This document shows, piece by piece, positions 1 to 64,000 of a DNA stretch of 64,000 nucleotides. Both the position numbers and the translations under genes were made by a program. Each line of letters opens with the position of its first letter. Positions within the stretch are counted from its first letter, which is position 1. This DNA is from Leptolyngbya ohadii IS1. Its GTDB lineage: Bacteria > Cyanobacteriota > Cyanobacteriia > Elainellales > Elainellaceae. Location: assembly GCF_002215035.1 (NCBI RefSeq), contig NZ_NKFP01000006.1, positions 3,749,080-3,813,079 on the forward strand, in the 5' to 3' direction. The notes under the pieces are model-generated. The model was not told where the DNA came from. It did no database searches and was given only the letters and a program-made list of their open reading frames with translations.

Positions 1-338
1 CAGGCAGACATCCACCAGACGGTAGTTATCGTTTACCTCAACGACCTGGCTGTAGAACCGCTCCGACTTGGCTAAGCCGCGAACAAAATCGCGCACGCTG
101 ATCGCCCGATTCTTCAGCTGGGATTCCAGCGCAGGCTGGCGGTTAAACCTGAGGGTCTGATGTTCGCTGAACACCTGACGGTAGCAAGCCCAGATGATTT
201 CCTCCATTTCCGAATTAGAGGCAGCATCTTCAAGGCGATAGATATAGGGGGTATCTTCGTTTTGATCGGACGTGCCAAAGCTCTCGACACGGTGGTTTTG
301 TGTGGTTGGTCTGTATGCAAGCAAGGGCAATGCCATGC
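1..338 (-). CDS. cpcG: Phycobilisome rod-core linker, fourth cpcG gene (partial, runs off left edge)
   Basis: About 112 codons are visible, from the ATG at 338 to the window edge, so this is the N-terminal half of a PBS_linker_poly protein. The start [17 protein letters not shown] and the later [22 protein letters not shown] block match the three linkers to its right. A clear Shine-Dalgarno (GAGGGAG) precedes the ATG. It is the last visible member of the cpcBACDEF-linker series. CpcG linkers join phycocyanin rods to the allophycocyanin core. The C-terminus, which separates core-binding CpcG from membrane-anchored CpcL, lies outside the window, so the subtype is inferred from gene order only. 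Confidence 0.85.
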
Positions 339-527
339 TAGAACTCCCTCATGTAGACTTGGTGGACTATGTAAACGTGATGTGCAAAATCGGGTTTATC
401 TCAACTGGGGCTGTGCGGTTCAGCGTCCATTAGGCTTATTATCCCGTGGAATGGCGCGATCTGAATAGCTTTCACCATCCTGAAACACGATCGCTTTAGC
501 CGATTTCAGCTTTCGCTAATTTCAGCT

Positions 528-1265
528 TTAACCGATCGCTCCTGTGAGGCTAGAAGCCAGTAGCGTGATCGCACAGAGCAGGAACAGCAGCAGCAAAACG
601 CCGCTCACCCGACCCCAGTTAATTCCCTTCAGGAATTGTGCCGTGTTAAAGGGCTTGTCGAAGTCCAGCGTGAACCGACCCACCGGAACATAAGCTCTCG
701 GCTGCGGCAGTTTATCCCGATAGTCTGCGCCATAGCGGGGCGTAAAGCTAAAGGGACGATCGCTCAGGCGTTTCCGCTGATAGGGAACGACCGTATCGCC
801 GAAGTTGCGCGTATATTCCTCGCTGTCGATTAGAGCATCGACAAACTGATGCCAGCCCTTGGTCGCAATTTGCACCGACCAGGCGATTTCCTCTTCCCGG
901 TTGTAGGGTGCCCGTCCCAGCAATCGCTTCAGGCACATTTCCACCAGACGGTAGTTATTGTTCGGTTCAACGACCAGACGGTAAAACCGCTCAGACTTTG
1001 CCAGTCCCCGCACGAAGTCGCGCACGCTAATCGATCGATTCTTCAACTGCGTCTCCAGCGTCACCTGACGGTTAAACTGAAGCATTTCCTGCTCGTTAAA
1101 TACCTGCCGATAGGCAGCCCGAATCAGAGCCTCCCGATCGTCGGGCGTGGTCGCGTCTTCCAAGCGGTAAACATAGGGCGAGTCTTCGTTCTGGTCAGCC
1201 GTGCCGAAACTGGACACCCGCTGATTCTGTGTCGTGGGCTTGTACTCCAGCAAAGGTAGGGACAT
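528..1265 (-). CDS. cpcL: CpcL-type (CpcG2-type) rod linker with C-terminal membrane anchor
   Basis: The 245-residue protein has a linker domain at about residues 20-160 with the family blocks [18 protein letters not shown] and [12 protein letters not shown]. Its C-terminus replaces the usual CpcG tail with a hydrophobic segment at about residues 220-240 ([21 protein letters not shown]). That combination is diagnostic of CpcL, which forms core-less rod antennae at the thylakoid membrane that associate with photosystem I. A strong Shine-Dalgarno (AGGAGAA) lies before the ATG. It is the third of four consecutive linker genes, which as I recall is the place of the CpcL-type gene in the Anabaena cpc operon. 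Function is inferred from domain plus anchor; confidence is high. Confidence 0.88.
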
Positions 1266-1657
1266 ATAATTCTCCTGATTCTCTAGGTAACTGCGTGATT
1301 CTAGATGTGTGAATCCAGATGTGTGAGTCTAAATGTTCGATGTCGATGAGTTTTGTAGATGAGTCTTGCAGACAGGTCATACATATCTCTTGCGGCGATC
1401 GAATTTTTCTCAAGACAGCAGGCAAGAGATCAGTGAGGAGGTTTCAGCGAGGAGGTTTCAGCTTCTCAAATTTCCCACAGTTAGTTACTGGATTTACCCA
1501 GATTCTTAGTCAGGTGGACTTCACTCCTGAAGCCCCTAATCCCCCAAGCATGGGGGACTTTGAAGCCGCAAGTTTTTTCTGCAAGACAGTTTTTCCTGCG
1601 AGACAGTCTTTCCTGCGAGACAGAGTAGCTTGATTTCGGGCAACTAACCGATCGCCT
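1266..1657. repeat. 392-bp linker-gene spacer filled with short direct repeats and a CCCCCTAA-type palindrome
   Basis: No gene is supported here. The spacer between the second linker gene and cpcL contains repeated ATGTGTGARTC words at about 1310-1332, two copies of GAGGAGGTTTCAG at about 1435-1462, and two copies of TTCCTGCGAGACAGT at about 1592-1622. At 1532-1566 there is a palindromic CCCCTAA...TGGGGGACTTTGAA unit that recurs elsewhere in the window. The spacer is longer than the other linker-gene gaps, so it could hold a processing site or a secondary promoter for cpcL, but no promoter motif is convincing. Confidence 0.5.
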
Positions 1658-2398
1658 CTACCGTACCGGGAAGCTCGCCGTGGGACTGACCGAAACGTAG
1701 GTGTCTGGCTTGCTATCGCGGCTCATATCGGGGATTTGAATGTTCCGCGTACTGACGGGGGTCATTTGCTTCGGCGTCACCTTGATCGATCGCGCCATTT
1801 CCAGGAAGTTCTTCACATCGCCCCACTTATACCGCTCCGACTCCAGACGATCGCGCCAGTAGTCGCCATAGCGAGGCGTTACCAGGTTGAACGGACGATC
1901 CTTATAGCGACGACGCTGGTAGGGCACGGTGTTATCGCCAAAGGCAGTGCTGTACTCTTCGCTGTCTAGCAGGGCATCCGCAAAGCGATCGAATCCCTCG
2001 GTGGCAATTTTGATTGACCAGGCACGCTTCTCATCTTCGTTGTAAGGAGCACGTCCCAGAAGCCGCTTCAGGCACAGTTCCACGACCCGGTAGTTGGAAT
2101 TGGTTTCCAGAACGAGCTTGCGGAAGGTGTCAGACTTCGCCAGTCCCCGCACAAAGTCGCGCACGGTAATCGATCGATTCTTGAGCTGGGACTCCAGGTC
2201 GGACTGACGGCTGCTTCTGAGGATGACATGCTCGCTGAAAACCTGACGGTACGCTGCCCAGATCATTGCCTCCAGGTCAGTGTTGTCGGTGCAGTCTTCC
2301 AGACGATAGATGTAGGGCGTATCTTCTCCGGGAACCTCGTAGCCCGGAACCCGATGATTCCGCGAGGAAGGAGTGTATTCAAGCAGAGGAATGGTCAT
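1658..2398 (-). CDS. cpcG: Phycobilisome rod-core linker CpcG (second copy)
   Basis: The 246-residue protein carries the PBS_linker_poly domain (residues about 20-165), with [19 protein letters not shown] and [16 protein letters not shown] blocks. The C-terminal extension contains [12 protein letters not shown] and a basic, non-hydrophobic tail, as expected for a soluble CpcG that docks a phycocyanin rod onto the core. It lies 46 bp downstream of the first linker gene and is read in the same direction. The Shine-Dalgarno is weak, so translation may depend on the upstream gene. Different CpcG copies usually vary in the tail that meets the core, which suggests non-identical docking sites. Confidence 0.9.
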
Positions 2399-2444
2399 GG
2401 TGATGTAATCAAGAAATATTTAGGGAATAAAAAATGAACGGAAA

Positions 2445-3284
2445 TTAAACCTTCGGCGTGTTGTACAGATAGCGATAGGGCAACGCTACATTCGTCGGCT
2501 TCACCGTCGGCTTCACTTCGCTGGCACTGCGGCTGGAATCGGGCACTTTGACTGCACTGGAGGTTGCCCGCGCCACGTCCCGCTGGGTGTCCTGTTGGGG
2601 AATTAGCAGCGACTTCGCCATATTGAAAAACATCGGCGGCACTGCCTGCTGGATGATCTTGCGATCGAGGTTGCCTGCCTGATACTGCCGAACCTGGTAG
2701 TAGGAGCGAGTTTGCAGCTCCATTTCCAGCATCCGATTCCGCCAGTAATCGCTGTAGCGCGGATTGGTCAGGTTAAACGGACGACCCTCCATGCGGCGAC
2801 GCTGATAGGGCACCACATCATCCCCGAAATTCTGCCGATACTCGTCGCTGTCCACCACTGCATCGATAAAGCCGTGCAGTCCCTTCGTGGCAATCACGAT
2901 CGACCAGGCAATCTGCTCATCCTTGCTGTAGGATGCCCGTCCCAGAAACCGCTTAAAGGTGAGATCGACAATCCGGTAGTTGGAGTTCAGTTCGGCAATT
3001 TCTTCGCGATAAACGTCCGACTTGCCCAGACCTCGGATGAACTCACGCACCGAGATCGCCCGATTCCGCAGCTGGGATTCCAGCGCAGGCTGACGGAAGC
3101 TCTCCAGCACCAGATGCTCACTGAAAATTTGCCGATAGGCTGCCCAGATAATCTCGTTGACATCGGTGTCCGAGATGGCGTAGCTCAGGCGGTACTGGAT
3201 AGGATCGTCCTCATCGGGGACATCATAGCCCTCCACACGCTGATTCTGGGTCTTGGGAGTAACTTTGAGAAGAGGGATCGACAT
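2445..3284 (-). CDS. cpcG: Phycobilisome rod-core linker CpcG (first copy)
   Basis: At 279 residues this is the longest complete linker of the set. The N-terminal linker domain (residues about 20-165) contains LESQLRNRAISVREFIRGL and FKRFLGRASYSKDE. A long C-terminal arm starts at PRYSDYWRNRM and lacks a membrane segment, so it is a soluble rod-core linker. A good Shine-Dalgarno (AGGTCAACCC) sits before the ATG. It directly follows cpcF in the operon. The domain differs from the later copies at several otherwise shared positions (for example FKRFLGRAS versus LKRLLGRAP), so it is the most diverged of the four. Confidence 0.9.
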   Translation of the reverse strand: MSIPLLKVTPKTQNQRVEGYDVPDEDDPIQYRLSYAISDTDVNEIIWAAYRQIFSEHLVLESFRQPALESQLRNRAISVREFIRGLGKSDVYREEIAELNSNYRIVDLTFKRFLGRASYSKDEQIAWSIVIATKGLHGFIDAVVDSDEYRQNFGDDVVPYQRRRMEGRPFNLTNPRYSDYWRNRMLEMELQTRSYYQVRQYQAGNLDRKIIQQAVPPMFFNMAKSLLIPQQDTQRDVARATSSAVKVPDSSRSASEVKPTVKPTNVALPYRYLYNTPKV

Positions 3285-3397
3285 GGGTTGACCTAAGTTG
3301 TTTTGTGTATAAGGGGGAATGGGGAGTCGGGATTAGGATGAACAGCGAGCGGGTTTTCCTTTAGCTCCCAATCATCTAGTTCTCAATCATCTAGCTC

Positions 3398-4066
3398 TCA
3401 AGTAGCTGTCAGTGCTTGGAGTGCCTTTTGGCTTCTTGACTGGACGGCTAGGTCTTCGTCCTGGTGGGCGATTTGCTGGAGCTGTTGTTCGATCGTCGAG
3501 CGCAGAGGATTTGCTGACAGTGCCAGTGCCTCCAGTGCCCCGATCGCTGCATAGCGCAAAGACCAGTCCGTGTCTTGGCTAATCTTCACGAGCGAGGTCA
3601 TCACCCGTTCCTGCGCTTGAGCAGCATCGCCCTCCGGAAGCCAGTCCCAGTGAAGGTCACCGAGTCCTTTTGTGGCAGCCCGCCGCACACTCGGCGCAAA
3701 ATCTGCCTCCGCCGCTGCCAGCAATTCCTCTAGCGCCCGTGGATCGCCAATACCCACCAGTGCCCGAATTGTCCAGGCTCTCGCTCCGTAATTGTAGTCA
3801 TCGACCAGATCGAGCAGGGGCTGAACTGCTGCTTTACCCAGCTGTACCAGACCCCGAACGGCGATCGCTGCTGCCCCCGGATTGTTGAATCCCAGAGCGC
3901 GAATCAGCGTCGGAATCCCGGCTTCCTGCTGAGCAGCTACCAATGCCTGTACCGCAGCAACTAACCGATCGGGCGAATCTGCCTGATCGATAGCGTCAAT
4001 TAGCGGTTGGACAGAGGTGGGGTGCCCATTTTGGGGTTGAGAGAGAGTCATCGGACTAGAGGACAT
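3398..4066 (-). CDS. cpcF: Phycocyanobilin lyase subunit CpcF
   Basis: This 222-residue alpha-helical protein is built of HEAT-like (PBS lyase) repeats, for example PTLIRALGFNNPGAAAIAVR and WSLRYAAIGALEALA. CpcF pairs with CpcE to attach phycocyanobilin to Cys84 of the phycocyanin alpha subunit, and the pair can also remove it. The gene follows cpcE in the usual cpcBACDEF order. The 208-bp gap to cpcE holds a small inverted-repeat element and GGGGAGT-type repeats instead of a tight junction. Residues 1-20 are polar and low in complexity. The call rests on repeats plus gene order. Confidence 0.88.
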   Translation of the reverse strand: MSSSPMTLSQPQNGHPTSVQPLIDAIDQADSPDRLVAAVQALVAAQQEAGIPTLIRALGFNNPGAAAIAVRGLVQLGKAAVQPLLDLVDDYNYGARAWTIRALVGIGDPRALEELLAAAEADFAPSVRRAATKGLGDLHWDWLPEGDAAQAQERVMTSLVKISQDTDWSLRYAAIGALEALALSANPLRSTIEQQLQQIAHQDEDLAVQSRSQKALQALTAT

Positions 4067-4159
4067 TGACTAGAGAACATTGGGGAGTAGGGAGTGGGGA
4101 ATGGGAGTCGGGAGGGATAGGAAATGGAGATCTAGGGTTAGCGATCGGTGTCCTGCATC

Positions 4160-4265
4160 GCCCCCTAAATCCCCCAAACTTGGGGGACTTTGAACCGTTT
4201 GGATTTCCATAACAAATGGAATTCTTAAGGCTCGGTTCTCCCCAGGATTGGGGGGTTAGGGGGGC
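4160..4265. repeat. 106-bp MITE-like element with inverted CCCCCTAA ends between cpcE and cpcF
   Basis: The left end (from 4160) reads CGCCCCCTAAATCCCCCAAA and continues to GGGGGACTTTGAACCG. The right end (to 4265) is its near inverse: CGGTTCTCCCC, a short loop, then GGGGGGTTAGGGGGGCG. About 30 unrelated bases lie between the two inverted ends, and each end is itself a hairpin. The end of the element overlaps the region just after the cpcE stop. The same CCCCCTAA unit appears as single copies at other places in the window. It is non-coding; mobility is inferred only from recurrence and inverted ends. Confidence 0.6.
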
Positions 4266-4274
4266 GGGTTCGGA

Positions 4275-5162
4275 CTACAGCAAACTGTCCATCAGATCCA
4301 TCAGCTTCAGCGCATCCGGAGATAACGCTCCTGCCAATCGCACCTGACGTTCTAGCAAACCTTTGAGAGAGAACAGCTTGAAACTATTTTCTGCCGCAGC
4401 CCCAGCAATTGCCTCCGCCGCAGGCAGATAGCCCACTGCACCGAGATCAGACAGGGCAACGCGACGCAAATTAATATCGCTTCCAGACAGAGCAGCCACC
4501 AGCCGATCGCCGTATTGTGCCTCACCCGTAAGCTGATACATGGCGCGAGCCGCCGCATACTGAACCCGTCCGACCGAGTGATTCAGAAAGGGCTGAACCC
4601 GATCGATCGCCTGCTGCTGCCATTGCGTACCGGGAGCCAGCGAACCCAGTGCCTCCATGACCGCCTCAACGGGCTGCGCTAAATGAGGACGACCCAGAAC
4701 GGGTTTTCCCGCCTCCAAGCCATCCTGCAACAGCAGCAGCAATGCCGGAACTGCCGACGCATCGCCCAGCATTCCAAGAGACTGCGCCGCCGACTCGCGC
4801 ACATAGAAATCCTCACAGGACAGGCATTCGACTAATCCGGGAACCGCCCGCCGATCGTCCAGCTTGCCCAGTGCCCTTGCCGCATTTCGCCGTAGCGGAT
4901 AGCCGCCCAGCTCGGTGCGATCGGACTCGTCCTGCAAAGCTGCAATGAGCGCATCAACTGCCGCAGGGGTTTTAACGCGAAATTTGCCCAACCACCAGGC
5001 TGCGTAGTACCGCAAGCTCAGATCGGGATGGGTCAAATTTGCAATCGCCTGTTCAGTTGTCAGTTCAGCCGATGGGGTTTCGTTGGGCTGAGAGGAGTTG
5101 TCGTTTAGCTCCGGAGGATGATTGCGATCGTTTGAAGATTCCAGCATGAAGCACGTACCCAT
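4275..5162 (-). CDS. cpcE: Phycocyanobilin lyase subunit CpcE
   Basis: The protein has about 295 residues. A polar N-terminus of about 35 residues is followed by HEAT-like repeats, including LRYYAAWWLGKF, RRNAARALGKLDDRRAVPGL and VRESAAQSLGMLGD. Together with CpcF it ligates phycocyanobilin to Cys84 of CpcA. A second ATG at codon 6 (5147) is equally possible, since neither start has a clear ribosome binding site and the first five residues (MGTCF) look atypical. It is placed between cpcD and cpcF as expected. A TGATTGATTAGCGCG direct repeat lies in the upstream gap (5282-5312). Confidence 0.9.
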   Translation of the reverse strand: MGTCFMLESSNDRNHPPELNDNSSQPNETPSAELTTEQAIANLTHPDLSLRYYAAWWLGKFRVKTPAAVDALIAALQDESDRTELGGYPLRRNAARALGKLDDRRAVPGLVECLSCEDFYVRESAAQSLGMLGDASAVPALLLLLQDGLEAGKPVLGRPHLAQPVEAVMEALGSLAPGTQWQQQAIDRVQPFLNHSVGRVQYAAARAMYQLTGEAQYGDRLVAALSGSDINLRRVALSDLGAVGYLPAAEAIAGAAAENSFKLFSLKGLLERQVRLAGALSPDALKLMDLMDSLL

Positions 5163-5320
5163 GTTCAGGCAAAACGCCAGCCCGCTGTCTGATTAAACAG
5201 CCGCCATCAATTCAACAAATCCGCCATTTGTGAAACAGCAGAAACGAAACCGATCGCAGGCTGACGACTTCTGCCCATAAATTGATTGATTAGCGCGTGA
5301 TTGATTAGCGCGCAGAGCAA

Positions 5321-5557
5321 TTAACCTGCCGACAATGGCTCGATGTTGACAATCTTGCCGCCCATCCGCAGAATCCGCTGCATTTCTTCGTTCATCCGGT
5401 TGTAGGGAACGGTGATGAAGACGCTGCCGCTCCGACGGATGGAATAATTATTGCGATCGTTCTCTTCGTTTTGGCGAAGTCCCACTACCTCATAGCGGAA
5501 CATCCGGCTTCCAGACGGGCTATTTGCAGAACCACCAACCGCAGCTTGTCCAAACAT
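5321..5557 (-). CDS. cpcD: Phycobilisome rod-capping linker CpcD
   Basis: This 78-residue protein is a single CpcD domain, with FRYEVVGLRQNEEN near residue 20 and VFITVPYNRMNEEMQRILRMG near residue 50. It caps the distal end of phycocyanin rods and limits their length. Its sequence resembles the C-terminal domain of the adjacent cpcC product. A good Shine-Dalgarno (AGAGGT) precedes the ATG. It lies between cpcC and cpcE. Size and order are typical of the family. Confidence 0.93.
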   Translation of the reverse strand: MFGQAAVGGSANSPSGSRMFRYEVVGLRQNEENDRNNYSIRRSGSVFITVPYNRMNEEMQRILRMGGKIVNIEPLSAG

Positions 5558-5805
5558 AGGTCAATTTACCTCTTGTATGAGCAGTTTAAGAATGAGTCGT
5601 TTAAGAATGAGCCACTCAGATGAAAGCTTTTGAAACTGATCGTGCAGAGCAACAGGCTCGGAATCCTTTCTCGATACAGCGATTTACGGAAGCATAAACC
5701 GAAGCAACAAAGAAACGATCGTCCATCACCCGCCACTCCGCACATTGTGATTCAAATCCAGGCGATTCAAATCAAGTAATTCCAATCAGGCGATTCAGCC
5801 AACCG

Positions 5806-6672
5806 TTACGCAGGATTGACGCTTACGATTCTGCCGCCCTGACGCTGAACTTGCTGCATCTTGGCAGAAAGCTGATTGTAGGGCACCAGGAACGCCGTGC
5901 TGCTGCGACGCACACTCGGATAGCCAGAACCACGCAGTCCAGCGACTTCCAGGCGATACATCCGCGCTTCGTCTCCCGCAACCGAACCGCCCAAGCATTT
6001 CGCAGGCGGAACATCGTTGGTTGCTCGATAGTGAGACCAGCCGCCGTCGCTGCTCGAAGGAGCCAGAATCGTAGACGTCTTATTCTGTGCCAGTTCACGG
6101 GCTAACCGCGAGTTGTTGCCCTCGGTTTGAGCGCGATCGCTGTTGGCGTAGCCGCGATACAGACGGAACATCCGACTGAATCCAACCGTTCTCGATCCGG
6201 TGTGTACTTCAAATCCCCGATAGTAGGGAACGATGTTCTCACCGAAGTTCGCCTGATACTCTTCCGAGTCAACATAGGAATCGACATCTGCATCAAAACC
6301 CTGAGTCTCATAGAGATCCAGGTGGAAGATCACTTCGCTCTCATCATAGGGAGCGCGACCCAGCAGATGCTTGTAGTTCAGCTCAATCACCCGCGTCTGA
6401 AAATTCGGGTAAAGGAACTTCTGCTTATACAGATTGGACTTTGCAACACAGCGAACAAACTCACGTACCGAGATTTTGCGATCGCGCAACAAAGACTCAG
6501 CACTGGTCAGACGCTCTGAAGCCATCAAATAATCGTTACCCAACACCTGGCGGTAGACCGCCCGGATGACGTTCCCGACATCCTCTTGCGTAGAAGTCGG
6601 ACGCAGTTCTACCCGTGTCGAATCGCTGAACGCCGACGTGCCCAAACGGGATGCTGCTGTTGTCACAGCCAT
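5806..6672 (-). CDS. cpcC: Phycocyanin-associated rod linker CpcC
   Basis: The protein has 288 residues and two domains. The N-terminal PBS_linker_poly domain (about residues 20-155) includes [18 protein letters not shown] and [14 protein letters not shown]. The C-terminal CpcD-like domain (about 235-286) includes [11 protein letters not shown] and [20 protein letters not shown]. It links phycocyanin hexamers within the rod. A strong Shine-Dalgarno (GGAGGAG) is present. It is separated from cpcA by about 400 bp with two strong hairpins, which commonly lowers linker expression relative to cpcBA. Only one cpcC-type gene is visible; some relatives have a second. Confidence 0.93.
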
Positions 6673-6820
6673 AGGTTATCTCCTCCAACAAAGCGAGTAA
6701 GCCAGAAGAAAGCAGGGCAGGAAAGACCAAAAGGAAAATGAAACGATGCCGCGTTAACGCGATGTGTAACTTAATTTATGAACCTCTCAATGTTTTGGAA
6801 TCAGGCAGCCACCTGTCCAA

Positions 6821-6856
6821 TCCGGACGGGATACCCATCCCAATAAGAAGTCCGGA
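6821..6856 (-). promoter_or_regulatory. Nested hairpin upstream of cpcC
   Basis: TCCGGAC at 6821-6827 is the exact inverse of GTCCGGA at 6850-6856. Between them GGGAT and ATCCC form an inner stem around a short ACCC loop. It lies in the cpcA-cpcC intergenic region, about 150 bp before the cpcC start, and could act on mRNA stability or on readthrough. The structure is read directly; the role is inferred. Confidence 0.45.
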
Positions 6857-6997
6857 AAAGCTGCACATCGAGTAATTTAAATCTTAAAAAAGCAATACAG
6901 CGTTTTTTCATTAAAGGCAGACAGCGCCTACGGTTTGGGGTTAGGTGTAAGCTTGTCCTTCATTTTCCATCTCGTATTCCTTCGCCCAGATACACTA

Positions 6998-7058
6998 AGC
7001 CCGGAAAGATAAACCATCGCTAGCAAAAACCACCAGCAACCGCATACCTTTCCGGGCT
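6998..7058 (-). terminator. Long hairpin just after cpcA, probable attenuator or mRNA stabiliser
   Basis: On the minus strand, 11 bases after the cpcA stop, AGCCCGGAAAG at 7048-7058 pairs exactly with CTTTCCGGGCT at 6998-7008, with a loop of about 39 bases. No long U run follows, so complete termination is not expected. A stable hairpin between cpcBA and the linker genes is a known way to make short abundant cpcBA transcripts and longer rare ones. The stem is seen directly; the function is inferred from the family. Confidence 0.6.
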
Positions 7059-7068
7059 GCACGATCAA

Positions 7069-7557
7069 TTAGCTGAGAGCGTTGATCGCGTAGTCGATGT
7101 AGGCATTCGCTTCAACAGCAGCTTGACCCGTGATACCGTGGTTAGCTTTGATGTGCTTCAGAGCTTCCACGTACCAGCTGGGGGACAGATCGAAGGTGCG
7201 GTTGATTTCATCCAGACCAGCAATCAGGTACTCATCCATCGGACCTGTGCCGCCAGCAACCAGGCAGTAGGTCACCATACGGAGGTAGTAGCCGATGTCA
7301 CGAGAGCACTTCGCCTTACCGCGAGCATCAGAAGCAAAGTTAGCACCTTGGGTATTGGTGGTGTAGGGGAACTTCTGATAAACAGCATTAGCTGCGCCAT
7401 CGATCAGTTGCTGAGCATTGTTGGTCAGAGTGCGAGCAGCTTCCAGAGCAGCAGCAGCACGCTCATAGCGACCGAACACCTGGTGCATTTCAGCATTGCT
7501 CAGAAAACGACCTTGGGTATCAGCAGCAGCGATCGCTTCGGTAATGGGGGTCTTCAT
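7069..7557 (-). CDS. cpcA: C-phycocyanin alpha subunit
   Basis: The protein has 162 residues, the usual family length. Cys84, in [15 protein letters not shown], is the phycocyanobilin attachment site served by CpcE/CpcF. The globin-like phycobiliprotein fold is evident from [20 protein letters not shown] at the N-terminus to the [11 protein letters not shown] end. It pairs with CpcB in (alpha-beta) discs of the phycobilisome rods. A Shine-Dalgarno (AGGGAGAT) precedes the ATG. It lies downstream of cpcB with a 129-bp gap. The gene is intact and typical. Confidence 0.98.
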
Positions 7558-7686
7558 TCGGTTATCTCCCTAAATTTTTAATCCTTGATGTTTGCGATGA
7601 GAAATACTGTCATTCGTCAGTTTTCACTGGTCATTCGTCATTTGCTGATATTTGCCAATGACCAAAGACAGTGAGCAAAGGACAAA

Positions 7687-8205
7687 TTAAGCAACAGCAG
7701 CAGCAGCGCGATCGAAGTAGCTAGCTAGCTCGGACATCAGTGCAGAGCAGTCGCCCTTGGTGATGCCGCTGGGATCGTTAGCGATCGCAATTGCAGCTTC
7801 CTTCATCTTCTGAACGCCAGCAGCCACAGAACCACCGGGAACGCCCAGAGCTTGATAGGTCTCACGCAGACCGTTCAGGCAACGATCATCCAGAACACTG
7901 GAATCGCCAGCCAGAGCAGCGTAGGTCACATAGCGCAAGATGATTTCCATGTCGCGCAAGCAAGCAGCCATGCGGCGGTTGGTGTAAGCGTTTCCACCGG
8001 GCTGGATGAGCTGAGGCTGTTCTTCAAACAGAGCGCGAGCTGCGTTAGCAACGATCGTGGAAGCGTTTCCGGTTACACGGTTTACAACATCCAGACGCTT
8101 GTTGCCTTCTTTAACCAGGTTATTTAACGCATCCAGTTGAGAAGCGCTCAGGAATTCACCCTTTGCGTCGGCTTGAGAAACAACCTTGGCGAATGCATCT
8201 AGCAT
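7687..8205 (-). CDS. cpcB: C-phycocyanin beta subunit
   Basis: The protein has 172 residues. Cys82 ([11 protein letters not shown]) and Cys153 (TKGDCSALM) are the two bilin attachment sites of phycocyanin beta. Asn72 ([10 protein letters not shown]) is the residue that is gamma-N-methylated in this family. A good Shine-Dalgarno (AGGAGATTG) lies before the ATG. This is the first gene of the operon and the most strongly expressed type in cyanobacteria. Both lyase sites and the overall length are intact. Confidence 0.98.
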
Positions 8206-8924
8206 GGACTCAATCTCCTAATTGTTTTAGTTAAGTTCGGTTTTCGATCAAACCTGTGATTAGGTTCAAGCTGGCTAAGCAACCTGAAGGAGAAACGCCA
8301 GATTCACCGCAGCCACCCGTTTACCTTCTTGTCAATCCCATCTCTCTTGAGACATAGCGCAGTGGAAAGTCTAAAGAAATCTGAGAACGCTTCACATTTA
8401 TATGAGAAACCAAAAAGGCTTGATCTAGAGCAGCTTGGGTAGCGATTTGTCTGTGTTTTTTGCCCTCCAGGTATTCTTATACAATGATGCCGAGGCATTG
8501 TTTTTTACGAGTTGTTAAGAACCGTCTCGGAATAGAGATGAACGGCTGAAACTTAGTTCCAATCAGCACTTCGCGATAATTTATTCGAGTGAAGCGTTAC
8601 CTTTCGTTTCAGAAACGCTAAGGATTATTACAAAGTGTAAATTCCAGTTCTTTTAATAATTCCATCAAGAGATTGCCCATTCTGGCTTCCTGGTTTTAAT
8701 CAGAAAAACTTGTAAAAGTGATTGCGTTAAGTTATTTTAATAATATCCTTTTTGTAGAATATAAGTTTGGTAAAGGCATCCTATGATACAGCAATGTAAA
8801 GTAGCCCTTCTTCGCAAAAAAATGGGCTAGGTTGGCTGAGGATAGGTCTTGGGATTGATTGCAGGCGGCAGGGAATTTGGCAGCGTGGGAGAATAAAAAT
8901 AGGTTCAAGGTAAAGGAAAACTGT
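8206..8924. promoter_or_regulatory. Divergent intergenic region, leader and promoter zone of cpcB and of the TspO-like gene
   Basis: About 720 bp separate two divergent genes with no supported ORF. On the minus strand the cpcB-proximal part must hold the phycocyanin promoter and a long untranslated leader, as is usual for cpc operons. I cannot fix the -10 and -35 boxes by eye. The half near the TspO-like gene is AT-rich (8600-8770). No tRNA or palindromic operator stands out. Confidence 0.5.
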
Positions 8925-9401
8925 ATGCTTCCGTCCTGGCTGGTCATTGGAGGAGTAACCCTGGTCGTGGCATTCATTGGGGGTAGTTTGAACCCACCCG
9001 GAGGCATTCAGTGGTTCAGGCGGCTGCGACGTCCCCGATGGCTGACCTTTGAGGCAGCAATTCCCTTTATTTGGACGACGGTTTTTCTCTGCGGCGCATG
9101 GTCTGCTTACATCGTGTGGCAAGCCGATCCGGGCAGTACCAGAACCTGGCTGTTCATGGGAGCTTATTTGCTGCTGGAAATCATTACCCTGGCGTACAAC
9201 CCGATCATGGAGCTGCGGCGCAGCCTTGTAACAGGTACGGTGATCGGCGCAACGGGCTTCTTCTGGGCGATCGTCCTGACTCTGCTGGTTCGCCCCATTT
9301 CTGGCTGGGCTGCCCTGCTGCTGATTCCTTATTTACTCTGGAGTCCGATCGGCACTTATACGACCTGGGCAATGGCGCAGTTGAATCCGGCGGATGCCTG
9401 A
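8925..9401 (+). CDS. TspO/MBR-family membrane protein
   Basis: I start at the internal ATG at 8925 (MLPSWLVIGGVT) because AAGGAAA sits just upstream; a longer reading from 8859 adds an atypical polar leader. The 158-residue product has five hydrophobic segments. Motifs RRPRWLTFEAAIPFIWTTVF and PYLLWSPIGTYTTWAM with a late N-P pair fit the TspO/translocator protein family as represented in cyanobacteria. TspO proteins bind tetrapyrroles and are linked to stress or pigment turnover. The location beside the phycocyanin operon is suggestive but not evidence of joint function. The family call is fairly sure, the substrate unknown. Confidence 0.72.
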   Translation: MLPSWLVIGGVTLVVAFIGGSLNPPGGIQWFRRLRRPRWLTFEAAIPFIWTTVFLCGAWSAYIVWQADPGSTRTWLFMGAYLLLEIITLAYNPIMELRRSLVTGTVIGATGFFWAIVLTLLVRPISGWAALLLIPYLLWSPIGTYTTWAMAQLNPADA

Positions 9402-9533
9402 GGCTGGCGAACTTAAAGCCATTCAAAAAGTGAACAGCTATACTGGTCATCGCAGCTCGATTGATGCAAGATTAATGCGAGTTGTGCTTGCAGTTTTTAA
9501 CCGCCCGAAGGCGAGTCAATAAGGTGAGTCAAT

Positions 9534-10028
9534 ATGGTTTGTTCTCTGTTTCGTCTGCGGAGGGGCGTCTGGCAAACTTCAACGATCGCGGCGCTTGCGT
9601 TCCTGGTCGTTGGCTGTAGCGAAGGCAAAGTTTCGCAGTGTAATCAGCTGATCGGTGTGGCAAATCAGGCAGTGACTCAGGTGCAGTCCGTGACCCAGAG
9701 CGCAAATCCGGCTCCTGGCGCGCCCGGTACTTCAAACGCGAATAACGCAAATAATATTGAGGCGATGACGCGGATTGCTACGGCTGCTGACCAGGCAAGA
9801 ACAGAAATGGAAGGGTTGCAGTTTAGCGACGAGAGACTAACCCAGTTTCAGTCCCGCTTTGTTGCCATGTACACCGAGATTGGAAATGCGACTCGCGCTC
9901 TGGTTTCTAGTGCCCAAGCTAGTAATTCCCAGGGGGCACAGCAGGCATTTGACCAGTTAAAAACCGCTACAGAAAAAGAGGCACCGCTCGTTACAGAAGT
10001 GAATCAGTACTGTGCCAATCCCCAGTAG
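9534..10028 (+). CDS. Small predicted lipoprotein
   Basis: The 164-residue protein has a basic start (MVCSLFRLRRG), a hydrophobic stretch and a lipobox LVVGC at about residues 24-28, so it is probably a lipoprotein anchored at a membrane. The mature part is polar and helical, with an Asn/Ala-rich linker (about residues 58-75) and two further cysteines (one near residue 36, one near the C-terminus) that may pair. No catalytic motif is seen. It stands alone between the TspO-like gene and the convergent dipeptidase gene. I do not recognise a function. Confidence 0.65.
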   Translation: MVCSLFRLRRGVWQTSTIAALAFLVVGCSEGKVSQCNQLIGVANQAVTQVQSVTQSANPAPGAPGTSNANNANNIEAMTRIATAADQARTEMEGLQFSDERLTQFQSRFVAMYTEIGNATRALVSSAQASNSQGAQQAFDQLKTATEKEAPLVTEVNQYCANPQ

Positions 10029-10036
10029 TTGATAGC

Positions 10037-10855
10037 CTATATTCCTCCATAGCGAGCAATCCCCGATCGCCCTGGATGGGCTTGAGCCATTTGCCACGCC
10101 CAGAGCTGATCGCCCCAGGAAAAGTGCCACCATTCGTTTGGGTGCTGAAGGAATCCGGCGGAGGTCATTGCCTGGCGAAGAAGCTGGCGATTTTGGTGAA
10201 AGCGATCGGCTTGTGCTTCAGTCATTCCAGGATTCTGGATTTTCCAGACGGATATATCGGCAAAATGATTGGGGTAGGAGCGGGGCGAAAGCTCATCGAT
10301 CGCCGAACCCATGTCCACCGTTTCGCCTGTTTCGTTGACCAGCGTGATATCGATCGCGGCTCCGGTGCTATGGGGAGGTGGAGTCGCCGGGTCAGGGCTG
10401 GGAACTGCCCAAAATTGATAGACCTCTTCCCACAGACTGGCTTGTTCGGTTTCAGTAAGCCGATCGACGGTCAAACTGCGCTCGGTCAGAAGGGTTTGGA
10501 ACGTATAGTCCACCATGAACTGCTGCACAGCGATCGGGCGATAGGCATCAAAAATTTGAATTCGCCAGCCGGGTTTCTGTTGGTGCAGAAAGTTCTGTGC
10601 CTGCTGAAGTCGTTCCAGGACACCCTGCCGCACAAAATAGGGGGATTTGTCGCCGTAGGGCGCACCCAGTTTCACGTAAGGATGGGGGTGTTCGAGGGCG
10701 AATCCTTGTGGAGAGTGGAGAGTGGAGAGTGGGGAGTGGGGAGTGGGGAGTGGGGAGTGGGGAGCAGGGGAGCAAGGGGTGGATTTGGGGGCGATCGGGA
10801 TGGGCAGTAGCGGTTCGCCGCACTCGTGGATGGGGATTTGCTGGTAGGGCTTCAT
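10037..10855 (-). CDS. VanX/DdpX-type D-alanyl-D-alanine dipeptidase with repeat-expanded N-terminus
   Basis: The protein has 272 residues. The catalytic core of peptidase family M15D is present: IQIFDAYRP, HSTGAAIDITLV (zinc His and Asp) and HPNEWWHFSWG (catalytic Glu and zinc His). Such enzymes cleave D-Ala-D-Ala; in non-resistant bacteria they serve in peptidoglycan recycling. Residues about 31-50 (APHSPLPTPHSPLSTLHSPQ) are encoded by a GGGGAGT heptanucleotide tandem repeat at 10709-10763 and are probably a non-essential insertion. The start overlaps the stop of the upstream gene by 4 bp (ATGA), so the two are co-translated. No van regulatory genes are present. Confidence 0.85.
   Translation of the reverse strand: MKPYQQIPIHECGEPLLPIPIAPKSTPCSPAPHSPLPTPHSPLSTLHSPQGFALEHPHPYVKLGAPYGDKSPYFVRQGVLERLQQAQNFLHQQKPGWRIQIFDAYRPIAVQQFMVDYTFQTLLTERSLTVDRLTETEQASLWEEVYQFWAVPSPDPATPPPHSTGAAIDITLVNETGETVDMGSAIDELSPRSYPNHFADISVWKIQNPGMTEAQADRFHQNRQLLRQAMTSAGFLQHPNEWWHFSWGDQLWAWQMAQAHPGRSGIARYGGI
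10709..10763. repeat. Heptanucleotide tandem repeat (GGAGAGT/GGGGAGT) inside the dipeptidase gene
   Basis: About eight 7-base units lie in tandem: roughly three GGAGAGT, then five GGGGAGT. This is the common filamentous-cyanobacterial short tandem repeat type, here inside a reading frame. Seven-base units shift frame with each copy; the current number keeps the dipeptidase frame open. Confidence 0.8.
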
Positions 10856-12588
10856 GGCGATCTCGTAGGACTGTGGGCATGAGTGCCCGGTTGATGGTAG
10901 AGGGTTAGCTTTCCGGCACGATGGGCGATCGGCAGATCCAGCGGCAGGGATGACGGCGTGAGGAAATAGTCGGCGCTGTACTGCTGCATCAAAGCTTCTA
11001 CCTGCTGAGGGGTGAGGCGATTATACCCGTCCGTCAGGGCTTGCATAATGCCAGTGCGGATTTTGTCCAGGCGGTAATCTGCGGGAATTGGGAAAACTCC
11101 ACCGCTTAGATCGCGCAGACGACGATACCACTCCACAATGCTGGCGTTGTTCTGCGGCATCAGCTTAAATTTGGCGATTGTTCCCCGTTCGCTTAGCCAG
11201 GTAAACTCATTCAGCTCCACCGGAGGGGTAATCACCACGGTCTCTTGGGGGGTGTAATTCTTGAGCCAGGTCGCGATCGCCTGCACATCGGGGTCAGTAT
11301 TGGGGAAATTCTTCAGCGCCGCCAGCTGTTGCTGAAACACTACCAGTTGCAGGCTCATGAGAACCACTATCCCGGCAATACAAGTCATTTTGATCCAGGG
11401 CAGAACTTTGGCAGATGCCCCCTGCTGCACAGCACAGGAAACCAGCAGCGTGGTATTCAGCGGCAGCATGACATCCCCAACTCGCGCCCAGTAGAGCTGT
11501 AGCAGAGTGCCCTGACTATCGAACCAGGCGATCGGGACACTTAGCACAAAGGGAACCAGCGCCATCAGAGTGAATTCAAACAGCGTTTTCTGCGCCAGAA
11601 ATTGCTCCGCCTGAAACGAGGGAAGCGAAACGCGGACTAATCTTTGCGACGAGTCGGTTTGCCTGAGAAAGCGCCGCCGCAAAAACAAAATGCTTCCGAT
11701 CAACAGCCCCATGTAAACGACAAATCCTGCTATCCAGATGGGATTCCACGACAGGGGATTGAGGTGATGAGACAGCCGCACAAAGACATAGAGCAGGGAA
11801 GAACTCACCTCCGTTTCGAGCCGGGGGGACAGGAGCTGACGCAGAATTGCATTAATTGCCGCCGCACTGCTGACCAGATAAATCAGCAATCCCTGAAGCC
11901 ACTGGAATCGGCTCAGCCTAACTTGCTGCCGCCGCCAGACGCCCCACATAAACACCGCTAACGAAGTCCAGCCGCCCACCAGCACATGAAACGAGGTCGC
12001 CAGCCCCAGGCAAAATGCCACCCAGCGATAGCGCCCGTACAGCAGCGCCGCAATCCCCAGCATCACAAACCCGTAGGCAACCGCTTTTGACTCCAGGGCA
12101 TCTACAATCCACTCCCGCGCGATCAGTCCCCGTCCGCCGTTGATGTACAGCATCCAGGCAACCGCAGGCAAAAATAGCGGCAGCGACAGCCCTAACCGAC
12201 GCTGGATCAGCACCAGCCCTGTGGCAACCAGCCCGTAGCAGGTCAACCGTCCCACGATCGAGGCTGCCAAAAATCCCCAGGCTTCGATCATTCGCCCCGC
12301 CCAGATTTGAAACAAAAATCGGTAGGGCGCAGGCTGATTCAGATACCAGTCACTTGGCACCCAGTCGGGGTTTACAAACTGACGTGCCAGGGGCAGCAGA
12401 TCCAGTTCGTTGATTTCGCCCATATTGCCGTTGAGCAAAAACCGCAAACTGATCATAACCACGACGATCGCGATCGAATAGCCTATCCATTTGCGATCGG
12501 GTAAACCAAAGCGAAGTTTCAAAGGAGCGTTCAAAGCAGCACCGAAAATAACTGACTTAGATAACTGACTTAGATTAATATGCATCAA
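10852..12588 (-). CDS. Large polytopic membrane protein with extracytoplasmic C-terminal domain
   Basis: The 578-residue protein has about ten hydrophobic segments between residues 35 and 430. A soluble C-terminal domain (about 435-578) follows, containing IATWLKNYTPQETVVITPP and QQYSADYFLTPSS. The layout resembles GT-C type membrane glycosyltransferase-like proteins, with short motifs such as REWIVDALESKAVAYG in an early loop. I cannot identify a catalytic Asp motif with certainty. It is translationally coupled to the dipeptidase downstream. Function unknown; an envelope role is plausible from topology and partner. Confidence 0.7.
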   Translation of the reverse strand: MMHINLSQLSKSVIFGAALNAPLKLRFGLPDRKWIGYSIAIVVVMISLRFLLNGNMGEINELDLLPLARQFVNPDWVPSDWYLNQPAPYRFLFQIWAGRMIEAWGFLAASIVGRLTCYGLVATGLVLIQRRLGLSLPLFLPAVAWMLYINGGRGLIAREWIVDALESKAVAYGFVMLGIAALLYGRYRWVAFCLGLATSFHVLVGGWTSLAVFMWGVWRRQQVRLSRFQWLQGLLIYLVSSAAAINAILRQLLSPRLETEVSSSLLYVFVRLSHHLNPLSWNPIWIAGFVVYMGLLIGSILFLRRRFLRQTDSSQRLVRVSLPSFQAEQFLAQKTLFEFTLMALVPFVLSVPIAWFDSQGTLLQLYWARVGDVMLPLNTTLLVSCAVQQGASAKVLPWIKMTCIAGIVVLMSLQLVVFQQQLAALKNFPNTDPDVQAIATWLKNYTPQETVVITPPVELNEFTWLSERGTIAKFKLMPQNNASIVEWYRRLRDLSGGVFPIPADYRLDKIRTGIMQALTDGYNRLTPQQVEALMQQYSADYFLTPSSLPLDLPIAHRAGKLTLYHQPGTHAHSPTRSP

Positions 12589-12771
12589 CTAATATGCAAC
12601 GCCCCTAAACCTCCATCTCAGCCCTCTGGGGTAGACCTGGAACAGAGGAATGTGTAGGACATCCCGTGCGAGTCCCGCAATTTCACGCAGCCAGACCGCT
12701 AAAACAGCCTGTTACAGTAAACCTGAGTTCAATATGCTCAGTCTCAGTGATCGGCTTGAGTCCGCTATCCG

Positions 12772-12809
12772 AATCACCCGCCCTAAATCACCCGCCCTAA
12801 ATCACCCGC
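12772..12809. repeat. AATCACCCGCCCT tandem repeat upstream of the response regulator
   Basis: Three near-identical 13-base units (AATCACCCGCCCT) lie in a row shortly before the response regulator gene. They contain no recognisable promoter and may have displaced the upstream region. Confidence 0.55.
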
Positions 12810-12843
12810 CTGATTCTATTTGCATCGCGTTCTAACCAGCCTC

Positions 12844-13785
12844 ATGACTAGTCTTCTGCCCAGTCCTATGACCAGCCTCATCTCTGCCGATGCCGAGCAA
12901 ACCCTCCTGAGTTTGAAGCAGTCCAGGAAACCCCGAATGCTGGTGGTGGATGATGAACCCGACAATCTGGATCTGCTATACCGTACCTTTCGGCGCGAGT
13001 TTGAGGTGCTGCGGGCAGAAAGCGGAGTTGCAGCGCTCGAAGTTTTAGCCGCGCAGGGCGAAGTGGCGGTCATTATTTCCGACCAGCGAATGCCCGAAAT
13101 GAAGGGAACAGAGTTCCTCAGCCGCACCACACCCCAATTCCCCGATACGATGCGGATTATTCTCACGGGCTTCACGGACATTGAGGATCTGGTGGAAGCC
13201 ATCAACTCCGGGCAGGTTTACCGCTACATCACCAAACCTTGGGAGCCGGAAGAGTTGAAACAGGTCGTCTATCGAGCAACCGAGGCATACGAGCAGCAGA
13301 AACAGCGAACTGAAGCATTTCAGTGGGCACAGTCCCAAACTGCCCTCCTGAATCAGATTGCGCTGATCGGACAGGCTGCTTCGCCGGAAAACTATCTTCA
13401 GCAGGTTGCCATGGTCTGCGGTCAAGCCCTGCTCGCCGATCGCTGTATTTTGCAAAAAGTAACGGACAAAACGCTAGATGCCGCCGGAACCTATCACTCC
13501 ACGACCCTGGACAGGACGATCGCTCAGGACAGTCTAGTAGATGATGGGCTGGTTCAAAAGGCGATCGAGACTCAAATGATTCAGCTCACCTACGATCCGT
13601 CGGCAAAGCTACCGCTGCACCTGGTCATTCCGGTTTTTCCTAAGGAGCGAGTCTCGAACGATGTGCTGGCGGTTCTTTCGCTCCAGTGGCAGCAGTCCTA
13701 TCCGCTGCAAATTCATCACCTGAACCTGCTGGAGGCAGTTGCCATGCTAATTGGGATTATTCTCAGCTGCAAGTCAACCTATTAG
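12844..13785 (+). CDS. Response regulator with receiver and GAF-like output region
   Basis: The receiver domain begins near RMLVVDDEPDNLDLLY. It has the phospho-acceptor Asp in IISDQRMPEMKG and the conserved Lys in YITKPWEPEEL. After a helix linker (about 125-165) comes a region (QTALLNQIALIGQAASPENYLQQ to the end) resembling a single GAF domain. It contains no kinase, DNA-binding or GGDEF motif. The start is uncertain: TTG at 12820, ATG at 12844 and ATG at 12868 are in frame and none has a strong Shine-Dalgarno. The next gene, menG, begins about 110 bp downstream and is probably independent. Partner kinase unknown. Confidence 0.82.
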   Translation: MTSLLPSPMTSLISADAEQTLLSLKQSRKPRMLVVDDEPDNLDLLYRTFRREFEVLRAESGVAALEVLAAQGEVAVIISDQRMPEMKGTEFLSRTTPQFPDTMRIILTGFTDIEDLVEAINSGQVYRYITKPWEPEELKQVVYRATEAYEQQKQRTEAFQWAQSQTALLNQIALIGQAASPENYLQQVAMVCGQALLADRCILQKVTDKTLDAAGTYHSTTLDRTIAQDSLVDDGLVQKAIETQMIQLTYDPSAKLPLHLVIPVFPKERVSNDVLAVLSLQWQQSYPLQIHHLNLLEAVAMLIGIILSCKSTY

Positions 13786-13894
13786 GAGTGCTTCGGTTTT
13801 CCCCCGTAGAAAGTAGGGTTTCTCGGTTGCCACTCACCGCACTTGCAGCCAATATTCCTGTGTAGGATCGAGGTGTTGTTATTTTTGTACCGCA

Positions 13895-14599
13895 GTGACT
13901 TCGCCGCCCCCCGCTCAGGATATCCGTGCCCTTTTCGATCGCATTGCCCCGGCATACGACCAGCTTAACGACTGGCTGAGTTTAGGGCTGCACCGCGTCT
14001 GGAAACAGATGACCGTGAAATGGAGCGATGCCCGTCCCGGCAATACAGCACTGGATGTCTGCTGCGGTAGCGGGGATCTGGCTCGACTGCTCTCCCGGCA
14101 GGTGGGGCATAGCGGAAAAGTTTACGGCGCTGATTTTGCCTGTGCCCAGCTCGACGTTGCCCGCCAGAAAACCCTTCCCTCTCACCACAATGCCCCGATC
14201 GTCTGGCAGGAAGGAGACGCCCTCGATTTGCCCTTCCCCGCTGAAATGTTTGACGCCGCAACGATGGGCTACGGACTGCGAAACGTCACTGATATCTCCA
14301 AAAGTTTCAGCGAACTCCACCGAGTCCTGAAACCGGGAGCCAAAGTCGCCATCCTGGACTTCCATCGTGCCAGCAGCCCCCTGATGCGAACCTTCCAGCA
14401 GTGGTATCTCGATCAGCTCGTGGTTCCTGCCGCCGCTCAGTTTGGTCTACGGGACGAATACGCCTACATTAACCCCAGCCTCGATCGCTTCCCCATCGGC
14501 TCCGAACAGGTGACTCTTGCAAAGTCCGCCGGATTCCGCCAAGCCACCCACTACCCGATCGCCAGCGGCATGATGGGCGTCCTCGTCGCCACCAAATAA
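13895..14599 (+). CDS. menG: Demethylphylloquinone/demethylmenaquinone methyltransferase (MenG/UbiE family)
   Basis: The 234-residue protein starts at GTG. Class I SAM methyltransferase motifs are intact: LDVCCGSGDLARLL, EGDALDLPFP and GYGLRNVTDISKSFSELHRVLKPGA. The start ALFDRIAPAYDQLNDWLSLG and the end ASGMMGVLVATK are typical of MenG. In cyanobacteria it methylates the precursor of phylloquinone, the photosystem I secondary acceptor, on the naphthoquinone ring. Its stop codon (14597-14599) lies directly before the conserved coding of the following DUF445 gene. Confidence 0.92.
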   Translation: MTSPPPAQDIRALFDRIAPAYDQLNDWLSLGLHRVWKQMTVKWSDARPGNTALDVCCGSGDLARLLSRQVGHSGKVYGADFACAQLDVARQKTLPSHHNAPIVWQEGDALDLPFPAEMFDAATMGYGLRNVTDISKSFSELHRVLKPGAKVAILDFHRASSPLMRTFQQWYLDQLVVPAAAQFGLRDEYAYINPSLDRFPIGSEQVTLAKSAGFRQATHYPIASGMMGVLVATK

Positions 14600-14641
14600 C
14601 CTCCCCGCTGGACCCTCGCTGCTCCCCCGATCGTCGGTGGT

Positions 14642-15820
14642 GTGATTGGTTACTTCACAAACGATCTGGCGATCAAAATGCTGTTTCGTCCCTACAAAGC
14701 GATTTATCTTGGAGGACGCAAGCTGCCATTTACGCCGGGTCTGATTCCCAGCAACCAGGAGCGGATGGCAAAGCGGGTGTCGGATACGATCATGGGGTCA
14801 CTGCTGACGCCGGAGGAACTGCAAAACCTGGCGCGAAAACTCCTGGAAACCGAGCGGATTCAGGCGGCGATCGAGTGGTTGCTCAATCTGGCACTAGATC
14901 AGGTACAGGGCAGAAATCAGGAGAAGGCGGCGTCGGTCGTTGCCAACATTCTGCATGATCTGGTCGGGCAGTCTTTACCCAGGGTGATCAAGGTTCTGGC
15001 ACGCCGGGAAGATTTTCTAGAGGCACAGTTAAACCAGCTTTTCGATCAGGTTTTGCTGGAACTCAGGCTTACAGAACCGCAGGCGGAGCAGGTAGCAGAC
15101 TGGATTTTGCAGTCCGTGATTCCGCCCGATGTACTGCGGCAAATCATTGTGGATTTCCTGACCGATCGCAATATCAAAGTGATCGACGAAGGCTTCCGGG
15201 AAAGGACGAGCGGCACCTATTGGGTGGTGGCAAACCTGTTTGGCGTGCGGAATGCCCTCACCCGTCTGCGAACCTACTGCCTGGACGAACGGGAAAGCAC
15301 CAATGTTCGCCTGGATGAGCTGATTCAATCCCTGGGGATACGCGATCGCTTCAAGGAACTGCTGCAAAATCTGTCGCTGCAAAATCTGCCCGTTACCACC
15401 GTGCGCCAGCTGCGGAAAACCATGCGGGACGAAATCCGGCTCTACCTTCAGGACAAAGGCTCGGATCTGCTGCAAGACATGAGCGATTCGATCGACTGGA
15501 ACGAGGTCGCTAATTTATTACTGAACCGTCTGCGAACCTCCGAGGCGGTTGCTAGCTCCCTGCATCCCATCAGCTATGAACTGGCGCTGGTGCTAGAACG
15601 CTATCTGGAAAAGGATCTGGAGTCGCTGGTTGCCCAGGCAATTCCGATTCTGAACATTGATCAGGTCATTATCAATCGCGTTAAGGCAACCTCCCCGGCG
15701 GATCTGGAAGGGGCAATTCAGGGCATTGTGAAAAGCGAGCTACAGGCGATCGTCAACCTGGGCGGAATTTTAGGGTTTGTGATCGGGCTGCTCCAGGTGG
15801 GCTTACTGCTGATGCGCTAG
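14642..15820 (+). CDS. DUF445 family membrane-associated protein, apparently lacking its normal start
   Basis: From GTG at 14642 the product has 392 residues: [36 protein letters not shown] and [15 protein letters not shown] at the N-terminus, and [18 protein letters not shown] at the end. All are typical of the cyanobacterial DUF445 family, which is membrane-bound and of unknown function. Conserved family sequence continues upstream in frame ([13 protein letters not shown]), up to the in-frame menG stop at 14597, with no ATG, GTG or TTG. So the first residues of the usual transmembrane segment may be lost or begun from a non-standard codon. It overlaps the convergent TetR gene stop by 4 bp. 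Confidence 0.82.
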
Positions 15821-16473
15821 ATTCCGAAGGTTTTTAGATAGGCAGTAATCAGGACTTTTGTTTCTGCAATTACCGCCGATCGCTCCTGAGATTCACGGGA
15901 AAACGCCATCCAGAGCAGTTCGTTTGCGGCTTTAAAGACTATTGTGGCAATCAGCTGGCTGCGATCACGATCCAGTCCTGCATTTCGCTGAGCCAGAAAG
16001 TGAGCCAGTCCTTCCAGCATGAGCTGGTCATATTCGTTTGGGACACTGGCATCGGCAACGGTCATTTGATCGAGGAGCTGTCTGAGAACAGCACGATAGC
16101 CGGGATGATCGTCAGCAAATTGGGCAAAAGCATCAATCATGCGATCGACGTAGGTCGTTAGCTCTGCCTCGGCTAGCTCTGCATGAAGCTGCACGAACAT
16201 TTGATACTCCTGCGCGAAATAGCGGTTTGCCAGTGCCCGCACAATCGCCGCCTTATCGGGAAAAAACTGGTACAGTGACCCGATCGCAACACCCGCACGG
16301 CTGGCAATCTCCCTGGTTGTCGCCTGCTCGTACCCCGACTCGATAAACAGTTGCTCCGCCACATCAAGAATATGATGCACCCGCTCCTGGCTACGGGTTT
16401 GTTTGGGTTGCCGCCGCATGGCTGGAGCTTTTGCTGGGGTTTTGGTTGGGGCTTTTGGGCGATCGTTGACCAT
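15817..16473 (-). CDS. TetR family transcriptional regulator
   Basis: The protein has 218 residues. A basic N-terminus (residues 1-28, rich in Lys, Pro and Ala) precedes a TetR helix-turn-helix: [20 protein letters not shown], then [20 protein letters not shown]. The C-terminal ligand domain is generic. The gene is divergent from a Coq4-like gene. The gap contains two copies of a GAACATTGTTC-type palindrome inside a sigma-70-like promoter, which are its likely operators. The ligand is unknown. Confidence 0.9.
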
Positions 16474-16579
16474 CGTTGTCTGCTTCCTCGTTCGACTTCG
16501 GGAGATTTTGCTAAACGGCTACTCCAGCCTGGGGCTTAAGAGCACATCGCCTAAAGCATATCGCTTGAGAAAATATGGC

Positions 16580-16630
16580 TTGACAAAACATGAGCACTGT
16601 TCGTATTTTATAAACATGAACATTGTTCGT
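16580..16630 (+). promoter_or_regulatory. Promoter with two TetR-type operators before the Coq4-like gene
   Basis: TTGACA at 16580-16585 and TATTTT at 16604-16609 with 18 bases between them form a good promoter. ATGAGCACTGTTCGT (16590-16604) fills the spacer and ATGAACATTGTTCGT (16616-16630) lies just downstream, 26 bp away in the same orientation. The core GAACA-T-TGTTC is a perfect palindrome in the second copy and has one mismatch in the first. Placement fits repression by the divergent TetR protein. Sites are seen; binding is inferred. Confidence 0.7.
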
Positions 16631-16655
16631 ATTTACTTCAACCTGGAGATTTGCC

Positions 16656-17357
16656 ATGCAGTCAAGCCGTTCCTCTACCCATCTTCCCACTCCGTTTCCT
16701 AAAACCGTTCTCCAGCCCGTCCTTCAAACTGCGAGAGGGATCAAAGCATTTGTGACGCTTCTGTTTGATGAGAGCGGTAGCCTGGAACCCGTGTGGGAAT
16801 TAAGCAACAGCCTTCTAGATAGTCCGGCATTTCATTTGGCGATCGCCTCCCTGAAAACCATGCCAGAGGTTGCCGCAATTCTAACGGAGCGGTATATGAC
16901 CCCGCCCTATGATCTGGATGAACTGTTGCAGTGCCCTGAGGGTTCGCTGGGCTACGAGTACGCCAGCCAGATGAAACAGCACGGATTTAAGGCATTGGAG
17001 CCTGCGATCGCGATCGATTCGGACACGCACTACATTGAACACCGCTGGCAGAAAACCCACGATATCTGGCACGTCATTACCGGATTTGATGTCAGCGACA
17101 TCGGTGAAATTGGATTGCAGGCTTTCTATTTGGCACAGTTTCAGTTGCCCCTTTCCAGTTTGCTGATCGCCAATGCCCTGATTGCCTCAACGGTTTTGCA
17201 GCCCGAAAGTTTGAATCCTCTGCTGGATGCGATCGCGCAGGGCTACCAGATGGGGAAAGTCGCGCAGCCCTTAATTGGTCAAAAGTGGGAGACCGCCTGG
17301 GACAAACCCGTTACCCAGTGGCGCAAGCAGCTGAACGTGCAGCCTGTCGGAATTTGA
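16656..17357 (+). CDS. Coq4-like protein
   Basis: I start at the ATG at 16656 (MQSSRSSTHL), which has CTGGAG upstream; the reading from 16623 would overlap the operator. The product has about 233 residues. The Coq4 signature is recognisable: YIEHRWQKTHDIWHVITGFD, with the HDxxH metal-binding pair, followed by EIGLQAFYLAQ. Eukaryotic Coq4 acts in ubiquinone synthesis. Cyanobacteria make plastoquinone and phylloquinone instead, so the substrate here is open; a lipid or isoprenoid ligand is plausible. It is probably regulated by the divergent TetR. A small ORF follows 41 bp later. Confidence 0.78.
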   Translation: MQSSRSSTHLPTPFPKTVLQPVLQTARGIKAFVTLLFDESGSLEPVWELSNSLLDSPAFHLAIASLKTMPEVAAILTERYMTPPYDLDELLQCPEGSLGYEYASQMKQHGFKALEPAIAIDSDTHYIEHRWQKTHDIWHVITGFDVSDIGEIGLQAFYLAQFQLPLSSLLIANALIASTVLQPESLNPLLDAIAQGYQMGKVAQPLIGQKWETAWDKPVTQWRKQLNVQPVGI

Positions 17358-17398
17358 TCTGGCTGAAGCTGATCTGGCTAAATCAAATTTGACTCAAA

Positions 17399-17602
17399 AT
17401 GTTCTGCAAGCTCTTCTGGCAATTCATGCGCCGCACCTATCCCTGGATTCCGCTTGCAATTGTCCTCTGGCGGGCTGCTGGTGCAACGGGTCGCGATCGT
17501 CTGCGGGCACAGATCAAATTCTGGAAACTTTACAGCCGCATTGACTTTGCAGGTTTATTGGCGATCGCAATGGAGTTGATTCAGCCCGAATTCTGGGTTT
17601 GA
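17399..17602 (+). CDS. Small hypothetical protein downstream of the Coq4-like gene
   Basis: The 67-residue product is rich in aromatic and basic residues (RRTYPWIPLAIVLWRAAGAT) with one moderately hydrophobic stretch, so it may be membrane-associated. It lies 41 bp after the Coq4-like gene on the same strand and could be the last gene of the TetR-controlled unit. There is no clear Shine-Dalgarno and I do not recognise a family. Amino acid use looks protein-like, but the call is tentative. Confidence 0.45.
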   Translation: MFCKLFWQFMRRTYPWIPLAIVLWRAAGATGRDRLRAQIKFWKLYSRIDFAGLLAIAMELIQPEFWV

Positions 17603-17688
17603 GGTGCTGCGGATTTGAGATTCCACTCATGTCTCGCTGATATCCAGTAAGCACCCGATTAATGCCCATAATGCCTACAAAATAATGG

Positions 17689-18303
17689 CTAACGATCGCT
17701 CGCAATAATCTGATTCATCGTAAGCTGCAATTCAGGAAAAATGCGGGATACGATTCTCTCGTCGCTCCGAAACTGCTCCACCTGATATTCACCTGCTGAG
17801 CTGAGTCGGTAAACGGAAAAAGTGGGCTGCTTGGGTGTTCCAATATATCTTCTGCCGCCTACCCCCAGGTAATCGCAAATCCAGTATTCCTCAATTCCTA
17901 GCGCTTCGTAATCTTCAAGTTTGAGAGCATAGTCATCACTCCAGTTGGTACTGGTAATTTCCACGACGAGTTTGACCGATGCTCCCAGGGTAATGGTTGA
18001 TTCTTTCTCCCAGCGTGGATCATTGGCGATCGTTTCTCGATTCAGCACAATCACATCAGATTCGTATCCCGACTCATTCACCTTGATCACGCATTCCTTT
18101 GGCACAAAGTAGGGAAGCTGTAGCCGTCTCATTTCAAACCCCAACTCGATCGCAATGAATCCGGCGATTTGGGAATGTTTACCTGTCGGTTTTGGCATTT
18201 CGGTAATCACTCCGTTATGCAGCTCGTAGCGACGATCGGAATTTAGCGGGTACCAATCAATGAATTCATCAAAGCTAATTTGAGCTTGAATTGCTTGAAC
18301 CAC
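17689..18303 (-). CDS. Uma2 (DUF820) family putative endonuclease
   Basis: The 204-residue protein has the Uma2 layout of a restriction-endonuclease-like (PD-(D/E)xK) fold. RRYELHNGVITEMPKPTGKHS is at the N-terminus, ESDVIVLNRE carries the metal-binding Asp, and LVVEITSTNW carries the Glu. YALKLEDYEALGIEEYWICDY follows. These genes are greatly expanded in cyanobacteria and their biological role is unsettled. It stands as a single gene, with no transposase or toxin-antitoxin partner next to it. Confidence 0.85.
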   Translation of the reverse strand: MVQAIQAQISFDEFIDWYPLNSDRRYELHNGVITEMPKPTGKHSQIAGFIAIELGFEMRRLQLPYFVPKECVIKVNESGYESDVIVLNRETIANDPRWEKESTITLGASVKLVVEITSTNWSDDYALKLEDYEALGIEEYWICDYLGVGGRRYIGTPKQPTFSVYRLSSAGEYQVEQFRSDERIVSRIFPELQLTMNQIIASDR

Positions 18304-18372
18304 GGTGCTTTCCTTTGGTATTACACTTCCCTAACCCCCAATTCTGAGAAAACTGAGACATCTTCTGAGCAA

Positions 18373-19593
18373 CTAGGTTGAGGGAGGATTAGTCACGCCT
18401 AACTTGTCCAGGGTTTCTTCCAACTTGATGATAAACTGCACGTCCGCCGCAGGAAGGGCATGACTTTCACTGCCGAACCGAATCAGCTGAGACGGTTTAA
18501 GCACCGAAAATGCCTGACGGAATTGCTCTGGCGTTGCAGCAAACGGCGCATCAAAATGACAGGGGATAATCCGCTCGAACTGCCAGCGAGACACCCGCTC
18601 TGCCCAATCCAGCACAATTTGCGGCGACTGATCCAGAATCAGGGTTTGCAGAATCGGCGCAACAAACGGACGCCCATTGCCCCGCAAAGCATCAAACGAT
18701 CGCTTCCAGTCTTCCTGCCAGGCAAACGGAAACAGACCCAGATAACCTTTGAGCGATCGATCGGAGGCTTGGATCGCATCGCGGATCGTTTGTCCCAAAC
18801 TGATGGTCTTCAGAGTATCGGGCTGAAAATACAGGGCAAACAGGGCAATCCGCTGCCAGCCTTTCCGACGGTTCGCCTCTGTATCCACAAAAGGATCGCT
18901 AGCCCGATCGCGGGCATGAAACAGCAGCGGGTAAGGATCAGCCTGGGCGATCGCCGGAGGCTCTTCCGGGACTGACAGCACCGTATCTGTGACCAGCAGC
19001 GTTTTCGATGCCCGATGGAAGCAAGCCATTTCCTCGAAGCAGCCGCGCCCCAGGTCAACGTGCAGCAGCTCGTATTCAAACTCATCGCCAAAGGGAGCCA
19101 GATGACTTTCCGCAGGCAAAACCTGAGTCCGATCGCGGGGGAAGCCCAGCCAATTCAGCGGCAAATTAAACGGAAAGCTCCACTGATGGGGCGTCACATA
19201 CACCTGCGCCTGGGGAAATTGACGGGCAAAGGGCGGCACAAAAACCTTATGCTCCAAGCCCGACGAGGTGGTTAGCAGAATATAGCGAACTGCTCCATGT
19301 TCGGCTTCCAGTTCCCGTACCAGGCGAATGCATTCACGAGTGGGGGCGATCGGCGAGTACACCAGCAGTCCCCCGGATTCCAGGCGCACGATCGTCATTC
19401 GCACCGGAACAACGGTGTAGAGAATGCCCTGGAGCTGCTCAAAAGTCCAGATCGTATTGGCAACCACTTCTCGCCGCAGCGTTCGCCGTTTGCGATAGGG
19501 ATAAATGGGAACCAGAAACCAGTATCGCCAGAAACTATCCCGACGCTCGTTTGACTGCTGGGTTAGGGAGAGATGATCAGAAGAAGTTGCCAC
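18373..19593 (-). CDS. DUF4336 domain protein (metallo-beta-lactamase-like)
   Basis: The 406-residue protein opens with a polar, basic N-terminus, then WRYWFLVPIYPYRKRRTLRREV and WTFEQLQGILYTVVPVRMT, which are characteristic of the cyanobacterial and plant DUF4336 group. The middle resembles the metallo-beta-lactamase fold in outline (YILLTTSSGLEHKVFVPPFA, FHRASKTLLVTDTVLS, IIPCHFDAPF). The canonical HxHxDH metal motif is not present, so hydrolase activity is doubtful. It may be structural or chloroplast-type in role. No partner gene is apparent. Confidence 0.75.
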   Translation of the reverse strand: MATSSDHLSLTQQSNERRDSFWRYWFLVPIYPYRKRRTLRREVVANTIWTFEQLQGILYTVVPVRMTIVRLESGGLLVYSPIAPTRECIRLVRELEAEHGAVRYILLTTSSGLEHKVFVPPFARQFPQAQVYVTPHQWSFPFNLPLNWLGFPRDRTQVLPAESHLAPFGDEFEYELLHVDLGRGCFEEMACFHRASKTLLVTDTVLSVPEEPPAIAQADPYPLLFHARDRASDPFVDTEANRRKGWQRIALFALYFQPDTLKTISLGQTIRDAIQASDRSLKGYLGLFPFAWQEDWKRSFDALRGNGRPFVAPILQTLILDQSPQIVLDWAERVSRWQFERIIPCHFDAPFAATPEQFRQAFSVLKPSQLIRFGSESHALPAADVQFIIKLEETLDKLGVTNPPST

Positions 19594-20035
19594 TGAATTG
19601 CCTCCTCGCGATTGCCTGAATCTACCTAATTTGCTGCCTAATTTATTGTATCGATCGAGGTCGTATCGCGGTTTTTTGGGGCGGAACTATTTCCCATAGC
19701 TGATATCCAGATACCCTTTCGTCTATTCTTTTTGCCTATTCAGTTCACCCTGTTTTTGTTCTCCAGAATTTAAAGCTTATGCCCTTTGGAGGGTTCTGTT
19801 TCTTTCCCAGTGTTGAGGGAGATCATAGGCACAGCGAATAGAATGCAAATAAATCTGAAAGTTAATCAAGAATCAGGCTGTTTAGTCTTTAGGTATCATC
19901 TTGTGGATGTTACTGGGAATTAGCCTGGGAATATTTTTGAGAATCTAAACTATACAGACTAAGTTATATCCATTAAACAGATTTATCCATCAGCAAAAAA
20001 TCCTCGTTTCCTAAAAATCGACACCTAATCTAGCC
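19594..20035. other. Divergent intergenic region, 442 bp
   Basis: This region lies between the minus-strand DUF4336 gene and the plus-strand EcsC-like gene and is increasingly AT-rich toward 20000. No ORF, RNA gene or strong palindrome is seen. It presumably holds promoters for both genes, which I cannot place. Confidence 0.4.
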
Positions 20036-21223
20036 ATGTCCGAACAACAGTCCCACTCCACTCTTACCCCAGAACGATCGCCCCTTCAAAAGGCGGAGAA
20101 CCCATCTTTCTCAGCGAAATCCTCAACTTCAACGACACCTCAAACGTCAGGACGGTTGACCTGGGTACGGGGTTTAGCAGGAGGCGCGATCGATCGCAGC
20201 AAGGAGGCAGTGAAAACAGCGGTGACGGTGGGCGGAGCGGCAACTCGGCGGGCAGTGGGCTGGGTCAGCGGCTTAACCGAGGGAACCGGACGGGCACTGA
20301 ACCTGCTGGGGCGGATACCCCTGCTGCGAAATCCCCTGATGCGGCGTTTGGTGGGCGTATTTAAGCTGGATTGGCTGCTGGGCATAAGCGATCGGGTGGA
20401 TACCCGCAAAGCCGAAGTGGTCGTAAAAGAAATGCAGCAAAAGTATCCTACTGAATCGCCCAGCCAGATATCTCATCGGCTGATGGTGAGGAAATCAATG
20501 CAGGCAGGAAGTTCGGGCTTTGTTACCAGCCTTCTGCCCGGATTTGCAACCGCCCTACTGGCGCTGGATCTGGCAGCAACGACTGCACTGCAAACGGAAC
20601 TGGTGTACGAAATTGCAGCAGCTTACGGCTTAGATCTGAACGATCCGGAGCGCAAAGGCGAAGTTCTGGGCATCTTTGGGCTGGCGCTGGGCGGCGGCAA
20701 TGCAATTAAGGCAGGACTGGGCTTTTTGCGAAATGTACCCTTTGCCGGAGCACTGATCGGGGCAAGTACGAATGCAACCGTCCTGTATTCCGTAGGCTAT
20801 GCCGCCAGTCGGTTTTATGAGGCAAGACTGCAATCAGGCACTCAGGAACCCAGCACGGAGACGCTGCAATCGATTCAGCAGGAAAGCGAAGAGTATCTCA
20901 ATAAAGCGATCGCCCAGCAGGCAATCATGGATCAGATTACGGTTCACATGATTCTGGCAAGCTATCCCGATAAAACCTGGGACGATATTCTGCCGGAGCT
21001 TCAGCGGCTTCAAATCGAAGCAAATTCTCTTCAGACGATCGCCGCCAATATCCGGTCGCCCCAACCCCTCGACCCATTACTCAATCAACTCGATCGAGAC
21101 TTTGCCGTAGCAGTGCTAGCCCAGTGCCGCCGCCTCGCCGAAAGCAACGGAACGGTTTCGCCACAGGAAGCAGCAATCCTACAGCAGATTGAGCAACGTT
21201 GTGATGCGCTGGTTGTCCAGTAA
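20036..21223 (+). CDS. EcsC-like protein
   Basis: The 395-residue protein has a polar Ser/Thr-rich N-terminus of about 45 residues. An alpha-helical core follows with glycine/alanine-rich segments: SSGFVTSLLPGFATALLALD, TTALQTELVYEIAAAYGLDL and GNAIKAGLGFLRNVPFAGAL. These match the EcsC family pattern (an early helical region, then an IAxxYG motif). EcsC genes in Firmicutes accompany ABC transporters but the biochemical function is unknown. The C-terminal 130 residues (QSIQQESEEYLNKAIAQQ onward) are helical and look specific to cyanobacteria. It stands alone. Confidence 0.6.
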   Translation: MSEQQSHSTLTPERSPLQKAENPSFSAKSSTSTTPQTSGRLTWVRGLAGGAIDRSKEAVKTAVTVGGAATRRAVGWVSGLTEGTGRALNLLGRIPLLRNPLMRRLVGVFKLDWLLGISDRVDTRKAEVVVKEMQQKYPTESPSQISHRLMVRKSMQAGSSGFVTSLLPGFATALLALDLAATTALQTELVYEIAAAYGLDLNDPERKGEVLGIFGLALGGGNAIKAGLGFLRNVPFAGALIGASTNATVLYSVGYAASRFYEARLQSGTQEPSTETLQSIQQESEEYLNKAIAQQAIMDQITVHMILASYPDKTWDDILPELQRLQIEANSLQTIAANIRSPQPLDPLLNQLDRDFAVAVLAQCRRLAESNGTVSPQEAAILQQIEQRCDALVVQ

Positions 21224-21724
21224 GTGTGCAATCAATCTCCCCACGAGGGGAGAGCTTAAAAGTTTGTGAAGCAAATAAACCGCCCTCTGTAAGGTGTGGT
21301 TTAGTGTAAAAAAGAAAATTTGATCGAGTTCGCGCTTTAATTCGTGCTTTGATTCGCGTTTTATTGATTGAACTTCATCAGCTGGTGCTTTAGCCGTTTA
21401 TGCTTTGTCAACATCTCTACTCCTGCCTGTAGGGTCGGGCAGAGTATAGGGCAAAGCTTAAAGCAAGGCTTAAAACAGAGTGCAATAGACCAGGGCAGTT
21501 GGAATCACCGATCGGAGTTCATCCGGTAGGGTCGATCGCCCTGCGAAAACAAGCCATCGGGAGCTGCATAACAATCAGGCTACATTGTCAGGGTGGATTT
21601 AACAGGTGTGCCTCAGGGTGGATTTCTGCCGAATTTTCCTGAATCTGAAGAATTTGGCAGTGTAGAGAGAACAAGCAAATCGTGTTTTCCCTGAAAGTGA
21701 CAGCTCAATAGAGGAGTGAGGTAG
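21224..21724. other. Intergenic region, 501 bp, with a short hairpin after the EcsC-like gene
   Basis: CTCCCC-ACGA-GGGGAG at 21237-21252 begins 13 bases after the stop at 21223 and could end the transcript, although no U run follows. The rest holds loosely repeated words such as TTCGYGCTTTRATTCG (21328-21360) and AAGCTTAAAGCAAGGCTTAAA (21454-21474). The strong Shine-Dalgarno of the next gene (GAGGAGTGAGG) ends the region. No gene is seen. Confidence 0.45.
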
Positions 21725-22777
21725 ATGAGTCAGCTATGTCTACTGGCAGCAGGTCTGATGGCTCAAGGTCAAGCTCCTGGATGGCGGTTAGCCAGGTCTT
21801 TGATCTTCGATCAGTCCCAATCTGAGGCTTGGCATCATGCTGAGTTTTGCCAGAAGCAGAAAAGAACCGCTGTTAAGCCAACCGTAGCTCAGGCTGAGCG
21901 TGATCTGGTCGATCGCGGCATCATGCTAAACCGTCCTGAGTTTATGCCAGTGATGCCTGTAGTGGGGATTGCCACCAGCGTTAGCACCAGCGCCCGTCCT
22001 GCAACGCACCCCAATCGTCAAGCCAATGCACAATCGCATGGGCAATCCAGCAGACGATCCGGAGATCGATCGAGTTCCCGTCCCAGTTCTGGCAGTCAGC
22101 TTTATCAGCAGCGCCGGGCAGCGTTGCAGGCAGGAAGGCTTTATCCCCGCATTCCGATCAACAGCTTTCAATCCGCCTGGCAAAATGCCACACGCCAGCC
22201 TACCTATGAGGATTGGGTTAGACTCTTGCGGCAGGAAGCCCAGGTCATGGCACGCAGTCAGGGCAGAAATCGGCTTACTGTTTTGCTGGGGGACTCCCTG
22301 CTGCTCTGGTTTCCAGTCGATCGCCTGCCTACCGATCGCTTCTGGCTGAACCAGGGAATTTCTGGCGATACCACAGCGGGAATTTTACGGCGACTTCCGG
22401 CATTCGATCGTGCTCGTCCCGACCGGATTTACGTGATGGCAGGCATCAACGATCTGCGGCGGGGGTCTAGCGATCGGGCAGTGTTGTCTAACCTGCGGCA
22501 AATTGTACAGCGGCTCCGACGTACCCATCCCCAGGCGGCGATCGTGGTGTATTCGATTCTGCCGACCCGTCTACCTGCCCTGCCCAGCGATCGGATTCAG
22601 CGATTAAATGCTAGCCTTGCCGCGATGAGCCGTCAGGAGGGGGCAAATTTCTACGATCTGCAAGCTCAATTTTCGGGAACAGACGGAACACTGCGCCGCG
22701 AACTGACAACGGATGGGCTGCACTTGAGCCGTCAGGGCTACGAGGTCTGGCAGATGGCGATGATGGCGATCCGGTGA
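21725..22777 (+). CDS. SGNH/GDSL-type hydrolase with long low-complexity N-terminus
   Basis: The protein has 350 residues. The SGNH blocks are intact in the C-terminal half: block I TVLLGDSLLLWF (nucleophile Ser), block II GISGDTT, block III VMAGINDLRRG and block V TTDGLHLSRQGYE (Asp and His). Residues about 1-170 are not part of the fold and include a Ser/Arg/Gln-rich stretch (QSHGQSSRRSGDRSSSRPSS). A weak hydrophobic start may be a signal sequence, so an envelope esterase or O-acyl esterase is plausible. The Shine-Dalgarno is excellent. Substrate unknown. Confidence 0.85.
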   Translation: MSQLCLLAAGLMAQGQAPGWRLARSLIFDQSQSEAWHHAEFCQKQKRTAVKPTVAQAERDLVDRGIMLNRPEFMPVMPVVGIATSVSTSARPATHPNRQANAQSHGQSSRRSGDRSSSRPSSGSQLYQQRRAALQAGRLYPRIPINSFQSAWQNATRQPTYEDWVRLLRQEAQVMARSQGRNRLTVLLGDSLLLWFPVDRLPTDRFWLNQGISGDTTAGILRRLPAFDRARPDRIYVMAGINDLRRGSSDRAVLSNLRQIVQRLRRTHPQAAIVVYSILPTRLPALPSDRIQRLNASLAAMSRQEGANFYDLQAQFSGTDGTLRRELTTDGLHLSRQGYEVWQMAMMAIR

Positions 22778-23156
22778 AACTCTTTTGCCCGGAGTATTTC
22801 AATCGATCGCCGGAGCAAATCGCATCTACTGCCTTACCTCTCAAACAGCGATTCTGCCGTTGGCTTATCCCGTATTTAGGGTGGAGATCAGGGGCGATCG
22901 GCTCTCTAACGTGCAGCGAGCGAGGAGTAGGCTTGTAGTGGAAATCCGGCGATCGATTTGCAGGGGTCTTCTCTTTTGAGAGTTCAAGACTGGTAGTAGT
23001 TCAAGACTGGTAGTAGTTCAAGATTGGCAAATGATGCGGTCAAAACTGGCAAATCAGGACTTGCCAGAAAAAAAGCGATCGTGCTACTTTCTATAACAAG
23101 CGTTCGATATAAAAACACAGCATTTCAGCAATACCCAAGATCGTTGACCCAGAGCA
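22778..23156. repeat. 379-bp region with AGTTCAAGACTGGTAGT direct repeats and the TetR gene promoter
   Basis: At 22980-23030 the 17-base unit AGTTCAAGACTGGTAGT occurs about two and a half times in tandem. After it TTGCCA (23061-23066) and TACTTT (23085-23090), 18 bases apart, form a plausible promoter for the TetR gene. No gene is seen in 22778-22980. Confidence 0.5.
23093..23110 (+). promoter_or_regulatory. TetR-type operator at the tetR promoter
   Basis: The imperfect palindrome ATAACAAGCGTTCGATAT lies immediately after the putative -10 box of the TetR gene. A very similar sequence (ATAACGAACATTCGATAT) recurs at 24937-24954 before the DUF2834 gene; 15 of 18 positions agree. Self-repression by the adjacent TetR is inferred. 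Confidence 0.6.
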
Positions 23157-23735
23157 ATGCCTAAGATCGTTGACCACGAACAGTACCGCAGGGAACTCCT
23201 CAGCCGATGCTTTGACCTGTTTGCAGAGAAAGGCTATGGTTCCCTCACCATGCGGCAAATTGCTCAAGGGCTGGGGGTATCTACAGGAACGCTCTATCAC
23301 TACTTTCCCAGCAAGGAGGTGCTGTTTGAACAGCTTCTAGAGGAGCTAACCGAACAGGATATTCACACCATTACTTCCGCTCTCAAAGGGGCAGACACGC
23401 TATCCGATCGGCTTGCGGCGGCATTTGCATTTCTGGAAGAGAACGGAGACTACTTTATGAAGCAAACCCTGATCCTGATGGACTATTACCAGCAGCAGGG
23501 GGAAGCTGCCATTCGAGAAAGCGGGTTTTTCAAACGAATGCTCGATCGCGCCCGCCGAGCCGTTGCAGAACTTTTAGAAGTTCACGATCCCGATCTGGAA
23601 ATTTTCATTCTGAGCATCATTGACGGGTTAACGATGCAGAAATTATTCGATCGCGATAGTGTCTCGATTCCAAAGCAAACCCAGATTTTGACGGAAATGC
23701 TGACGCTCTATCTCAACTCCAAATCCGTTTCTTAA
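23157..23735 (+). CDS. TetR family regulator of the DevBCA-type exporter cluster
   Basis: The protein has 192 residues. The N-terminal helix-turn-helix reads LLSRCFDLFAEKGYGSLTMR, then QIAQGLGVSTGTLYHYFPSK. The C-terminal helices form the ligand pocket (for example ADTLSDRLAAAFAFLEENGD). It is followed 12 bp later by devB, so it heads the operon. Near-identical palindromes lie at its own promoter and within the operon before the DUF2834 gene. The likely inducer is a substrate of the exporter. Confidence 0.92.
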   Translation: MPKIVDHEQYRRELLSRCFDLFAEKGYGSLTMRQIAQGLGVSTGTLYHYFPSKEVLFEQLLEELTEQDIHTITSALKGADTLSDRLAAAFAFLEENGDYFMKQTLILMDYYQQQGEAAIRESGFFKRMLDRARRAVAELLEVHDPDLEIFILSIIDGLTMQKLFDRDSVSIPKQTQILTEMLTLYLNSKSVS

Positions 23736-23747
23736 AATCTACGCTCT

Positions 23748-24917
23748 ATGAGTCTTAACCTTTCCTCTAAACCACCTTATCGACTATTAGGTTTAATTCT
23801 GGCGGCAACTGCGTTAACGGGAGGGATTGGCTTTTACACCATCAGTCAATTTAGCTCCACCCCTGCAACCGTCGAATCGGAGCCGCCGCGCATTCAGAAA
23901 GTAACTGCCCTGGGACGATTGGAACCGGAAGGAGAAGTGATTCAAATTGCTGCCCCCCTGTCGCTGGATGGCGATCGCGTCAGTCAACTGCGGGTGAAGG
24001 AAGGGATGTGGGTGGAGGCGGGACAGCCGATTGCCGTATTGGATTCCTACCAGTCGCTCAGGGAAGCATTGCAGCAGGCAGAACAGGAGGTTGTGGTGGC
24101 ACAGTCTCGTGTCGATCAGGTGAGAGCGGGAGCCAAGTCAGGCGAAATTGCTGCCCAAACTGCCGCGATCGTCCGCCTCCAAGCCGAGCTTGCCGGACAA
24201 AAAGCCACCCAGTCTGCTGCTATTGCCCGTCGTCAGGCGGAACTCAGGACTGCCCGTGCGGAATTCGATCGCTTTGAGCAGCTTTACCGGGAAGGTGCAA
24301 TTCCTGCCTCTACGCGGGACAGCAAACAGCTTGCCTTAGACACAGCTCAGACCCAGCTTCAGGAAGCGATCGCCGATCGGCAGCGCACCCTATCCACCCT
24401 GGAAGCCGAAATTCAATCCGCCAGAGCTACCCTGAACCAGATTGCCGAAGTCCGTCCGGTTGATATTCAGGCAGCGACAGCAGAACTGGCGGCGGCAAAG
24501 TCAGCGGCGCAGCGTGCCCGAACTGCCCTGGAACAGTCGATGATTCGTGCCCCGATCGCCGGACGAATTCTAAAGATTCACACGCAGCCGGGAGAACAGA
24601 TCAGCGAATCTGGCATTGCCGAAATTGCCCGTACCGATCAAATGCAGGTTGTCGCGGAGGTGTATCAAACGGATGTGGGCAAAGTCCAGGCGGGTCAGCA
24701 GGCGGTCATTACCAGTCCGGCACTGGCGGAGCCTCTGCGGGGAACGGTGGCGCAGATTGGCTATCAGGTGAATCGGCAAAATGTGTTTAGCGATCAGCCC
24801 GGTGAAAATCTGGATCAGCGGGTTGTAGAAGTCAAAATTCGCCTCGGTTCCGCAGATAGCCAGAAGGTTGCCGGACTAACGAACCTTCAGGTGCAGGTTG
24901 CACTTGAAATGGAATGA
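23748..24917 (+). CDS. devB: DevB-type membrane fusion protein of an ABC exporter
   Basis: The 389-residue protein has an N-terminal anchor (LLGLILAATALTGGIGFYTI). The lipoyl/barrel part KVTALGRLEPEGEVIQIAAP and VKEGMWVEAGQPIAVLDS comes next, then a long coiled coil (about 100-240) rich in Ala, Glu and Gln. The second half-lipoyl segment follows (SMIRAPIAGRILKIHTQPGE). DevB proteins bridge a DevCA inner-membrane ABC pump to TolC; in heterocystous species one such pump exports glycolipid. This paralogue is TetR-controlled, so a different substrate is likely. It lies 12 bp from tetR. Confidence 0.88.
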   Translation: MSLNLSSKPPYRLLGLILAATALTGGIGFYTISQFSSTPATVESEPPRIQKVTALGRLEPEGEVIQIAAPLSLDGDRVSQLRVKEGMWVEAGQPIAVLDSYQSLREALQQAEQEVVVAQSRVDQVRAGAKSGEIAAQTAAIVRLQAELAGQKATQSAAIARRQAELRTARAEFDRFEQLYREGAIPASTRDSKQLALDTAQTQLQEAIADRQRTLSTLEAEIQSARATLNQIAEVRPVDIQAATAELAAAKSAAQRARTALEQSMIRAPIAGRILKIHTQPGEQISESGIAEIARTDQMQVVAEVYQTDVGKVQAGQQAVITSPALAEPLRGTVAQIGYQVNRQNVFSDQPGENLDQRVVEVKIRLGSADSQKVAGLTNLQVQVALEME

Positions 24918-24936
24918 CGTTCGCTTGACGCAATTT

Positions 24937-24954
24937 ATAACGAACATTCGATAT
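24937..24954 (+). promoter_or_regulatory. Second TetR-type operator, internal to the exporter cluster
   Basis: ATAACGAACATTCGATAT is an imperfect palindrome, closely matching the site at 23093-23110. It lies after TTGACG (24925-24930) and before a strong Shine-Dalgarno (GGAGGAAGG) and the ATG at 24981. This implies a second, internally regulated promoter for DUF2834-devC-devA. Confidence 0.6.
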
Positions 24955-24980
24955 TAGTTTAGGAGTTAGCGGAGGAAGGC

Positions 24981-25343
24981 ATGATGCGATCGCTCTATCT
25001 CGTTCTGTGCATTGTGGGAACGGTATTGCCCTATGCGTATCTCGTTCCATTCCTGATGGCGCACGGATTAGATCTCCCGCTGTTTTTTCAGCAGCTATTT
25101 GCAAATCACGTTTCCAGTTTGTTTGGCGTCGATTTTATTATTTCCTCGATCGTTCTCTGGCTATTCATTTTTTGGGAGGGCAATCGGCTTCAGATGAAGC
25201 ATTTGTGGGTTTATCTGGCGAGTAATTTAACCGTGGGAATTTCCCTGGCGCTGCCTCTGTTTCTGCTGATGCGACAGAAGAAGTTAGAAGCAATGAAACC
25301 GGAAGCAATGAAGTTAGAAGCAATATCTCCCTCTATCCCCTGA
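24981..25343 (+). CDS. DUF2834 membrane protein inside the exporter cluster
   Basis: The 120-residue protein has three or four hydrophobic segments: SLYLVLCIVGTVLPYAYLVP, FGVDFIISSIVLWLFIFWEG and WVYLASNLTVGISLALPLFL. It matches DUF2834, a small membrane family of unknown function. The C-terminus has a repeated short motif (KLEAMKPEAMKLEAI). The Shine-Dalgarno is strong. Its place between devB and devC, behind its own operator copy, suggests that it accompanies the pump, perhaps as an accessory subunit. That role is inference from context. Confidence 0.82.
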   Translation: MMRSLYLVLCIVGTVLPYAYLVPFLMAHGLDLPLFFQQLFANHVSSLFGVDFIISSIVLWLFIFWEGNRLQMKHLWVYLASNLTVGISLALPLFLLMRQKKLEAMKPEAMKLEAISPSIP

Positions 25344-25374
25344 GTCTTCAAGACTGAAACTATCCTCGTAACCT

Positions 25375-26538
25375 ATGCTGAAATCCTTCAAAAAAACGCC
25401 CCTTGCCTGGAAACAGCTCGTTAAAAACAAAGCGAGATTGACGATTGCCCTGGCAGGAATCGCCTTTGCCGATATTCTGGTGTTCCTGCAAATGGGATTT
25501 GAGAGTTCACTGTACGACTCTGCCATGAAACCTCATCGATCGCTGGAAGCCGATCTGGTGCTGCTCAATCCCCAGTCGCAGGCACTCTTTTCGATGCAGA
25601 GTTTTTCCAGAGCCAGGCTGCATCAGGCTTTAGCTCATGAAGGCGTGGAATCGGTAAGTCCGGTTTATCTTTCAACGGGGCAGTGGCGCAATCCCGAAAC
25701 GCGGATTGAGCGATCGATCTTGGTGATGGGCATCGATCCAGCAATGGCGGCTTTCCATTTGCCTGAAGTGAATCAACATCAAGATCGGCTGAAGGCATTC
25801 AATCAGGTTTTATTCGACCAGGCGGGTCGTCCGGAATATGGGGCGATCGCAGCCCTGTTTAACGCTAACGGAACAGCCGCAACGGAGATGAACGGAAAAG
25901 CGGTTCAGGTTGCCGGACTGTTTACGCTAGGGGCTTCCTTCGCGGCAGACGGTAATGTGATCACCAGCGATTCCACCTTTCTCCAGCTTTTCCCGGAGCG
26001 CAGCAGCGATCGAATTGACATTGGACTAATTCAGCTTGAGCCAGATGCCAATATTGACCAGGTACGAGTCAGTCTAGCCGCGAGTTTGCCAAAGGATGTC
26101 CGCATTTTGACGATCGCCGAATTTGCAGAAGCAGAGCGCAATTACTGGGCAAACAGTACGGGCATTGGCTTTATTTTTGGTTTCGGTGTGCTGATGGGAT
26201 TCATTGTCGGCTTGGTGATTGTGTATCAAATTCTCTACGCCGATGTTTCCGATCATCTGCCGGAATACGCCACGCTTAAGGCAATGGGCTACAGCGATCG
26301 CTATTTGCTGACTGCGCTATTTCAGGAAGCCGTCATCCTTGCCGTTTTAGGGTTCATCCCCGGTTTGCTGCTGTCCACCGGACTCTATCACCTCACCTAC
26401 GTCGCCACCGCACTGCCCATTCAAATGACGGTCGATCGGGCAGCCAACGTATTTACTCTCACGCTGGCAATGTCCTTTGGTTCAGGGGCGATCGCCATGC
26501 GAAAACTGCAATCGGCTGATCCGGCAGAAGTATTTTAG
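25375..26538 (+). CDS. devC: DevC-type ABC exporter permease
   Basis: The 387-residue protein starts with TPLAWKQLVKNKARLTIALA, the typical MacB/DevC first helix region. It has a large periplasmic domain (about residues 50-265) and three C-terminal helices (IGFIFGFGVLMGFIVGLVIV onward), with a YATLKAMGYSDRYLLTALFQ coupling segment. With DevB and DevA it forms an ATP-driven exporter. It lies 31 bp after the DUF2834 gene. The whole FtsX-like architecture is intact. Confidence 0.9.
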   Translation: MLKSFKKTPLAWKQLVKNKARLTIALAGIAFADILVFLQMGFESSLYDSAMKPHRSLEADLVLLNPQSQALFSMQSFSRARLHQALAHEGVESVSPVYLSTGQWRNPETRIERSILVMGIDPAMAAFHLPEVNQHQDRLKAFNQVLFDQAGRPEYGAIAALFNANGTAATEMNGKAVQVAGLFTLGASFAADGNVITSDSTFLQLFPERSSDRIDIGLIQLEPDANIDQVRVSLAASLPKDVRILTIAEFAEAERNYWANSTGIGFIFGFGVLMGFIVGLVIVYQILYADVSDHLPEYATLKAMGYSDRYLLTALFQEAVILAVLGFIPGLLLSTGLYHLTYVATALPIQMTVDRAANVFTLTLAMSFGSGAIAMRKLQSADPAEVF

Positions 26539-26604
26539 CGGCTCTTGACTCACTGCCCCACGACTGATTAACCCATGCCGTATTCACTCATGACGCATTA
26601 ACCC

Positions 26605-27366
26605 ATGACTATGAATCATCCCGTTATCTCCGCCCGTAATCTCAACCACTATTTTGGGACAGGGGCGCTTCGCAAGCAGGCATTGTTCGAGATTAATCTA
26701 GATATCTATCCCGGCGAAATTGTGATTATGACGGGTCCATCCGGTTCGGGAAAGACGACTCTGTTAACGCTGATGGGAGGCTTACGATCAGCCCAGAAGG
26801 AAACGACGCAGAACGGAGCGGCAGAAAATAGCCTGAAAATTCTGGGACAGGAAATTTGCAATGCCTCGAAGCAACAGCTCACCCAACTTCGGCGAAACAT
26901 TGGGTTCATCTTTCAGGCACATAATCTGATGGACTTTCTAACCGCAAAAGAGAATGTGCGAATGGCACTGGAGCTACACGATCGCTTCCTCGAAAAAGAT
27001 AATCAAGCGATCAATAACATGGCGTTTCAGATGCTCGAAAGACTTGGCTTAGGACATCGCGCCGACTATTATCCGGAGAATCTTTCCGGCGGACAAAAGC
27101 AGCGAGTGGCGATCGCCCGTGCCCTGATCACGCAGCCCAAAATTATCCTGGCAGACGAACCCACCGCCGCTCTAGATAAACAGTCCGGTCAGGAAGTGAT
27201 TACCCTCATGGAACAGCTTGCCGAGAAACAGCACTGCACAATTCTTCTGGTGACGCACGACAGCCGCATTCTCGATCGGGCACATCAGAACGGCGATCGA
27301 TTTCGCACAATTTATATGGAGGATGGGCAGCTTGTAAATAAACGTCAGGAGGTTCTTGCGGCGTAG
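26605..27366 (+). CDS. devA: DevA-type ABC transporter ATP-binding protein
   Basis: The protein has 253 residues. Walker A ([11 protein letters not shown]), Q-loop ([17 protein letters not shown]), ABC signature ([15 protein letters not shown]), Walker B ([13 protein letters not shown]) and the switch His (LVTHDSR) are all present. It belongs to the LolD/MacB-like ATPases that pair with DevC. It is the last gene of the TetR-devB-DUF2834-devC-devA run and converges on cysK. No sharp terminator is visible in the 129-bp gap. Confidence 0.93.
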
Positions 27367-27495
27367 GAATCTAGCTCACTGTGTACTCGTCATCCGGCTC
27401 AATTGCCCGGTGAGTGAGGATCGGAAGTCTACCAAAGTTGGGAAATTTAGGAGCCTGCAAGGACTAGAACACTCACAGACTCCCCTGATAGAGCT

Positions 27496-28488
27496 TTACG
27501 GCAGTGCCATTAACTCCCGCTCTAGCTGCTCTACAGGTACAACTTCTACCGGCGGCAAATCCTGGAAGAGAACCGTGCTGAGATAGCGTTCGCCAAAGCT
27601 GGGCTGCACCATCACAATCAGCTTGCCTGCGTTTTCGGGTCGCTTACCCAGTTCGATCGCTGCCCACAGTGCCGCCCCTGCCGAGATCCCGGACAGTAAG
27701 CCTTCTTCTCTGGCAAGTCTGCGGCTTAGGGCGATCGCGTCCGTATCGGCAACCTTCACGACTTCATCGATCAGATCGGTTTGCAGCACATCCGGCACAA
27801 AGCCCGCCCCAATACCCTGAATTTTGTGAGCTCCGGGATTGCCACCCGAAAGGACAGGGCTATTCACAGGCTCAACTGCCACCGCTTTGAAGTCCGGCTT
27901 TCGGGATTTGAGCACAGAAGCAACTCCGGTGAGCGTGCCGCCCGTACCCACACCTGCTACCAGAATATCGATCGCCCCATCTGTGTCTGCCCAGATTTCT
28001 TCAGCGGTAGTTTCCCGGTGAACTTTGGGATTCGCAGGATTTTTGAACTGCTGTGGCATAAAGGTATCCGGCAAAGCAGCGGCGATCGCCTCAGCCCGAC
28101 GAATTGCCCCTTTCATTCCTTCAGCGGCAGGGGTCAACACAAGCTGTGCCCCGTATGCCTGAAGCATTGCCCGACGCTCAAGACTCATCGTTTCCGGCAT
28201 GGTGAGAATCAGCCGATACCCTCTGGCAGCAGCAACCATTGCCAGCGCAATTCCCGTATTGCCGGAGGTTGGCTCCACTAAAATGGTGCGATCGGGGTGA
28301 ATTGAACCTGCCTGCTCTGCGGCGTCAATCATACTGACCCCAATCCGATCCTTCACCGATGCCGCCGGATTCATGCCCTCTAGCTTCACCACAATCTGAG
28401 CCAGAGATCCTTCCGCCTGGGGAATTCGATTCAGTCGCACGAGCGGCGTTTTTCCAACCAGTTCCGTAACGTTGTTTGCAATCCGCAT
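27496..28488 (-). CDS. cysK: Cysteine synthase A (O-acetylserine sulfhydrylase)
   Basis: The 330-residue fold type II PLP enzyme has the PLP lysine in [14 protein letters not shown] (Lys46). The substrate loop [14 protein letters not shown], the phosphate-binding [10 protein letters not shown] and the late [14 protein letters not shown] are also present. It converts O-acetylserine and sulfide to cysteine. The C-terminal 25 residues ([19 protein letters not shown]) are an extension seen in a cyanobacterial subgroup. The upstream leader contains a set of about 15-base tandem repeats. Confidence 0.93.
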
Positions 28489-28540
28489 ACCCGATTTCTC
28501 CTATGCTATGGGAGCAGCAGCATAAAATAATTGCTCAAAT

Positions 28541-28627
28541 GACCACTGATTAAGAGCCACTGAATTAAAAGCCACTAATTAGAAGCCACTGATCAAAAAT
28601 CAATGATCAAAAACCAGTGATCTGAAC
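28541..28627. repeat. Imperfect 14-15-base tandem repeats upstream of cysK
   Basis: About six units of the type GCCACTGATTAAAA lie in tandem in the 5' region of cysK. Units drift by one or two substitutions, so the array is old or degenerate. No known operator is recognised. Beyond it to 28851 the region is AT-rich and has no gene. Confidence 0.6.
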
Positions 28628-28851
28628 AAGTGACTGCCCGACTCAAAAAATGGGCAAAATATAAGTGGACAAACCGATGTAGCGCAAACTCACTGCTGCA
28701 ATCAATCTATTATACTACGGTAATTCGGTCGGCATTGCGGGTTTTATAGTCAATTAAGGATTCGATCGTCTCCTGAAAAAGAGCAGCCGGAGTTTAGGAC
28801 GATCGCAATCGGATTTTTCGCCTTAGCTTTTTGCGCTCAGAAAATATGCAA

Positions 28852-28879
28852 GTAAGGGCGGTTGGTGAACCGTCCCTAC
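28852..28879. repeat. Dispersed palindrome GTARGGGYGGTT...AACCGYCCCTAC
   Basis: A 28-base near-perfect inverted repeat begins GTAAGGGCGGTTGG and ends GTGAACCGTCCCTAC. A second copy, with the centre GGTTCGCGAAC, lies at 61878-61905 between nrtA and nrtB. This is a common type of small dispersed palindrome in cyanobacterial genomes. Here it lies 3' of the sensory-domain gene on the minus strand. Confidence 0.7.
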
Positions 28880-28942
28880 AGAATGTTTAACTTAACCAGA
28901 ATGTTTAACTTGACACCAGGAAAATGAAATTAGCGAATGTCG

Positions 28943-29683
28943 CTATGCCGCATTAGCAAAAACAGATTTTTGATCAAATGCAGTCAACGCCAGCCAGGTA
29001 TAGGTTGATACCCACTTAAAGAGTTGGGCAGTATCCTGAGGAACCCAGGTCTTCGCGAACATGATAATGACAAACAGATTTCCGGAAGGTAATAAACCCC
29101 CAAATCCCAGCACGGATTTTACCTGGTAGGGAATCACAAAATTTTCCTGAGCCGGGATGTATTGGCTTCCCATTGCCGTTGGAACGTGGAAAATAAACGT
29201 GCTGTGGATCTTACGCTCGGAATCAACTAGCAGGTCGGGCATAGGTTCTAAAACCGTGCTAATTTCCAGCCCAAACTGCTGAATCAATCGCGAAATCATC
29301 GGAATATTACTGACAAAATCCACGTCCATTAAGGGAATCGCTTTGTGCCCCGATGATCCATCTCTGCTATTCCAGTGGGGTTCGTCACCCGCAGTTGCCA
29401 TGAGAGTCAGGCACTTCGTATCATCGGCGATCGATTTGGCATTAACCAAATCACGGGCAGCCTGCTGAAGCTGGAGCGGCAGTTCTCGATAGGGATGGGT
29501 CTTAAACAGACGCACTAAGGCACAGTCGGATTCACCCGTTTTTCGATCGACGCAGTGCTCGTAAAGATAGCGAACAATTCGTTCTGAAACTTCCTCCATA
29601 CTGCTCGCCTTGGCGCTGGTACTGCGAAGATCGATCGCACAGCGATACATATCTTCCTGACTGAACTGCATTAAGTCGTACAT
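28943..29683 (-). CDS. Stand-alone cyanobacterial sensory domain protein
   Basis: The 246-residue protein has recurrent features I know from N-terminal sensory domains of cyanobacterial histidine kinases and cyclases. It has a start of the type MYDLMQFSQEDMYRCAIDLR, then SMEEVSERIVRYLYEHCVD. HWNSRDGSSGHKAIPLMDVD and VIPYQVKSVLGFGGLLPSGN follow, with a PQDTAQLFKWVSTYTWLALT ending. There is no kinase, GGDEF or DNA-binding part, so output must go through a partner. No such partner is adjacent. Family recognition is from memory of the pattern, not from a search. Confidence 0.65.
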   Translation of the reverse strand: MYDLMQFSQEDMYRCAIDLRSTSAKASSMEEVSERIVRYLYEHCVDRKTGESDCALVRLFKTHPYRELPLQLQQAARDLVNAKSIADDTKCLTLMATAGDEPHWNSRDGSSGHKAIPLMDVDFVSNIPMISRLIQQFGLEISTVLEPMPDLLVDSERKIHSTFIFHVPTAMGSQYIPAQENFVIPYQVKSVLGFGGLLPSGNLFVIIMFAKTWVPQDTAQLFKWVSTYTWLALTAFDQKSVFANAA

Positions 29684-29935
29684 CTTCTGAGCGATAAATA
29701 ATTAACAGCAAATAAAATTCTGTGAAAACTTAATTGATGGACACCAATCATTTATTCAGCAGATTTGCGTCAATTCGGGGATGATTTCTTAAAGCTTCTA
29801 TATATATAAATCTGACGAAAGAGAATTAGCCATAGTGCGATTGCCTCAAGTCAGAAGCAAGATTAATTTTTTTAAGCATAGAATTTTAAGTACAGAATGT
29901 GATTCTCTTGCTTAGTTCCAGCAGTTTCAGCAGTT

Positions 29936-30610
29936 TCAGCCACGCTCCATTAATTCGATCGCTTCCCACTCTTTCTCTGTTAAAGGCTGAGGCACCAATT
30001 CAACCCCAAACGTTTCACAGGCAGCCATCGTTAGCGCCTCTATAACCTGCTGATACAAATCGGGTGCAGTCAGGTCGAAGGGCAGATCGAAGGGCAGATC
30101 AAAAGGCTGCATCGGTTCACCAAACACCTGCTCAAACAAAACCGGATCGGGCTGAAGTCGCATTGAGCCGTGCTGCAAAATCGTATTGCCGCGCCGCAGT
30201 TGGGCACTCCCAATCAGTTTGACACCGTTGGGCAAAACCAAATCCGCTGCCGTTGCCGTTCCAAAACAGTTGGGGTTATGGATATACCCTCGTCCTGCCG
30301 TGCCGTAGTGCAGTTCGACGCCGATCGATCGCCAGCCACGAATCAAAAACTCACAAATTTGCTGATATGCCGACCTGCGCGTTCCCGATAGCCCAGAAGT
30401 AATCACCGCATAGGTAAGCTCCCCCTGATGCAAAACCGCCCGCCCCCCACTCGGACGCCGCACCAGATCTAACGGACGATCGTTCCAGGTCAATTCGCAC
30501 CACTGTGGCGGAAACTGCCGCTGATGGTACCCCAGAGAAATTGCCGCCGGATGCCAGGTATAGAAGCGCAGCGTAGCAGGATGCCCGTGTTGATGATGCT
30601 GTTCGAGCAA
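29936..30610 (-). CDS. Lipoate-protein ligase A-like protein, 5' end disrupted by a palindrome
   Basis: About 224 residues from TTG at 30610: LLEQHHQHGHPATLRFYTW, PAAISLGYHQR, LVRRPSGGRAVLHQGELTYA and GSAQLRRGNTILQHGSMRL match the BPL/LplA/LipB fold, including the RRxxGG and lysine-site blocks. Upstream in the same frame the codons read IDRW, which continues the family N-terminus. That sequence then runs straight into the centre of a perfect inverted duplication, so the true start, promoter and first residues cannot be seen. The gene may ligate lipoate or octanoate to a carrier protein. Coding looks intact downstream of the palindrome. Confidence 0.8.
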   Translation of the reverse strand: MLEQHHQHGHPATLRFYTWHPAAISLGYHQRQFPPQWCELTWNDRPLDLVRRPSGGRAVLHQGELTYAVITSGLSGTRRSAYQQICEFLIRGWRSIGVELHYGTAGRGYIHNPNCFGTATAADLVLPNGVKLIGSAQLRRGNTILQHGSMRLQPDPVLFEQVFGEPMQPFDLPFDLPFDLTAPDLYQQVIEALTMAACETFGVELVPQPLTEKEWEAIELMERG

Positions 30611-30913
30611 CCATCGATCGATGGTTGCTCGAACAGCATCATCAACACGGGCATCCTGCTACGCTGCGCTTCTATACCTGGCATCCGGCGGCAATTTCTC
30701 TGGGGTACCATCAGCGGCAGTTTCCGCCACAGTGGTGCGAATTGACCTGGAACGATCGTCCGTTAGATCTGGTGCGGCGTCCGAGTGGGGGGCGGGCGGT
30801 TTTGCATCAGGGGGAGCTTACCTATGCGGTGATTACTTCTGGGCTATCGGGAACGCGCAGGTCGGCATATCAGCAAATTTGTGAGTTTTTGATTCGTGGC
30901 TGGCGATCGATCG
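30322..30913. repeat. 592-bp perfect inverted duplication with no spacer
   Basis: The arms 30322-30617 and 30618-30913 are exact reverse complements as far as I can compare, with the centre inside CCATCGATCGATGG. The left arm is the 5' half of the lipoate ligase-like gene; the right arm is its mirror copy. Beyond the arms the sequences are unrelated (GCGTCG on one side versus CCATTT on the other). Confidence 0.9.
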
Positions 30914-30921
30914 CCATTTGA
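30625..30921 (+). pseudogene. Mirror-image 5' fragment of the lipoate ligase-like gene
   Basis: This is the right palindrome arm read on the plus strand. Its 98 codons match the first 96 residues of the minus-strand gene exactly, then end two codons after the junction (GWRSIAI, stop). It lacks the lysine-binding half and cannot be a working ligase. If the palindrome is an artefact, this feature does not exist in the organism. Confidence 0.7.
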
Positions 30922-31129
30922 GTCTTGCCAGGGGCGGAGAGCAGGGGGGCAGAGGAGCAAGGGAATTTAATTGAATTTTTCTTGTGGGGTGGGCATCTTG
31001 CCCGCCATTCAGGATTTCTGCCAAGCCAGGAGCAGGGGAACGAAAGAAATTCCTTCGTTTGGGGGGAGTCGATCGCCTTAGGTTTAGGATATATCTTCGG
31101 ACTAAGTGTTTTTTTGATATCGCTGAATC

Positions 31130-32020
31130 ATGCCCTATCTGGACGTTCGGGGAGTAAGTCACTACTACGAGTGGATCGCTAGCCCCGCTGGTGCAAATCC
31201 TGAGCAGAAGCCCAATCCCGGTAAGCCGACGATGGTATTTATTCACGGCTGGGGTGGGTCGGCACGCTACTGGGAAACCACGGCGCAGGCAATGGCTGAC
31301 CGCTATGACTGTTTGCTGTACGATATGCGGGGTTTTGGGCGATCGCGCTTTAGCCGTCCGGTGGCGGAAACGGTATCGACGATCGGCTATGAGCTGGAAA
31401 CCTACGCGGATGATCTGGCAGTCCTGCTGGAAGAGCTGGGACTCGATCGGGTCTTTCTTAACGCCCATTCCACCGGATCATCGGTTGCGGTGCTGTTTAT
31501 GAACCGTCATCCGGAGCGGGTGGAGCGCACAATTCTCACCTGTCATGGCGTGTTTGAGTACGATGAGCGATCGTTTAAGGCGTTTCACCAGTTCGGCGGC
31601 TATGTGGTGAAGTTTCGTCCCGCCTGGATGGGCAAAATTCCGGGCGTCGATCGGCTGTTCATGCAGCGGTTTTTGCGGCGATCGATTCCCCGTCAGGCAA
31701 GCCGCGCCTTTCTGGAGGATTATTTAATGGCAGAGGAGGAAGCGGCTCTGGGGACAATCTATACAGCAGTGAGCGAACGGGCTTCGATCGAAATGCCGGA
31801 GGAGTACCGCAAGCTACACATTCCCACGCTGCTGGTATCTGGCGAATACGATCAGATTATTCCCGCTGCCCTGGGACGAACTGCTGCCAGTATGAATCCC
31901 ACCTATGTCAAACAGGTGGTGATGCCCGAAACCGCTCATTTTCCGATGCTGGAAGACCCGCAAACCTATATGCGAGAGGTAGAAGCGTTCCTGCAACCCG
32001 CCGAAACCGCAGCCTCTTAG
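31130..32020 (+). CDS. Alpha/beta hydrolase
   Basis: The 296-residue protein has the alpha/beta hydrolase landmarks: the oxyanion HGWGGSARYW, the DMRGFGRSRF strand, and a nucleophile elbow LNAHSTGSSVAV (Ser in A-H-S-T-G, a variant of GxSxG). The late Asp appears in LLVSGEYDQIIPA and the His in VMPETAHFPMLEDP. All three catalytic positions are present. The substrate is unknown. It is preceded by the palindrome region and followed by a dispersed hairpin element. Confidence 0.85.
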   Translation: MPYLDVRGVSHYYEWIASPAGANPEQKPNPGKPTMVFIHGWGGSARYWETTAQAMADRYDCLLYDMRGFGRSRFSRPVAETVSTIGYELETYADDLAVLLEELGLDRVFLNAHSTGSSVAVLFMNRHPERVERTILTCHGVFEYDERSFKAFHQFGGYVVKFRPAWMGKIPGVDRLFMQRFLRRSIPRQASRAFLEDYLMAEEEAALGTIYTAVSERASIEMPEEYRKLHIPTLLVSGEYDQIIPAALGRTAASMNPTYVKQVVMPETAHFPMLEDPQTYMREVEAFLQPAETAAS

Positions 32021-32049
32021 CTTATAGAGAATCTAATGTCTGGACTACC

Positions 32050-32162
32050 CTGGTGTCCAGGCTCAGCCTGGATATGGCTCGGAGGCGGCTCTGCCGCTAA
32101 CTCATCGGATCTGGAGGCAGAGCCTCCCAAAGGCATTCACAACGCAGAGCCTTGGAACGAGG
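32050..32162. repeat. Dispersed multi-hairpin repeat, copy 1
   Basis: A 113-bp non-coding unit contains CCAGGCTCAGCCTGG, GCGGCTCTGCCGC and GGAGGCAGAGCCTCC hairpins, then an AACGCAGAG...TTGGAACGA end. It is clearly the same element as at 54062-54182. Both copies lie shortly after a plus-strand stop codon. It is probably transcribed, with unknown effect on mRNA. Confidence 0.75.
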
Positions 32163-32187
32163 ATCAAACCGCAGCCTCAAAAACAAA

Positions 32188-32889
32188 CTACTCCAAGTGC
32201 GCTGCCCAAACTTCCACGATCTCCGGCGAACCGTACCACAGCCGATCGCGTCGGGGAGAGTGCAGCACGTTTTCCAGCGTTAGATTATCTGCCCCGCTTA
32301 AATGAGCAGATTCGATCGGGGTAATGCCATCGCCCCAACAGTCGCCCCTGCCGCAGGTGAGTTCGTAGCTGCTGTAGACAAACCAGTTGGCAAAGTCCCG
32401 TTTGCCGTAGATCGCTTTACCCGCCACGCAGACGTACTTCACGCCCGGATAAAATGCGCCCGGATAATTCTGCCCCACAAAATCCAGATTGCGCTTTGTC
32501 CAGCGTTCCCGACTGACATGGGGCGTACCCAGCGTCACTAATGTTCTCACCTGCGGGTGTGCCTTCCACAAACAGGGCTTGCCGGAGTCGCCCGGATGCA
32601 CATCATAGGGAATTTCTCCCAGGTAGATCCGACTGATCCATCCCCCGGCAGAATGTCCGACCAGGTTGATGCGATCGCTTCCCGTCTCCTCCATCAGGGA
32701 TTTCACGGTTTGATCCAGCTGGGTGAGAATGGGCAGCATCGATCGCCCGCCGAGCGTCGGAAACCAGGCACTTCGCGTCAGGGGAACCGTTTTCACAGGG
32801 ATGTCTAGCGCTTGCAGGGCTTGTTCCATTTCGCGATAGGGAATCGCGCCTGCCAGATAGCCGGGGAGAATGACGGTGGGAAGAGGCAT
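32188..32889 (-). CDS. Lipase-like alpha/beta hydrolase
   Basis: The 233-residue protein opens with VILPGYLAGAIPY, an HG-like oxyanion strand. It has the nucleophile elbow LVGHSAGGWISRIY, with Ser in GHSAG, followed by VRTLVTLGTPH, a typical lipase strand. The early PTLGGRSMLPILTQLDQ and a Cys-containing loop (CGRGDCWGDG) are special to this group. A cyanobacterial triacylglycerol or galactolipid lipase is plausible. The catalytic His is probably in LENVLHSPRRD. It starts 3 bp from the stop of the next hydrolase gene, so the two are co-transcribed. Confidence 0.85.
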   Translation of the reverse strand: MPLPTVILPGYLAGAIPYREMEQALQALDIPVKTVPLTRSAWFPTLGGRSMLPILTQLDQTVKSLMEETGSDRINLVGHSAGGWISRIYLGEIPYDVHPGDSGKPCLWKAHPQVRTLVTLGTPHVSRERWTKRNLDFVGQNYPGAFYPGVKYVCVAGKAIYGKRDFANWFVYSSYELTCGRGDCWGDGITPIESAHLSGADNLTLENVLHSPRRDRLWYGSPEIVEVWAAHLE

Positions 32890-32892
32890 GAA

Positions 32893-33807
32893 TTAACGAA
32901 TTGCGGTATTGAGCCAGTCTAGAATATGCGCGTTCACCAAATCGGGTCGCTCATCGTGGGGACAGTGCCCCGTATCAGGGATCGGAGTGAACTGAATCCG
33001 CTCATTCTCCTCCGCCAGTTCCCGATAAAACCTGGCACTGCTGATCGGTGTCCAGGGATCTTTTTCGCCCCAGAGAATCAGCAACGGCTGGGAAACTTTA
33101 GGCAGCAGCGATTCCGGGCGCGGTCCGGGTGGGGCAGACAAAATCGCGGCAAACACCTTCTGGGCGTTGGGATGGCAGGACGGCTCGTAAAGCAGATCGA
33201 TCAGGTCGTCGGTGATGGCAGTGCGATCGCAATAAACCTGTCTCAGCGTCCGGCGCAGGCGCGGCTTCTGCCGAATCAAATTAAAGATAAAGGTGCCGAC
33301 CAGCTCGGAAGTCACGAGCTTATTAAAGCCTGCCATCATAAATCGCAGGGGCGGCGGCAGTTCTTCGGGGCGGTGGTTCAGTCCGCCTGCGGCATTCAGC
33401 AAAACGCCTCCTCTGGCAATTTCCGGATGCTCCGCCAGCACCATCAGACAGAGCAATGCCCCGATCGAATTCCCCACAAACACAGCGGGTTCCTGAATGT
33501 GCGTGTCCCAGAATTCCTTCAGCAACTCCTGCCACAGTTCCAGCTCATAGGCCAGGTCGATCGGCTTATCCGATTTGCCAAAGCCCAGCAGATCCAGGGC
33601 AAACACTTTGTAGCCCCCCGCAGCCAGAACGGGAATATTCTTGCGCCAGTGCCCGATCGACGCACCAAAGCCATGCACCAGCACCAGGGGAATTCCTTCG
33701 CCCTGCACGGTGTAGCAGATGTTGTGTCCGCGCCAGCTCCAGGTAGAGAAGGGGAGCGGGGGAGCAGGGAGCAGAGGAGAGGCAGAAGCAGGAAGTTGGG
33801 TCGTCAC
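32893..33807 (-). CDS. Alpha/beta hydrolase of the chlorophyll dephytylase/pheophytinase-like group
   Basis: The 304-residue protein has LVLVHGFGASIGHWRKN (oxyanion), VFALDLLGFGKSDKP, the nucleophile elbow FVGNSIGALLCLMVL (Ser in GNSIG), the acid in LLILWGEKDPWTP and the His in IPDTGHCPHDERPDL. The GFGASIGHWR and LLGFGKSDKP blocks are shared with plant chloroplast PPH and CLD1-like enzymes, which remove phytol from chlorophyll pigments. That activity is a reasonable family-based guess, not shown. The N-terminal 20 residues are low-complexity Pro/Leu, encoded by GC-rich repeat-like sequence. It precedes the lipase-like gene by 3 bp. Confidence 0.83.
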   Translation of the reverse strand: MTTQLPASASPLLPAPPLPFSTWSWRGHNICYTVQGEGIPLVLVHGFGASIGHWRKNIPVLAAGGYKVFALDLLGFGKSDKPIDLAYELELWQELLKEFWDTHIQEPAVFVGNSIGALLCLMVLAEHPEIARGGVLLNAAGGLNHRPEELPPPLRFMMAGFNKLVTSELVGTFIFNLIRQKPRLRRTLRQVYCDRTAITDDLIDLLYEPSCHPNAQKVFAAILSAPPGPRPESLLPKVSQPLLILWGEKDPWTPISSARFYRELAEENERIQFTPIPDTGHCPHDERPDLVNAHILDWLNTAIR

Positions 33808-33868
33808 GGTGCGTTTCTTTTATTGATATTTCTTAACTTGTCTTCATTGTAATAACTTCCAACCAATT

Positions 33869-35590
33869 CTAAAACTGCGTGAAAACCAGATTGGCGGCAG
33901 CTCCCGCAACGGCAGAGGAAATTGCTCCAGTCAACACCGTGAGAAAGAGCCACCAGGCAGCGATCGTTGCAGCCCGCTGGGTTTTCTGAACCGTCTCGCT
34001 CGTCTGGGTTTTAATCTGGCTGACCTGTTCCTGTACGGTTTGCTGTACCTGTTCAATTTGCTGCCCAATCTTTTGCCCAACCTGTTCCATCGATCGATCG
34101 CGCAACTGATCGACCTGTTCCATTACCCCCTGACCAACTTCTGCAATGCCGGACTGATCCACTAAGCGATCGAGGCTTTGCCGCATTTGCTGGAGATCAA
34201 CACCGTGAAGATCGATGCCGTTTTCCGGCAGTAGATCTTTTCCTTTTACAAGTGCCATTGTCAGCATTGCTAAACCTGCGCCCGTGGAAAGTCCAGCCGG
34301 AAGCTGAGTGCCTGCTTGCTGGAGGAGTTCGGGCAGTTGCTGCGTCAGGCGATCGAGGTCAACGTTCTCTCTTAAACCGTTGGGAAGCTGATCTACCAAA
34401 GTCTTTAGGGCAGTCTCGGTGAATTGCTGAATAGCTGGCGTAGGCTCATCTGCCGCAGGTAAATCTTGTCTAGATGAATCTTGGATGGCGGCGATCGTCT
34501 GCCTGGATTCCCTCACCTCACTCCAGGTTTCCTGAAGCTGGTTAAAAATCTTGCCCCTCTGCTTTTCGCTCAGATCTTTCCGCTGAATCAATAAGTGCAG
34601 TACCAGCGATCGATCCAGATCGGGAAGCAGAACTCCCTCTGGCAATCCGGCTTGAGCCGCTTCGAGAATCAGACGCAGACGGCGATCGACCCGTTTAGGC
34701 GTGAGTTTATCGCTCTGCTGCAAAAAGGTCACAAGCTGCTGCTGAAGGGTTGCAAGGGTGAAATGAATGCGCTCCTGCGGTGAAGGCTCAGACGGCTGGA
34801 ATTCATCACTTGCGTTATTTGCGTTCCGATCGTCAGTCTTGTCCAGTGTGGCTGAAATGCCCGATTGCTCCCCAATTTTCCAGAGAGGCAACTGCTGAAG
34901 TTCTGTCCGAATCAGATGTTGTAAACGCTCTGGATCAAAGGCAGTTTGGACTTCCTGCCGCACCGCTGCCTGCATCTCGGCTGCTGTCATTGCCTGCGGT
35001 TCCCCAAATGAATTATCGGTGGCAAACAGGGACTTTACTGGACGAAGCAAATTCCGAAATCCGCCCGTCGTGATGCTAAGCAGCGATCCCACCACAGAAC
35101 TGACTGCCGTTGAACTGAGCCAGATCAAAATCAACAAATAGGCAGCCCAGATCACAATTCCCTCGATCGCCCCTACGATCGGACTTTGTGCCAGACTGAA
35201 CCGCGACGCGAGAAAACAGGCGGCAAACAGCACTGTATTCACCATCAGCAACACGCCAAATCCCGTCCAGAAGCCCAGCTTCGCCGTTGACCCGGAGGAT
35301 TCCTGTCCGATCTGCTCCGCTGTCTCTGTCAGAATTTCAGGGGAGGTTTTAGATCGTTCTCTTAACTCACTGTCTTCTAACTCACTGTCTTCCAGGCTAA
35401 CCCCGTCGCCTTCCGGCAATCCAGAATTCGCCCGAATCGCCACAACCGACATCCCGATCGGCTTGCCCGCTACGCGAGCGCCGCAGCGCAAAGCGATCGC
35501 CACCCCTAGCAGCGTCAGCAACACCTGAAGCGCAAACGCCACCAGCAGCCCAACAATTAGCGCAGTGAGAAGTTCCTCTATCACGATCAT
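33869..35590 (-). CDS. Membrane-anchored coiled-coil protein of unknown function
   Basis: The 573-residue protein has an N-terminal hydrophobic helix (ELLTALIVGLLVAFALQVLL), two central segments (WTGFGVLLMVNTVLFAACFL and EGIVIWAAYLLILIWL) and a C-terminal helix (ITWWLFLTVLTGAIS-type, near residue 545). Between them lie long Gln/Glu-rich coiled coils with Val-Asp-Gln repeats (QSIDQ and QVGQKIGQQIEQVQQ-like). Residues 60-95 contain repeated LEDSELEDSELRE. No enzyme motif is seen. It probably spans or shapes a membrane; I do not recognise a named family. Confidence 0.65.
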   Translation of the reverse strand: MIVIEELLTALIVGLLVAFALQVLLTLLGVAIALRCGARVAGKPIGMSVVAIRANSGLPEGDGVSLEDSELEDSELRERSKTSPEILTETAEQIGQESSGSTAKLGFWTGFGVLLMVNTVLFAACFLASRFSLAQSPIVGAIEGIVIWAAYLLILIWLSSTAVSSVVGSLLSITTGGFRNLLRPVKSLFATDNSFGEPQAMTAAEMQAAVRQEVQTAFDPERLQHLIRTELQQLPLWKIGEQSGISATLDKTDDRNANNASDEFQPSEPSPQERIHFTLATLQQQLVTFLQQSDKLTPKRVDRRLRLILEAAQAGLPEGVLLPDLDRSLVLHLLIQRKDLSEKQRGKIFNQLQETWSEVRESRQTIAAIQDSSRQDLPAADEPTPAIQQFTETALKTLVDQLPNGLRENVDLDRLTQQLPELLQQAGTQLPAGLSTGAGLAMLTMALVKGKDLLPENGIDLHGVDLQQMRQSLDRLVDQSGIAEVGQGVMEQVDQLRDRSMEQVGQKIGQQIEQVQQTVQEQVSQIKTQTSETVQKTQRAATIAAWWLFLTVLTGAISSAVAGAAANLVFTQF

Positions 35591-35766
35591 CCACTCCCTA
35601 TTCCCTATTCCCTGCTCCCTATCCTCTCTACATTAGGCAATTCCTCTATCAGTTACGGTCTGGCAGAATGCAGATTTTCCACCTTCCTGAATCCGATTCG
35701 CTTTACGCTGACCACCCTCCTGTAGAATAAGAAACGGTCTATTGGCAGGTTTGGGGCAAGTTCGGC

Positions 35767-36564
35767 ATGGTTTCAATTTCAAGCTGCATGGAAGCGTTGC
35801 GCGATCGGGGTGAATGTGCGCTGATTCCCTTCATTACGGCAGGCGATCCCGATCTAGAAACCACTGCCAAAGCACTGCAAATCCTCGATCGCAGCGGAGC
35901 CGACCTGATAGAACTGGGCGTACCCTACTCCGATCCCCTGGCAGATGGTCCCGTGATTCAGGCAGCAGCGACCCGTGCCCTGGAGAAAGGTGTACGGCTG
36001 GAGCAAGTGCTAGACATGCTGAAAACCGTGCGTCCCCAGCTTCGTACGCCGATCGTCCTCTTTACCTACTACAACCCCATCCTGAATCGCGGCATTTCCA
36101 ACTTTATGCAGCAAGCTGCCGCCGCAGGCGCAAATGGACTGGTAATTCCCGACCTACCGCTGGAAGAAGTCGATGAAGTCCTCAAGGCGGCTGCCGATGC
36201 CGGATTGGAAGTTACCCTGCTGGTCGCTCCTACCACCCCCAAAGAGCGAATTAAGACGATTGCCGATCGCTGTCAGGGCTTTTTGTATCTGGTCAGTGTA
36301 ACCGGAGTGACAGGAGTTCGTTCCACGATCGAATCACGAGTTCAGGAACTTCTCACCCAGCTTCGCGAAGTAACAGATAAGCCGATCGGCGTGGGCTTTG
36401 GCATTTCCCAGCCCGGACACGCCCGCCAGGTGATGGAGTGGGGCGCAGATGCCGTAATTGTGGGCAGTGCCTTTGTAAAGCGACTGGGCGAAGGTTCCCC
36501 CGAACAGGGATTACAGGCGATCGAGTCTTTCTGCCGCAGTTTGAAGCAGGCAATTCGGGACTAA
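35767..36564 (+). CDS. trpA: Tryptophan synthase alpha chain
   Basis: The 265-residue TIM barrel has the catalytic Glu in [20 protein letters not shown] and the Asp in the same block. [23 protein letters not shown] and [11 protein letters not shown] are further family segments. It cleaves indole-3-glycerol phosphate to indole for TrpB. The gene is complete and isolated from trpB in this window. A plausible -10 box (TAGAAT) lies about 40 bp before the ATG. There is no sign of attenuation. Confidence 0.96.
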
Positions 36565-36670
36565 TCGCAAGAGCAGATCCAAATTTCAAAAATTGATGAA
36601 GGGCGATAGTTTCCCTTCGGAATGGGAGCAATAGAGAGGAACTCGATTCCGTCTAAAAGAGCCTGCTGCC

Positions 36671-37144
36671 ATGCAATTTTCGACTCAGCTCCTGAATCTG
36701 CCGCTCCCGGCATGTCTTTGTCTGATCCTGATTGCAGTCGGCTACGGAACAGTCGGTTGGCTGCTGGCTGCGTTTCAAGCTTCAGTGCTGATTGTGCTGG
36801 GTACGCTGGGAATCATTCTCCGCCTGACTCAAGTGGGCAAGGATGCGATCGTGCTGACAAACGGCTGGACGGTCAGCGTTTTTGCGATCGCTGCTGTCCG
36901 CAAATCCTGGACTCCCGTCTGGGGACAGGACATCCCTTATACCAATGCAAGACTCTGGGCAGGCGTACTGATCCTGCTCTGGCTCTGGTGTACCCTGCTG
37001 CTGTTCGGCTCCACCCTATGCCAAACCGCCCTTAAAACCCTAGGTATCCCTCCCCGACAAACCACATTACTGCTCTACCTGCTATTTCTCCTGGCGATCG
37101 GACTTGGCAGCATCACCTACCATCTGTTTTCCACCCCCGCCTAG
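36671..37144 (+). CDS. Hypothetical multi-pass membrane protein
   Basis: The 157-residue protein is strongly hydrophobic with four segments: ACLCLILIAVGYGTVGWLLA, ASVLIVLGTLGIILRL, WAGVLILLWLWCTLLLFGST and LLLYLLFLLAIGLGSITYHL. A polar loop (VGKDAIVLTNGWTVSVFAIA) sits in the middle. No named family is recognised. It follows trpA by about 107 bp and may be co-transcribed with it. The gene reads as a real membrane protein by composition. Confidence 0.6.
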   Translation: MQFSTQLLNLPLPACLCLILIAVGYGTVGWLLAAFQASVLIVLGTLGIILRLTQVGKDAIVLTNGWTVSVFAIAAVRKSWTPVWGQDIPYTNARLWAGVLILLWLWCTLLLFGSTLCQTALKTLGIPPRQTTLLLYLLFLLAIGLGSITYHLFSTPA

Positions 37145-37183
37145 CCTCTGCTCATCAAATCATCAAAATAACCGTCCTACACC

Positions 37184-37219
37184 GAACCGCCCCCCTAACC
37201 CCCCAATTCTGGGGGAACC
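37184..37219. repeat. CCCCCTAACCCCCCAA palindrome, single copy
   Basis: The unit runs CGAACCGCCCCCCTAACC through CCCCAATTCTGGGGGAACC and forms a hairpin. It matches the CCCCCTAA ends of the element at 4160-4265 and the copies at 1532-1566 and 54225-54258. Confidence 0.65.
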
Positions 37220-37358
37220 AAACCAACTCAGGCATTCCCTTCACCGTAATTAAGCCCCAATAATCAAGCCTCCCCCCCAACCCCACCAACTTCACCTAAC
37301 AACCCCTCAACCCCTCAACCCACCTACTTCCCCGCTCCCTGCTCCGCTGCTCCCTGCT

Positions 37359-37431
37359 CATCCACCCATCCACTCATCCACCCATCCACTCATCCACCCA
37401 TCCACCCATCCACCCATCTACCCATCCACCC
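37359..37431. repeat. CATCCACC(C/A)/CATCCACT tandem repeat abutting a start codon
   Basis: About nine 8-9-base units (CATCCACCC, CATCCACT, CATCTACCC) lie in tandem and end two bases before the ATG at 37434, so the repeat occupies the normal Shine-Dalgarno position. A shorter relative (62845-62870) lies just before nrtC. Confidence 0.75.
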
Positions 37432-37433
37432 CT

Positions 37434-37817
37434 ATGCCCTCCAACCCCCTTCACCATATCCACCCCGCCATCCTCGCCACCTTCACCCCCGATCAGTTCG
37501 AGGCAGTCAAAGAAGCCTTTGAATTGGCAACCAAGCCTGCGCCCAAGCTGGTCGATCTGCGCTTTGTGGTCGATCTAATCTTCGATCGCTACTTTGTCGT
37601 GTTGCTCGTGGGGAAGGATCGGCGGCAGTCGCGTCGTGCCTATCTGCCCGAAAGGATGTCCCGTGTGGGAAATACGATCGCCGCAGTTTTGCTGCTCGTT
37701 GGATTGAACCTACTGATTACGCTGGTGATTGCCCTGCTAGCCTATCTGGTGAAGTCGGCGATCGGGATTGATGTTTTCCCAGATGCCCACCTTGCCGATC
37801 AGCTAGAAAAGTTCTGA
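37434..37817 (+). CDS. Hypothetical membrane protein
   Basis: The protein has 127 residues. A polar N-terminal part (AILATFTPDQFEAVKEAFEL) is followed by one well-defined helix, NTIAAVLLLVGLNLLITLVI, and a basic stretch RRQSRRAYLPERMSR just before it. This fits a single-pass or hairpin membrane protein with a cytoplasmic basic side. The start codon directly follows a tandem repeat with no Shine-Dalgarno. It sits 54 bp upstream of purB. No family is recognised. Confidence 0.6.
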   Translation: MPSNPLHHIHPAILATFTPDQFEAVKEAFELATKPAPKLVDLRFVVDLIFDRYFVVLLVGKDRRQSRRAYLPERMSRVGNTIAAVLLLVGLNLLITLVIALLAYLVKSAIGIDVFPDAHLADQLEKF

Positions 37818-37871
37818 ATCTGATCCTCTCGCCTCGCAGTAGAATGGATCGGTTGAATTCTCCGCAGAGCC

Positions 37872-39167
37872 TTGATAGAACGCTATACTCTGCCCGAAAT
37901 GGGCGAAATTTGGACGGAAACCTATAAGCTCAAAACCTGGCTTCAGGTCGAAATTGCCGCCTGTGAAGCGCAGGCAGATCTGGGCTACATTCCGGCAGAG
38001 GCAGTCGAGACGATCAAGGCAAAGGCAAATTTTGACCCGAAGCGCGTCCTGGAAATTGAAGCGGAAGTCAAACATGACGTGATCGCCTTCCTGACCAATG
38101 TGAATGAATACGTCGGCGATGTGGGTCGCTACATTCACCTCGGCATGACCAGTTCGGACGTGCTGGATACCGCCCTCGCGCTTCAGATGGTTGCCAGCTT
38201 ACAGATCATTCAAAGCCGCGTCGAAGATTTAATTCAGGCAATTCGCTATCAGGCACAGCAGCATCGCGATACGGTGATGATCGGTCGCTCCCACGGCATC
38301 CACGCCGAGCCGATTACCTTTGGCTTTAAGCTGGCGGGTTGGCTGGCGGAAATGCTCCGGCATCGCGATCGTCTCTCCCAGCTTTACCCCCGGATTGCGG
38401 TGGGCAAAATCTCCGGTGCAGTGGGCACCTACGCCAATGTTGATCCCCAGGTGGAGGCACTGACCTGTCAGAAGCTTGGACTGGAACCCGATCCCGCTTC
38501 GACCCAGGTGGTTTCCCGCGATCGTCACGCAGAATTTGTGCAGGTGATGGCGTTAGTTGCCGCCTCGATTGAGCGATTTGCCGTGGAAATTCGCAACCTC
38601 CAGCGCACCGATGTCCTGGAAGTCGAAGAGTTCTTCTCGAAGGGACAAAAAGGCTCCTCTGCCATGCCCCACAAGCGCAACCCGATTCGATCGGAGCGGC
38701 TGACCGGAATGGCACGAATGATTCGCGGCTATGCCACCGCTGCCTTGGAAAACGTTGCCCTCTGGCACGAGCGCGATATCTCCCACAGTTCGGTAGAGCG
38801 GGTGATGCTGCCCGACTGCTGCATTCTCACGCACTTTATGCTGGCGGAAACCACCGACCTGGTGAAGAATCTGCTGGTGTATCCCGAAAACATGAAGCGC
38901 AACATGAACCTCTATGGCGGCGTGGTCTTCAGTCAACGGGTATTGCTGAAGCTCGTCGAAAAGGGCTTAAACCGGGAAGCCGCTTATGCGATCGTCCAGT
39001 CCTGTGCCCACCAGGCATGGAATACGGAAACGGGGGACTTCCATCAGCTGATCGCCAACGATACGCGAGTTACAGAGCAGCTTTCGCCGGAAGAGATCGA
39101 AGAATGCTTTAATCCCCAGCACCATCTGCAAAACCTGAACACGGTCTACCAGCGCCTAAACATCTAA
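37872..39167 (+). CDS. purB: Adenylosuccinate lyase
   Basis: The protein has 431 residues and starts at TTG (MIERYTLPEMGEIW, the usual cyanobacterial N-terminus); no in-frame ATG lies nearby upstream. The signature SKGQKGSSAMPHKRNPI, the earlier GMTSSDVLDTALALQ and the catalytic-loop His in GRSHGIHAEPITFG are all present. It acts at two points of purine synthesis, splitting SAICAR and adenylosuccinate to give fumarate. The gene is complete and typical in length. Confidence 0.95.
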   Translation: MIERYTLPEMGEIWTETYKLKTWLQVEIAACEAQADLGYIPAEAVETIKAKANFDPKRVLEIEAEVKHDVIAFLTNVNEYVGDVGRYIHLGMTSSDVLDTALALQMVASLQIIQSRVEDLIQAIRYQAQQHRDTVMIGRSHGIHAEPITFGFKLAGWLAEMLRHRDRLSQLYPRIAVGKISGAVGTYANVDPQVEALTCQKLGLEPDPASTQVVSRDRHAEFVQVMALVAASIERFAVEIRNLQRTDVLEVEEFFSKGQKGSSAMPHKRNPIRSERLTGMARMIRGYATAALENVALWHERDISHSSVERVMLPDCCILTHFMLAETTDLVKNLLVYPENMKRNMNLYGGVVFSQRVLLKLVEKGLNREAAYAIVQSCAHQAWNTETGDFHQLIANDTRVTEQLSPEEIEECFNPQHHLQNLNTVYQRLNI

Positions 39168-39220
39168 CCCACTCCCCTGCTCCCTGCTTCCTGCTCCCCT
39201 GCTCTCCTGCCCCCCCGCTT

Positions 39221-40216
39221 CTAACCACTCACCACCTGGTTCCGCCCCTGCGACTTTGCCTTCAACAGCCGATCGTCTGCGCGTTGTAGGAGGCTTATTC
39301 CCTTCGGGTCATCTTCCGGTTGCAGGGTAGCGGCTCCGATGCTGACGGTAATTTTGAGATTCAGGGTTTCGTCGATCGTAAAAGGCTGGGCGCTGATGAT
39401 TTGGCAGAGCCGATTTGCAATCATGCCGACCTCCTGTTCTCCAGTTTCGTTCAGGATCAGCACAAACTCTTCGCCGCCGTAGCGAAAGGGCGTATCGTAG
39501 AACCGCAGATTGTGCCTCAGTCTCGCCGCCAGCACTTTCAGCGCACGATCGCCCACTAAATGCCCGTAGGTATCGTTAATGAACTTGAAGTGATCCACGT
39601 CCAGCATCATCAGGCTAATCAGTCCTTCCCGCTGACGAGCATTCTGGATCTGGCGCGGCAGTTCCCATTCAAAGGCACGACGGTTATTGAGTTCCGTCAG
39701 GGGATCAAGCAGGGCGATCGCCGACAGCAAATCGTTCGTGCGAATGAGTTCGCGATAGGTGCGAACCTGCCGTAAGCCTGCCTGAATCTGTGCCCTAATA
39801 AGTGCACGCCATTCCCCTTGCGGATCAGTCTCCAGCAGCGGTACTTCAAGGAAAGCGTCTGCACCTGCTGCCAGAGCTGCTGCATGGCGTTGTCTGACAG
39901 AAGGGACGATCGCATTTTCGGATACCAGCTCAGAGCAGTCTATTCTGGGCTGAAAGGCTGGGTTGGCAGTGTCCTCCAGCACAAAGCAATAGATCCAGGC
40001 GAGGCGATTTTGGGATTTAATTTGTTCACAGAGGGATAAACTCCCTTGTTGACTGGCTTGAATCAGCAGTAAATCGGGCTGCTGTGCCTGGATCAGCGGC
40101 AGCGCCTCCTGAAGATTCGGAGCAACTTCAATTGAAAATGGATTCAGCTCTGATAGCAGGCGAAGCAATGCCAGCCGAAAAACATCGCTGCCCACTAGAA
40201 GTATCGAAGCGTCCAT
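39221..40216 (-). CDS. Diguanylate cyclase with degenerate receiver domain
   Basis: I start at the ATG at 40216 (MDASILLVGSDVF), since the 27 residues of the longer reading from 40297 look unlike a receiver start. The N-terminal receiver-like domain lacks clear acidic and Lys positions. The C-terminal GGDEF domain (LDPLTELNNRRAFEWELPRQ, LDVDHFKFINDTYGH, RYGGEEFVLIL) has an intact catalytic GGEEF and an RxxD inhibitory site (RFYD) five residues before it. It should make cyclic di-GMP with product inhibition. It is encoded opposite purB, with which it converges. The signal is unknown. Confidence 0.85.
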   Translation of the reverse strand: MDASILLVGSDVFRLALLRLLSELNPFSIEVAPNLQEALPLIQAQQPDLLLIQASQQGSLSLCEQIKSQNRLAWIYCFVLEDTANPAFQPRIDCSELVSENAIVPSVRQRHAAALAAGADAFLEVPLLETDPQGEWRALIRAQIQAGLRQVRTYRELIRTNDLLSAIALLDPLTELNNRRAFEWELPRQIQNARQREGLISLMMLDVDHFKFINDTYGHLVGDRALKVLAARLRHNLRFYDTPFRYGGEEFVLILNETGEQEVGMIANRLCQIISAQPFTIDETLNLKITVSIGAATLQPEDDPKGISLLQRADDRLLKAKSQGRNQVVSG

Positions 40217-40658
40217 GCCTGAATCACGCGAGACCGTTAAAAGACTTGGCAGGCTGATGCACCCGTAACTTCCTCCTAAGTTCATACTGCACCACATTCC
40301 TCAACTAAGAATCCGGCTGCCGCTAGCGATTGCACAAACGATCGCACAGTCGATCGCATAAACGATGCTGTTTTCAGCTTACTCCGGTTGAATCAGTGAT
40401 ACATACGAAATCCTGCCGATTTCGACGTTGAACAAATCTTACTCCGGGCGGTTATCCCGTTCTCAGCAGGCGTCACAAATTGATTCAATCCAGTTCAATT
40501 CAGAGATAGCATTCCAGAATTAACACTAGGCAAAGGGGCAATTGGGTAAAGAGGCAATTGGGTCATTTCAGCCCCGCTTGTAGAATTGGTTTTGCCGAAT
40601 CAGACAGAATCGATAAGAATAGAGATCTTGAAGTCTACACCACGGCAGTCGAAAGTCC
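40217..40658. other. Divergent intergenic region with GATCGCA- and GGCAATTGGGT-type short repeats
   Basis: The interval between the cyclase and alaS contains repeated ACGATCGCA words (about 40336-40360) and two copies of GGCAATTGGGT (40537-40563). No ORF, palindromic operator or RNA gene is supported. A T-box is not seen. Confidence 0.4.
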
Positions 40659-43283
40659 ATGTCCACTCCACTTAGCGGCGCACAAATTCGGGAAACGTTT
40701 CTCCAGTTTTATCAGGAACGCGGACATCAAATTCTGCCCAGTGCCTCCCTGGTGCCGGAAGACCCGACCGTGCTGCTGACGATCGCCGGAATGCTGCCCT
40801 TTAAGCCAATTTTCCTGGGACAGCGCACCGCTGAATTTCCCCGCGCCACCACGTCGCAAAAGTGTATCCGCACCAACGACATTGAGAACGTGGGACGCAC
40901 TGCCCGCCACCACACTTTCTTTGAGATGCTGGGCAACTTCAGCTTTGGTGACTACTTTAAGGAGAAGGCGATCGCCTGGGCATGGGAACTCTCGACGCAG
41001 GTGTTTGGACTGCCGCCGGAGAGCCTGGTGGTGAGCGTATTTCGGGAAGACGACGACGCTTTTGCCATCTGGCGCGATCAGATTGGTGTACCCGTGAAGC
41101 GCATTATTCGCATGGATGAAAAGGATAATTTCTGGGAGTCGGGTCCGACGGGTCCCTGTGGTCCTTGCTCGGAGATTTACTACGACTTCCACCCAGAACG
41201 GGGCGATGAGGCGATCGATCTAGAGGACGATACGCGCTTCATTGAGTTCTACAACCTGGTGTTCATGCAGTACAACAAGGACGCTCAGGGCAACCTGACT
41301 CCATTGCAAGCACAGAATATTGATACCGGACTGGGACTGGAGCGAATGGCGCAGATCCTCCAGCGGGTTCCCAATAACTATGAGACGGATCTGATCTTCC
41401 CGATTATCAAAACGGCAGCGCAGATCGCAGGCATTGACTATGCCCAGGCAGACGAGGAGACCAGGGTTTCCCTCAAGGTGATCGGCGATCACGTCCGGGC
41501 AGTGGTTCACATGATTGCGGACGGCATTAATGCCTCCAATGAGGGACGGGGCTATGTGCTGCGGCGGCTGATCCGGCGGGTGGTGCGTCACGGTCGGCTG
41601 ATTGGGATCGAGCGCGAATTTACAACCGATGTGGCAGAAGCGGCGATCGCTCTGGCAGAATCCGCCTATCCAGGAGTGCGGCAGCGGGAGAAGTCGATTA
41701 AGGCAGAATTGCAGCTTGAAGAAGCCCGGTTTAGAACCACACTCGATCGGGGGGAAAAGCTGCTGGCAGACCTGATCGCCAAATCCACGGGCACGATTTC
41801 CGGCGAAGATGCCTTCGTGCTATACGATACCTACGGATTCCCGCTGGAATTAACCCAGGAAGTCGCCGCCGAGAAAGGCTTAACGGTGGATACAGCAGGC
41901 TTTGAAGCCGAAATGGAAAAACAGCGGAATCGATCGCGGGAGGCACATGAGACGATCGACCTGACGGTGCAGGGCACCCTGGATTCCCTGGCGGACGATC
42001 TGCACGAGACGGAATTCCTGGGCTATACGGTGGTATCCAGTCCGGCGGATGTGCGGCTTTTGTTGACAGGCGGTGAGGCTGTTGAAAGTGCTTCTGCGGG
42101 AACAGAGGTTCAGGTGGTGCTGGATCAAACGCCTTTTTACGCAGAGTCGGGCGGACAGATTGGCGACAAGGGCTACCTGACGGGCAAGGATACGGTCATT
42201 CGGATTGAGGACGTGAAAAAAGACGGAGCTTTCTTCGTCCACTTCGGGCGGATTGAGCGCGGCACGCTGAAGGTTGGCGACCCGGTCACGGCGCAAATTG
42301 ATGTCTCCTGTCGGCGACGGGCACAGGCAAATCATACGGCGACCCATCTGCTGCAAGCAGCACTCAAGAAGCTCATTGATGACAATATCGGTCAGGCGGG
42401 TTCGCTGGTAGCATTCGATCGCCTCCGGTTTGACTTCAATCTGAATCGATCGATCACGCCGGACGAATTGCAGCAGGTCGAGGAGCAGGTGAATAGCTGG
42501 ATCGCCGAGGGTCATACGGCACACGTTGAACTCCTGCCTCTGGCGGAAGCCAAGGCAAAAGGCGCGACGGCAATGTTTGGCGAGAAGTACGGCGACGAAG
42601 TGCGGGTGATTGACTTCCCCGGCGTTTCGATGGAGCTGTGCGGCGGCACCCACGTCTCAAACACGGCGGAAATTGGTCTGTTCAAAATCATTTCTGAGTC
42701 GGGTGTTGCGGCAGGGATTCGCCGGATCGAAGCGGTTGCCGGACCTGCGGTACTGGAATACCTGAATCTGCGCGATAAAGTCGTGCGGGATCTGAGCGAT
42801 CGCTTTAAGGTCAAACCGGATGAATTGCCCGATCGCGTCACTGCCCTCCAAACCGAACTCAAAACGGCTCAGAAGCAGCTAGAGCAGCTCAAGTCCGAAC
42901 TGGCGCTGGCAAAGTCCGATCAGCTTTTGGGTCAGGCAGAATCGGTTGCCGGACTCAAACTCCTGGTGGCAGAACTACCCGGAGTCGATGCCGAAGCGCT
43001 TAAAACCGTAGCGGAGCAGCTGCTACAGAAACTCGGCGAAGGTGCCGTTGTCCTTGGCTCTGCCCCCGAAGAAAACAAGGTGAGTCTGGTCGCAGCCTTC
43101 AGCAAAGGCGTAAACGACAAGGGACTCCAGGCGGGTAAATTTGTGGGAGCGATCGCCAAAATCTGCGGCGGTGGCGGCGGCGGTAGACCTAATCTCGCTC
43201 AAGCAGGCGGACGAGATGCCAGCAAACTTCCCGAAGCTCTGGAATCCGCTCGTCAGGAACTCAAGTCTGCCCTTGGGTCGTAA
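40659..43283 (+). CDS. alaS: Alanyl-tRNA synthetase
   Basis: The 874-residue, four-part synthetase starts ALA-type: [20 protein letters not shown], motif 2-like [20 protein letters not shown] and [16 protein letters not shown]. The editing domain has [14 protein letters not shown] and [17 protein letters not shown], and the C-terminal C-Ala part ends with glycine-rich [15 protein letters not shown]. It charges tRNA-Ala and edits Ser/Gly. Length and order are fully typical. The gene is complete. Confidence 0.97.
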
Positions 43284-43382
43284 GTCAGTAGATGGAAGAG
43301 GGATTGGGGGTTAAGGGCGACCATCCTCGATCGCCCCCTAATTCTAGCGGCTGATTGACTTGCTAATTAACTTGCTGATTCA

Positions 43383-44480
43383 CTACGGTCTTGCGGCAAT
43401 TCCAACAAAGGTAAGGGGTGTGGTAAGTTCACGCACTTCACCCAGCAGAGTCGCAGCTCCGGTCGTTAAGTTGATGGAGTATAGCGATGAACCGGACAGC
43501 ACAAAGCCATTGTTAATGCCGCTTTGGGGAGTGACAATATCAAACCCTGCGATCGTATTAAAATTAGTGCCCAAAGAGCCGATTAGCGTTTGTGCGCCGG
43601 AATTGGGCGGATTCTGCTCAAAGAGCTGGTCGGTGATGGTGTTGATGCCAAGCTGTCTCGTAGGTCTGACCGTCGTTGGACCGCTAAAAGTTTCCGTGTA
43701 GGCGGTTGCTGCGATCGAAGTCGTTGCGCCATTGAGATTGCCGTCAATCTGAACGCCAGGGACTGTCAGATTAGAATCGACAACGGCTCCGGTATCTGGG
43801 TTTAAGCGCAGATTCTGACCTGTATCGCTCACCACGCGAATGCGATCGACGCTGGGATTAAAGTCAAAGCCAAAGCTGGTTCCGCTGAGCGACACAGCAA
43901 AAGGTTGACCGATCGGCGCTGCGGCTCCGGTTGCTGGATCAATGCGGTAAAGGCGATTAGTGCTGCCGAGTCCATAAATCTGTCCATCATTCGGACGAAT
44001 ATCGATGCCCAGCAAATTCTCGCCCGATTGCAGTCCGCTCACCGCAACGCGGGTTACGTTGGTGAGATTGTCGCTGTTGAAAAGTGCCAGGCGGTTGTCG
44101 CTGGTTAATCCGATGAATTTAGCATCTGCCGCAGTCGGAGCCTCTACCGGAGTAGCAGACAGCCGGAGTCGATAGCGGGTTTCTCCGTTTTGGCGAGTCG
44201 TTTTGATAAAATAGCGTCCTCGCTCTAGCGTTGTGGTGATCGATTCGTCCTGCCGACCTGAATTGCTTGAGATGGCAATACGAGTGCGATCGCTGTTAAA
44301 CAATGCCAGATTCACATTGCTGCTCAGTCCTCTCAGCAAACCCTGAAAACTGCTGCGGCGCGTGAGGCGGAAGCTAAAGAAATCAACCCTATCGTTTGAG
44401 CTTGCCGTTTCGCGAATGACGCGGCTTTCCTGCAAGGTTCTGAGGTTCTGAGCGCGATTAAAGCTGTTATTTGAAACCAT
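43383..44480 (-). CDS. DUF4394 domain protein with N-terminal PPC-like region
   Basis: The 365-residue protein has an N-terminal segment (residues 1-110) resembling bacterial pre-peptidase C-terminal domains, with LERGRYFIKTTRQNGETRYRL. The DUF4394 part follows, with ADAKFIGLTSDNRLALFNSD and LLGIDIRPNDGQIYGLGSTN. RLYRIDPATGAAAPIGQPF is repeated in type near the end (LYSINLTTGAATLLGEV). DUF4394 is a beta-propeller-like extracellular family. There is no classical signal peptide, which is common in cyanobacterial secreted repeat proteins. The function is unknown. Confidence 0.8.
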   Translation of the reverse strand: MVSNNSFNRAQNLRTLQESRVIRETASSNDRVDFFSFRLTRRSSFQGLLRGLSSNVNLALFNSDRTRIAISSNSGRQDESITTTLERGRYFIKTTRQNGETRYRLRLSATPVEAPTAADAKFIGLTSDNRLALFNSDNLTNVTRVAVSGLQSGENLLGIDIRPNDGQIYGLGSTNRLYRIDPATGAAAPIGQPFAVSLSGTSFGFDFNPSVDRIRVVSDTGQNLRLNPDTGAVVDSNLTVPGVQIDGNLNGATTSIAATAYTETFSGPTTVRPTRQLGINTITDQLFEQNPPNSGAQTLIGSLGTNFNTIAGFDIVTPQSGINNGFVLSGSSLYSINLTTGAATLLGEVRELTTPLTFVGIAARP

Positions 44481-44556
44481 CTTGATCCCTATTTCGATAA
44501 GAGTAGACGGTTTTAGTACGAGCCAAAGACGGAATTGGATGGGTTTTGCAAAGGCG

Positions 44557-44602
44557 AAAAAAATCCCCTCACCCTTGCAAGAGATCGAGTGGGAGAGGGG
44601 TT
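44557..44602 (-). terminator. Rho-independent terminator of the HdeD-like gene
   Basis: On the minus strand AACCCCTCTCCC pairs with GGGTGAGGGGATT across a loop of about 15-20 bases and is followed by seven T residues (44557-44563 on the plus strand are A). One mismatch and one bulge are present. It lies 19 bases after the stop of the HdeD-like gene and separates it from the DUF4394 gene downstream. Confidence 0.75.
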
Positions 44603-44620
44603 GGGAATGAGAGCGATCGA

Positions 44621-45256
44621 CTAGACTGTTGTAGCCGGATCGTTGGTGGAGCTAGAAGCGGCGGTATCTGCACTTGCAATCGTCGTTGCAGGCGAGGAAT
44701 TGGTGCCGGAAGTCATGGTTGCCTGACCGTTACGAATCAGCATCAGGCGGGAAAGTCCGGTGGAAATAATGCTGGCACCGACAGCAGTTCCCAGCAGCCA
44801 GGGTGCGTTGAAGGGCCACTGGAACCAGACGATCGCGCCCAGAGCCAAAGTGACGATCGCGTTACCCAGGACAGAAGTCCAGCCTTCCCGCGGACGAACC
44901 CGGAGTGCAAGGATCAGCTCAAACGTGCCTTCCGTCAGCAAGAAGGTGCCCAGCAGCAGGGTCAGGGTTACAACGCCGCCCAGGGGATTTGCAAACAGGT
45001 AAATACCCGTAAGAATATACAGGACGCTCACCAGCAGCTTCCAGATGAAGCCTTCCTGTCCTCTGCTCTGGAATGAGTTAAAGAGTTTAGTCGCGCCGGA
45101 CGAAATTAAAATCAGAGAAATCCAGGTTTCTGCCACCAGCGTCGAAACACGGGGCGCAATAATGGCAAGCAAGCCCAGCGCGATCAGCAGGATGGCACTC
45201 CAGGTCTGACCGTTATTAGAGCTGCGGTTCATATCCGTTGAAACGTTCGTTGTCAT
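44621..45256 (-). CDS. HdeD/DUF308 family membrane protein
   Basis: The 211-residue protein has six hydrophobic helices in the paired pattern of DUF308: WSAILLIALGLLAIIAPRVS, ETWISLILISSGATKLFNSF, VLYILTGIYLFANPLGGVVT, LLGTFLLTEGTFELILALRV and so on. HdeD in enterobacteria is acid-stress related; in cyanobacteria these proteins are of unknown function. The Thr/Ser-rich C-terminus is low in complexity. It is followed by a clear terminator, so it is a single-gene unit. Confidence 0.85.
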   Translation of the reverse strand: MTTNVSTDMNRSSNNGQTWSAILLIALGLLAIIAPRVSTLVAETWISLILISSGATKLFNSFQSRGQEGFIWKLLVSVLYILTGIYLFANPLGGVVTLTLLLGTFLLTEGTFELILALRVRPREGWTSVLGNAIVTLALGAIVWFQWPFNAPWLLGTAVGASIISTGLSRLMLIRNGQATMTSGTNSSPATTIASADTAASSSTNDPATTV

Positions 45257-45533
45257 AAAAAATTTTCCTTCAAGCCTGAGTCACTGCTCCCCTAAGGCTA
45301 GAGAATTTCACGGACTTGCGTTAGCTCCCAAAGACAGACCCCCAAAGGAGTAGAACGTTACGAAATAGAATGTTGCCAGTTGTTTACAGCCAATAGAAAC
45401 TACCGCCAATAGAAATGAGGATGCCGATCGCCTGTTCTCCGTTGCAAATTTTCAACCCAAACTGTCGAGAGATGTTGGACAGAAAATCTCTGCGGGCAAT
45501 CTAGAAATACCTCTCTCCGCAAAGAACGCCCTC

Positions 45534-47753
45534 ATGCGATCGAATCCTGCTGTCCCCCTTCAGCCATCGACTGTTGAAGCAACGCTTTCAAGAGAACAAA
45601 CTCTGTTTCCACCCGTCACTGAGGAAACATCCAATTCTCGATCGCCCCGTCAACTTCTGCTTTACCTGGCGCGGCGGCATCCCAGTCTGATTGTTCTGAA
45701 TATCGTGCTGGGCTTTTCGGGCGCGTTGTTTAACGGCATCAGTACGGCGCTGATTATGCCTGTGCTGCTCAGTTTTCTGGGACAGCCCATTCCGCTAAAG
45801 GGCGATGCTCCCATTCTGAAACTGCTGCTGTTTCCGCTTCAGTCGGGCGATCGTCCGCATGTGGGGCTGATGATTGGCGTGATTCTAGTGCTGCTGCTGC
45901 TGAAGAATTTGGCGGGTTATGGCAATGCCCTGGTTGCAGGGAGCATGAAGCGCATTCTCACCAACGATTTGCGGGAAAGGGGACTGCGGCTGCTGCTAGA
46001 AGTCGATCTGGATTTTTACAGCAGAACCAGCGTCGGCGATCTGCTGAACCGCCTGAATAACGAAGTTTCCCGTGCGGCAGGGGCAATTAGCAGCGTTACC
46101 CGATCGATTACGGTTCTGATTACAGTTCTGGTGTTTGTGGGTCTCCTGCTGTCCCTCTCCTGGCAGCTCACGCTGATCTCAACGGCGCTGCTGGCGATCG
46201 TGGCGCTGGTAAATCAGTTTAGTATCCGGCAGGCAAAATCCCTGGGCAAGCAGCTATCGGAAACCTCGAAGCAGTATTCCAGCAACATTCTGGAGGTTCT
46301 GTCGGGAATGCGACTCGTCCGCACGACTGCCAGCGAAGCCGCAGCTTATCACAAAATCATTCATCTGATTCGTGCCCGCGAACAGGCAGAATTTCGCTCC
46401 CAGGCAGTTGCCGCCCTGATCGATCCGGTGAACGAAATGGCGGGGGTGATGGCGCTGCTGCTGATTGTGGCGATCGGCAGTACCTTTATGGCGCGGCAGA
46501 TGGAGTCATTTTCAGCAATTCTGTTGACCTATTTGTTTCTGCTGTTTCGGACGCTGCCCTTGATTGGTCAGTTAAACAACGCCCGCAGTCAATTTGCCAA
46601 TATTTCGCCCAGTCTGGAAATTGCCTGTGAGTTTCTGCGGCGCGACAACAAGCCGTTTATGCAAAACGGAACGCTGCCCTTTCAGTCGCTGCAAACCGGA
46701 ATTCAGCTCTGCCATGTGTCGTTTACCTATCCGGGGCGCGAAAAGCAGGTACTCCAGGACATCACGCTGAATGTGCCCTGCCACAAAACCCTGGCGATCG
46801 TCGGAGCATCGGGGTCTGGGAAGTCTACTCTGGTCGATCTGCTGCCGCGACTCTCCGATCCAACAAAGGGCTACATTTTACTAGACGGACGGGATCTGCG
46901 CGAGTTTGACTATCGATCGCTGCGGCGGGCAATGGGGATTGTCAGTCAGGAGACGTTTCTGTTTCATGCCTCGGTGCGGGAGAACATTGCTTACGGCAAT
47001 CCTCAGGCAACAGATGAGGAAATTATTGCGGCAGCAAAGCAGGCAAACGCCTACGAATTTATCGTGCAGCTTCCCCAGGGCTTTGAAACGCTGATCGGCG
47101 ATCGGGGAGTTCTGCTTTCGGGCGGACAGCGACAGCGAATTGCCATTGCCAGGGCACTGCTGCAAAATCCACCGATTCTGATTTTGGATGAAGCGACCAG
47201 CGCACTGGATACGGTATCGGAAAAACTGGTGCAGGAAGCGATCGATCGACTGAGCCGCGATCGAACCACGATTATCATTGCCCATCGGCTTTCTACGGTA
47301 CAAAAAGCAGACCAGATTGCAGTTTTGGATCAGGGCAGGCTGGTCGAACTGGGAACCCATCAATCGCTGCTGGCAAAGCAGGGCTACTATGCACGTCTTT
47401 GTGAAATGCAGTTCGCCGATCAATTCCCAGAAGAATTCACCAAAAAATTCCCAGAGCAATTAGCAGAGCAATCAGCAGGACAATCTACAGAACATTTAAC
47501 AACCCCTTTCACAAGAAATTTCTCCAGCGCGTTCATCGATCGCTTTGTAGGGTCAGAAGAAATCGATCGCCAGCGTATTGGTCAAATCTCCTACCAGATG
47601 CGATCGCTGTTTAGCACGTTGATTGGTTCCCTGACGCTCATCGTTGACGACATTGTGCAGGCTCCCGAAGAACAACAGGAATACATTGAAACGGCATATC
47701 GATCGGCTCTAAAGCTGGTGAACTATCTGGAAGCGATCGAAGAGCTGTCGTAA
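45534..47753 (+). CDS. ABC exporter (permease-ATPase fusion) with C-terminal HisKA-like helical tail
   Basis: The protein has 739 residues. The N-terminal six-helix ABC exporter domain is followed by an ATPase with Walker A GASGSGKSTLVD, signature LSGGQRQRIAIARAL and Walker B ILILDEATSALD. This is the lipid/polysaccharide exporter type (HepA/MsbA-like). The usual end near residue 615 is followed by a linker of short repeats (FPEEFTKKFPEQLAEQSAGQ). A C-terminal stretch (about 680-739, GSLTLIVDDIVQAPEEQQEY) resembles the dimerization helices of cyanobacterial histidine kinases but has no phosphorylatable His. The following gene encodes a glycosyltransferase, which suggests polysaccharide or glycolipid export. 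Confidence 0.85.
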   Translation: MRSNPAVPLQPSTVEATLSREQTLFPPVTEETSNSRSPRQLLLYLARRHPSLIVLNIVLGFSGALFNGISTALIMPVLLSFLGQPIPLKGDAPILKLLLFPLQSGDRPHVGLMIGVILVLLLLKNLAGYGNALVAGSMKRILTNDLRERGLRLLLEVDLDFYSRTSVGDLLNRLNNEVSRAAGAISSVTRSITVLITVLVFVGLLLSLSWQLTLISTALLAIVALVNQFSIRQAKSLGKQLSETSKQYSSNILEVLSGMRLVRTTASEAAAYHKIIHLIRAREQAEFRSQAVAALIDPVNEMAGVMALLLIVAIGSTFMARQMESFSAILLTYLFLLFRTLPLIGQLNNARSQFANISPSLEIACEFLRRDNKPFMQNGTLPFQSLQTGIQLCHVSFTYPGREKQVLQDITLNVPCHKTLAIVGASGSGKSTLVDLLPRLSDPTKGYILLDGRDLREFDYRSLRRAMGIVSQETFLFHASVRENIAYGNPQATDEEIIAAAKQANAYEFIVQLPQGFETLIGDRGVLLSGGQRQRIAIARALLQNPPILILDEATSALDTVSEKLVQEAIDRLSRDRTTIIIAHRLSTVQKADQIAVLDQGRLVELGTHQSLLAKQGYYARLCEMQFADQFPEEFTKKFPEQLAEQSAGQSTEHLTTPFTRNFSSAFIDRFVGSEEIDRQRIGQISYQMRSLFSTLIGSLTLIVDDIVQAPEEQQEYIETAYRSALKLVNYLEAIEELS

Positions 47754-47882
47754 ATCATCTGATCTGTATCTTGTGTAAATCATCCCTGTAAATCATCCGT
47801 ATGAATCGCCCTATGAATCGCCCTGTGAACCGTTCTGCGATGCTGCATCAAGCCGATCCCGTTCAACGAAATATTCAATCAA

Positions 47883-49145
47883 ATGTTCAATGAAATGTTC
47901 AAAAAAACACAACGGAACTATATTTTTTTCACTCGCAATACATTGCCCCAGCCCAGAGCTGATTTAGTGCAGGTAGCAAATTGTGCCAACGCCGCTGCAA
48001 ATCTAGGCTATGCCGCAGTCCTGACCTATCTCAAACCTCTCACACAGGCAAGCGACTGGGTGGTTCCGTTTAATCCCCAAACGCCGGAGGAGCAGCTTGT
48101 GCGGTTTTATAATCTGCACCATCGGTTAAGGGTTGCCGAACTGCCAATTCCCCGATGGTTTAAGGGACAGACGAAGTGGACGCATCCCAGTACGATCGTT
48201 TCAAAATACTATTTCCCCTTTTATCTGCGCTCTCGTACCCAAATCGTTCACACGCGAGACTGGAATTTTGTTAAAGCTGCCATTCAAAATGGCATTCCCG
48301 CAATCTACGAACACCATCATCACGAAGGTAAAACCTTTGAGCCAGAGATTGTTTATCACCCCCTGTTTCAAATTGCCGTTACGGTCGCTGAACCCGTGCG
48401 GGAAAGCATGATCGCCCACGGAATGCCTTCTGACAAAGTGATTCAGCTTCATAACGGATTCAACCAATCCTTTACGGTGAGACAGCCGGATGCAGCAGCA
48501 TCATGGCGACAGCAGCTTTTAGGCGATCCGTCGAAGGTGGCTGCGCGAAGCGATCCGTCAAAGGTGGCTGCGCGAAGCAATCGTGCTTATCTGGCAGTTT
48601 ATTCGGGCGGACTGAATGCCTTTAAGGGAGTCGATTTAGTGCTGAAGGCAGCAAAGCACCTACCGCACATCCAGTTTGCTTTCGCAGGCGGCACCCCCGA
48701 ACAGGTTGAAATCTATCAGCAGCGATCGATCGCCCTGGGACTACAAAACGTGACCTTCCTCGGCTATATCCTGCACGATCGGCTGGCGAGCCTGCTTCAG
48801 GCGGCAGATTTGCTCCTCCATCCCCATCGATCGGGCGAAGAAGCCTCCTTTACCTCGCCGCTCAAATTTTTTGATTACCTGGCTTCCGGGACGCCGATCG
48901 TCGCGACCGAAATTCTCCCTTTGCGATCGTTCCAATCCGCCGGAATTGCAGCAGGCTGGTGTGTACCGGATAGTTCCACTGCGCTGATAGAGTGCATCAC
49001 GCATACCCTCGATCGCTACCCGCGTCAGCCCGATGGCTACACCCACAGTATTCAGTTTGCCCAGCAGTTTTCCTGGGAGAACCGGATTCAGACCATTCTT
49101 AGCTATGTCGATCCCGCCTTTCAGCCCAATCGACTAGCCGAGTAG
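47883..49145 (+). CDS. Glycosyltransferase family 4 protein with a repeat insertion
   Basis: The 420-residue protein has the GT-B two-domain layout. The N-terminal acceptor domain has YIFFTRNTLPQPRADLVQVA, and IIHTRDW-like strands appear in the middle. The C-terminal donor domain has FAGGTPEQVEIYQQR and HRSGEEASFTSPLKFFDYLA with SGTPIVATEI (the ExxxxxxxK motif). The sugar is unknown. A 27-base unit occurs twice in tandem at 48523-48576 and encodes DPSKVAARS twice within the interdomain region. It comes from a dispersed repeat. The insertion is in frame and probably tolerated in a loop. It follows an ABC exporter. Confidence 0.82.
   Translation: MFNEMFKKTQRNYIFFTRNTLPQPRADLVQVANCANAAANLGYAAVLTYLKPLTQASDWVVPFNPQTPEEQLVRFYNLHHRLRVAELPIPRWFKGQTKWTHPSTIVSKYYFPFYLRSRTQIVHTRDWNFVKAAIQNGIPAIYEHHHHEGKTFEPEIVYHPLFQIAVTVAEPVRESMIAHGMPSDKVIQLHNGFNQSFTVRQPDAAASWRQQLLGDPSKVAARSDPSKVAARSNRAYLAVYSGGLNAFKGVDLVLKAAKHLPHIQFAFAGGTPEQVEIYQQRSIALGLQNVTFLGYILHDRLASLLQAADLLLHPHRSGEEASFTSPLKFFDYLASGTPIVATEILPLRSFQSAGIAAGWCVPDSSTALIECITHTLDRYPRQPDGYTHSIQFAQQFSWENRIQTILSYVDPAFQPNRLAE
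48519..48576. repeat. Dispersed repeat inside the glycosyltransferase gene
   Basis: Two tandem 27-base units (GCGATCCGTCGAAGGTGGCT and seven more bases) stand with a leading TTAG. A single close relative with the same TTAGGCGATCCGTCGAAGG start lies intergenic at 53135-53167. The coding copy keeps the frame. Confidence 0.75.
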
Positions 49146-49188
49146 ATCTGTAGAGGGAATGTAGAAAAAACCGTAGGAAAAACCCATC

Positions 49189-51411
49189 CTACTGCGCTAC
49201 AAAGCCCGACACCTCCGGCGAATACACACCAAACCGATCGCCAGAAGCACTGTAGAGTTCGACGGGCACCTGAGACGTTTGGCTGATGTCCGCCAGCGAT
49301 CGCAGCAGATTGCTTACTTGGGTCGTCGTAGCAGTCGGAGCAGGCAGATTTTGTCCCGCAGTCATTACTTGCTGGGTTGTCTGATCGTAGCCTCGGCTTA
49401 GCCGCACCCGAATTGCCTGGGGTACAAAGGAATAGGAGCAGATTGCACCCGCTCCGCTACAGAGACGATCGAGGTCAGGCTGGACAGCTCGCATGGCATT
49501 AAACCGAACCGCATTCCTGTCTGCCTGGGCAATAGCGGCGGTATAGGACTGAATCCTCGACTGCACCTGCGATCGATAAGCCGTTTCCTGCGGAATACGC
49601 TGAAGATTAATCAGGGCTTCCTGCCATGCCGTCTTTGCGTCCGACCACTGGTTATTCTGCTCGAATTGGCGGGCTTTTTCCGCAAGCTGATTTGCCTGTT
49701 GCAAAGAAGTTTCCGCGATCGATTCCTGCTGGCGACGCTGGGTTGCTTCCTGCAATTTCGGCTGATAGAGAGCTAAAAGCTGTTCTGCTTCGGCATGTGC
49801 CATCGTTCCCTGAGGAATTTGATCAAGCGCCTGTACCGTTGCCCGCCATGCGGTGGATGCCTGCCCCCAATCCTGAGAAGTTCTGGCAATTCCCGCCTGT
49901 GCTTCTGCGACCTGTGCCGTTCGTCGGGCGGCACCGACCCGATCCTGAGCCGCCTGCTCAACCCCAACTCGCCTGTTAATATCCGCCAGACTCGCCTCGT
50001 ATTCCTTCAGTCGGCGTTGTGCCAGATTATAGGCAGGACTATCCGCCGGAACTCTTTGCAGTGCAGCGATCGCATCCCGCCAGAGCAGCTGAATTTCACG
50101 CCACTGGTGCATGGGGTGGGGCGGATTCTGGCTTTTTTGTGCCGCCTCGTTGGCTTTTCGTAATCCGCTGACGATTTGGGCAACGCGGCTGGCTCTGGCT
50201 TCGCTCAAGTTCATCAGCTGCTGAGCTTGATTGTAATGGGGCGACCAGGCGGGAATAGGGCTAAGCAAACCATCCACCTCCCGCAGCTGATCATGCGCCT
50301 CAACGATCGCTAATGCAGACTGGGTCGTTTCAATAGTATTCATTGCCCGATCGCTAAGCTGCTGAGCCTGCTGAAGTTGAGGGCAAGCCCCAATCACACA
50401 GGGACGAGTCAGGGCGTAAATGCCCGCCACCGCAGCCGACAGCCCAACCGCTCCAACAAAAATCCAGGTAGAGAGAGACATTCTCGCCAACAACGGCTTT
50501 CGATCGCTCCACGCTTCCGGTTCTTCCACCAATTCCGGGGAGACCATTGGCGTTGCCCCAGGTTGGTCTGAGTGACCTGCTGCTAGCGTCTCCGGTTCAG
50601 AACCAGAAAATTCTGCCTGCCCTGCCGTTTCCTCCTGTCTATTAGGATTCGATTCACTGAAGGGATTTGGCTCCGTAGCATTAAGTTCGCCTTCAGAGAA
50701 GCCTGGGATAACCGCTTCCCAAGCTTCAGCGTCTTGCAGTTCACTAATCAGATTCTCAGAAGTTTCATTCTCAGAAATCTCATGCTCAGAATTCTGTTGC
50801 TCAGAAGTTTGATGTTCAGAAGTTTGATGCTCACCTTCATTCCAGACCTCCCGATCGACCTCCCGATCGACCTGCTGAACTAGAGGCTGAGGCATTGCAG
50901 ACAGATCAGGATCAGCATCGGATATTGGTGAAATAGGCTGATCAGTCGGTGTGTTCTCGACCCATTTCGCCTCATCTGTTGCGCTCTCGGCATCGCTCAA
51001 AGGCACCGAGAAACTATGAGACTGATAGGGCTGCTGGTGCCCTGCAATCCGAAGGAATAGTCGAACAGGCAGTCTGCTGCCATAGCTGCCAGAAGAATTT
51101 TCAGAAGAATTTCCAGAAGAATCCCTACCCACAGAGACGGCTTGAAGCTGCTCTGTCACTTCCTTCCGAACGATCGCCTCCAGGTTAGCAAACGTCTGCG
51201 CTGGATCGGGTTCAACATGCAGCAAATGTTCAATTAAAAGAAACAGCATCTCCTGTCGAACCGCACAGCGTACCTGAAGCTGGGAATGCAGAAGTTGAGC
51301 CTGAAGAGAGCGCTGAAGCGACTGTGCAAACTGTTCCAGGTGGGGCATTGCCTGAGGCAGAGAGGTTTGACTCGCCTGAGGTTTTTTTCTGGAGAACGGA
51401 GGCTTGAGCAT
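49189..51411 (-). CDS. Large single-pass membrane protein with low-complexity N-terminal half and coiled-coil C-terminal half
   Basis: I start at codon 5 of the longest reading (MLKPPFSRKK, 51411). About 740 residues: a folded N-terminal helical part (residues 15-95), Ser/Glu-rich low complexity with pentapeptide repeats (SEHQT-type, about 190-225), and a membrane helix LSTWIFVGAVGLSAAVAGIY (near 320). A long alanine/glutamine helical part with WxxAxxxL repeats (for example WRDAIAALQRVPADSPAYN) follows. The repeated Trp-centred helices resemble tetratricopeptide-like or IMS-type units. No catalytic motif is seen. Function unknown. Confidence 0.65.
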   Translation of the reverse strand: MLKPPFSRKKPQASQTSLPQAMPHLEQFAQSLQRSLQAQLLHSQLQVRCAVRQEMLFLLIEHLLHVEPDPAQTFANLEAIVRKEVTEQLQAVSVGRDSSGNSSENSSGSYGSRLPVRLFLRIAGHQQPYQSHSFSVPLSDAESATDEAKWVENTPTDQPISPISDADPDLSAMPQPLVQQVDREVDREVWNEGEHQTSEHQTSEQQNSEHEISENETSENLISELQDAEAWEAVIPGFSEGELNATEPNPFSESNPNRQEETAGQAEFSGSEPETLAAGHSDQPGATPMVSPELVEEPEAWSDRKPLLARMSLSTWIFVGAVGLSAAVAGIYALTRPCVIGACPQLQQAQQLSDRAMNTIETTQSALAIVEAHDQLREVDGLLSPIPAWSPHYNQAQQLMNLSEARASRVAQIVSGLRKANEAAQKSQNPPHPMHQWREIQLLWRDAIAALQRVPADSPAYNLAQRRLKEYEASLADINRRVGVEQAAQDRVGAARRTAQVAEAQAGIARTSQDWGQASTAWRATVQALDQIPQGTMAHAEAEQLLALYQPKLQEATQRRQQESIAETSLQQANQLAEKARQFEQNNQWSDAKTAWQEALINLQRIPQETAYRSQVQSRIQSYTAAIAQADRNAVRFNAMRAVQPDLDRLCSGAGAICSYSFVPQAIRVRLSRGYDQTTQQVMTAGQNLPAPTATTTQVSNLLRSLADISQTSQVPVELYSASGDRFGVYSPEVSGFVAQ
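50756..50830. repeat. 15-base tandem repeats encoding pentapeptides inside the large membrane protein gene
   Basis: Five 15-base units of the type TCAGAAGTTTGATGC lie in tandem, in frame, encoding SEHQT/SENET-like pentapeptides on the minus strand. Two smaller repeats lie in the same gene (CTCCCGATCGA near 50850-50875, and AGAAGAATTTYC near 51088-51125). Confidence 0.75.
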
Positions 51412-51676
51412 GATGACTTTCAAGAACCTTAGCGCAGGACAACGAGCGAACGAACGCAGAATCGCGGCAGAAATCGCAGAAATCGTGACTTAAACAACAG
51501 CTGCAAGCATAGTAGCGAAGGTTTATCCAGTATGACTCGCCAAAACGATCGCAGTCACGCTTTACCCCCATTCTCCATTCCCCACTCCCCAACTCAAAGA
51601 AAACCCAGAAATCCCATGATTTTTCTCCTGACCCTACCCATCCTGAAAAGATTGGGCTATACTAAGCGTAGTCGTT

Positions 51677-53077
51677 ATGAGTTCATCTAAAGAAATTATG
51701 GCAAACCCTACGGTAGAAAACGTTGTCATTATTGGTTCGGGTCCTGCGGGATATACGGCAGCGATTTATGCAGCACGGGCGAACCTGAAACCCTATGTGT
51801 TTGAGGGCTATCAAGCGGGGGGTCTACCGGGTGGACAACTAATGACCACGACGGAAGTAGAAAACTTTCCTGGTTTTCCCGAAGGAATTACAGGTCCGCA
51901 GCTGATGGATCGGATGAAGGCGCAGGCAATTCGCTGGGGCGCAGAACTGGTCACGGAAGATGTGACCTATGTGGACTTTACTCAGCGTCCGTTTGTCATT
52001 CGCTCAGAAGAAAGAGAAGTACGGGCGCATAGTGTGATTATCGCGACGGGGGCAACGGCAAAGCGGTTAGGTTTGCCCTGCGAGCATGAATTTTGGAGCC
52101 GGGGAATTTCTGCCTGTGCGATCTGCGATGGTGCAACCCCAATTTTCCGTCAGGCGGAACTGGCAGTGATTGGCGGCGGCGATTCGGCAGCAGAAGAGGC
52201 AGTTTACCTGACTAAGTACGGTTCCCATGTGCATCTGCTGGTTCGGGGCGACAAAATGCGTGCCAGCAAAGCGATGCAGGATCGCGTCCTCGCCAATGAC
52301 AAAATCACCGTCCACTGGAATACCGAGGCGATCGACGTTTTTGGCGACGAGACCCACATGAGAGGCATCAAGATCCGCAATACCCAGACGGGTGAAGAGG
52401 GCAGCCTGGAGGTCAAGGGTCTGTTTTATGCGATCGGTCACACGCCGAATACGTCCTTGTTTAAGGGACAGATCGAGCTGGATGACGTGGGCTATATCGT
52501 GACGCACAGCGATGTAGAAACCAATATCGAAGGCGTTTATGCCTGTGGCGACGTGCAGGATCACGAATATCGTCAGGCAATTACGGCGGCGGGTTCGGGC
52601 TGTCAGGCGGCAATGCTGGCGGAGCGCTGGCTCTCAGTGAATGGACTGGCGCAGGAATTCCATCAGGCTGAGGAAGAAGAAAAGCCTGTTGAGGCAGCAC
52701 CCCACAAGACGGAAGCCGAAGAAGAAGCAGAGTTTGACGTGAATCGTACCCGTCACGAAGGCGGCTATGCCCTGCGGAAGCTCTACCACGAAAGCGATCG
52801 CCTGATTATGGTGAAGTATGCCTCGCCCACCTGCGGACCTTGTCACACGCTGAAGCCGATTCTCAGCAAGATTGTGGATGAGTTCGACGGTCAGATCCAC
52901 TATGTGGAAATCGACATTGAGCAAGACCCGCAAATCGCTGAGTCCGCTGGAGTAGTTGGTACGCCTACAGTACAGTTCTTCCGCGACAAGGCGCTGGTAA
53001 CGGAGCTGAAAGGCGTGAAGCCCAAGAGCCAGTACCGCGAAACGATCCAGAAATACTCGGCGGTTCCGGTAGCTTAA
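51677..53077 (+). CDS. ntrC: NADPH-dependent thioredoxin reductase C (reductase-thioredoxin fusion)
   Basis: The 466-residue fusion has an N-terminal thioredoxin reductase domain ([22 protein letters not shown], active site [11 protein letters not shown] with the CxxC pair, [18 protein letters not shown]). The C-terminal thioredoxin domain (about 345-466) has active site CGPC in [18 protein letters not shown] reduces 2-Cys peroxiredoxins and light-regulated enzymes in oxygenic phototrophs. The linker is acidic ([20 protein letters not shown]). Not to be confused with the nitrogen regulator of the same symbol. The gene is complete and isolated. A possible alternative start is MANPTVENV, eight codons in. 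Confidence 0.93.
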
Positions 53078-53417
53078 TCTTCTAGAGATTTATCAGTTTC
53101 AATTCTCAATCCCATATCGGGTAGAGTCTGGTCGTTAGGCGATCCGTCGAAGGCGGTTGCGCGAAGCGGTCGGGTTCTGCCCGTTTTTTAATCTTTATAA
53201 ATGAGGTTTAGATCAACGAGGTTTAGCTGAGATAGGCGATCGCCCCTCTCCATTTTCTAAAATTCTTCAGCACTTATAAAAACACTTAATCAATAACAAA
53301 GTTTAAATAGGGATTGTCCAGGCGAGTCAGGCAGGTTTAAATCCAGATTAGGAGCAGCGATCGCTGCATTCACACTGCGCTGGCTCTACAGTTACTCTAC
53401 AGTTAAGGAATATCCCT
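53078..53417. repeat. 340-bp gap holding a TTAGGCGATCCGTCGAAGG dispersed repeat
   Basis: The repeat at 53135-53167 differs from the units in the glycosyltransferase gene by two substitutions. The rest of the region is AT-rich (53180-53310), ending in a Shine-Dalgarno (AAGGAATA) for the next gene. No other feature is seen. Confidence 0.5.
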
Positions 53418-54035
53418 ATGAACCCAAAACAAACAGCATTGGTATTGATCGAATATCAAAACGATTTCACCTCCGAGGGTGGAACCTTACATGAGGGTGT
53501 GAAAGCGGTGATGGACAGTACAAATATGCTCAGCAACACAGTAGAGACAGTGGAACAGGCAAGAGCAAGGGGAGTCACGATCGTCCACGCTCCGATTACA
53601 TTTACCGATGATTACCACGAATTAACTTCGCAACCCTACGGTATTTTGAAGGGCGTAGTAGACACAAAATCCTTCCGTCAGGGCACTTGGGGCGCGGAAA
53701 TTGTAGATGTTCTCAAACCCGAACCGACGGACATTGTGGTTGAGGGAAAGCGTGGATTATGTGGTTTTGCCAGTACCAATCTGGACTTTATCCTGCGGAG
53801 TCGCGGCATCACGAACATCGCCCTCGGTGGCTTCCTAACGAATTGCTGTGTGGAGTCAACCATGCGAACCGGGTACGAAAAGGGCTACAACGTGGTGACG
53901 CTGAAAGACTGTACGGCTGCTCTCAGCGAGGAGGAACAACGCCTTGCGGTCGAGAAAAACTATCCGATGTTTTCTCAACCCATGAACCACGACGAGTTTC
54001 TGGCGCAACTGAGTCAGGAGAAGGTTGCTGTCTAG
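53418..54035 (+). CDS. Isochorismatase-like cysteine hydrolase with Glu in the acid position
   Basis: The 205-residue protein has the isochorismatase fold. VLIEYQNDFTS holds the position of the usual catalytic Asp, but here it is Glu (IEYQNDF instead of IDMQNDF). The Lys is in VVEGKRGLCGFAS and the nucleophile Cys in GGFLTNCCVESTMR. Such enzymes hydrolyse nicotinamide, ureidoacrylate, isochorismate or related amides. The exact substrate cannot be read. Asp-to-Glu is known in some subfamilies, so activity is likely but shifted. It stands alone; a dispersed multi-hairpin repeat follows. Confidence 0.87.
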   Translation: MNPKQTALVLIEYQNDFTSEGGTLHEGVKAVMDSTNMLSNTVETVEQARARGVTIVHAPITFTDDYHELTSQPYGILKGVVDTKSFRQGTWGAEIVDVLKPEPTDIVVEGKRGLCGFASTNLDFILRSRGITNIALGGFLTNCCVESTMRTGYEKGYNVVTLKDCTAALSEEEQRLAVEKNYPMFSQPMNHDEFLAQLSQEKVAV

Positions 54036-54061
54036 CTAAGCGCCTCTGGGTGAGAAGTTTT

Positions 54062-54182
54062 CTGGTGTCTAGGCTCAGCCTAGATTCAAGCCAGATGCGG
54101 CTCTGCCGCTAAATAATCTCTGAGTCATGGTCTGGAAGCAGAGCCTCCGTAGGGAATTCCAACGCAGAGCATTGGAACGAAA
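54062..54182. repeat. Dispersed multi-hairpin repeat, copy 2
   Basis: The 121-bp unit runs CTGGTGTCTAGGCTCAGCCTAG, then GCGGCTCTGCCGC, a GGAAGCAGAGCCTCC region and an AACGCAGAGCATTGGAACGA end. It matches copy 1 (32050-32162) in order of hairpins. The first stem differs by compensating changes (CTAGGCT/AGCCTAG against CCAGGCT/AGCCTGG), so the base pairing is conserved. Confidence 0.75.
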
Positions 54183-54224
54183 GGCGAGGTGGTTTTTTGT
54201 CATGCTGGCTAGCTGTGAGTGAAC

Positions 54225-54258
54225 AGTTCCCCAAAATTGGGGGTTAGGGGGCGGTTCG
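54225..54258. repeat. CCCCCTAA-family palindrome, single copy (inverted)
   Basis: AGTTCCCCAAAATTGGGGGT followed by TAGGGGGCGGTTCGG is another member of the hairpin family of 1532, 4160-4265 and 37184. It lies at the 3' end of the convergent ABC transporter gene. Confidence 0.6.
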
Positions 54259-54271
54259 GATTCCACTGCTT

Positions 54272-56041
54272 TCAAGACAACTCCGAAAGTTCCTTTCCCT
54301 GCTCGATCGCCGTATCTTCAATCTTCCACGATCGATCGACTCCCAGCCTCAAAACCGACTGATGGTAATTTGCCAGGGTTGCCCGATGCCCCACGCTGAG
54401 AAAAGTCGTTCCCGGTTCGTCGCCGGAATTTCCCTGCAAGGCTTTGAGATGTTGATACAGTTTTTCCTCGTTGTCCAGATCGAGGGCGCTGGTGGCTTCG
54501 TCCAGGATGGCGTATTTGGGTTTGTTGAGCAGGAGACGGGCAAAGCTGAGTCGCTGCTGTTCACCCAGAGACAAAACATCTGCCCAGTCCTGCTCGGTAT
54601 CAAAGCCGTCAAAGCGATCGTCTATTTCAGCCAGGTTGACCTGTTCCAGCACTTGTTTCAGCTGTTCGTCCGTCACCGATCGATCTGTGTTGGGATAGAG
54701 CAGCTGATCGCGTAAAGTTCCCAGCACCATATAGGGACGCTGCGGCAGAAACAGCATTTCCTCCGGTTCCGGTCGCACAATTGTCCCCTTGCCCGAATTC
54801 CACAGTCCGGCGATCGCCCTCAGCAGAGAACTTTTCCCACAGCCGCTTGCGCCCATCACCAGTAATCCTGTTCCAGCAGGCAGTTCGATCGAGAGATCGT
54901 CTACTAAAGTGCGCTGATAGTTGGGCGTTTGCAGAGTCAGGTGTTCAACGGCAAGGCGATCGTCCGTCACGGTCTGGATTTTGGGCTGTTCCACGCCGCT
55001 GTCGGTTTGCGCTTCGACTTCTTCCAGAAAGGCGGCAAAGGTATAAAGACGGTTGATTCCGGCTCCGAAGGTGGTCAATGCTTGGAAACGGGCAACCACG
55101 ACGTTAAGCGAGAAAAAGACGCGGACAAATGCGCCCTGCGCCTCCGAGACTTTCCCCACTTCCATCTCTCCCGCAAAAATGGCAGGCGCGACGACCAGGG
55201 CAGGCAAAATAAACGGGATGAATTCGTAGGCGTTAGTCAGAATATTGAGATTCAGTTCCCAGACCAGCAGCCGCTTCACGTTGTCAAACACCGCCTGAAA
55301 CCGATCGTAGACCTGATTTGATTCCCGCTCCTCTCCTCGATAAAAGGCGATCGACTCCGCGTTTTCCCGAATTCGCACCAAGCTAAAGCGAAAATTGGCT
55401 TCTTTTTTAAGCTGCTCGAAGTTCAGCCGCACCAGCGGTTTGCCAAACACAAAGGTCGTGACCACCGTTCCAACCACGGCATACAGCACCAAAAAGAACA
55501 CCAGCGGTCGGGAAATTCCCCAAAGCACACTGCTAAAGGCAATGACCGACAGCACAGATTCCACCAGCACCAACAGAAAGGTCAGCGACTCCTGGGTAAA
55601 GCTCCGCACATCCTCCGCGATCCGCTGATCCGGGTTATCAATATCCGTGCCAAAAACCTGAAGATTGTAGTAGGAACGATTGGCAAAGTAGCGCTCGACA
55701 AACCGATGGGTCAGCCACCGCCGCCACTGAAGACTGAGACGATCGCGCAAGTAGGTATAGCCTGCCAGCAGAGGGGCATAGATTACCAGCACGCCGATAA
55801 AAATAATTACGGTTTGCCAGAATCGCGGCTCGTCCTGGGCAGAAAGGGCAGAAATTAAAACCCCCCGCTTGTTATTCAGCAATACACTTAGTCCGGTGTA
55901 TGCCAGCAAAAATAGGACGACTCCCAGCAGCAACCCCCGCGCCTGCCATTTCTCATCGCCGCCCCAGTAGGATTTGGCGATCGTCCAGAACTGCTGAAAG
56001 ACGCTGAAGTTGAATCGATCCATCGGCTGGTTTCCTCGCAA
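54272..56041 (-). CDS. ABC transporter permease-ATPase of the SbmA/BacA/ALD type
   Basis: The 589-residue protein has the ABC_membrane_2 domain with five or six helices (for example LLLGVVLFLLAYTGLSVLLN and WRRWLTHRFVERYFANRSYY), the family EAA-like block and NPDQRIAEDVRSFTQE. The ATPase has Walker A GASGCGKSSLLRAI, signature LSLGEQQRLSFARLL and Walker B YAILDEATSALD. This group includes peroxisomal fatty-acid and bacterial peptide/B12 importers. In cyanobacteria the substrate is unknown. No binding protein or partner is visible; it works as a homodimer. Confidence 0.9.
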   Translation of the reverse strand: MRGNQPMDRFNFSVFQQFWTIAKSYWGGDEKWQARGLLLGVVLFLLAYTGLSVLLNNKRGVLISALSAQDEPRFWQTVIIFIGVLVIYAPLLAGYTYLRDRLSLQWRRWLTHRFVERYFANRSYYNLQVFGTDIDNPDQRIAEDVRSFTQESLTFLLVLVESVLSVIAFSSVLWGISRPLVFFLVLYAVVGTVVTTFVFGKPLVRLNFEQLKKEANFRFSLVRIRENAESIAFYRGEERESNQVYDRFQAVFDNVKRLLVWELNLNILTNAYEFIPFILPALVVAPAIFAGEMEVGKVSEAQGAFVRVFFSLNVVVARFQALTTFGAGINRLYTFAAFLEEVEAQTDSGVEQPKIQTVTDDRLAVEHLTLQTPNYQRTLVDDLSIELPAGTGLLVMGASGCGKSSLLRAIAGLWNSGKGTIVRPEPEEMLFLPQRPYMVLGTLRDQLLYPNTDRSVTDEQLKQVLEQVNLAEIDDRFDGFDTEQDWADVLSLGEQQRLSFARLLLNKPKYAILDEATSALDLDNEEKLYQHLKALQGNSGDEPGTTFLSVGHRATLANYHQSVLRLGVDRSWKIEDTAIEQGKELSELS

Positions 56042-56125
56042 GCGGGCTGGGAAATTAATCTCTTCAATTATTCCACCCGCAAGGTTGCCGTCAGACGACT
56101 GCCGGAAGGATTATTCTCAAACCCA

Positions 56126-57463
56126 TCATCCGATCGATCGCGTCCGCTCCACCAAAGCCGTTTTGATGCCTTCGCGCAGATCAGCAGAAATGGTTTCATC
56201 CTGCATTCGGGTTGTTAGCTTAAGATTCACTCGATGGGGATCAAAATCTTTCAAGGCTGCAACCACGTGAAGCTGTACACCTGTGTCTCGATCACCCAAA
56301 AGCGGAATCAGCGTATCGATCATCTGATCTGCTTTTTCTACATTGGATTCTGAGTTCACCGAAATCACTCCCTCTGAATTCTCAATCAGTTGACCCAGGC
56401 TATGAACGATCGTTTGTTTACCTTTGCTGGTCTGACTGAGGGAATGCTGGCGATCGAGCAGACTGAGTAGGATCTGGGTTGCGGCTTCCCTGGCTTCCAC
56501 CGCCTTGAGCCGTCCCAAAACCATGACGATTTCAAGCTGGCTTTCCTGCGGCAAACAATCGCTAAGAAGTGCATGCTGCAAACAATTCACCGCTTCCAGA
56601 GTGCCAGTCCAGCCGATCGCCCGAATAATTGCCTGTTGCAGAGGAATCGGTGTTGTGGGGGATTGCAGGGCTTGATTTAAGGGAGCGATTGTTTCGGGTC
56701 TGCCAATGCGTCCCAGGGTGAGAGCCGTCTGGCAGCAAACCTCTAGATCAACATCCCGGAGCAGGGGTTGCAGTGCCTCGATTAAATCCCTGCTGTTCAA
56801 AGCACGGCTGCCAAAGTCACTGTGATTAAAACTTTGTGCCTGAACGCCCAGCGCACTTACCGCCGATCGTCTGACGCTGCTTTCGGGATCGGTTAGGGCA
56901 GCAAAGAAAACTTCCGTGATGGTGGGACTAAAGGCTGCCGAATGGTTAAAACGGCTCAGGGCATCGATCGCCATAGCTCGAACGTCAGCCAGCGGATCAG
57001 CAGTCAACTGCACCAGGAACGGCACAACATCGGGATGGTGAATTTGCGCCAGTGCCCGGATTGCCAGCAGTCGGGGCTGGGGTTGGTGCAGCAGATTGGT
57101 TAGGGGAGGAATTGCGGCGACGCCAAAGTTTGCCAGTGCAGCGGCTGCCATTCCCGCAACATCCTGACTGTCGGAGTGGAGGAGATGAATTAAGCCATGC
57201 AGGGCAAGCGGATGGTCAAAGGTGCCTAAAATGCGAGCGATGTACCAGGTCAATTCCTCGTCGGGCTCGTCCTCCAGCAGATGCAGCAGGGGATCGATCG
57301 CCTCAACGCCACAGGCAGTAATTTGTTTCGCGGCTTCCCAGCGGGCATAAAAGTCACTATCCTCCAGAGTAGTTAGGGCACGGTGTAGGGCAGGACTCAT
57401 CGATCCACTGTAGTTTCCCGGCTCGGAGGTTGGTTCTGGCATTGCGTGAGAGAAGTAGGGCAT
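56126..57463 (-). CDS. HEAT-repeat protein
   Basis: I use the ATG at 57463 (MPYFSHAMPEPTSEP) because the longer reading (from 57544) has an unusual Cys-rich leader. The protein has about 445 residues with many HEAT/PBS-lyase-like repeats, for example DFYARWEAAKQITACGVEAI, PPLTNLLHQPQPRLLAIRAL and DPESSVRRSAVSALG. The repeat sequence resembles CpcE/CpcF, but it is not in a phycobilisome context, so a lyase role is not assumed. It is a likely protein-protein scaffold. It is preceded by a long intergenic region. Confidence 0.72.
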   Translation of the reverse strand: MPYFSHAMPEPTSEPGNYSGSMSPALHRALTTLEDSDFYARWEAAKQITACGVEAIDPLLHLLEDEPDEELTWYIARILGTFDHPLALHGLIHLLHSDSQDVAGMAAAALANFGVAAIPPLTNLLHQPQPRLLAIRALAQIHHPDVVPFLVQLTADPLADVRAMAIDALSRFNHSAAFSPTITEVFFAALTDPESSVRRSAVSALGVQAQSFNHSDFGSRALNSRDLIEALQPLLRDVDLEVCCQTALTLGRIGRPETIAPLNQALQSPTTPIPLQQAIIRAIGWTGTLEAVNCLQHALLSDCLPQESQLEIVMVLGRLKAVEAREAATQILLSLLDRQHSLSQTSKGKQTIVHSLGQLIENSEGVISVNSESNVEKADQMIDTLIPLLGDRDTGVQLHVVAALKDFDPHRVNLKLTTRMQDETISADLREGIKTALVERTRSIG

Positions 57464-58552
57464 TGGTGCAAAAGGTTGAGGTGCAGTGACAAAGCAAATG
57501 GCTTTAAGGAGCAGCCTTGGGAAGCAACATTTGAAAAGCCGCAATAGAGGGCTATGAGAGGGCTACGAGAGGGCAAGAAGAAAAGGGCAATAAGGAGGGA
57601 GCAACTGTAAGGAGCAACAGTTTTCAAATAGCGACTCGGACAGCGACTCGGACAGCGACATTGGTGAAGGGGCTTGTTGCAAGTTGCCGCCTATCCTGTA
57701 TTTCACCATCAAACTTCCAGTTGTGCGATCGCCTCACCGGACAGAACTAGGGGCAAATTGCAGAAAACGCATAATTAGCTTGCAATTATTCCATAACCTA
57801 TTAAGTTTTGTATCTCTGAATACGAAATAAACCTTGAAACTTTTTTAATTTGATTACATCAGCACCATACTTTCTATCTAAAAATCGCTGATTCCAAGCA
57901 GGTTTTTGCCTTGCAGAATGTAGATGCTTTACGCGCAGTTAAACCACGCTAGCTTTTCAGTTTTTTGTTCAGAGGTTCACTCAAATTGTCTTGAAACTCA
58001 CACAATCAATTTATCATGATTTCCTGGCTTATAGCTTTTCACTCAATCTGAATAAATTTCAAGAACTACTTACAGCGCAAAGCTTTCAGGCTCCTACAGC
58101 ACAGACAAAGGATGCCAAATTTCAAGAAGTCGTGACTGTAATTAATCAAAAGTTCAGTTAGATTGTAAAAACTGCAATTAGGTCAGCGAATCGCAAACGA
58201 ATTGCATCTCACAAACTCCATTATCTTTGGCTGCACAAAGCGCAATCCTTGCGATCGCCTTTCAAGTTTATCTTTACGCCAATATCCGCTTTTAGGGAAC
58301 CAATCAAGCTCAGCTAAGCCACTCCTGAAACGCTGCCCGATCGCCCCAGAGAAAAAAGTTACAAAGGATACAAAAATCTTACAGGTTTCCCCACGTACTT
58401 TTTAGAAACGCTGCCTCAATCGTCTAGAATCCAGACTTCATCAATGTTTAAGCTTCTTTTGTTTCCCGTACAAACTTCAAAAATGTTCACTACTCACTTT
58501 ATGCAAAAAACGCATCGAAAAAATGCAAACTGTTCATGATTGGCAACATTTG
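57464..58552. other. Long AT-rich intergenic region before the nitrate operon
   Basis: About 1.1 kb separates the HEAT-repeat gene from nirA. No supported gene exists here; a short reading frame at 58202-58405 has no protein-like features. The region from 57780 is strongly AT-rich and ends in the NtcA promoter. A perfect inverted repeat TGCAAAAAACGCA (LysR-type T-N11-A) is at 58502-58514. Confidence 0.5.
58502..58514 (+). promoter_or_regulatory. Candidate LysR (NtcB-type) box before nirA
   Basis: TGC-N7-GCA with T-N11-A spacing lies 39 bases upstream of the NtcA box. NtcB, a LysR protein, co-activates nirA in many cyanobacteria. The match is by motif form only. Confidence 0.4.
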
Positions 58553-58594
58553 GTAACAAAGTGTACCAAACGATAGATGCAATCCCCCTACGCT
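58553..58594 (+). promoter_or_regulatory. NtcA-activated promoter of the nirA operon
   Basis: The NtcA box is GTA-ACAAAGTG-TAC (58553-58566), a perfect GTAN8TAC. Exactly 22 bases later comes TACGCT (58589-58594), a TAN3T -10 box. This is the canonical class II NtcA promoter layout. It predicts repression by ammonium and activation in nitrate or under nitrogen shortage. Confidence 0.88.
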
Positions 58595-58653
58595 ATGTCC
58601 ATAGCAAACGTCACTCCGCCCTTTGAGACCTGCCACCCTGAGAGGATCAACCC

Positions 58654-60198
58654 GTGACCAGCGTGATTAGCCCTCAAGCAACTAGCTTGAATAAGTTTGA
58701 AAAAATTAAAGCCGAAAAGGACGGACTGGCAGTTAAGCAAGACCTGTCTCACTTCGCCCAGATTGGCTGGGAAGCCATTGACGAAGCCGATCGGGACTAT
58801 CGCCTGAAGTGGCTGGGCGTGTTCTTCCGTCCCGTGACCCCCGGTGAATTCATGATGCGGCTGCGGATGCCGTCGGGCGTCATGAACAGTCAGCAAATGA
58901 ACGTTCTCGCGGACATTGTGCAGCGGTACGGGAATAGCGGCAACGCCGACATTACTACCCGCCAGAATCTTCAGCTTCGCGGCATTCGGATTGAGGATAT
59001 TCCCGATATTTTCGATCGCATGGATGCCGTCGGTTTAACCAGCGTGCAGTCTGGTATGGACAACGTCCGCAATATCACCGCTTCCCCGGTTGCCGGACTC
59101 GATGCAGATGAATTAATCGACGTGCGCGATCTGGTACAGCAATTGCAGGATATGATTACCGGAAACGGTCAGGGGAATCCGGAATTTACGAATCTGCCGC
59201 GCAAGTTTAATATTGCAATTGAGGGCGGCAGAGATAATTCGGTACATGCTGAAATTAACGATATTGCCTTTGTTCCGGCATACGCCCCGTCCGGCGAACT
59301 CGGTTTTAATGTAGTGGTTGGAGGCTTCTTCTCGGCAAAACGCTGTGAGGCAGCAATTCCGCTCAATGTCTGGGTTTCCACTGCACAGGTGATCCCCCTC
59401 TGCCGAGCCATCCTGGAAGTTTACCGGGACAACGGACTGCGGGCAAATCGGCAAAAATCGCGCTTGATGTGGCTGATCGATGAATGGGGACTCGATCGCT
59501 TCCGCAGTGAAGTTGAGCAGCAGTTAGGACAATCCCTTGCTCCGGCGGCTCCCAAAGACGAAATCGACTGGGAAAAGCGCGACCACATCGGCGTTTATCC
59601 GCAAAAGCAGCCCGGCTTGAATTACGTGGGACTTCACGTTCCCGTTGGACGGCTATTTGCTGCGGATATGTACGACCTGGCACGGCTGGCAGAGGTTTAC
59701 GGCAACGGCGAAATTCGGCTGACGGTCGAGCAAAATGTGATTATTCCCCATGTGCCCGACTCCCGGCTGGATGCCCTGTTGCAGGAACCCCTGCTGCAAA
59801 AGTTTTCCGTCAATCCCGCTCTGCTGAGTCGATCGCTGGTGTCTTGCACAGGTGCTCAGTTCTGCAACTTTGCCCTGATCGAAACCAAAAATCGAGCAAC
59901 GGCACTGATCCGCGAACTGGAATCTGAACTGAACCTATCGCGATCGGTTCGCATTCACTGGACAGGTTGCCCCAATTCCTGCGGTCAGCCCCAGGTAGCG
60001 GACATTGGATTGATGGGCACAAAAACCCGTAAGGACGGCAAAACCGTTGAAGGGGTTGATTTATACCTGGGCGGCAAGGTTGGCAAGGATGCTCATCTGG
60101 GCACCTGTGTTCAGAAGGGGATTCCCTGCGATGACCTTAAGCCCGTTCTGCGCGATCTGCTAATTCAGCAGTTTGGCGCAACGCCAAAAACGGTTTAA
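58654..60198 (+). CDS. nirA: Ferredoxin-nitrite reductase
   Basis: The protein has 514 residues and starts at GTG behind GAGAGG. Two ferredoxin-like nitrite/sulfite reductase half-domains are present. The siroheme-4Fe4S cysteines appear as C-x5-C in SCTGAQFCNFAL and C-x3-C in HWTGCPNSCGQPQ. It reduces nitrite to ammonium with six electrons from reduced ferredoxin. It is the first gene of the nirA-nrtABC operon, directly after the NtcA promoter. All four cluster Cys are intact. Confidence 0.95.
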   Translation: MTSVISPQATSLNKFEKIKAEKDGLAVKQDLSHFAQIGWEAIDEADRDYRLKWLGVFFRPVTPGEFMMRLRMPSGVMNSQQMNVLADIVQRYGNSGNADITTRQNLQLRGIRIEDIPDIFDRMDAVGLTSVQSGMDNVRNITASPVAGLDADELIDVRDLVQQLQDMITGNGQGNPEFTNLPRKFNIAIEGGRDNSVHAEINDIAFVPAYAPSGELGFNVVVGGFFSAKRCEAAIPLNVWVSTAQVIPLCRAILEVYRDNGLRANRQKSRLMWLIDEWGLDRFRSEVEQQLGQSLAPAAPKDEIDWEKRDHIGVYPQKQPGLNYVGLHVPVGRLFAADMYDLARLAEVYGNGEIRLTVEQNVIIPHVPDSRLDALLQEPLLQKFSVNPALLSRSLVSCTGAQFCNFALIETKNRATALIRELESELNLSRSVRIHWTGCPNSCGQPQVADIGLMGTKTRKDGKTVEGVDLYLGGKVGKDAHLGTCVQKGIPCDDLKPVLRDLLIQQFGATPKTV

Positions 60199-60456
60199 CG
60201 ATCGGCAAGTCGGTTCACTTTTGTTTTGTTTTTGCTCAGTTTTTGATTTGCAAATTGGTTCACTGATTCATTAACTGGCTCATCGACTGGCGCATTAATT
60301 GAACTTCTCCTTTGCTTCGCTGTGTTGGTTGAAAAGTTACCGCTTTTTCGTTGCAGGTTAGCTGTCATTGCAGGATAGTCTGCTCCTGCGATCGATTCAG
60401 TTTGTTTTCTCAGTGTTTTCCAACTCCACTCAACTCTATTTCCAAGGATTGAATCC

Positions 60457-61779
60457 ATGTCCAAGATTTCGAGACGCAATTTTCTGGTAACGGCTGGCGC
60501 AACCACAGCAGCAACGCTTTTGATGCACGGCTGTAGTTCTTCTTCCAGGTCGAACGAAGCTGCAACTTCCTCTTCCACGACAGCTTCCCCAGTGTCGGCA
60601 GCGGACGCACCGGAAGTCACTACCGCAAAACTCGGCTTCATTGCCCTCACCGATGCGGCTCCGCTGATTATCGCGAAGGAAAAAGGCTTGTTTGCGAAGT
60701 ACGGAATGCCCGATGTGGAAGTGAGCAAGCAGGCATCCTGGGCAGTGACCCGCGACAACCTGGAACTGGGTTCTAAGAGCGGTGGTATCGATGGTGCACA
60801 TATCCTGACGCCGATGCCTTACCTGATGACTACAGGCAAGATCACCAAGGGCAACCAGCCCGTGCCGATGTACATCCTGTCGCGCCTCAACACCAATGGT
60901 CAGGGCATTACGCTGGCAAACGATTACAAAGGGCTAAACGTCGCGGCTAACAGTGCCCCTCTGAAAGATGCCTTTGCTAAGGCGAAATCGGGCGGCAAGG
61001 AAATCAAGTGTGCCGTTACCTTCCCCGGTGGCACCCACGATCTCTGGATGCGCTACTGGCTGGCTGCGGGTGGCATTGATCCCAACAAGGATGTCTCTGT
61101 CATCGTCGTACCGCCGCCTCAGATGGTTGCAAACCTCAAAGTGGGCAACATGGATGCCTTCTGCGTAGGTGAACCCTGGAACGCTCAAACCGTTAACCAG
61201 CAAATCGGTGTCTCTGCCATTACGACCGGCGAATTCTGGAAGGATCACCCTGAAAAAGCATTTGCAATGCGGGCAGACTGGGTAGATCAGCATCCGAAGG
61301 CGGCAAAAGCTCTGCTGATGGCAGTTCAGGAAGCACAAATCTGGTGCGAGAAGCCCGAAAATAAAGCCGAAATGGTAGACATCATCTCCGGTCGCGAATG
61401 GCTGAAGGTGCCCAAAGATGACATCCTCGGACGCCTCCAGGGGAACTTCGACTTCGGCAACGGTCGCAAGCTGGAGAACAGCGAACTGCTAATGAAGTTC
61501 TGGGAGAACGGCGCATCCTATCCCTACAAGAGCCACGACCTCTGGTTCGTCACCGAAGATGTGCGCTGGGGCTACCTACCTGCCAACACAGATCTCAAGG
61601 CACTGGTTGATAAAGTCAACCGCGAAGATCTCTGGCGCGAAGCAGCAAAGGCGATCGGTCAGGAAGCTGCCATTCCCAGCAGCACTTCTCGCGGCGTGGA
61701 AACCTTCTTTGATGGCGTCAAGTTCGATCCGGAAAACCCAGAGGCATACCTCAACGGATTGAAAATCAAGAAGGTCTAA
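60457..61779 (+). CDS. nrtA: Nitrate/nitrite-binding lipoprotein NrtA
   Basis: The 440-residue protein has a twin-arginine-like start SRRNFLVTAGATTAATLL and a lipobox LMHGC, so it may be exported folded and lipidated. The mature part has the CmpA/NrtA-type binding protein: TAKLGFIALTDAAPLIIAKE, GIDGAHILTPMPYLMTTG, FPGGTHDLWMRYWLAAGGID and DAFCVGEPWNAQ. It delivers nitrate and nitrite to NrtB. A 258-bp gap with short TTTTTG and GGTTCACTG-type repeats separates it from nirA. The Shine-Dalgarno is AAGGA. Confidence 0.95.
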   Translation: MSKISRRNFLVTAGATTAATLLMHGCSSSSRSNEAATSSSTTASPVSAADAPEVTTAKLGFIALTDAAPLIIAKEKGLFAKYGMPDVEVSKQASWAVTRDNLELGSKSGGIDGAHILTPMPYLMTTGKITKGNQPVPMYILSRLNTNGQGITLANDYKGLNVAANSAPLKDAFAKAKSGGKEIKCAVTFPGGTHDLWMRYWLAAGGIDPNKDVSVIVVPPPQMVANLKVGNMDAFCVGEPWNAQTVNQQIGVSAITTGEFWKDHPEKAFAMRADWVDQHPKAAKALLMAVQEAQIWCEKPENKAEMVDIISGREWLKVPKDDILGRLQGNFDFGNGRKLENSELLMKFWENGASYPYKSHDLWFVTEDVRWGYLPANTDLKALVDKVNREDLWREAAKAIGQEAAIPSSTSRGVETFFDGVKFDPENPEAYLNGLKIKKV

Positions 61780-61877
61780 TTTCGGAGATTTCACACGGAA
61801 ACGATTCAGTTAAACCAATCTGCAATTGTTTCCTAATCTTTTCCTCGCCCCATAAACTCTCACCCACCGAATTTCTG

Positions 61878-61905
61878 GTAAGGGTGGTTCGCGAACTGCC
61901 CCTAC
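61878..61905. repeat. Palindrome GTAAGGGTGGTTCGCGAACTGCCCCTAC between nrtA and nrtB (first 20 bases quoted elsewhere)
   Basis: A 28-base near-perfect inverted repeat has the centre GGTTCGCGAAC. It is the second copy of the family at 28852-28879. It lies about 100 bp after nrtA and could set differential transcript stability in the operon. Read directly; role inferred. Confidence 0.7.
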
Positions 61906-61999
61906 TGGATCTCCCACTCTCCTCCAGCAAATCGAAATTTCCTTAACCTCGATCGTTCACCGCTTCATTTCCCCTACTATCTCTTTTTCATCACTCCTC

Positions 62000-62836
62000 A
62001 TGGCAGTTATTACCAATCGCTCCCGAAATTCCCTTGCATCTCAGCTTCCCTCCCGGATCTCCCAGTTCTTCAAACGATCGTTTCCCACAATTATTGCGCT
62101 GGTTGTATTCCTGACTATCTGGCAAGTGCTTTGCTCTGGTCCAGATGCCACCCTGCCCAGCCCGACTAAAGTAATTCAGGAAACCTGGGACCCGCTAATC
62201 ATCGATCCCTTCTTTCAGGGTGACGGTACGGACAAGGGCTTATTCTGGCAGATTGTTGCCAGCTTGAAGCGGGTAGCGGTTGGATATACCCTGGCGGCGG
62301 TGGCTGGAATCGGCTTAGGCATTGTTATCGGAGTCAGTTTGTTCATGTATCGCGCCCTCGACCCCATCTTCCAGGTGCTGCGAACGATTCCCCCCCTGGC
62401 ATGGTTGCCGATCTCCCTAGCAGCGTTCCGCGACTCTCAGCCTGCGGCGATCTTCGTGATTTTCATTACGGCAATTTGGCCCGTCATCATCAATACGGCA
62501 GTCGGTGTCCGCAACATTCCTCAGGATTACAACAACGTTGCCAAAGTGCTTCAGCTGTCCCGCGTCGAGTATTTCTTTAACGTCCTGCTTCCTGCCGCCC
62601 TCCCCTACATCTTCACCGGACTGCGAATTGCGATCGGTCTATCCTGGCTGGCGATCATCGCTGCGGAAATGCTGACTGGCGGTGTGGGAATCGGCTTCTT
62701 TATCTGGGATGCCTACAACAGCGGCAGCTTAAGCGAGGTAATTCTGGCAGTTCTCTACGTGGGTCTGGTGGGTCTGCTCCTCGATCGTCTGATCAGCTTC
62801 ATCGGTCATTGCATCGTCCCCGACGAACAGGGCTAA
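62000..62836 (+). CDS. nrtB: Nitrate ABC transporter permease NrtB
   Basis: The 278-residue protein has six helices. The first is FPTIIALVVFLTIWQVLCSG, and the BPD_transp_1 loop is RIAIGLSWLAIIAAEMLTGG. An EAA-type motif is at NVAKVLQLSRVEYFFNVLLP. It forms the nitrate channel with NrtC/NrtD on the inside and receives substrate from NrtA. It follows nrtA after 220 bp and precedes nrtC by 53 bp. Confidence 0.95.
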   Translation: MAVITNRSRNSLASQLPSRISQFFKRSFPTIIALVVFLTIWQVLCSGPDATLPSPTKVIQETWDPLIIDPFFQGDGTDKGLFWQIVASLKRVAVGYTLAAVAGIGLGIVIGVSLFMYRALDPIFQVLRTIPPLAWLPISLAAFRDSQPAAIFVIFITAIWPVIINTAVGVRNIPQDYNNVAKVLQLSRVEYFFNVLLPAALPYIFTGLRIAIGLSWLAIIAAEMLTGGVGIGFFIWDAYNSGSLSEVILAVLYVGLVGLLLDRLISFIGHCIVPDEQG

Positions 62837-62844
62837 CGATTTAC

Positions 62845-62870
62845 TCATCCACCCATCCACTCATCCACCC
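62845..62870. repeat. CATCCACCC tandem repeat just before nrtC
   Basis: Three units (CATCCACCC, CATCCACT, CATCCACCC) lie between nrtB and nrtC. They match the larger array at 37359-37431, which also stands directly before a start codon. Confidence 0.65.
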
Positions 62871-62889
62871 CTCTCCCCTTCAAACTGCC

Positions 62890-64000
62890 ATGTCTTCCTT
62901 CGTTCATATCGATCACATCGATCAAGTCTTCCCCCTTGCCAACGGCGGTGAATATATCGCCCTCAAGAACATCAACCTGCAAATCAAAAAAGGTGAATTT
63001 ATCACGCTGCTAGGACATTCCGGCTGCGGTAAGTCTACCCTGCTTAACATCGTTGCCGGACTCGCTAAACCTGCGGCGGGCGGTGTGATCCTGGAAGGGC
63101 GACAGGTGACAAAGCCTGGACCCGATCGCATGGTGGTGTTCCAAAACTATTCGCTGCTGCCCTGGCTCACGGTGCGTCAGAATATTGCCCTGGCAGTTAA
63201 TCGGGTGCTGCGCGACAAGCCCGAAGCGGAACGGCAGGCGATCGTGGAAGAACACATCGATCTGGTGCATTTGCGTCATGCAGCAGATAAGCGACCGGGA
63301 CAGCTTTCCGGCGGGATGAAACAGCGGGTGGCGATCGCACGGGCACTGGCTCTGCGTCCGAAGGTGCTGCTGCTGGATGAGCCGTTTGGCGCACTGGATG
63401 CCCTGACTCGGAGCGGACTCCAGGATCAGTTAATGCAGATTGCTCAGCAGAACGAGCTGACCTGCATTATGGTGACGCACGATGTCGAAGAGGCTTTGCT
63501 ATTGTCCGATCGCGTCGTGATGCTGACCAATGGACCCGAATCCCACATTGGGCAAATTCTGGAAGTTCCGTTCGATCGTCCGCGTGAGCGATTGGCGGTG
63601 ATGGGTCATCCCAGCTTCTACAGTCTACGGAACGAAGTGAACTACTTCCTGAACCAGCAGAAGAAAGCCAAGCAGCGTCAGGTGATTCAGGTGGTTCCGG
63701 GCAATGGTCTGGAGAAAATTAACCTGGAGATTGGCTTTATCCCCCTGACGGACTGTGCGCCGCTGGCGGTTGCCCAAGAGAAAGGATTCTTCCAGAAGCA
63801 TGGCTTAGAGCAAGTCACCCTCTCCCGCGAACCGGGCTGGAAAGCGATCGCCGACGGAATTACGAGCGGTCGCCTGGATGCGTCGCAAATGGTGGCAGGA
63901 ATGCCGATCGCCCTCAGTTTGGGCATGAAGGGAATGCAGCCGACGCCGATCGTCACCGGGATGGTGCTGAGCCGCAACGGAAACGCGATTACGCTGAGCA
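62890..64000 (+). CDS. nrtC: Nitrate ABC transporter ATPase NrtC with NrtA-like domain (partial, runs off right edge)
   Basis: Three hundred and seventy codons are visible. The ATPase has Walker [12 protein letters not shown], signature [15 protein letters not shown], Walker [15 protein letters not shown] and switch His [11 protein letters not shown]-terminal domain resembling NrtA ([20 protein letters not shown]) begins after residue 275 and is cut by the window. In this family that domain senses nitrate or ammonium status and regulates transport. nrtD and narB are expected beyond the edge. Confidence 0.95.

What the first reader, a model, noticed from the sequence alone, without database searches (positions are those of the whole stretch)
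30322..30913. A 592-bp perfect palindrome with no spacer splits the lipoate ligase-like gene
The 5' half of the gene is followed immediately by its own reverse complement, centred in CCATCGATCGATGG, with arms of 296 bases that I could not find to differ. Such long spacerless palindromes are normally destroyed by SbcCD or cannot be cloned. The right arm has no partner for the gene 3' half and ends abruptly in unrelated DNA. The best explanations are a foldback chimera (amplification or contig-end artefact) or a fresh inversion-duplication at a GATC-rich site. In either case the real N-terminus and promoter of this gene are missing from the sequence, and the real distance to the 31130 hydrolase is uncertain.
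Basis: partly seen in the sequence, partly recalled or inferred. Interest (0 to 1): 0.75.

Follow-up and report, generated by a model that had tools for sequence, protein, structure and literature searches.

The report
Assembly artefact: false palindrome in gene
The perfect 592-base mirror-image sequence is really in the deposited letters, but it is almost certainly a stitching error: a piece of the gene was pasted in backwards through two 10-base chance overlaps, as at about 20 other places in the 2.0 million bases examined of this draft cyanobacterial genome.

Summary
The gene is a single-copy lipoyl ligase A/B-type gene, found in all 40 relatives searched. Its upstream codons are not missing: just right of the palindrome the minus strand reads PLLSAPGKTQMAIDR, which joins in frame to WLLEQ at the centre, as in relatives. 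So the right arm is an inverted insert, and both its junctions are exactly 10-bp overlaps (ATCGATCGAT, CGATCGATCG). It is not unique. In 2.0 Mb of this genome I found ten spacerless long palindromes plus one with a 66-bp spacer, within about 20 clusters of scrambled local copies; 1.2 Mb of relatives gave none of the palindromes. Junction overlaps across the clusters peak sharply at 10 bp, which looks like a software minimum-overlap rule; a published gap closer uses that default (PMC3446322). The same scars cut the starts of the only purH and pdxJ copies, and the scaffolds hold N gaps. The centres are GATC-rich only because 54% of this genome's 10-bp palindromes are. Verdict: mis-filled assembly gap, not biology. 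Reads were not available, so this is inferred.

The parts
29936..30617 (-). Main part of a lipoyl ligase A/B-type gene; its first 296 bp in this copy (30322-30617) are the left arm of the palindrome
   Evidence: Pfam LplA-B_cat 3.1e-20 and BPL_LplA_LipB 4.1e-16; match in 40 of 40 relatives; only gene of its kind in the genome
30613..30622 (.). Junction 1 and palindrome centre: ATCGATCGAT, a 10-bp self-complementary overlap
   Evidence: Perfect palindrome centred at 30617/30618. Inferred native reading CAAATGGCGATCGATCGATGGTTG shares exactly 10 bp with its own reverse complement here
30618..30913 (+). Right arm: inverted copy of 30322-30617, pasted between two neighbouring parts of the gene; proposed false patch
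   Evidence: 100% identical reverse complement; interrupts PLLSAPGKTQMAIDR / WLLEQ, which are continuous in relatives
30904..30913 (.). Junction 2: CGATCGATCG, a 10-bp overlap where the inverted copy rejoins the gene's upstream part
   Evidence: Sequence; arm identity stops at 30913
30904..30947 (-). Upstream codons of the same gene, PLLSAPGKTQMAID(R), in place right of the palindrome
   Evidence: Translation; relatives read e.g. WRLIPPLLAPGSQQMAIDRWLLEQ and WRLIPLLEAPGKIQMALDRWLLRQ
30979..31010 (.). Dispersed short repeat (gtggggtgggcatcttgcccgcc) with about 40 or more partial copies in the genome; together with the G-rich tract 30931-30960 a plausible cause of an assembly gap
   Evidence: Own-genome DNA search listed 40 matches, most of them over bases 64-110 of the query 30914-31129

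Best explanation
An assembly artefact made while a gap or weakly covered stretch at the 5' end of this gene was being closed. A local piece of about 300 bp, read in reverse, was joined to the gene on one side because its last 10 bases (ATCGATCGAT) are their own reverse complement. On the other side it was joined through another 10-bp overlap (CGATCGATCG). The result is a false 592-bp palindrome; the true gene runs straight through. Shown: the exact anatomy, the uninterrupted gene in relatives, many sister scars in the same assembly, and the 10-bp overlap rule. Inferred: that software (or finishing by overlap) did it, and which step.
For: (1) Both junctions are 10-bp overlaps, and the gene parts on either side join in frame as in relatives. 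(2) Not unique: 2.0 Mb of this genome holds ten spacerless palindromes plus one with a 66-bp spacer, with perfect arms of 39 to 513 bp, in about 20 clusters that contain inverted copies. With one criterion (arms of at least 40 bp within 4 kb) there are 50 inverted events in 2.0 Mb here against 1 in 1.2 Mb of relatives. (3) Overlaps at junctions across clusters: 16 at exactly 10 bp, 7 at 11, 6 at 12, 3 at 13, few at 7-9; a minimum of 10 with chance extension predicts about 55, 28, 11 and 4%. (4) GapFiller closes gaps on an overlap of at least 10 nt by default (PMC3446322). (5) The only purH lacks its first 39 model positions, and the only pdxJ is cut at its start by another palindrome; a photoautotroph could hardly live with that. 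(6) Scaffolds contain N runs of 361 and 451 and scattered single Ns inside 16S rRNA. (7) One pasted arm ends in 96 bp with 27 substitutions and no indels, 13 of them to G, like a bad read tail. (8) The genome encodes SbcC and SbcD, which should act against a real 592-bp palindrome.
Against: GapFiller's published scheme extends both edges with 29-nt overlaps, so the inverted pieces need misplaced or wrongly oriented reads or another tool. A few junctions overlap by 7-9 bp. The closed-genome control was small (0.4 Mb); the rest of the control is short loci from draft genomes.
Confidence: 0.91

Rival explanations
1. In-vitro polymerase chimera: during whole-genome amplification or library making, the growing strand switched at a self-complementary 10-mer to the opposite strand, copied back 296 bases and switched again; the assembler took the chimera as consensus.
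For: Whole-genome amplification is known to give pervasive palindromic reads and inverted duplications in assemblies (PMC6218980); the anatomy fits a double template switch.
Against: Overlaps pile up at exactly 10 bp; as far as I know polymerase microhomologies spread widely below that. Many scars are direct copies and multi-piece patchworks. No sign that the DNA was amplified was available.
Confidence: 0.05
2. A real, recent inverted duplication in the chromosome, formed by a double template switch at GATC-repeat palindromes during replication (or a tandem inversion duplication that lost one copy), which inactivated the gene.
For: Self-complementary sites lie at both junctions; a three-copy inverted arrangement exists at another site (C6:3553097-3553962); cyanobacteria are often polyploid (general knowledge), so a broken copy might be tolerated.
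Against: It would need dozens of such events in one genome and none of the palindromes in relatives, each with a fixed 10-bp overlap, and the loss of ends of indispensable single-copy genes. SbcC and SbcD are present.
Confidence: 0.03
3. An invertible or regulatory palindrome with a function, such as a phase-variable switch or a long hairpin transcript from the gene.
For: None beyond the shape; the arms could fold as a very long hairpin.
Against: No relative carries it; no recombinase gene was seen among the ORFs listed beside it; the other palindromes share no sequence with it.
Confidence: 0.01

Closest known systems
Gap-closing misassembly (e.g. closure on a 10-nt minimum overlap, GapFiller default; PMC3446322)
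   Same: Pieces joined on overlaps with a sharp minimum of 10 bp; scars of about 0.1-2.5 kb; residual N runs elsewhere in the scaffolds
   Different: Not shown that this tool was used; inverted pieces are not expected from correctly oriented reads
Palindromic (inverted chimeric) sequences from whole-genome amplification (PMC6218980)
   Same: Perfect inverted duplications of local sequence
   Different: Fixed 10-bp overlap and mixed direct/inverted patchworks are not the reported hallmark; no amplification is known here
Tandem inversion duplication / fork template switching in living bacteria
   Same: Inverted copy bounded by short self-complementary sites; one sister site has three copies
   Different: Far too many, confined to this assembly, with a uniform 10-bp overlap and broken indispensable genes

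Membership tests
Assembly (gap-closing) artefact | Same kind of scar recurs across the assembly and is absent from relatives | tested here: met
   50 inverted events in 2.0 Mb against 1 in 1.2 Mb; palindromes 11 (one with a 66-bp spacer) against 0
Assembly (gap-closing) artefact | Joins share a fixed minimum overlap | tested here: met
   Sharp peak at 10 bp, tail as expected from chance extension
Assembly (gap-closing) artefact | Indispensable single-copy genes broken at the scars | tested here: met
   purH lacks its first 39 model positions; pdxJ cut at its start
Assembly (gap-closing) artefact | No read supports the joins | not testable with these tools
   No reads available
Tandem inversion duplication | Three copies: direct, inverted, direct | tested here: not met
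   Only two copies of the arm in the genome at this site; a sister site has three
Tandem inversion duplication | Junctions at pre-existing short palindromes preferred over background | tested here: inconclusive
   Both junctions are 10-bp palindromes, but the type of centre across sites is no more GATC-rich than the genome's 10-bp palindromes, 7 of 10 against 54%, p = 0.36
Whole-genome-amplification chimera | DNA was amplified before sequencing | not testable with these tools
   No sample record
Lipoyl ligase A/B-type protein (the host gene) | Catalytic domain of the family | tested here: met
   PF21948 3.1e-20 over its 27-bit cut-off, PF03099 4.1e-16; no NCBIfam equivalog reaches its cut-off

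The most novel reading that the evidence does not exclude
The palindromes are real: this lineage makes inverted and direct local duplications in bursts at sites with 10-bp matches, keeps them despite SbcCD, and tolerates broken copies in a polyploid cell.
Probability: 0.03. Interest if true: 0.75.

Novelty: not a real feature. Interest (0 to 1): 0.12.

Why it matters
As biology it most likely does not exist. It matters for data quality: this species' genome is listed as 100% complete and 0.58% contaminated, yet the 2.0 Mb examined carry about 20 scrambled patches, broken purH, pdxJ and lipoyl-ligase genes and false palindromes. Anyone mining it for palindromes, gene losses or rearrangements would be misled. 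A pile-up of junction overlaps at one fixed length is a simple test for such errors.

Tried and rejected
Fresh inversion-duplication at a GATC hotspot: rejected, since the centres match the background of 10-bp palindromes. Foldback read at a contig end: rejected in that simple form, since the sequence resumes exactly in the gene. 'No sequence relation to the right flank': rejected. Mobile element: the palindromes share no sequence with each other, and the arm occurs nowhere else. Naming the strain: the genome size (7.90 Mb) resembles Leptolyngbya sp. JSC-1 at 7.87 Mb (PMC9953108), but nothing tests this, so I do not claim it. The 0-4 bp and negative overlaps were not resolved one by one.

Full report
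The observation. The window holds a perfect, spacerless palindrome at 30322-30913, arms 296 bp, identity 100%, ending sharply at base 297 from the centre. The next longest perfect palindrome in the 64 kb has 8-bp arms. The arm occurs nowhere else in the 7.9-Mb genome.

The gene. The left arm and the DNA to its left code, on the minus strand, for a lipoyl ligase A/B-type protein (PF21948, PF03099). No NCBIfam equivalog reaches its cut-off. It is the only such gene in the genome and all 40 relatives searched have a match. In relatives the protein runs WRLIPPLLAPGSQQMAIDRWLLEQH (nearest relative, same genus) and similar.

What lies beyond the palindrome. In fact the minus strand reads PLLSAPGKTQMAIDR there, which is the stretch just before WLLEQ. 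The two parts join in frame if the right arm is left out. The right arm is therefore an inverted insert, and no base of the gene need be lost at this point. Further upstream the start codon and the WRLI residues cannot be found. A G-rich tract and a dispersed repeat with some 40 or more partial copies follow.

The junctions. The centre is ATCGATCGAT. The inferred uninterrupted sequence (CAAATGGCGATCGATCGATGGTTG) and its own reverse complement share exactly these 10 bases at the switch. The right end is CGATCGATCG, again exactly 10 bases shared by the inverted copy and the gene's upstream part. A fragment whose last ten bases are self-complementary overlaps its own reverse complement by ten bases. 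That alone explains why the palindrome has no spacer.

Sister scars. In 2.0 Mb of the same genome there are ten spacerless palindromes and one inverted pair with a 66-bp spacer. The perfect parts of the arms are 513, about 510, 501, 296, 176, 170, 169, 158, 77, 69 and 39 bp. They sit within about 20 clusters, most 0.1-2.5 kb long, of local copies in both orientations. The same test found 50 inverted events here, none in 0.4 Mb of two closed genomes of the same family, and one in 0.82 Mb of loci from other cyanobacteria.

The ten-base rule. Overlaps between neighbouring copied pieces inside the clusters number 16 at 10 bp, 7 at 11, 6 at 12, 3 at 13, with few at 7 to 9. Some of the 11s come from one short tandem repeat. 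A minimum overlap of 10 with chance matches beyond it predicts about 55, 28, 11 and 4%. Such a sharp lower limit is natural for software and unnatural for a polymerase; the second half of that sentence is general knowledge. GapFiller closes gaps when two extensions overlap by at least 10 nucleotides by default (PMC3446322). That this tool was used here is not shown.

Further signs. The only purH begins at model position 40, directly at a small palindrome. The only pdxJ is cut at its start by a 510-bp-armed palindrome. murF seems to have lost the residues before its conserved start at a 501-bp-armed palindrome (the loss is judged from general knowledge of MurF, since the family model begins after that point). 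The scaffolds contain N runs of 361 and 451 bases and scattered Ns within 16S rRNA genes; some N runs could also be masking by the data provider. Next to the pdxJ palindrome the pasted copy goes on for 96 bp with 27 substitutions and no indels, 13 of them to G, as a poor read tail might.

GATC and SbcCD. Seven of ten centres contain GATC, but so do 54% of all 10-bp palindromes in this genome (p = 0.36). HIP1-like repeats, known to be abundant in cyanobacteria (PMC4390886), give the look of a hotspot. SbcD and SbcC are both encoded.

Conclusion. The palindrome is most likely a false patch put in during assembly (0.91). Amplification chimera (0.05) and real inverted duplication (0.03) are left as rivals. 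The decisive test is read mapping, which I could not run.

Noticed in passing
Own genome C6:3880672-3881697, C6:3720867-3721868, C6:3553138-3553503, C6:3937206-3937343, C4:209410-209749, C6:309642-310733, C6:463021-463376, C6:605460-605613, C6:304893-304998: Further long spacerless palindromes of the same kind, several at the starts of conserved genes (murF, pdxJ, purH).
   Followed up: yes
Own genome C6:3479073-3480744, C6:4009428-4012047, C4:183765-185829, C4:306646-308600, C6:753259-755503: Patchworks of several direct and inverted local copies within 2-3 kb, joined at overlaps of about 10 bp.
   Followed up: partly
Own genome C6:304939-306390: The only purH copy lacks its first 39 model positions; upstream, a 218-bp piece of the neighbouring gene is repeated directly.
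   Followed up: partly
Own genome C6:309582-309677: A 96-bp stretch 72% identical to the 3' part of pdxJ, substitutions only, rich in changes to G.
   Followed up: partly
Own genome C4:618-1096 and C6:551021-551366: Scattered single Ns inside 16S rRNA genes, as if conflicting reads were merged.
   Followed up: no
window 30979-31010: Dispersed short repeat gtggggtgggcatcttgcccgcc with about 40 or more partial copies in the genome.
   Followed up: no
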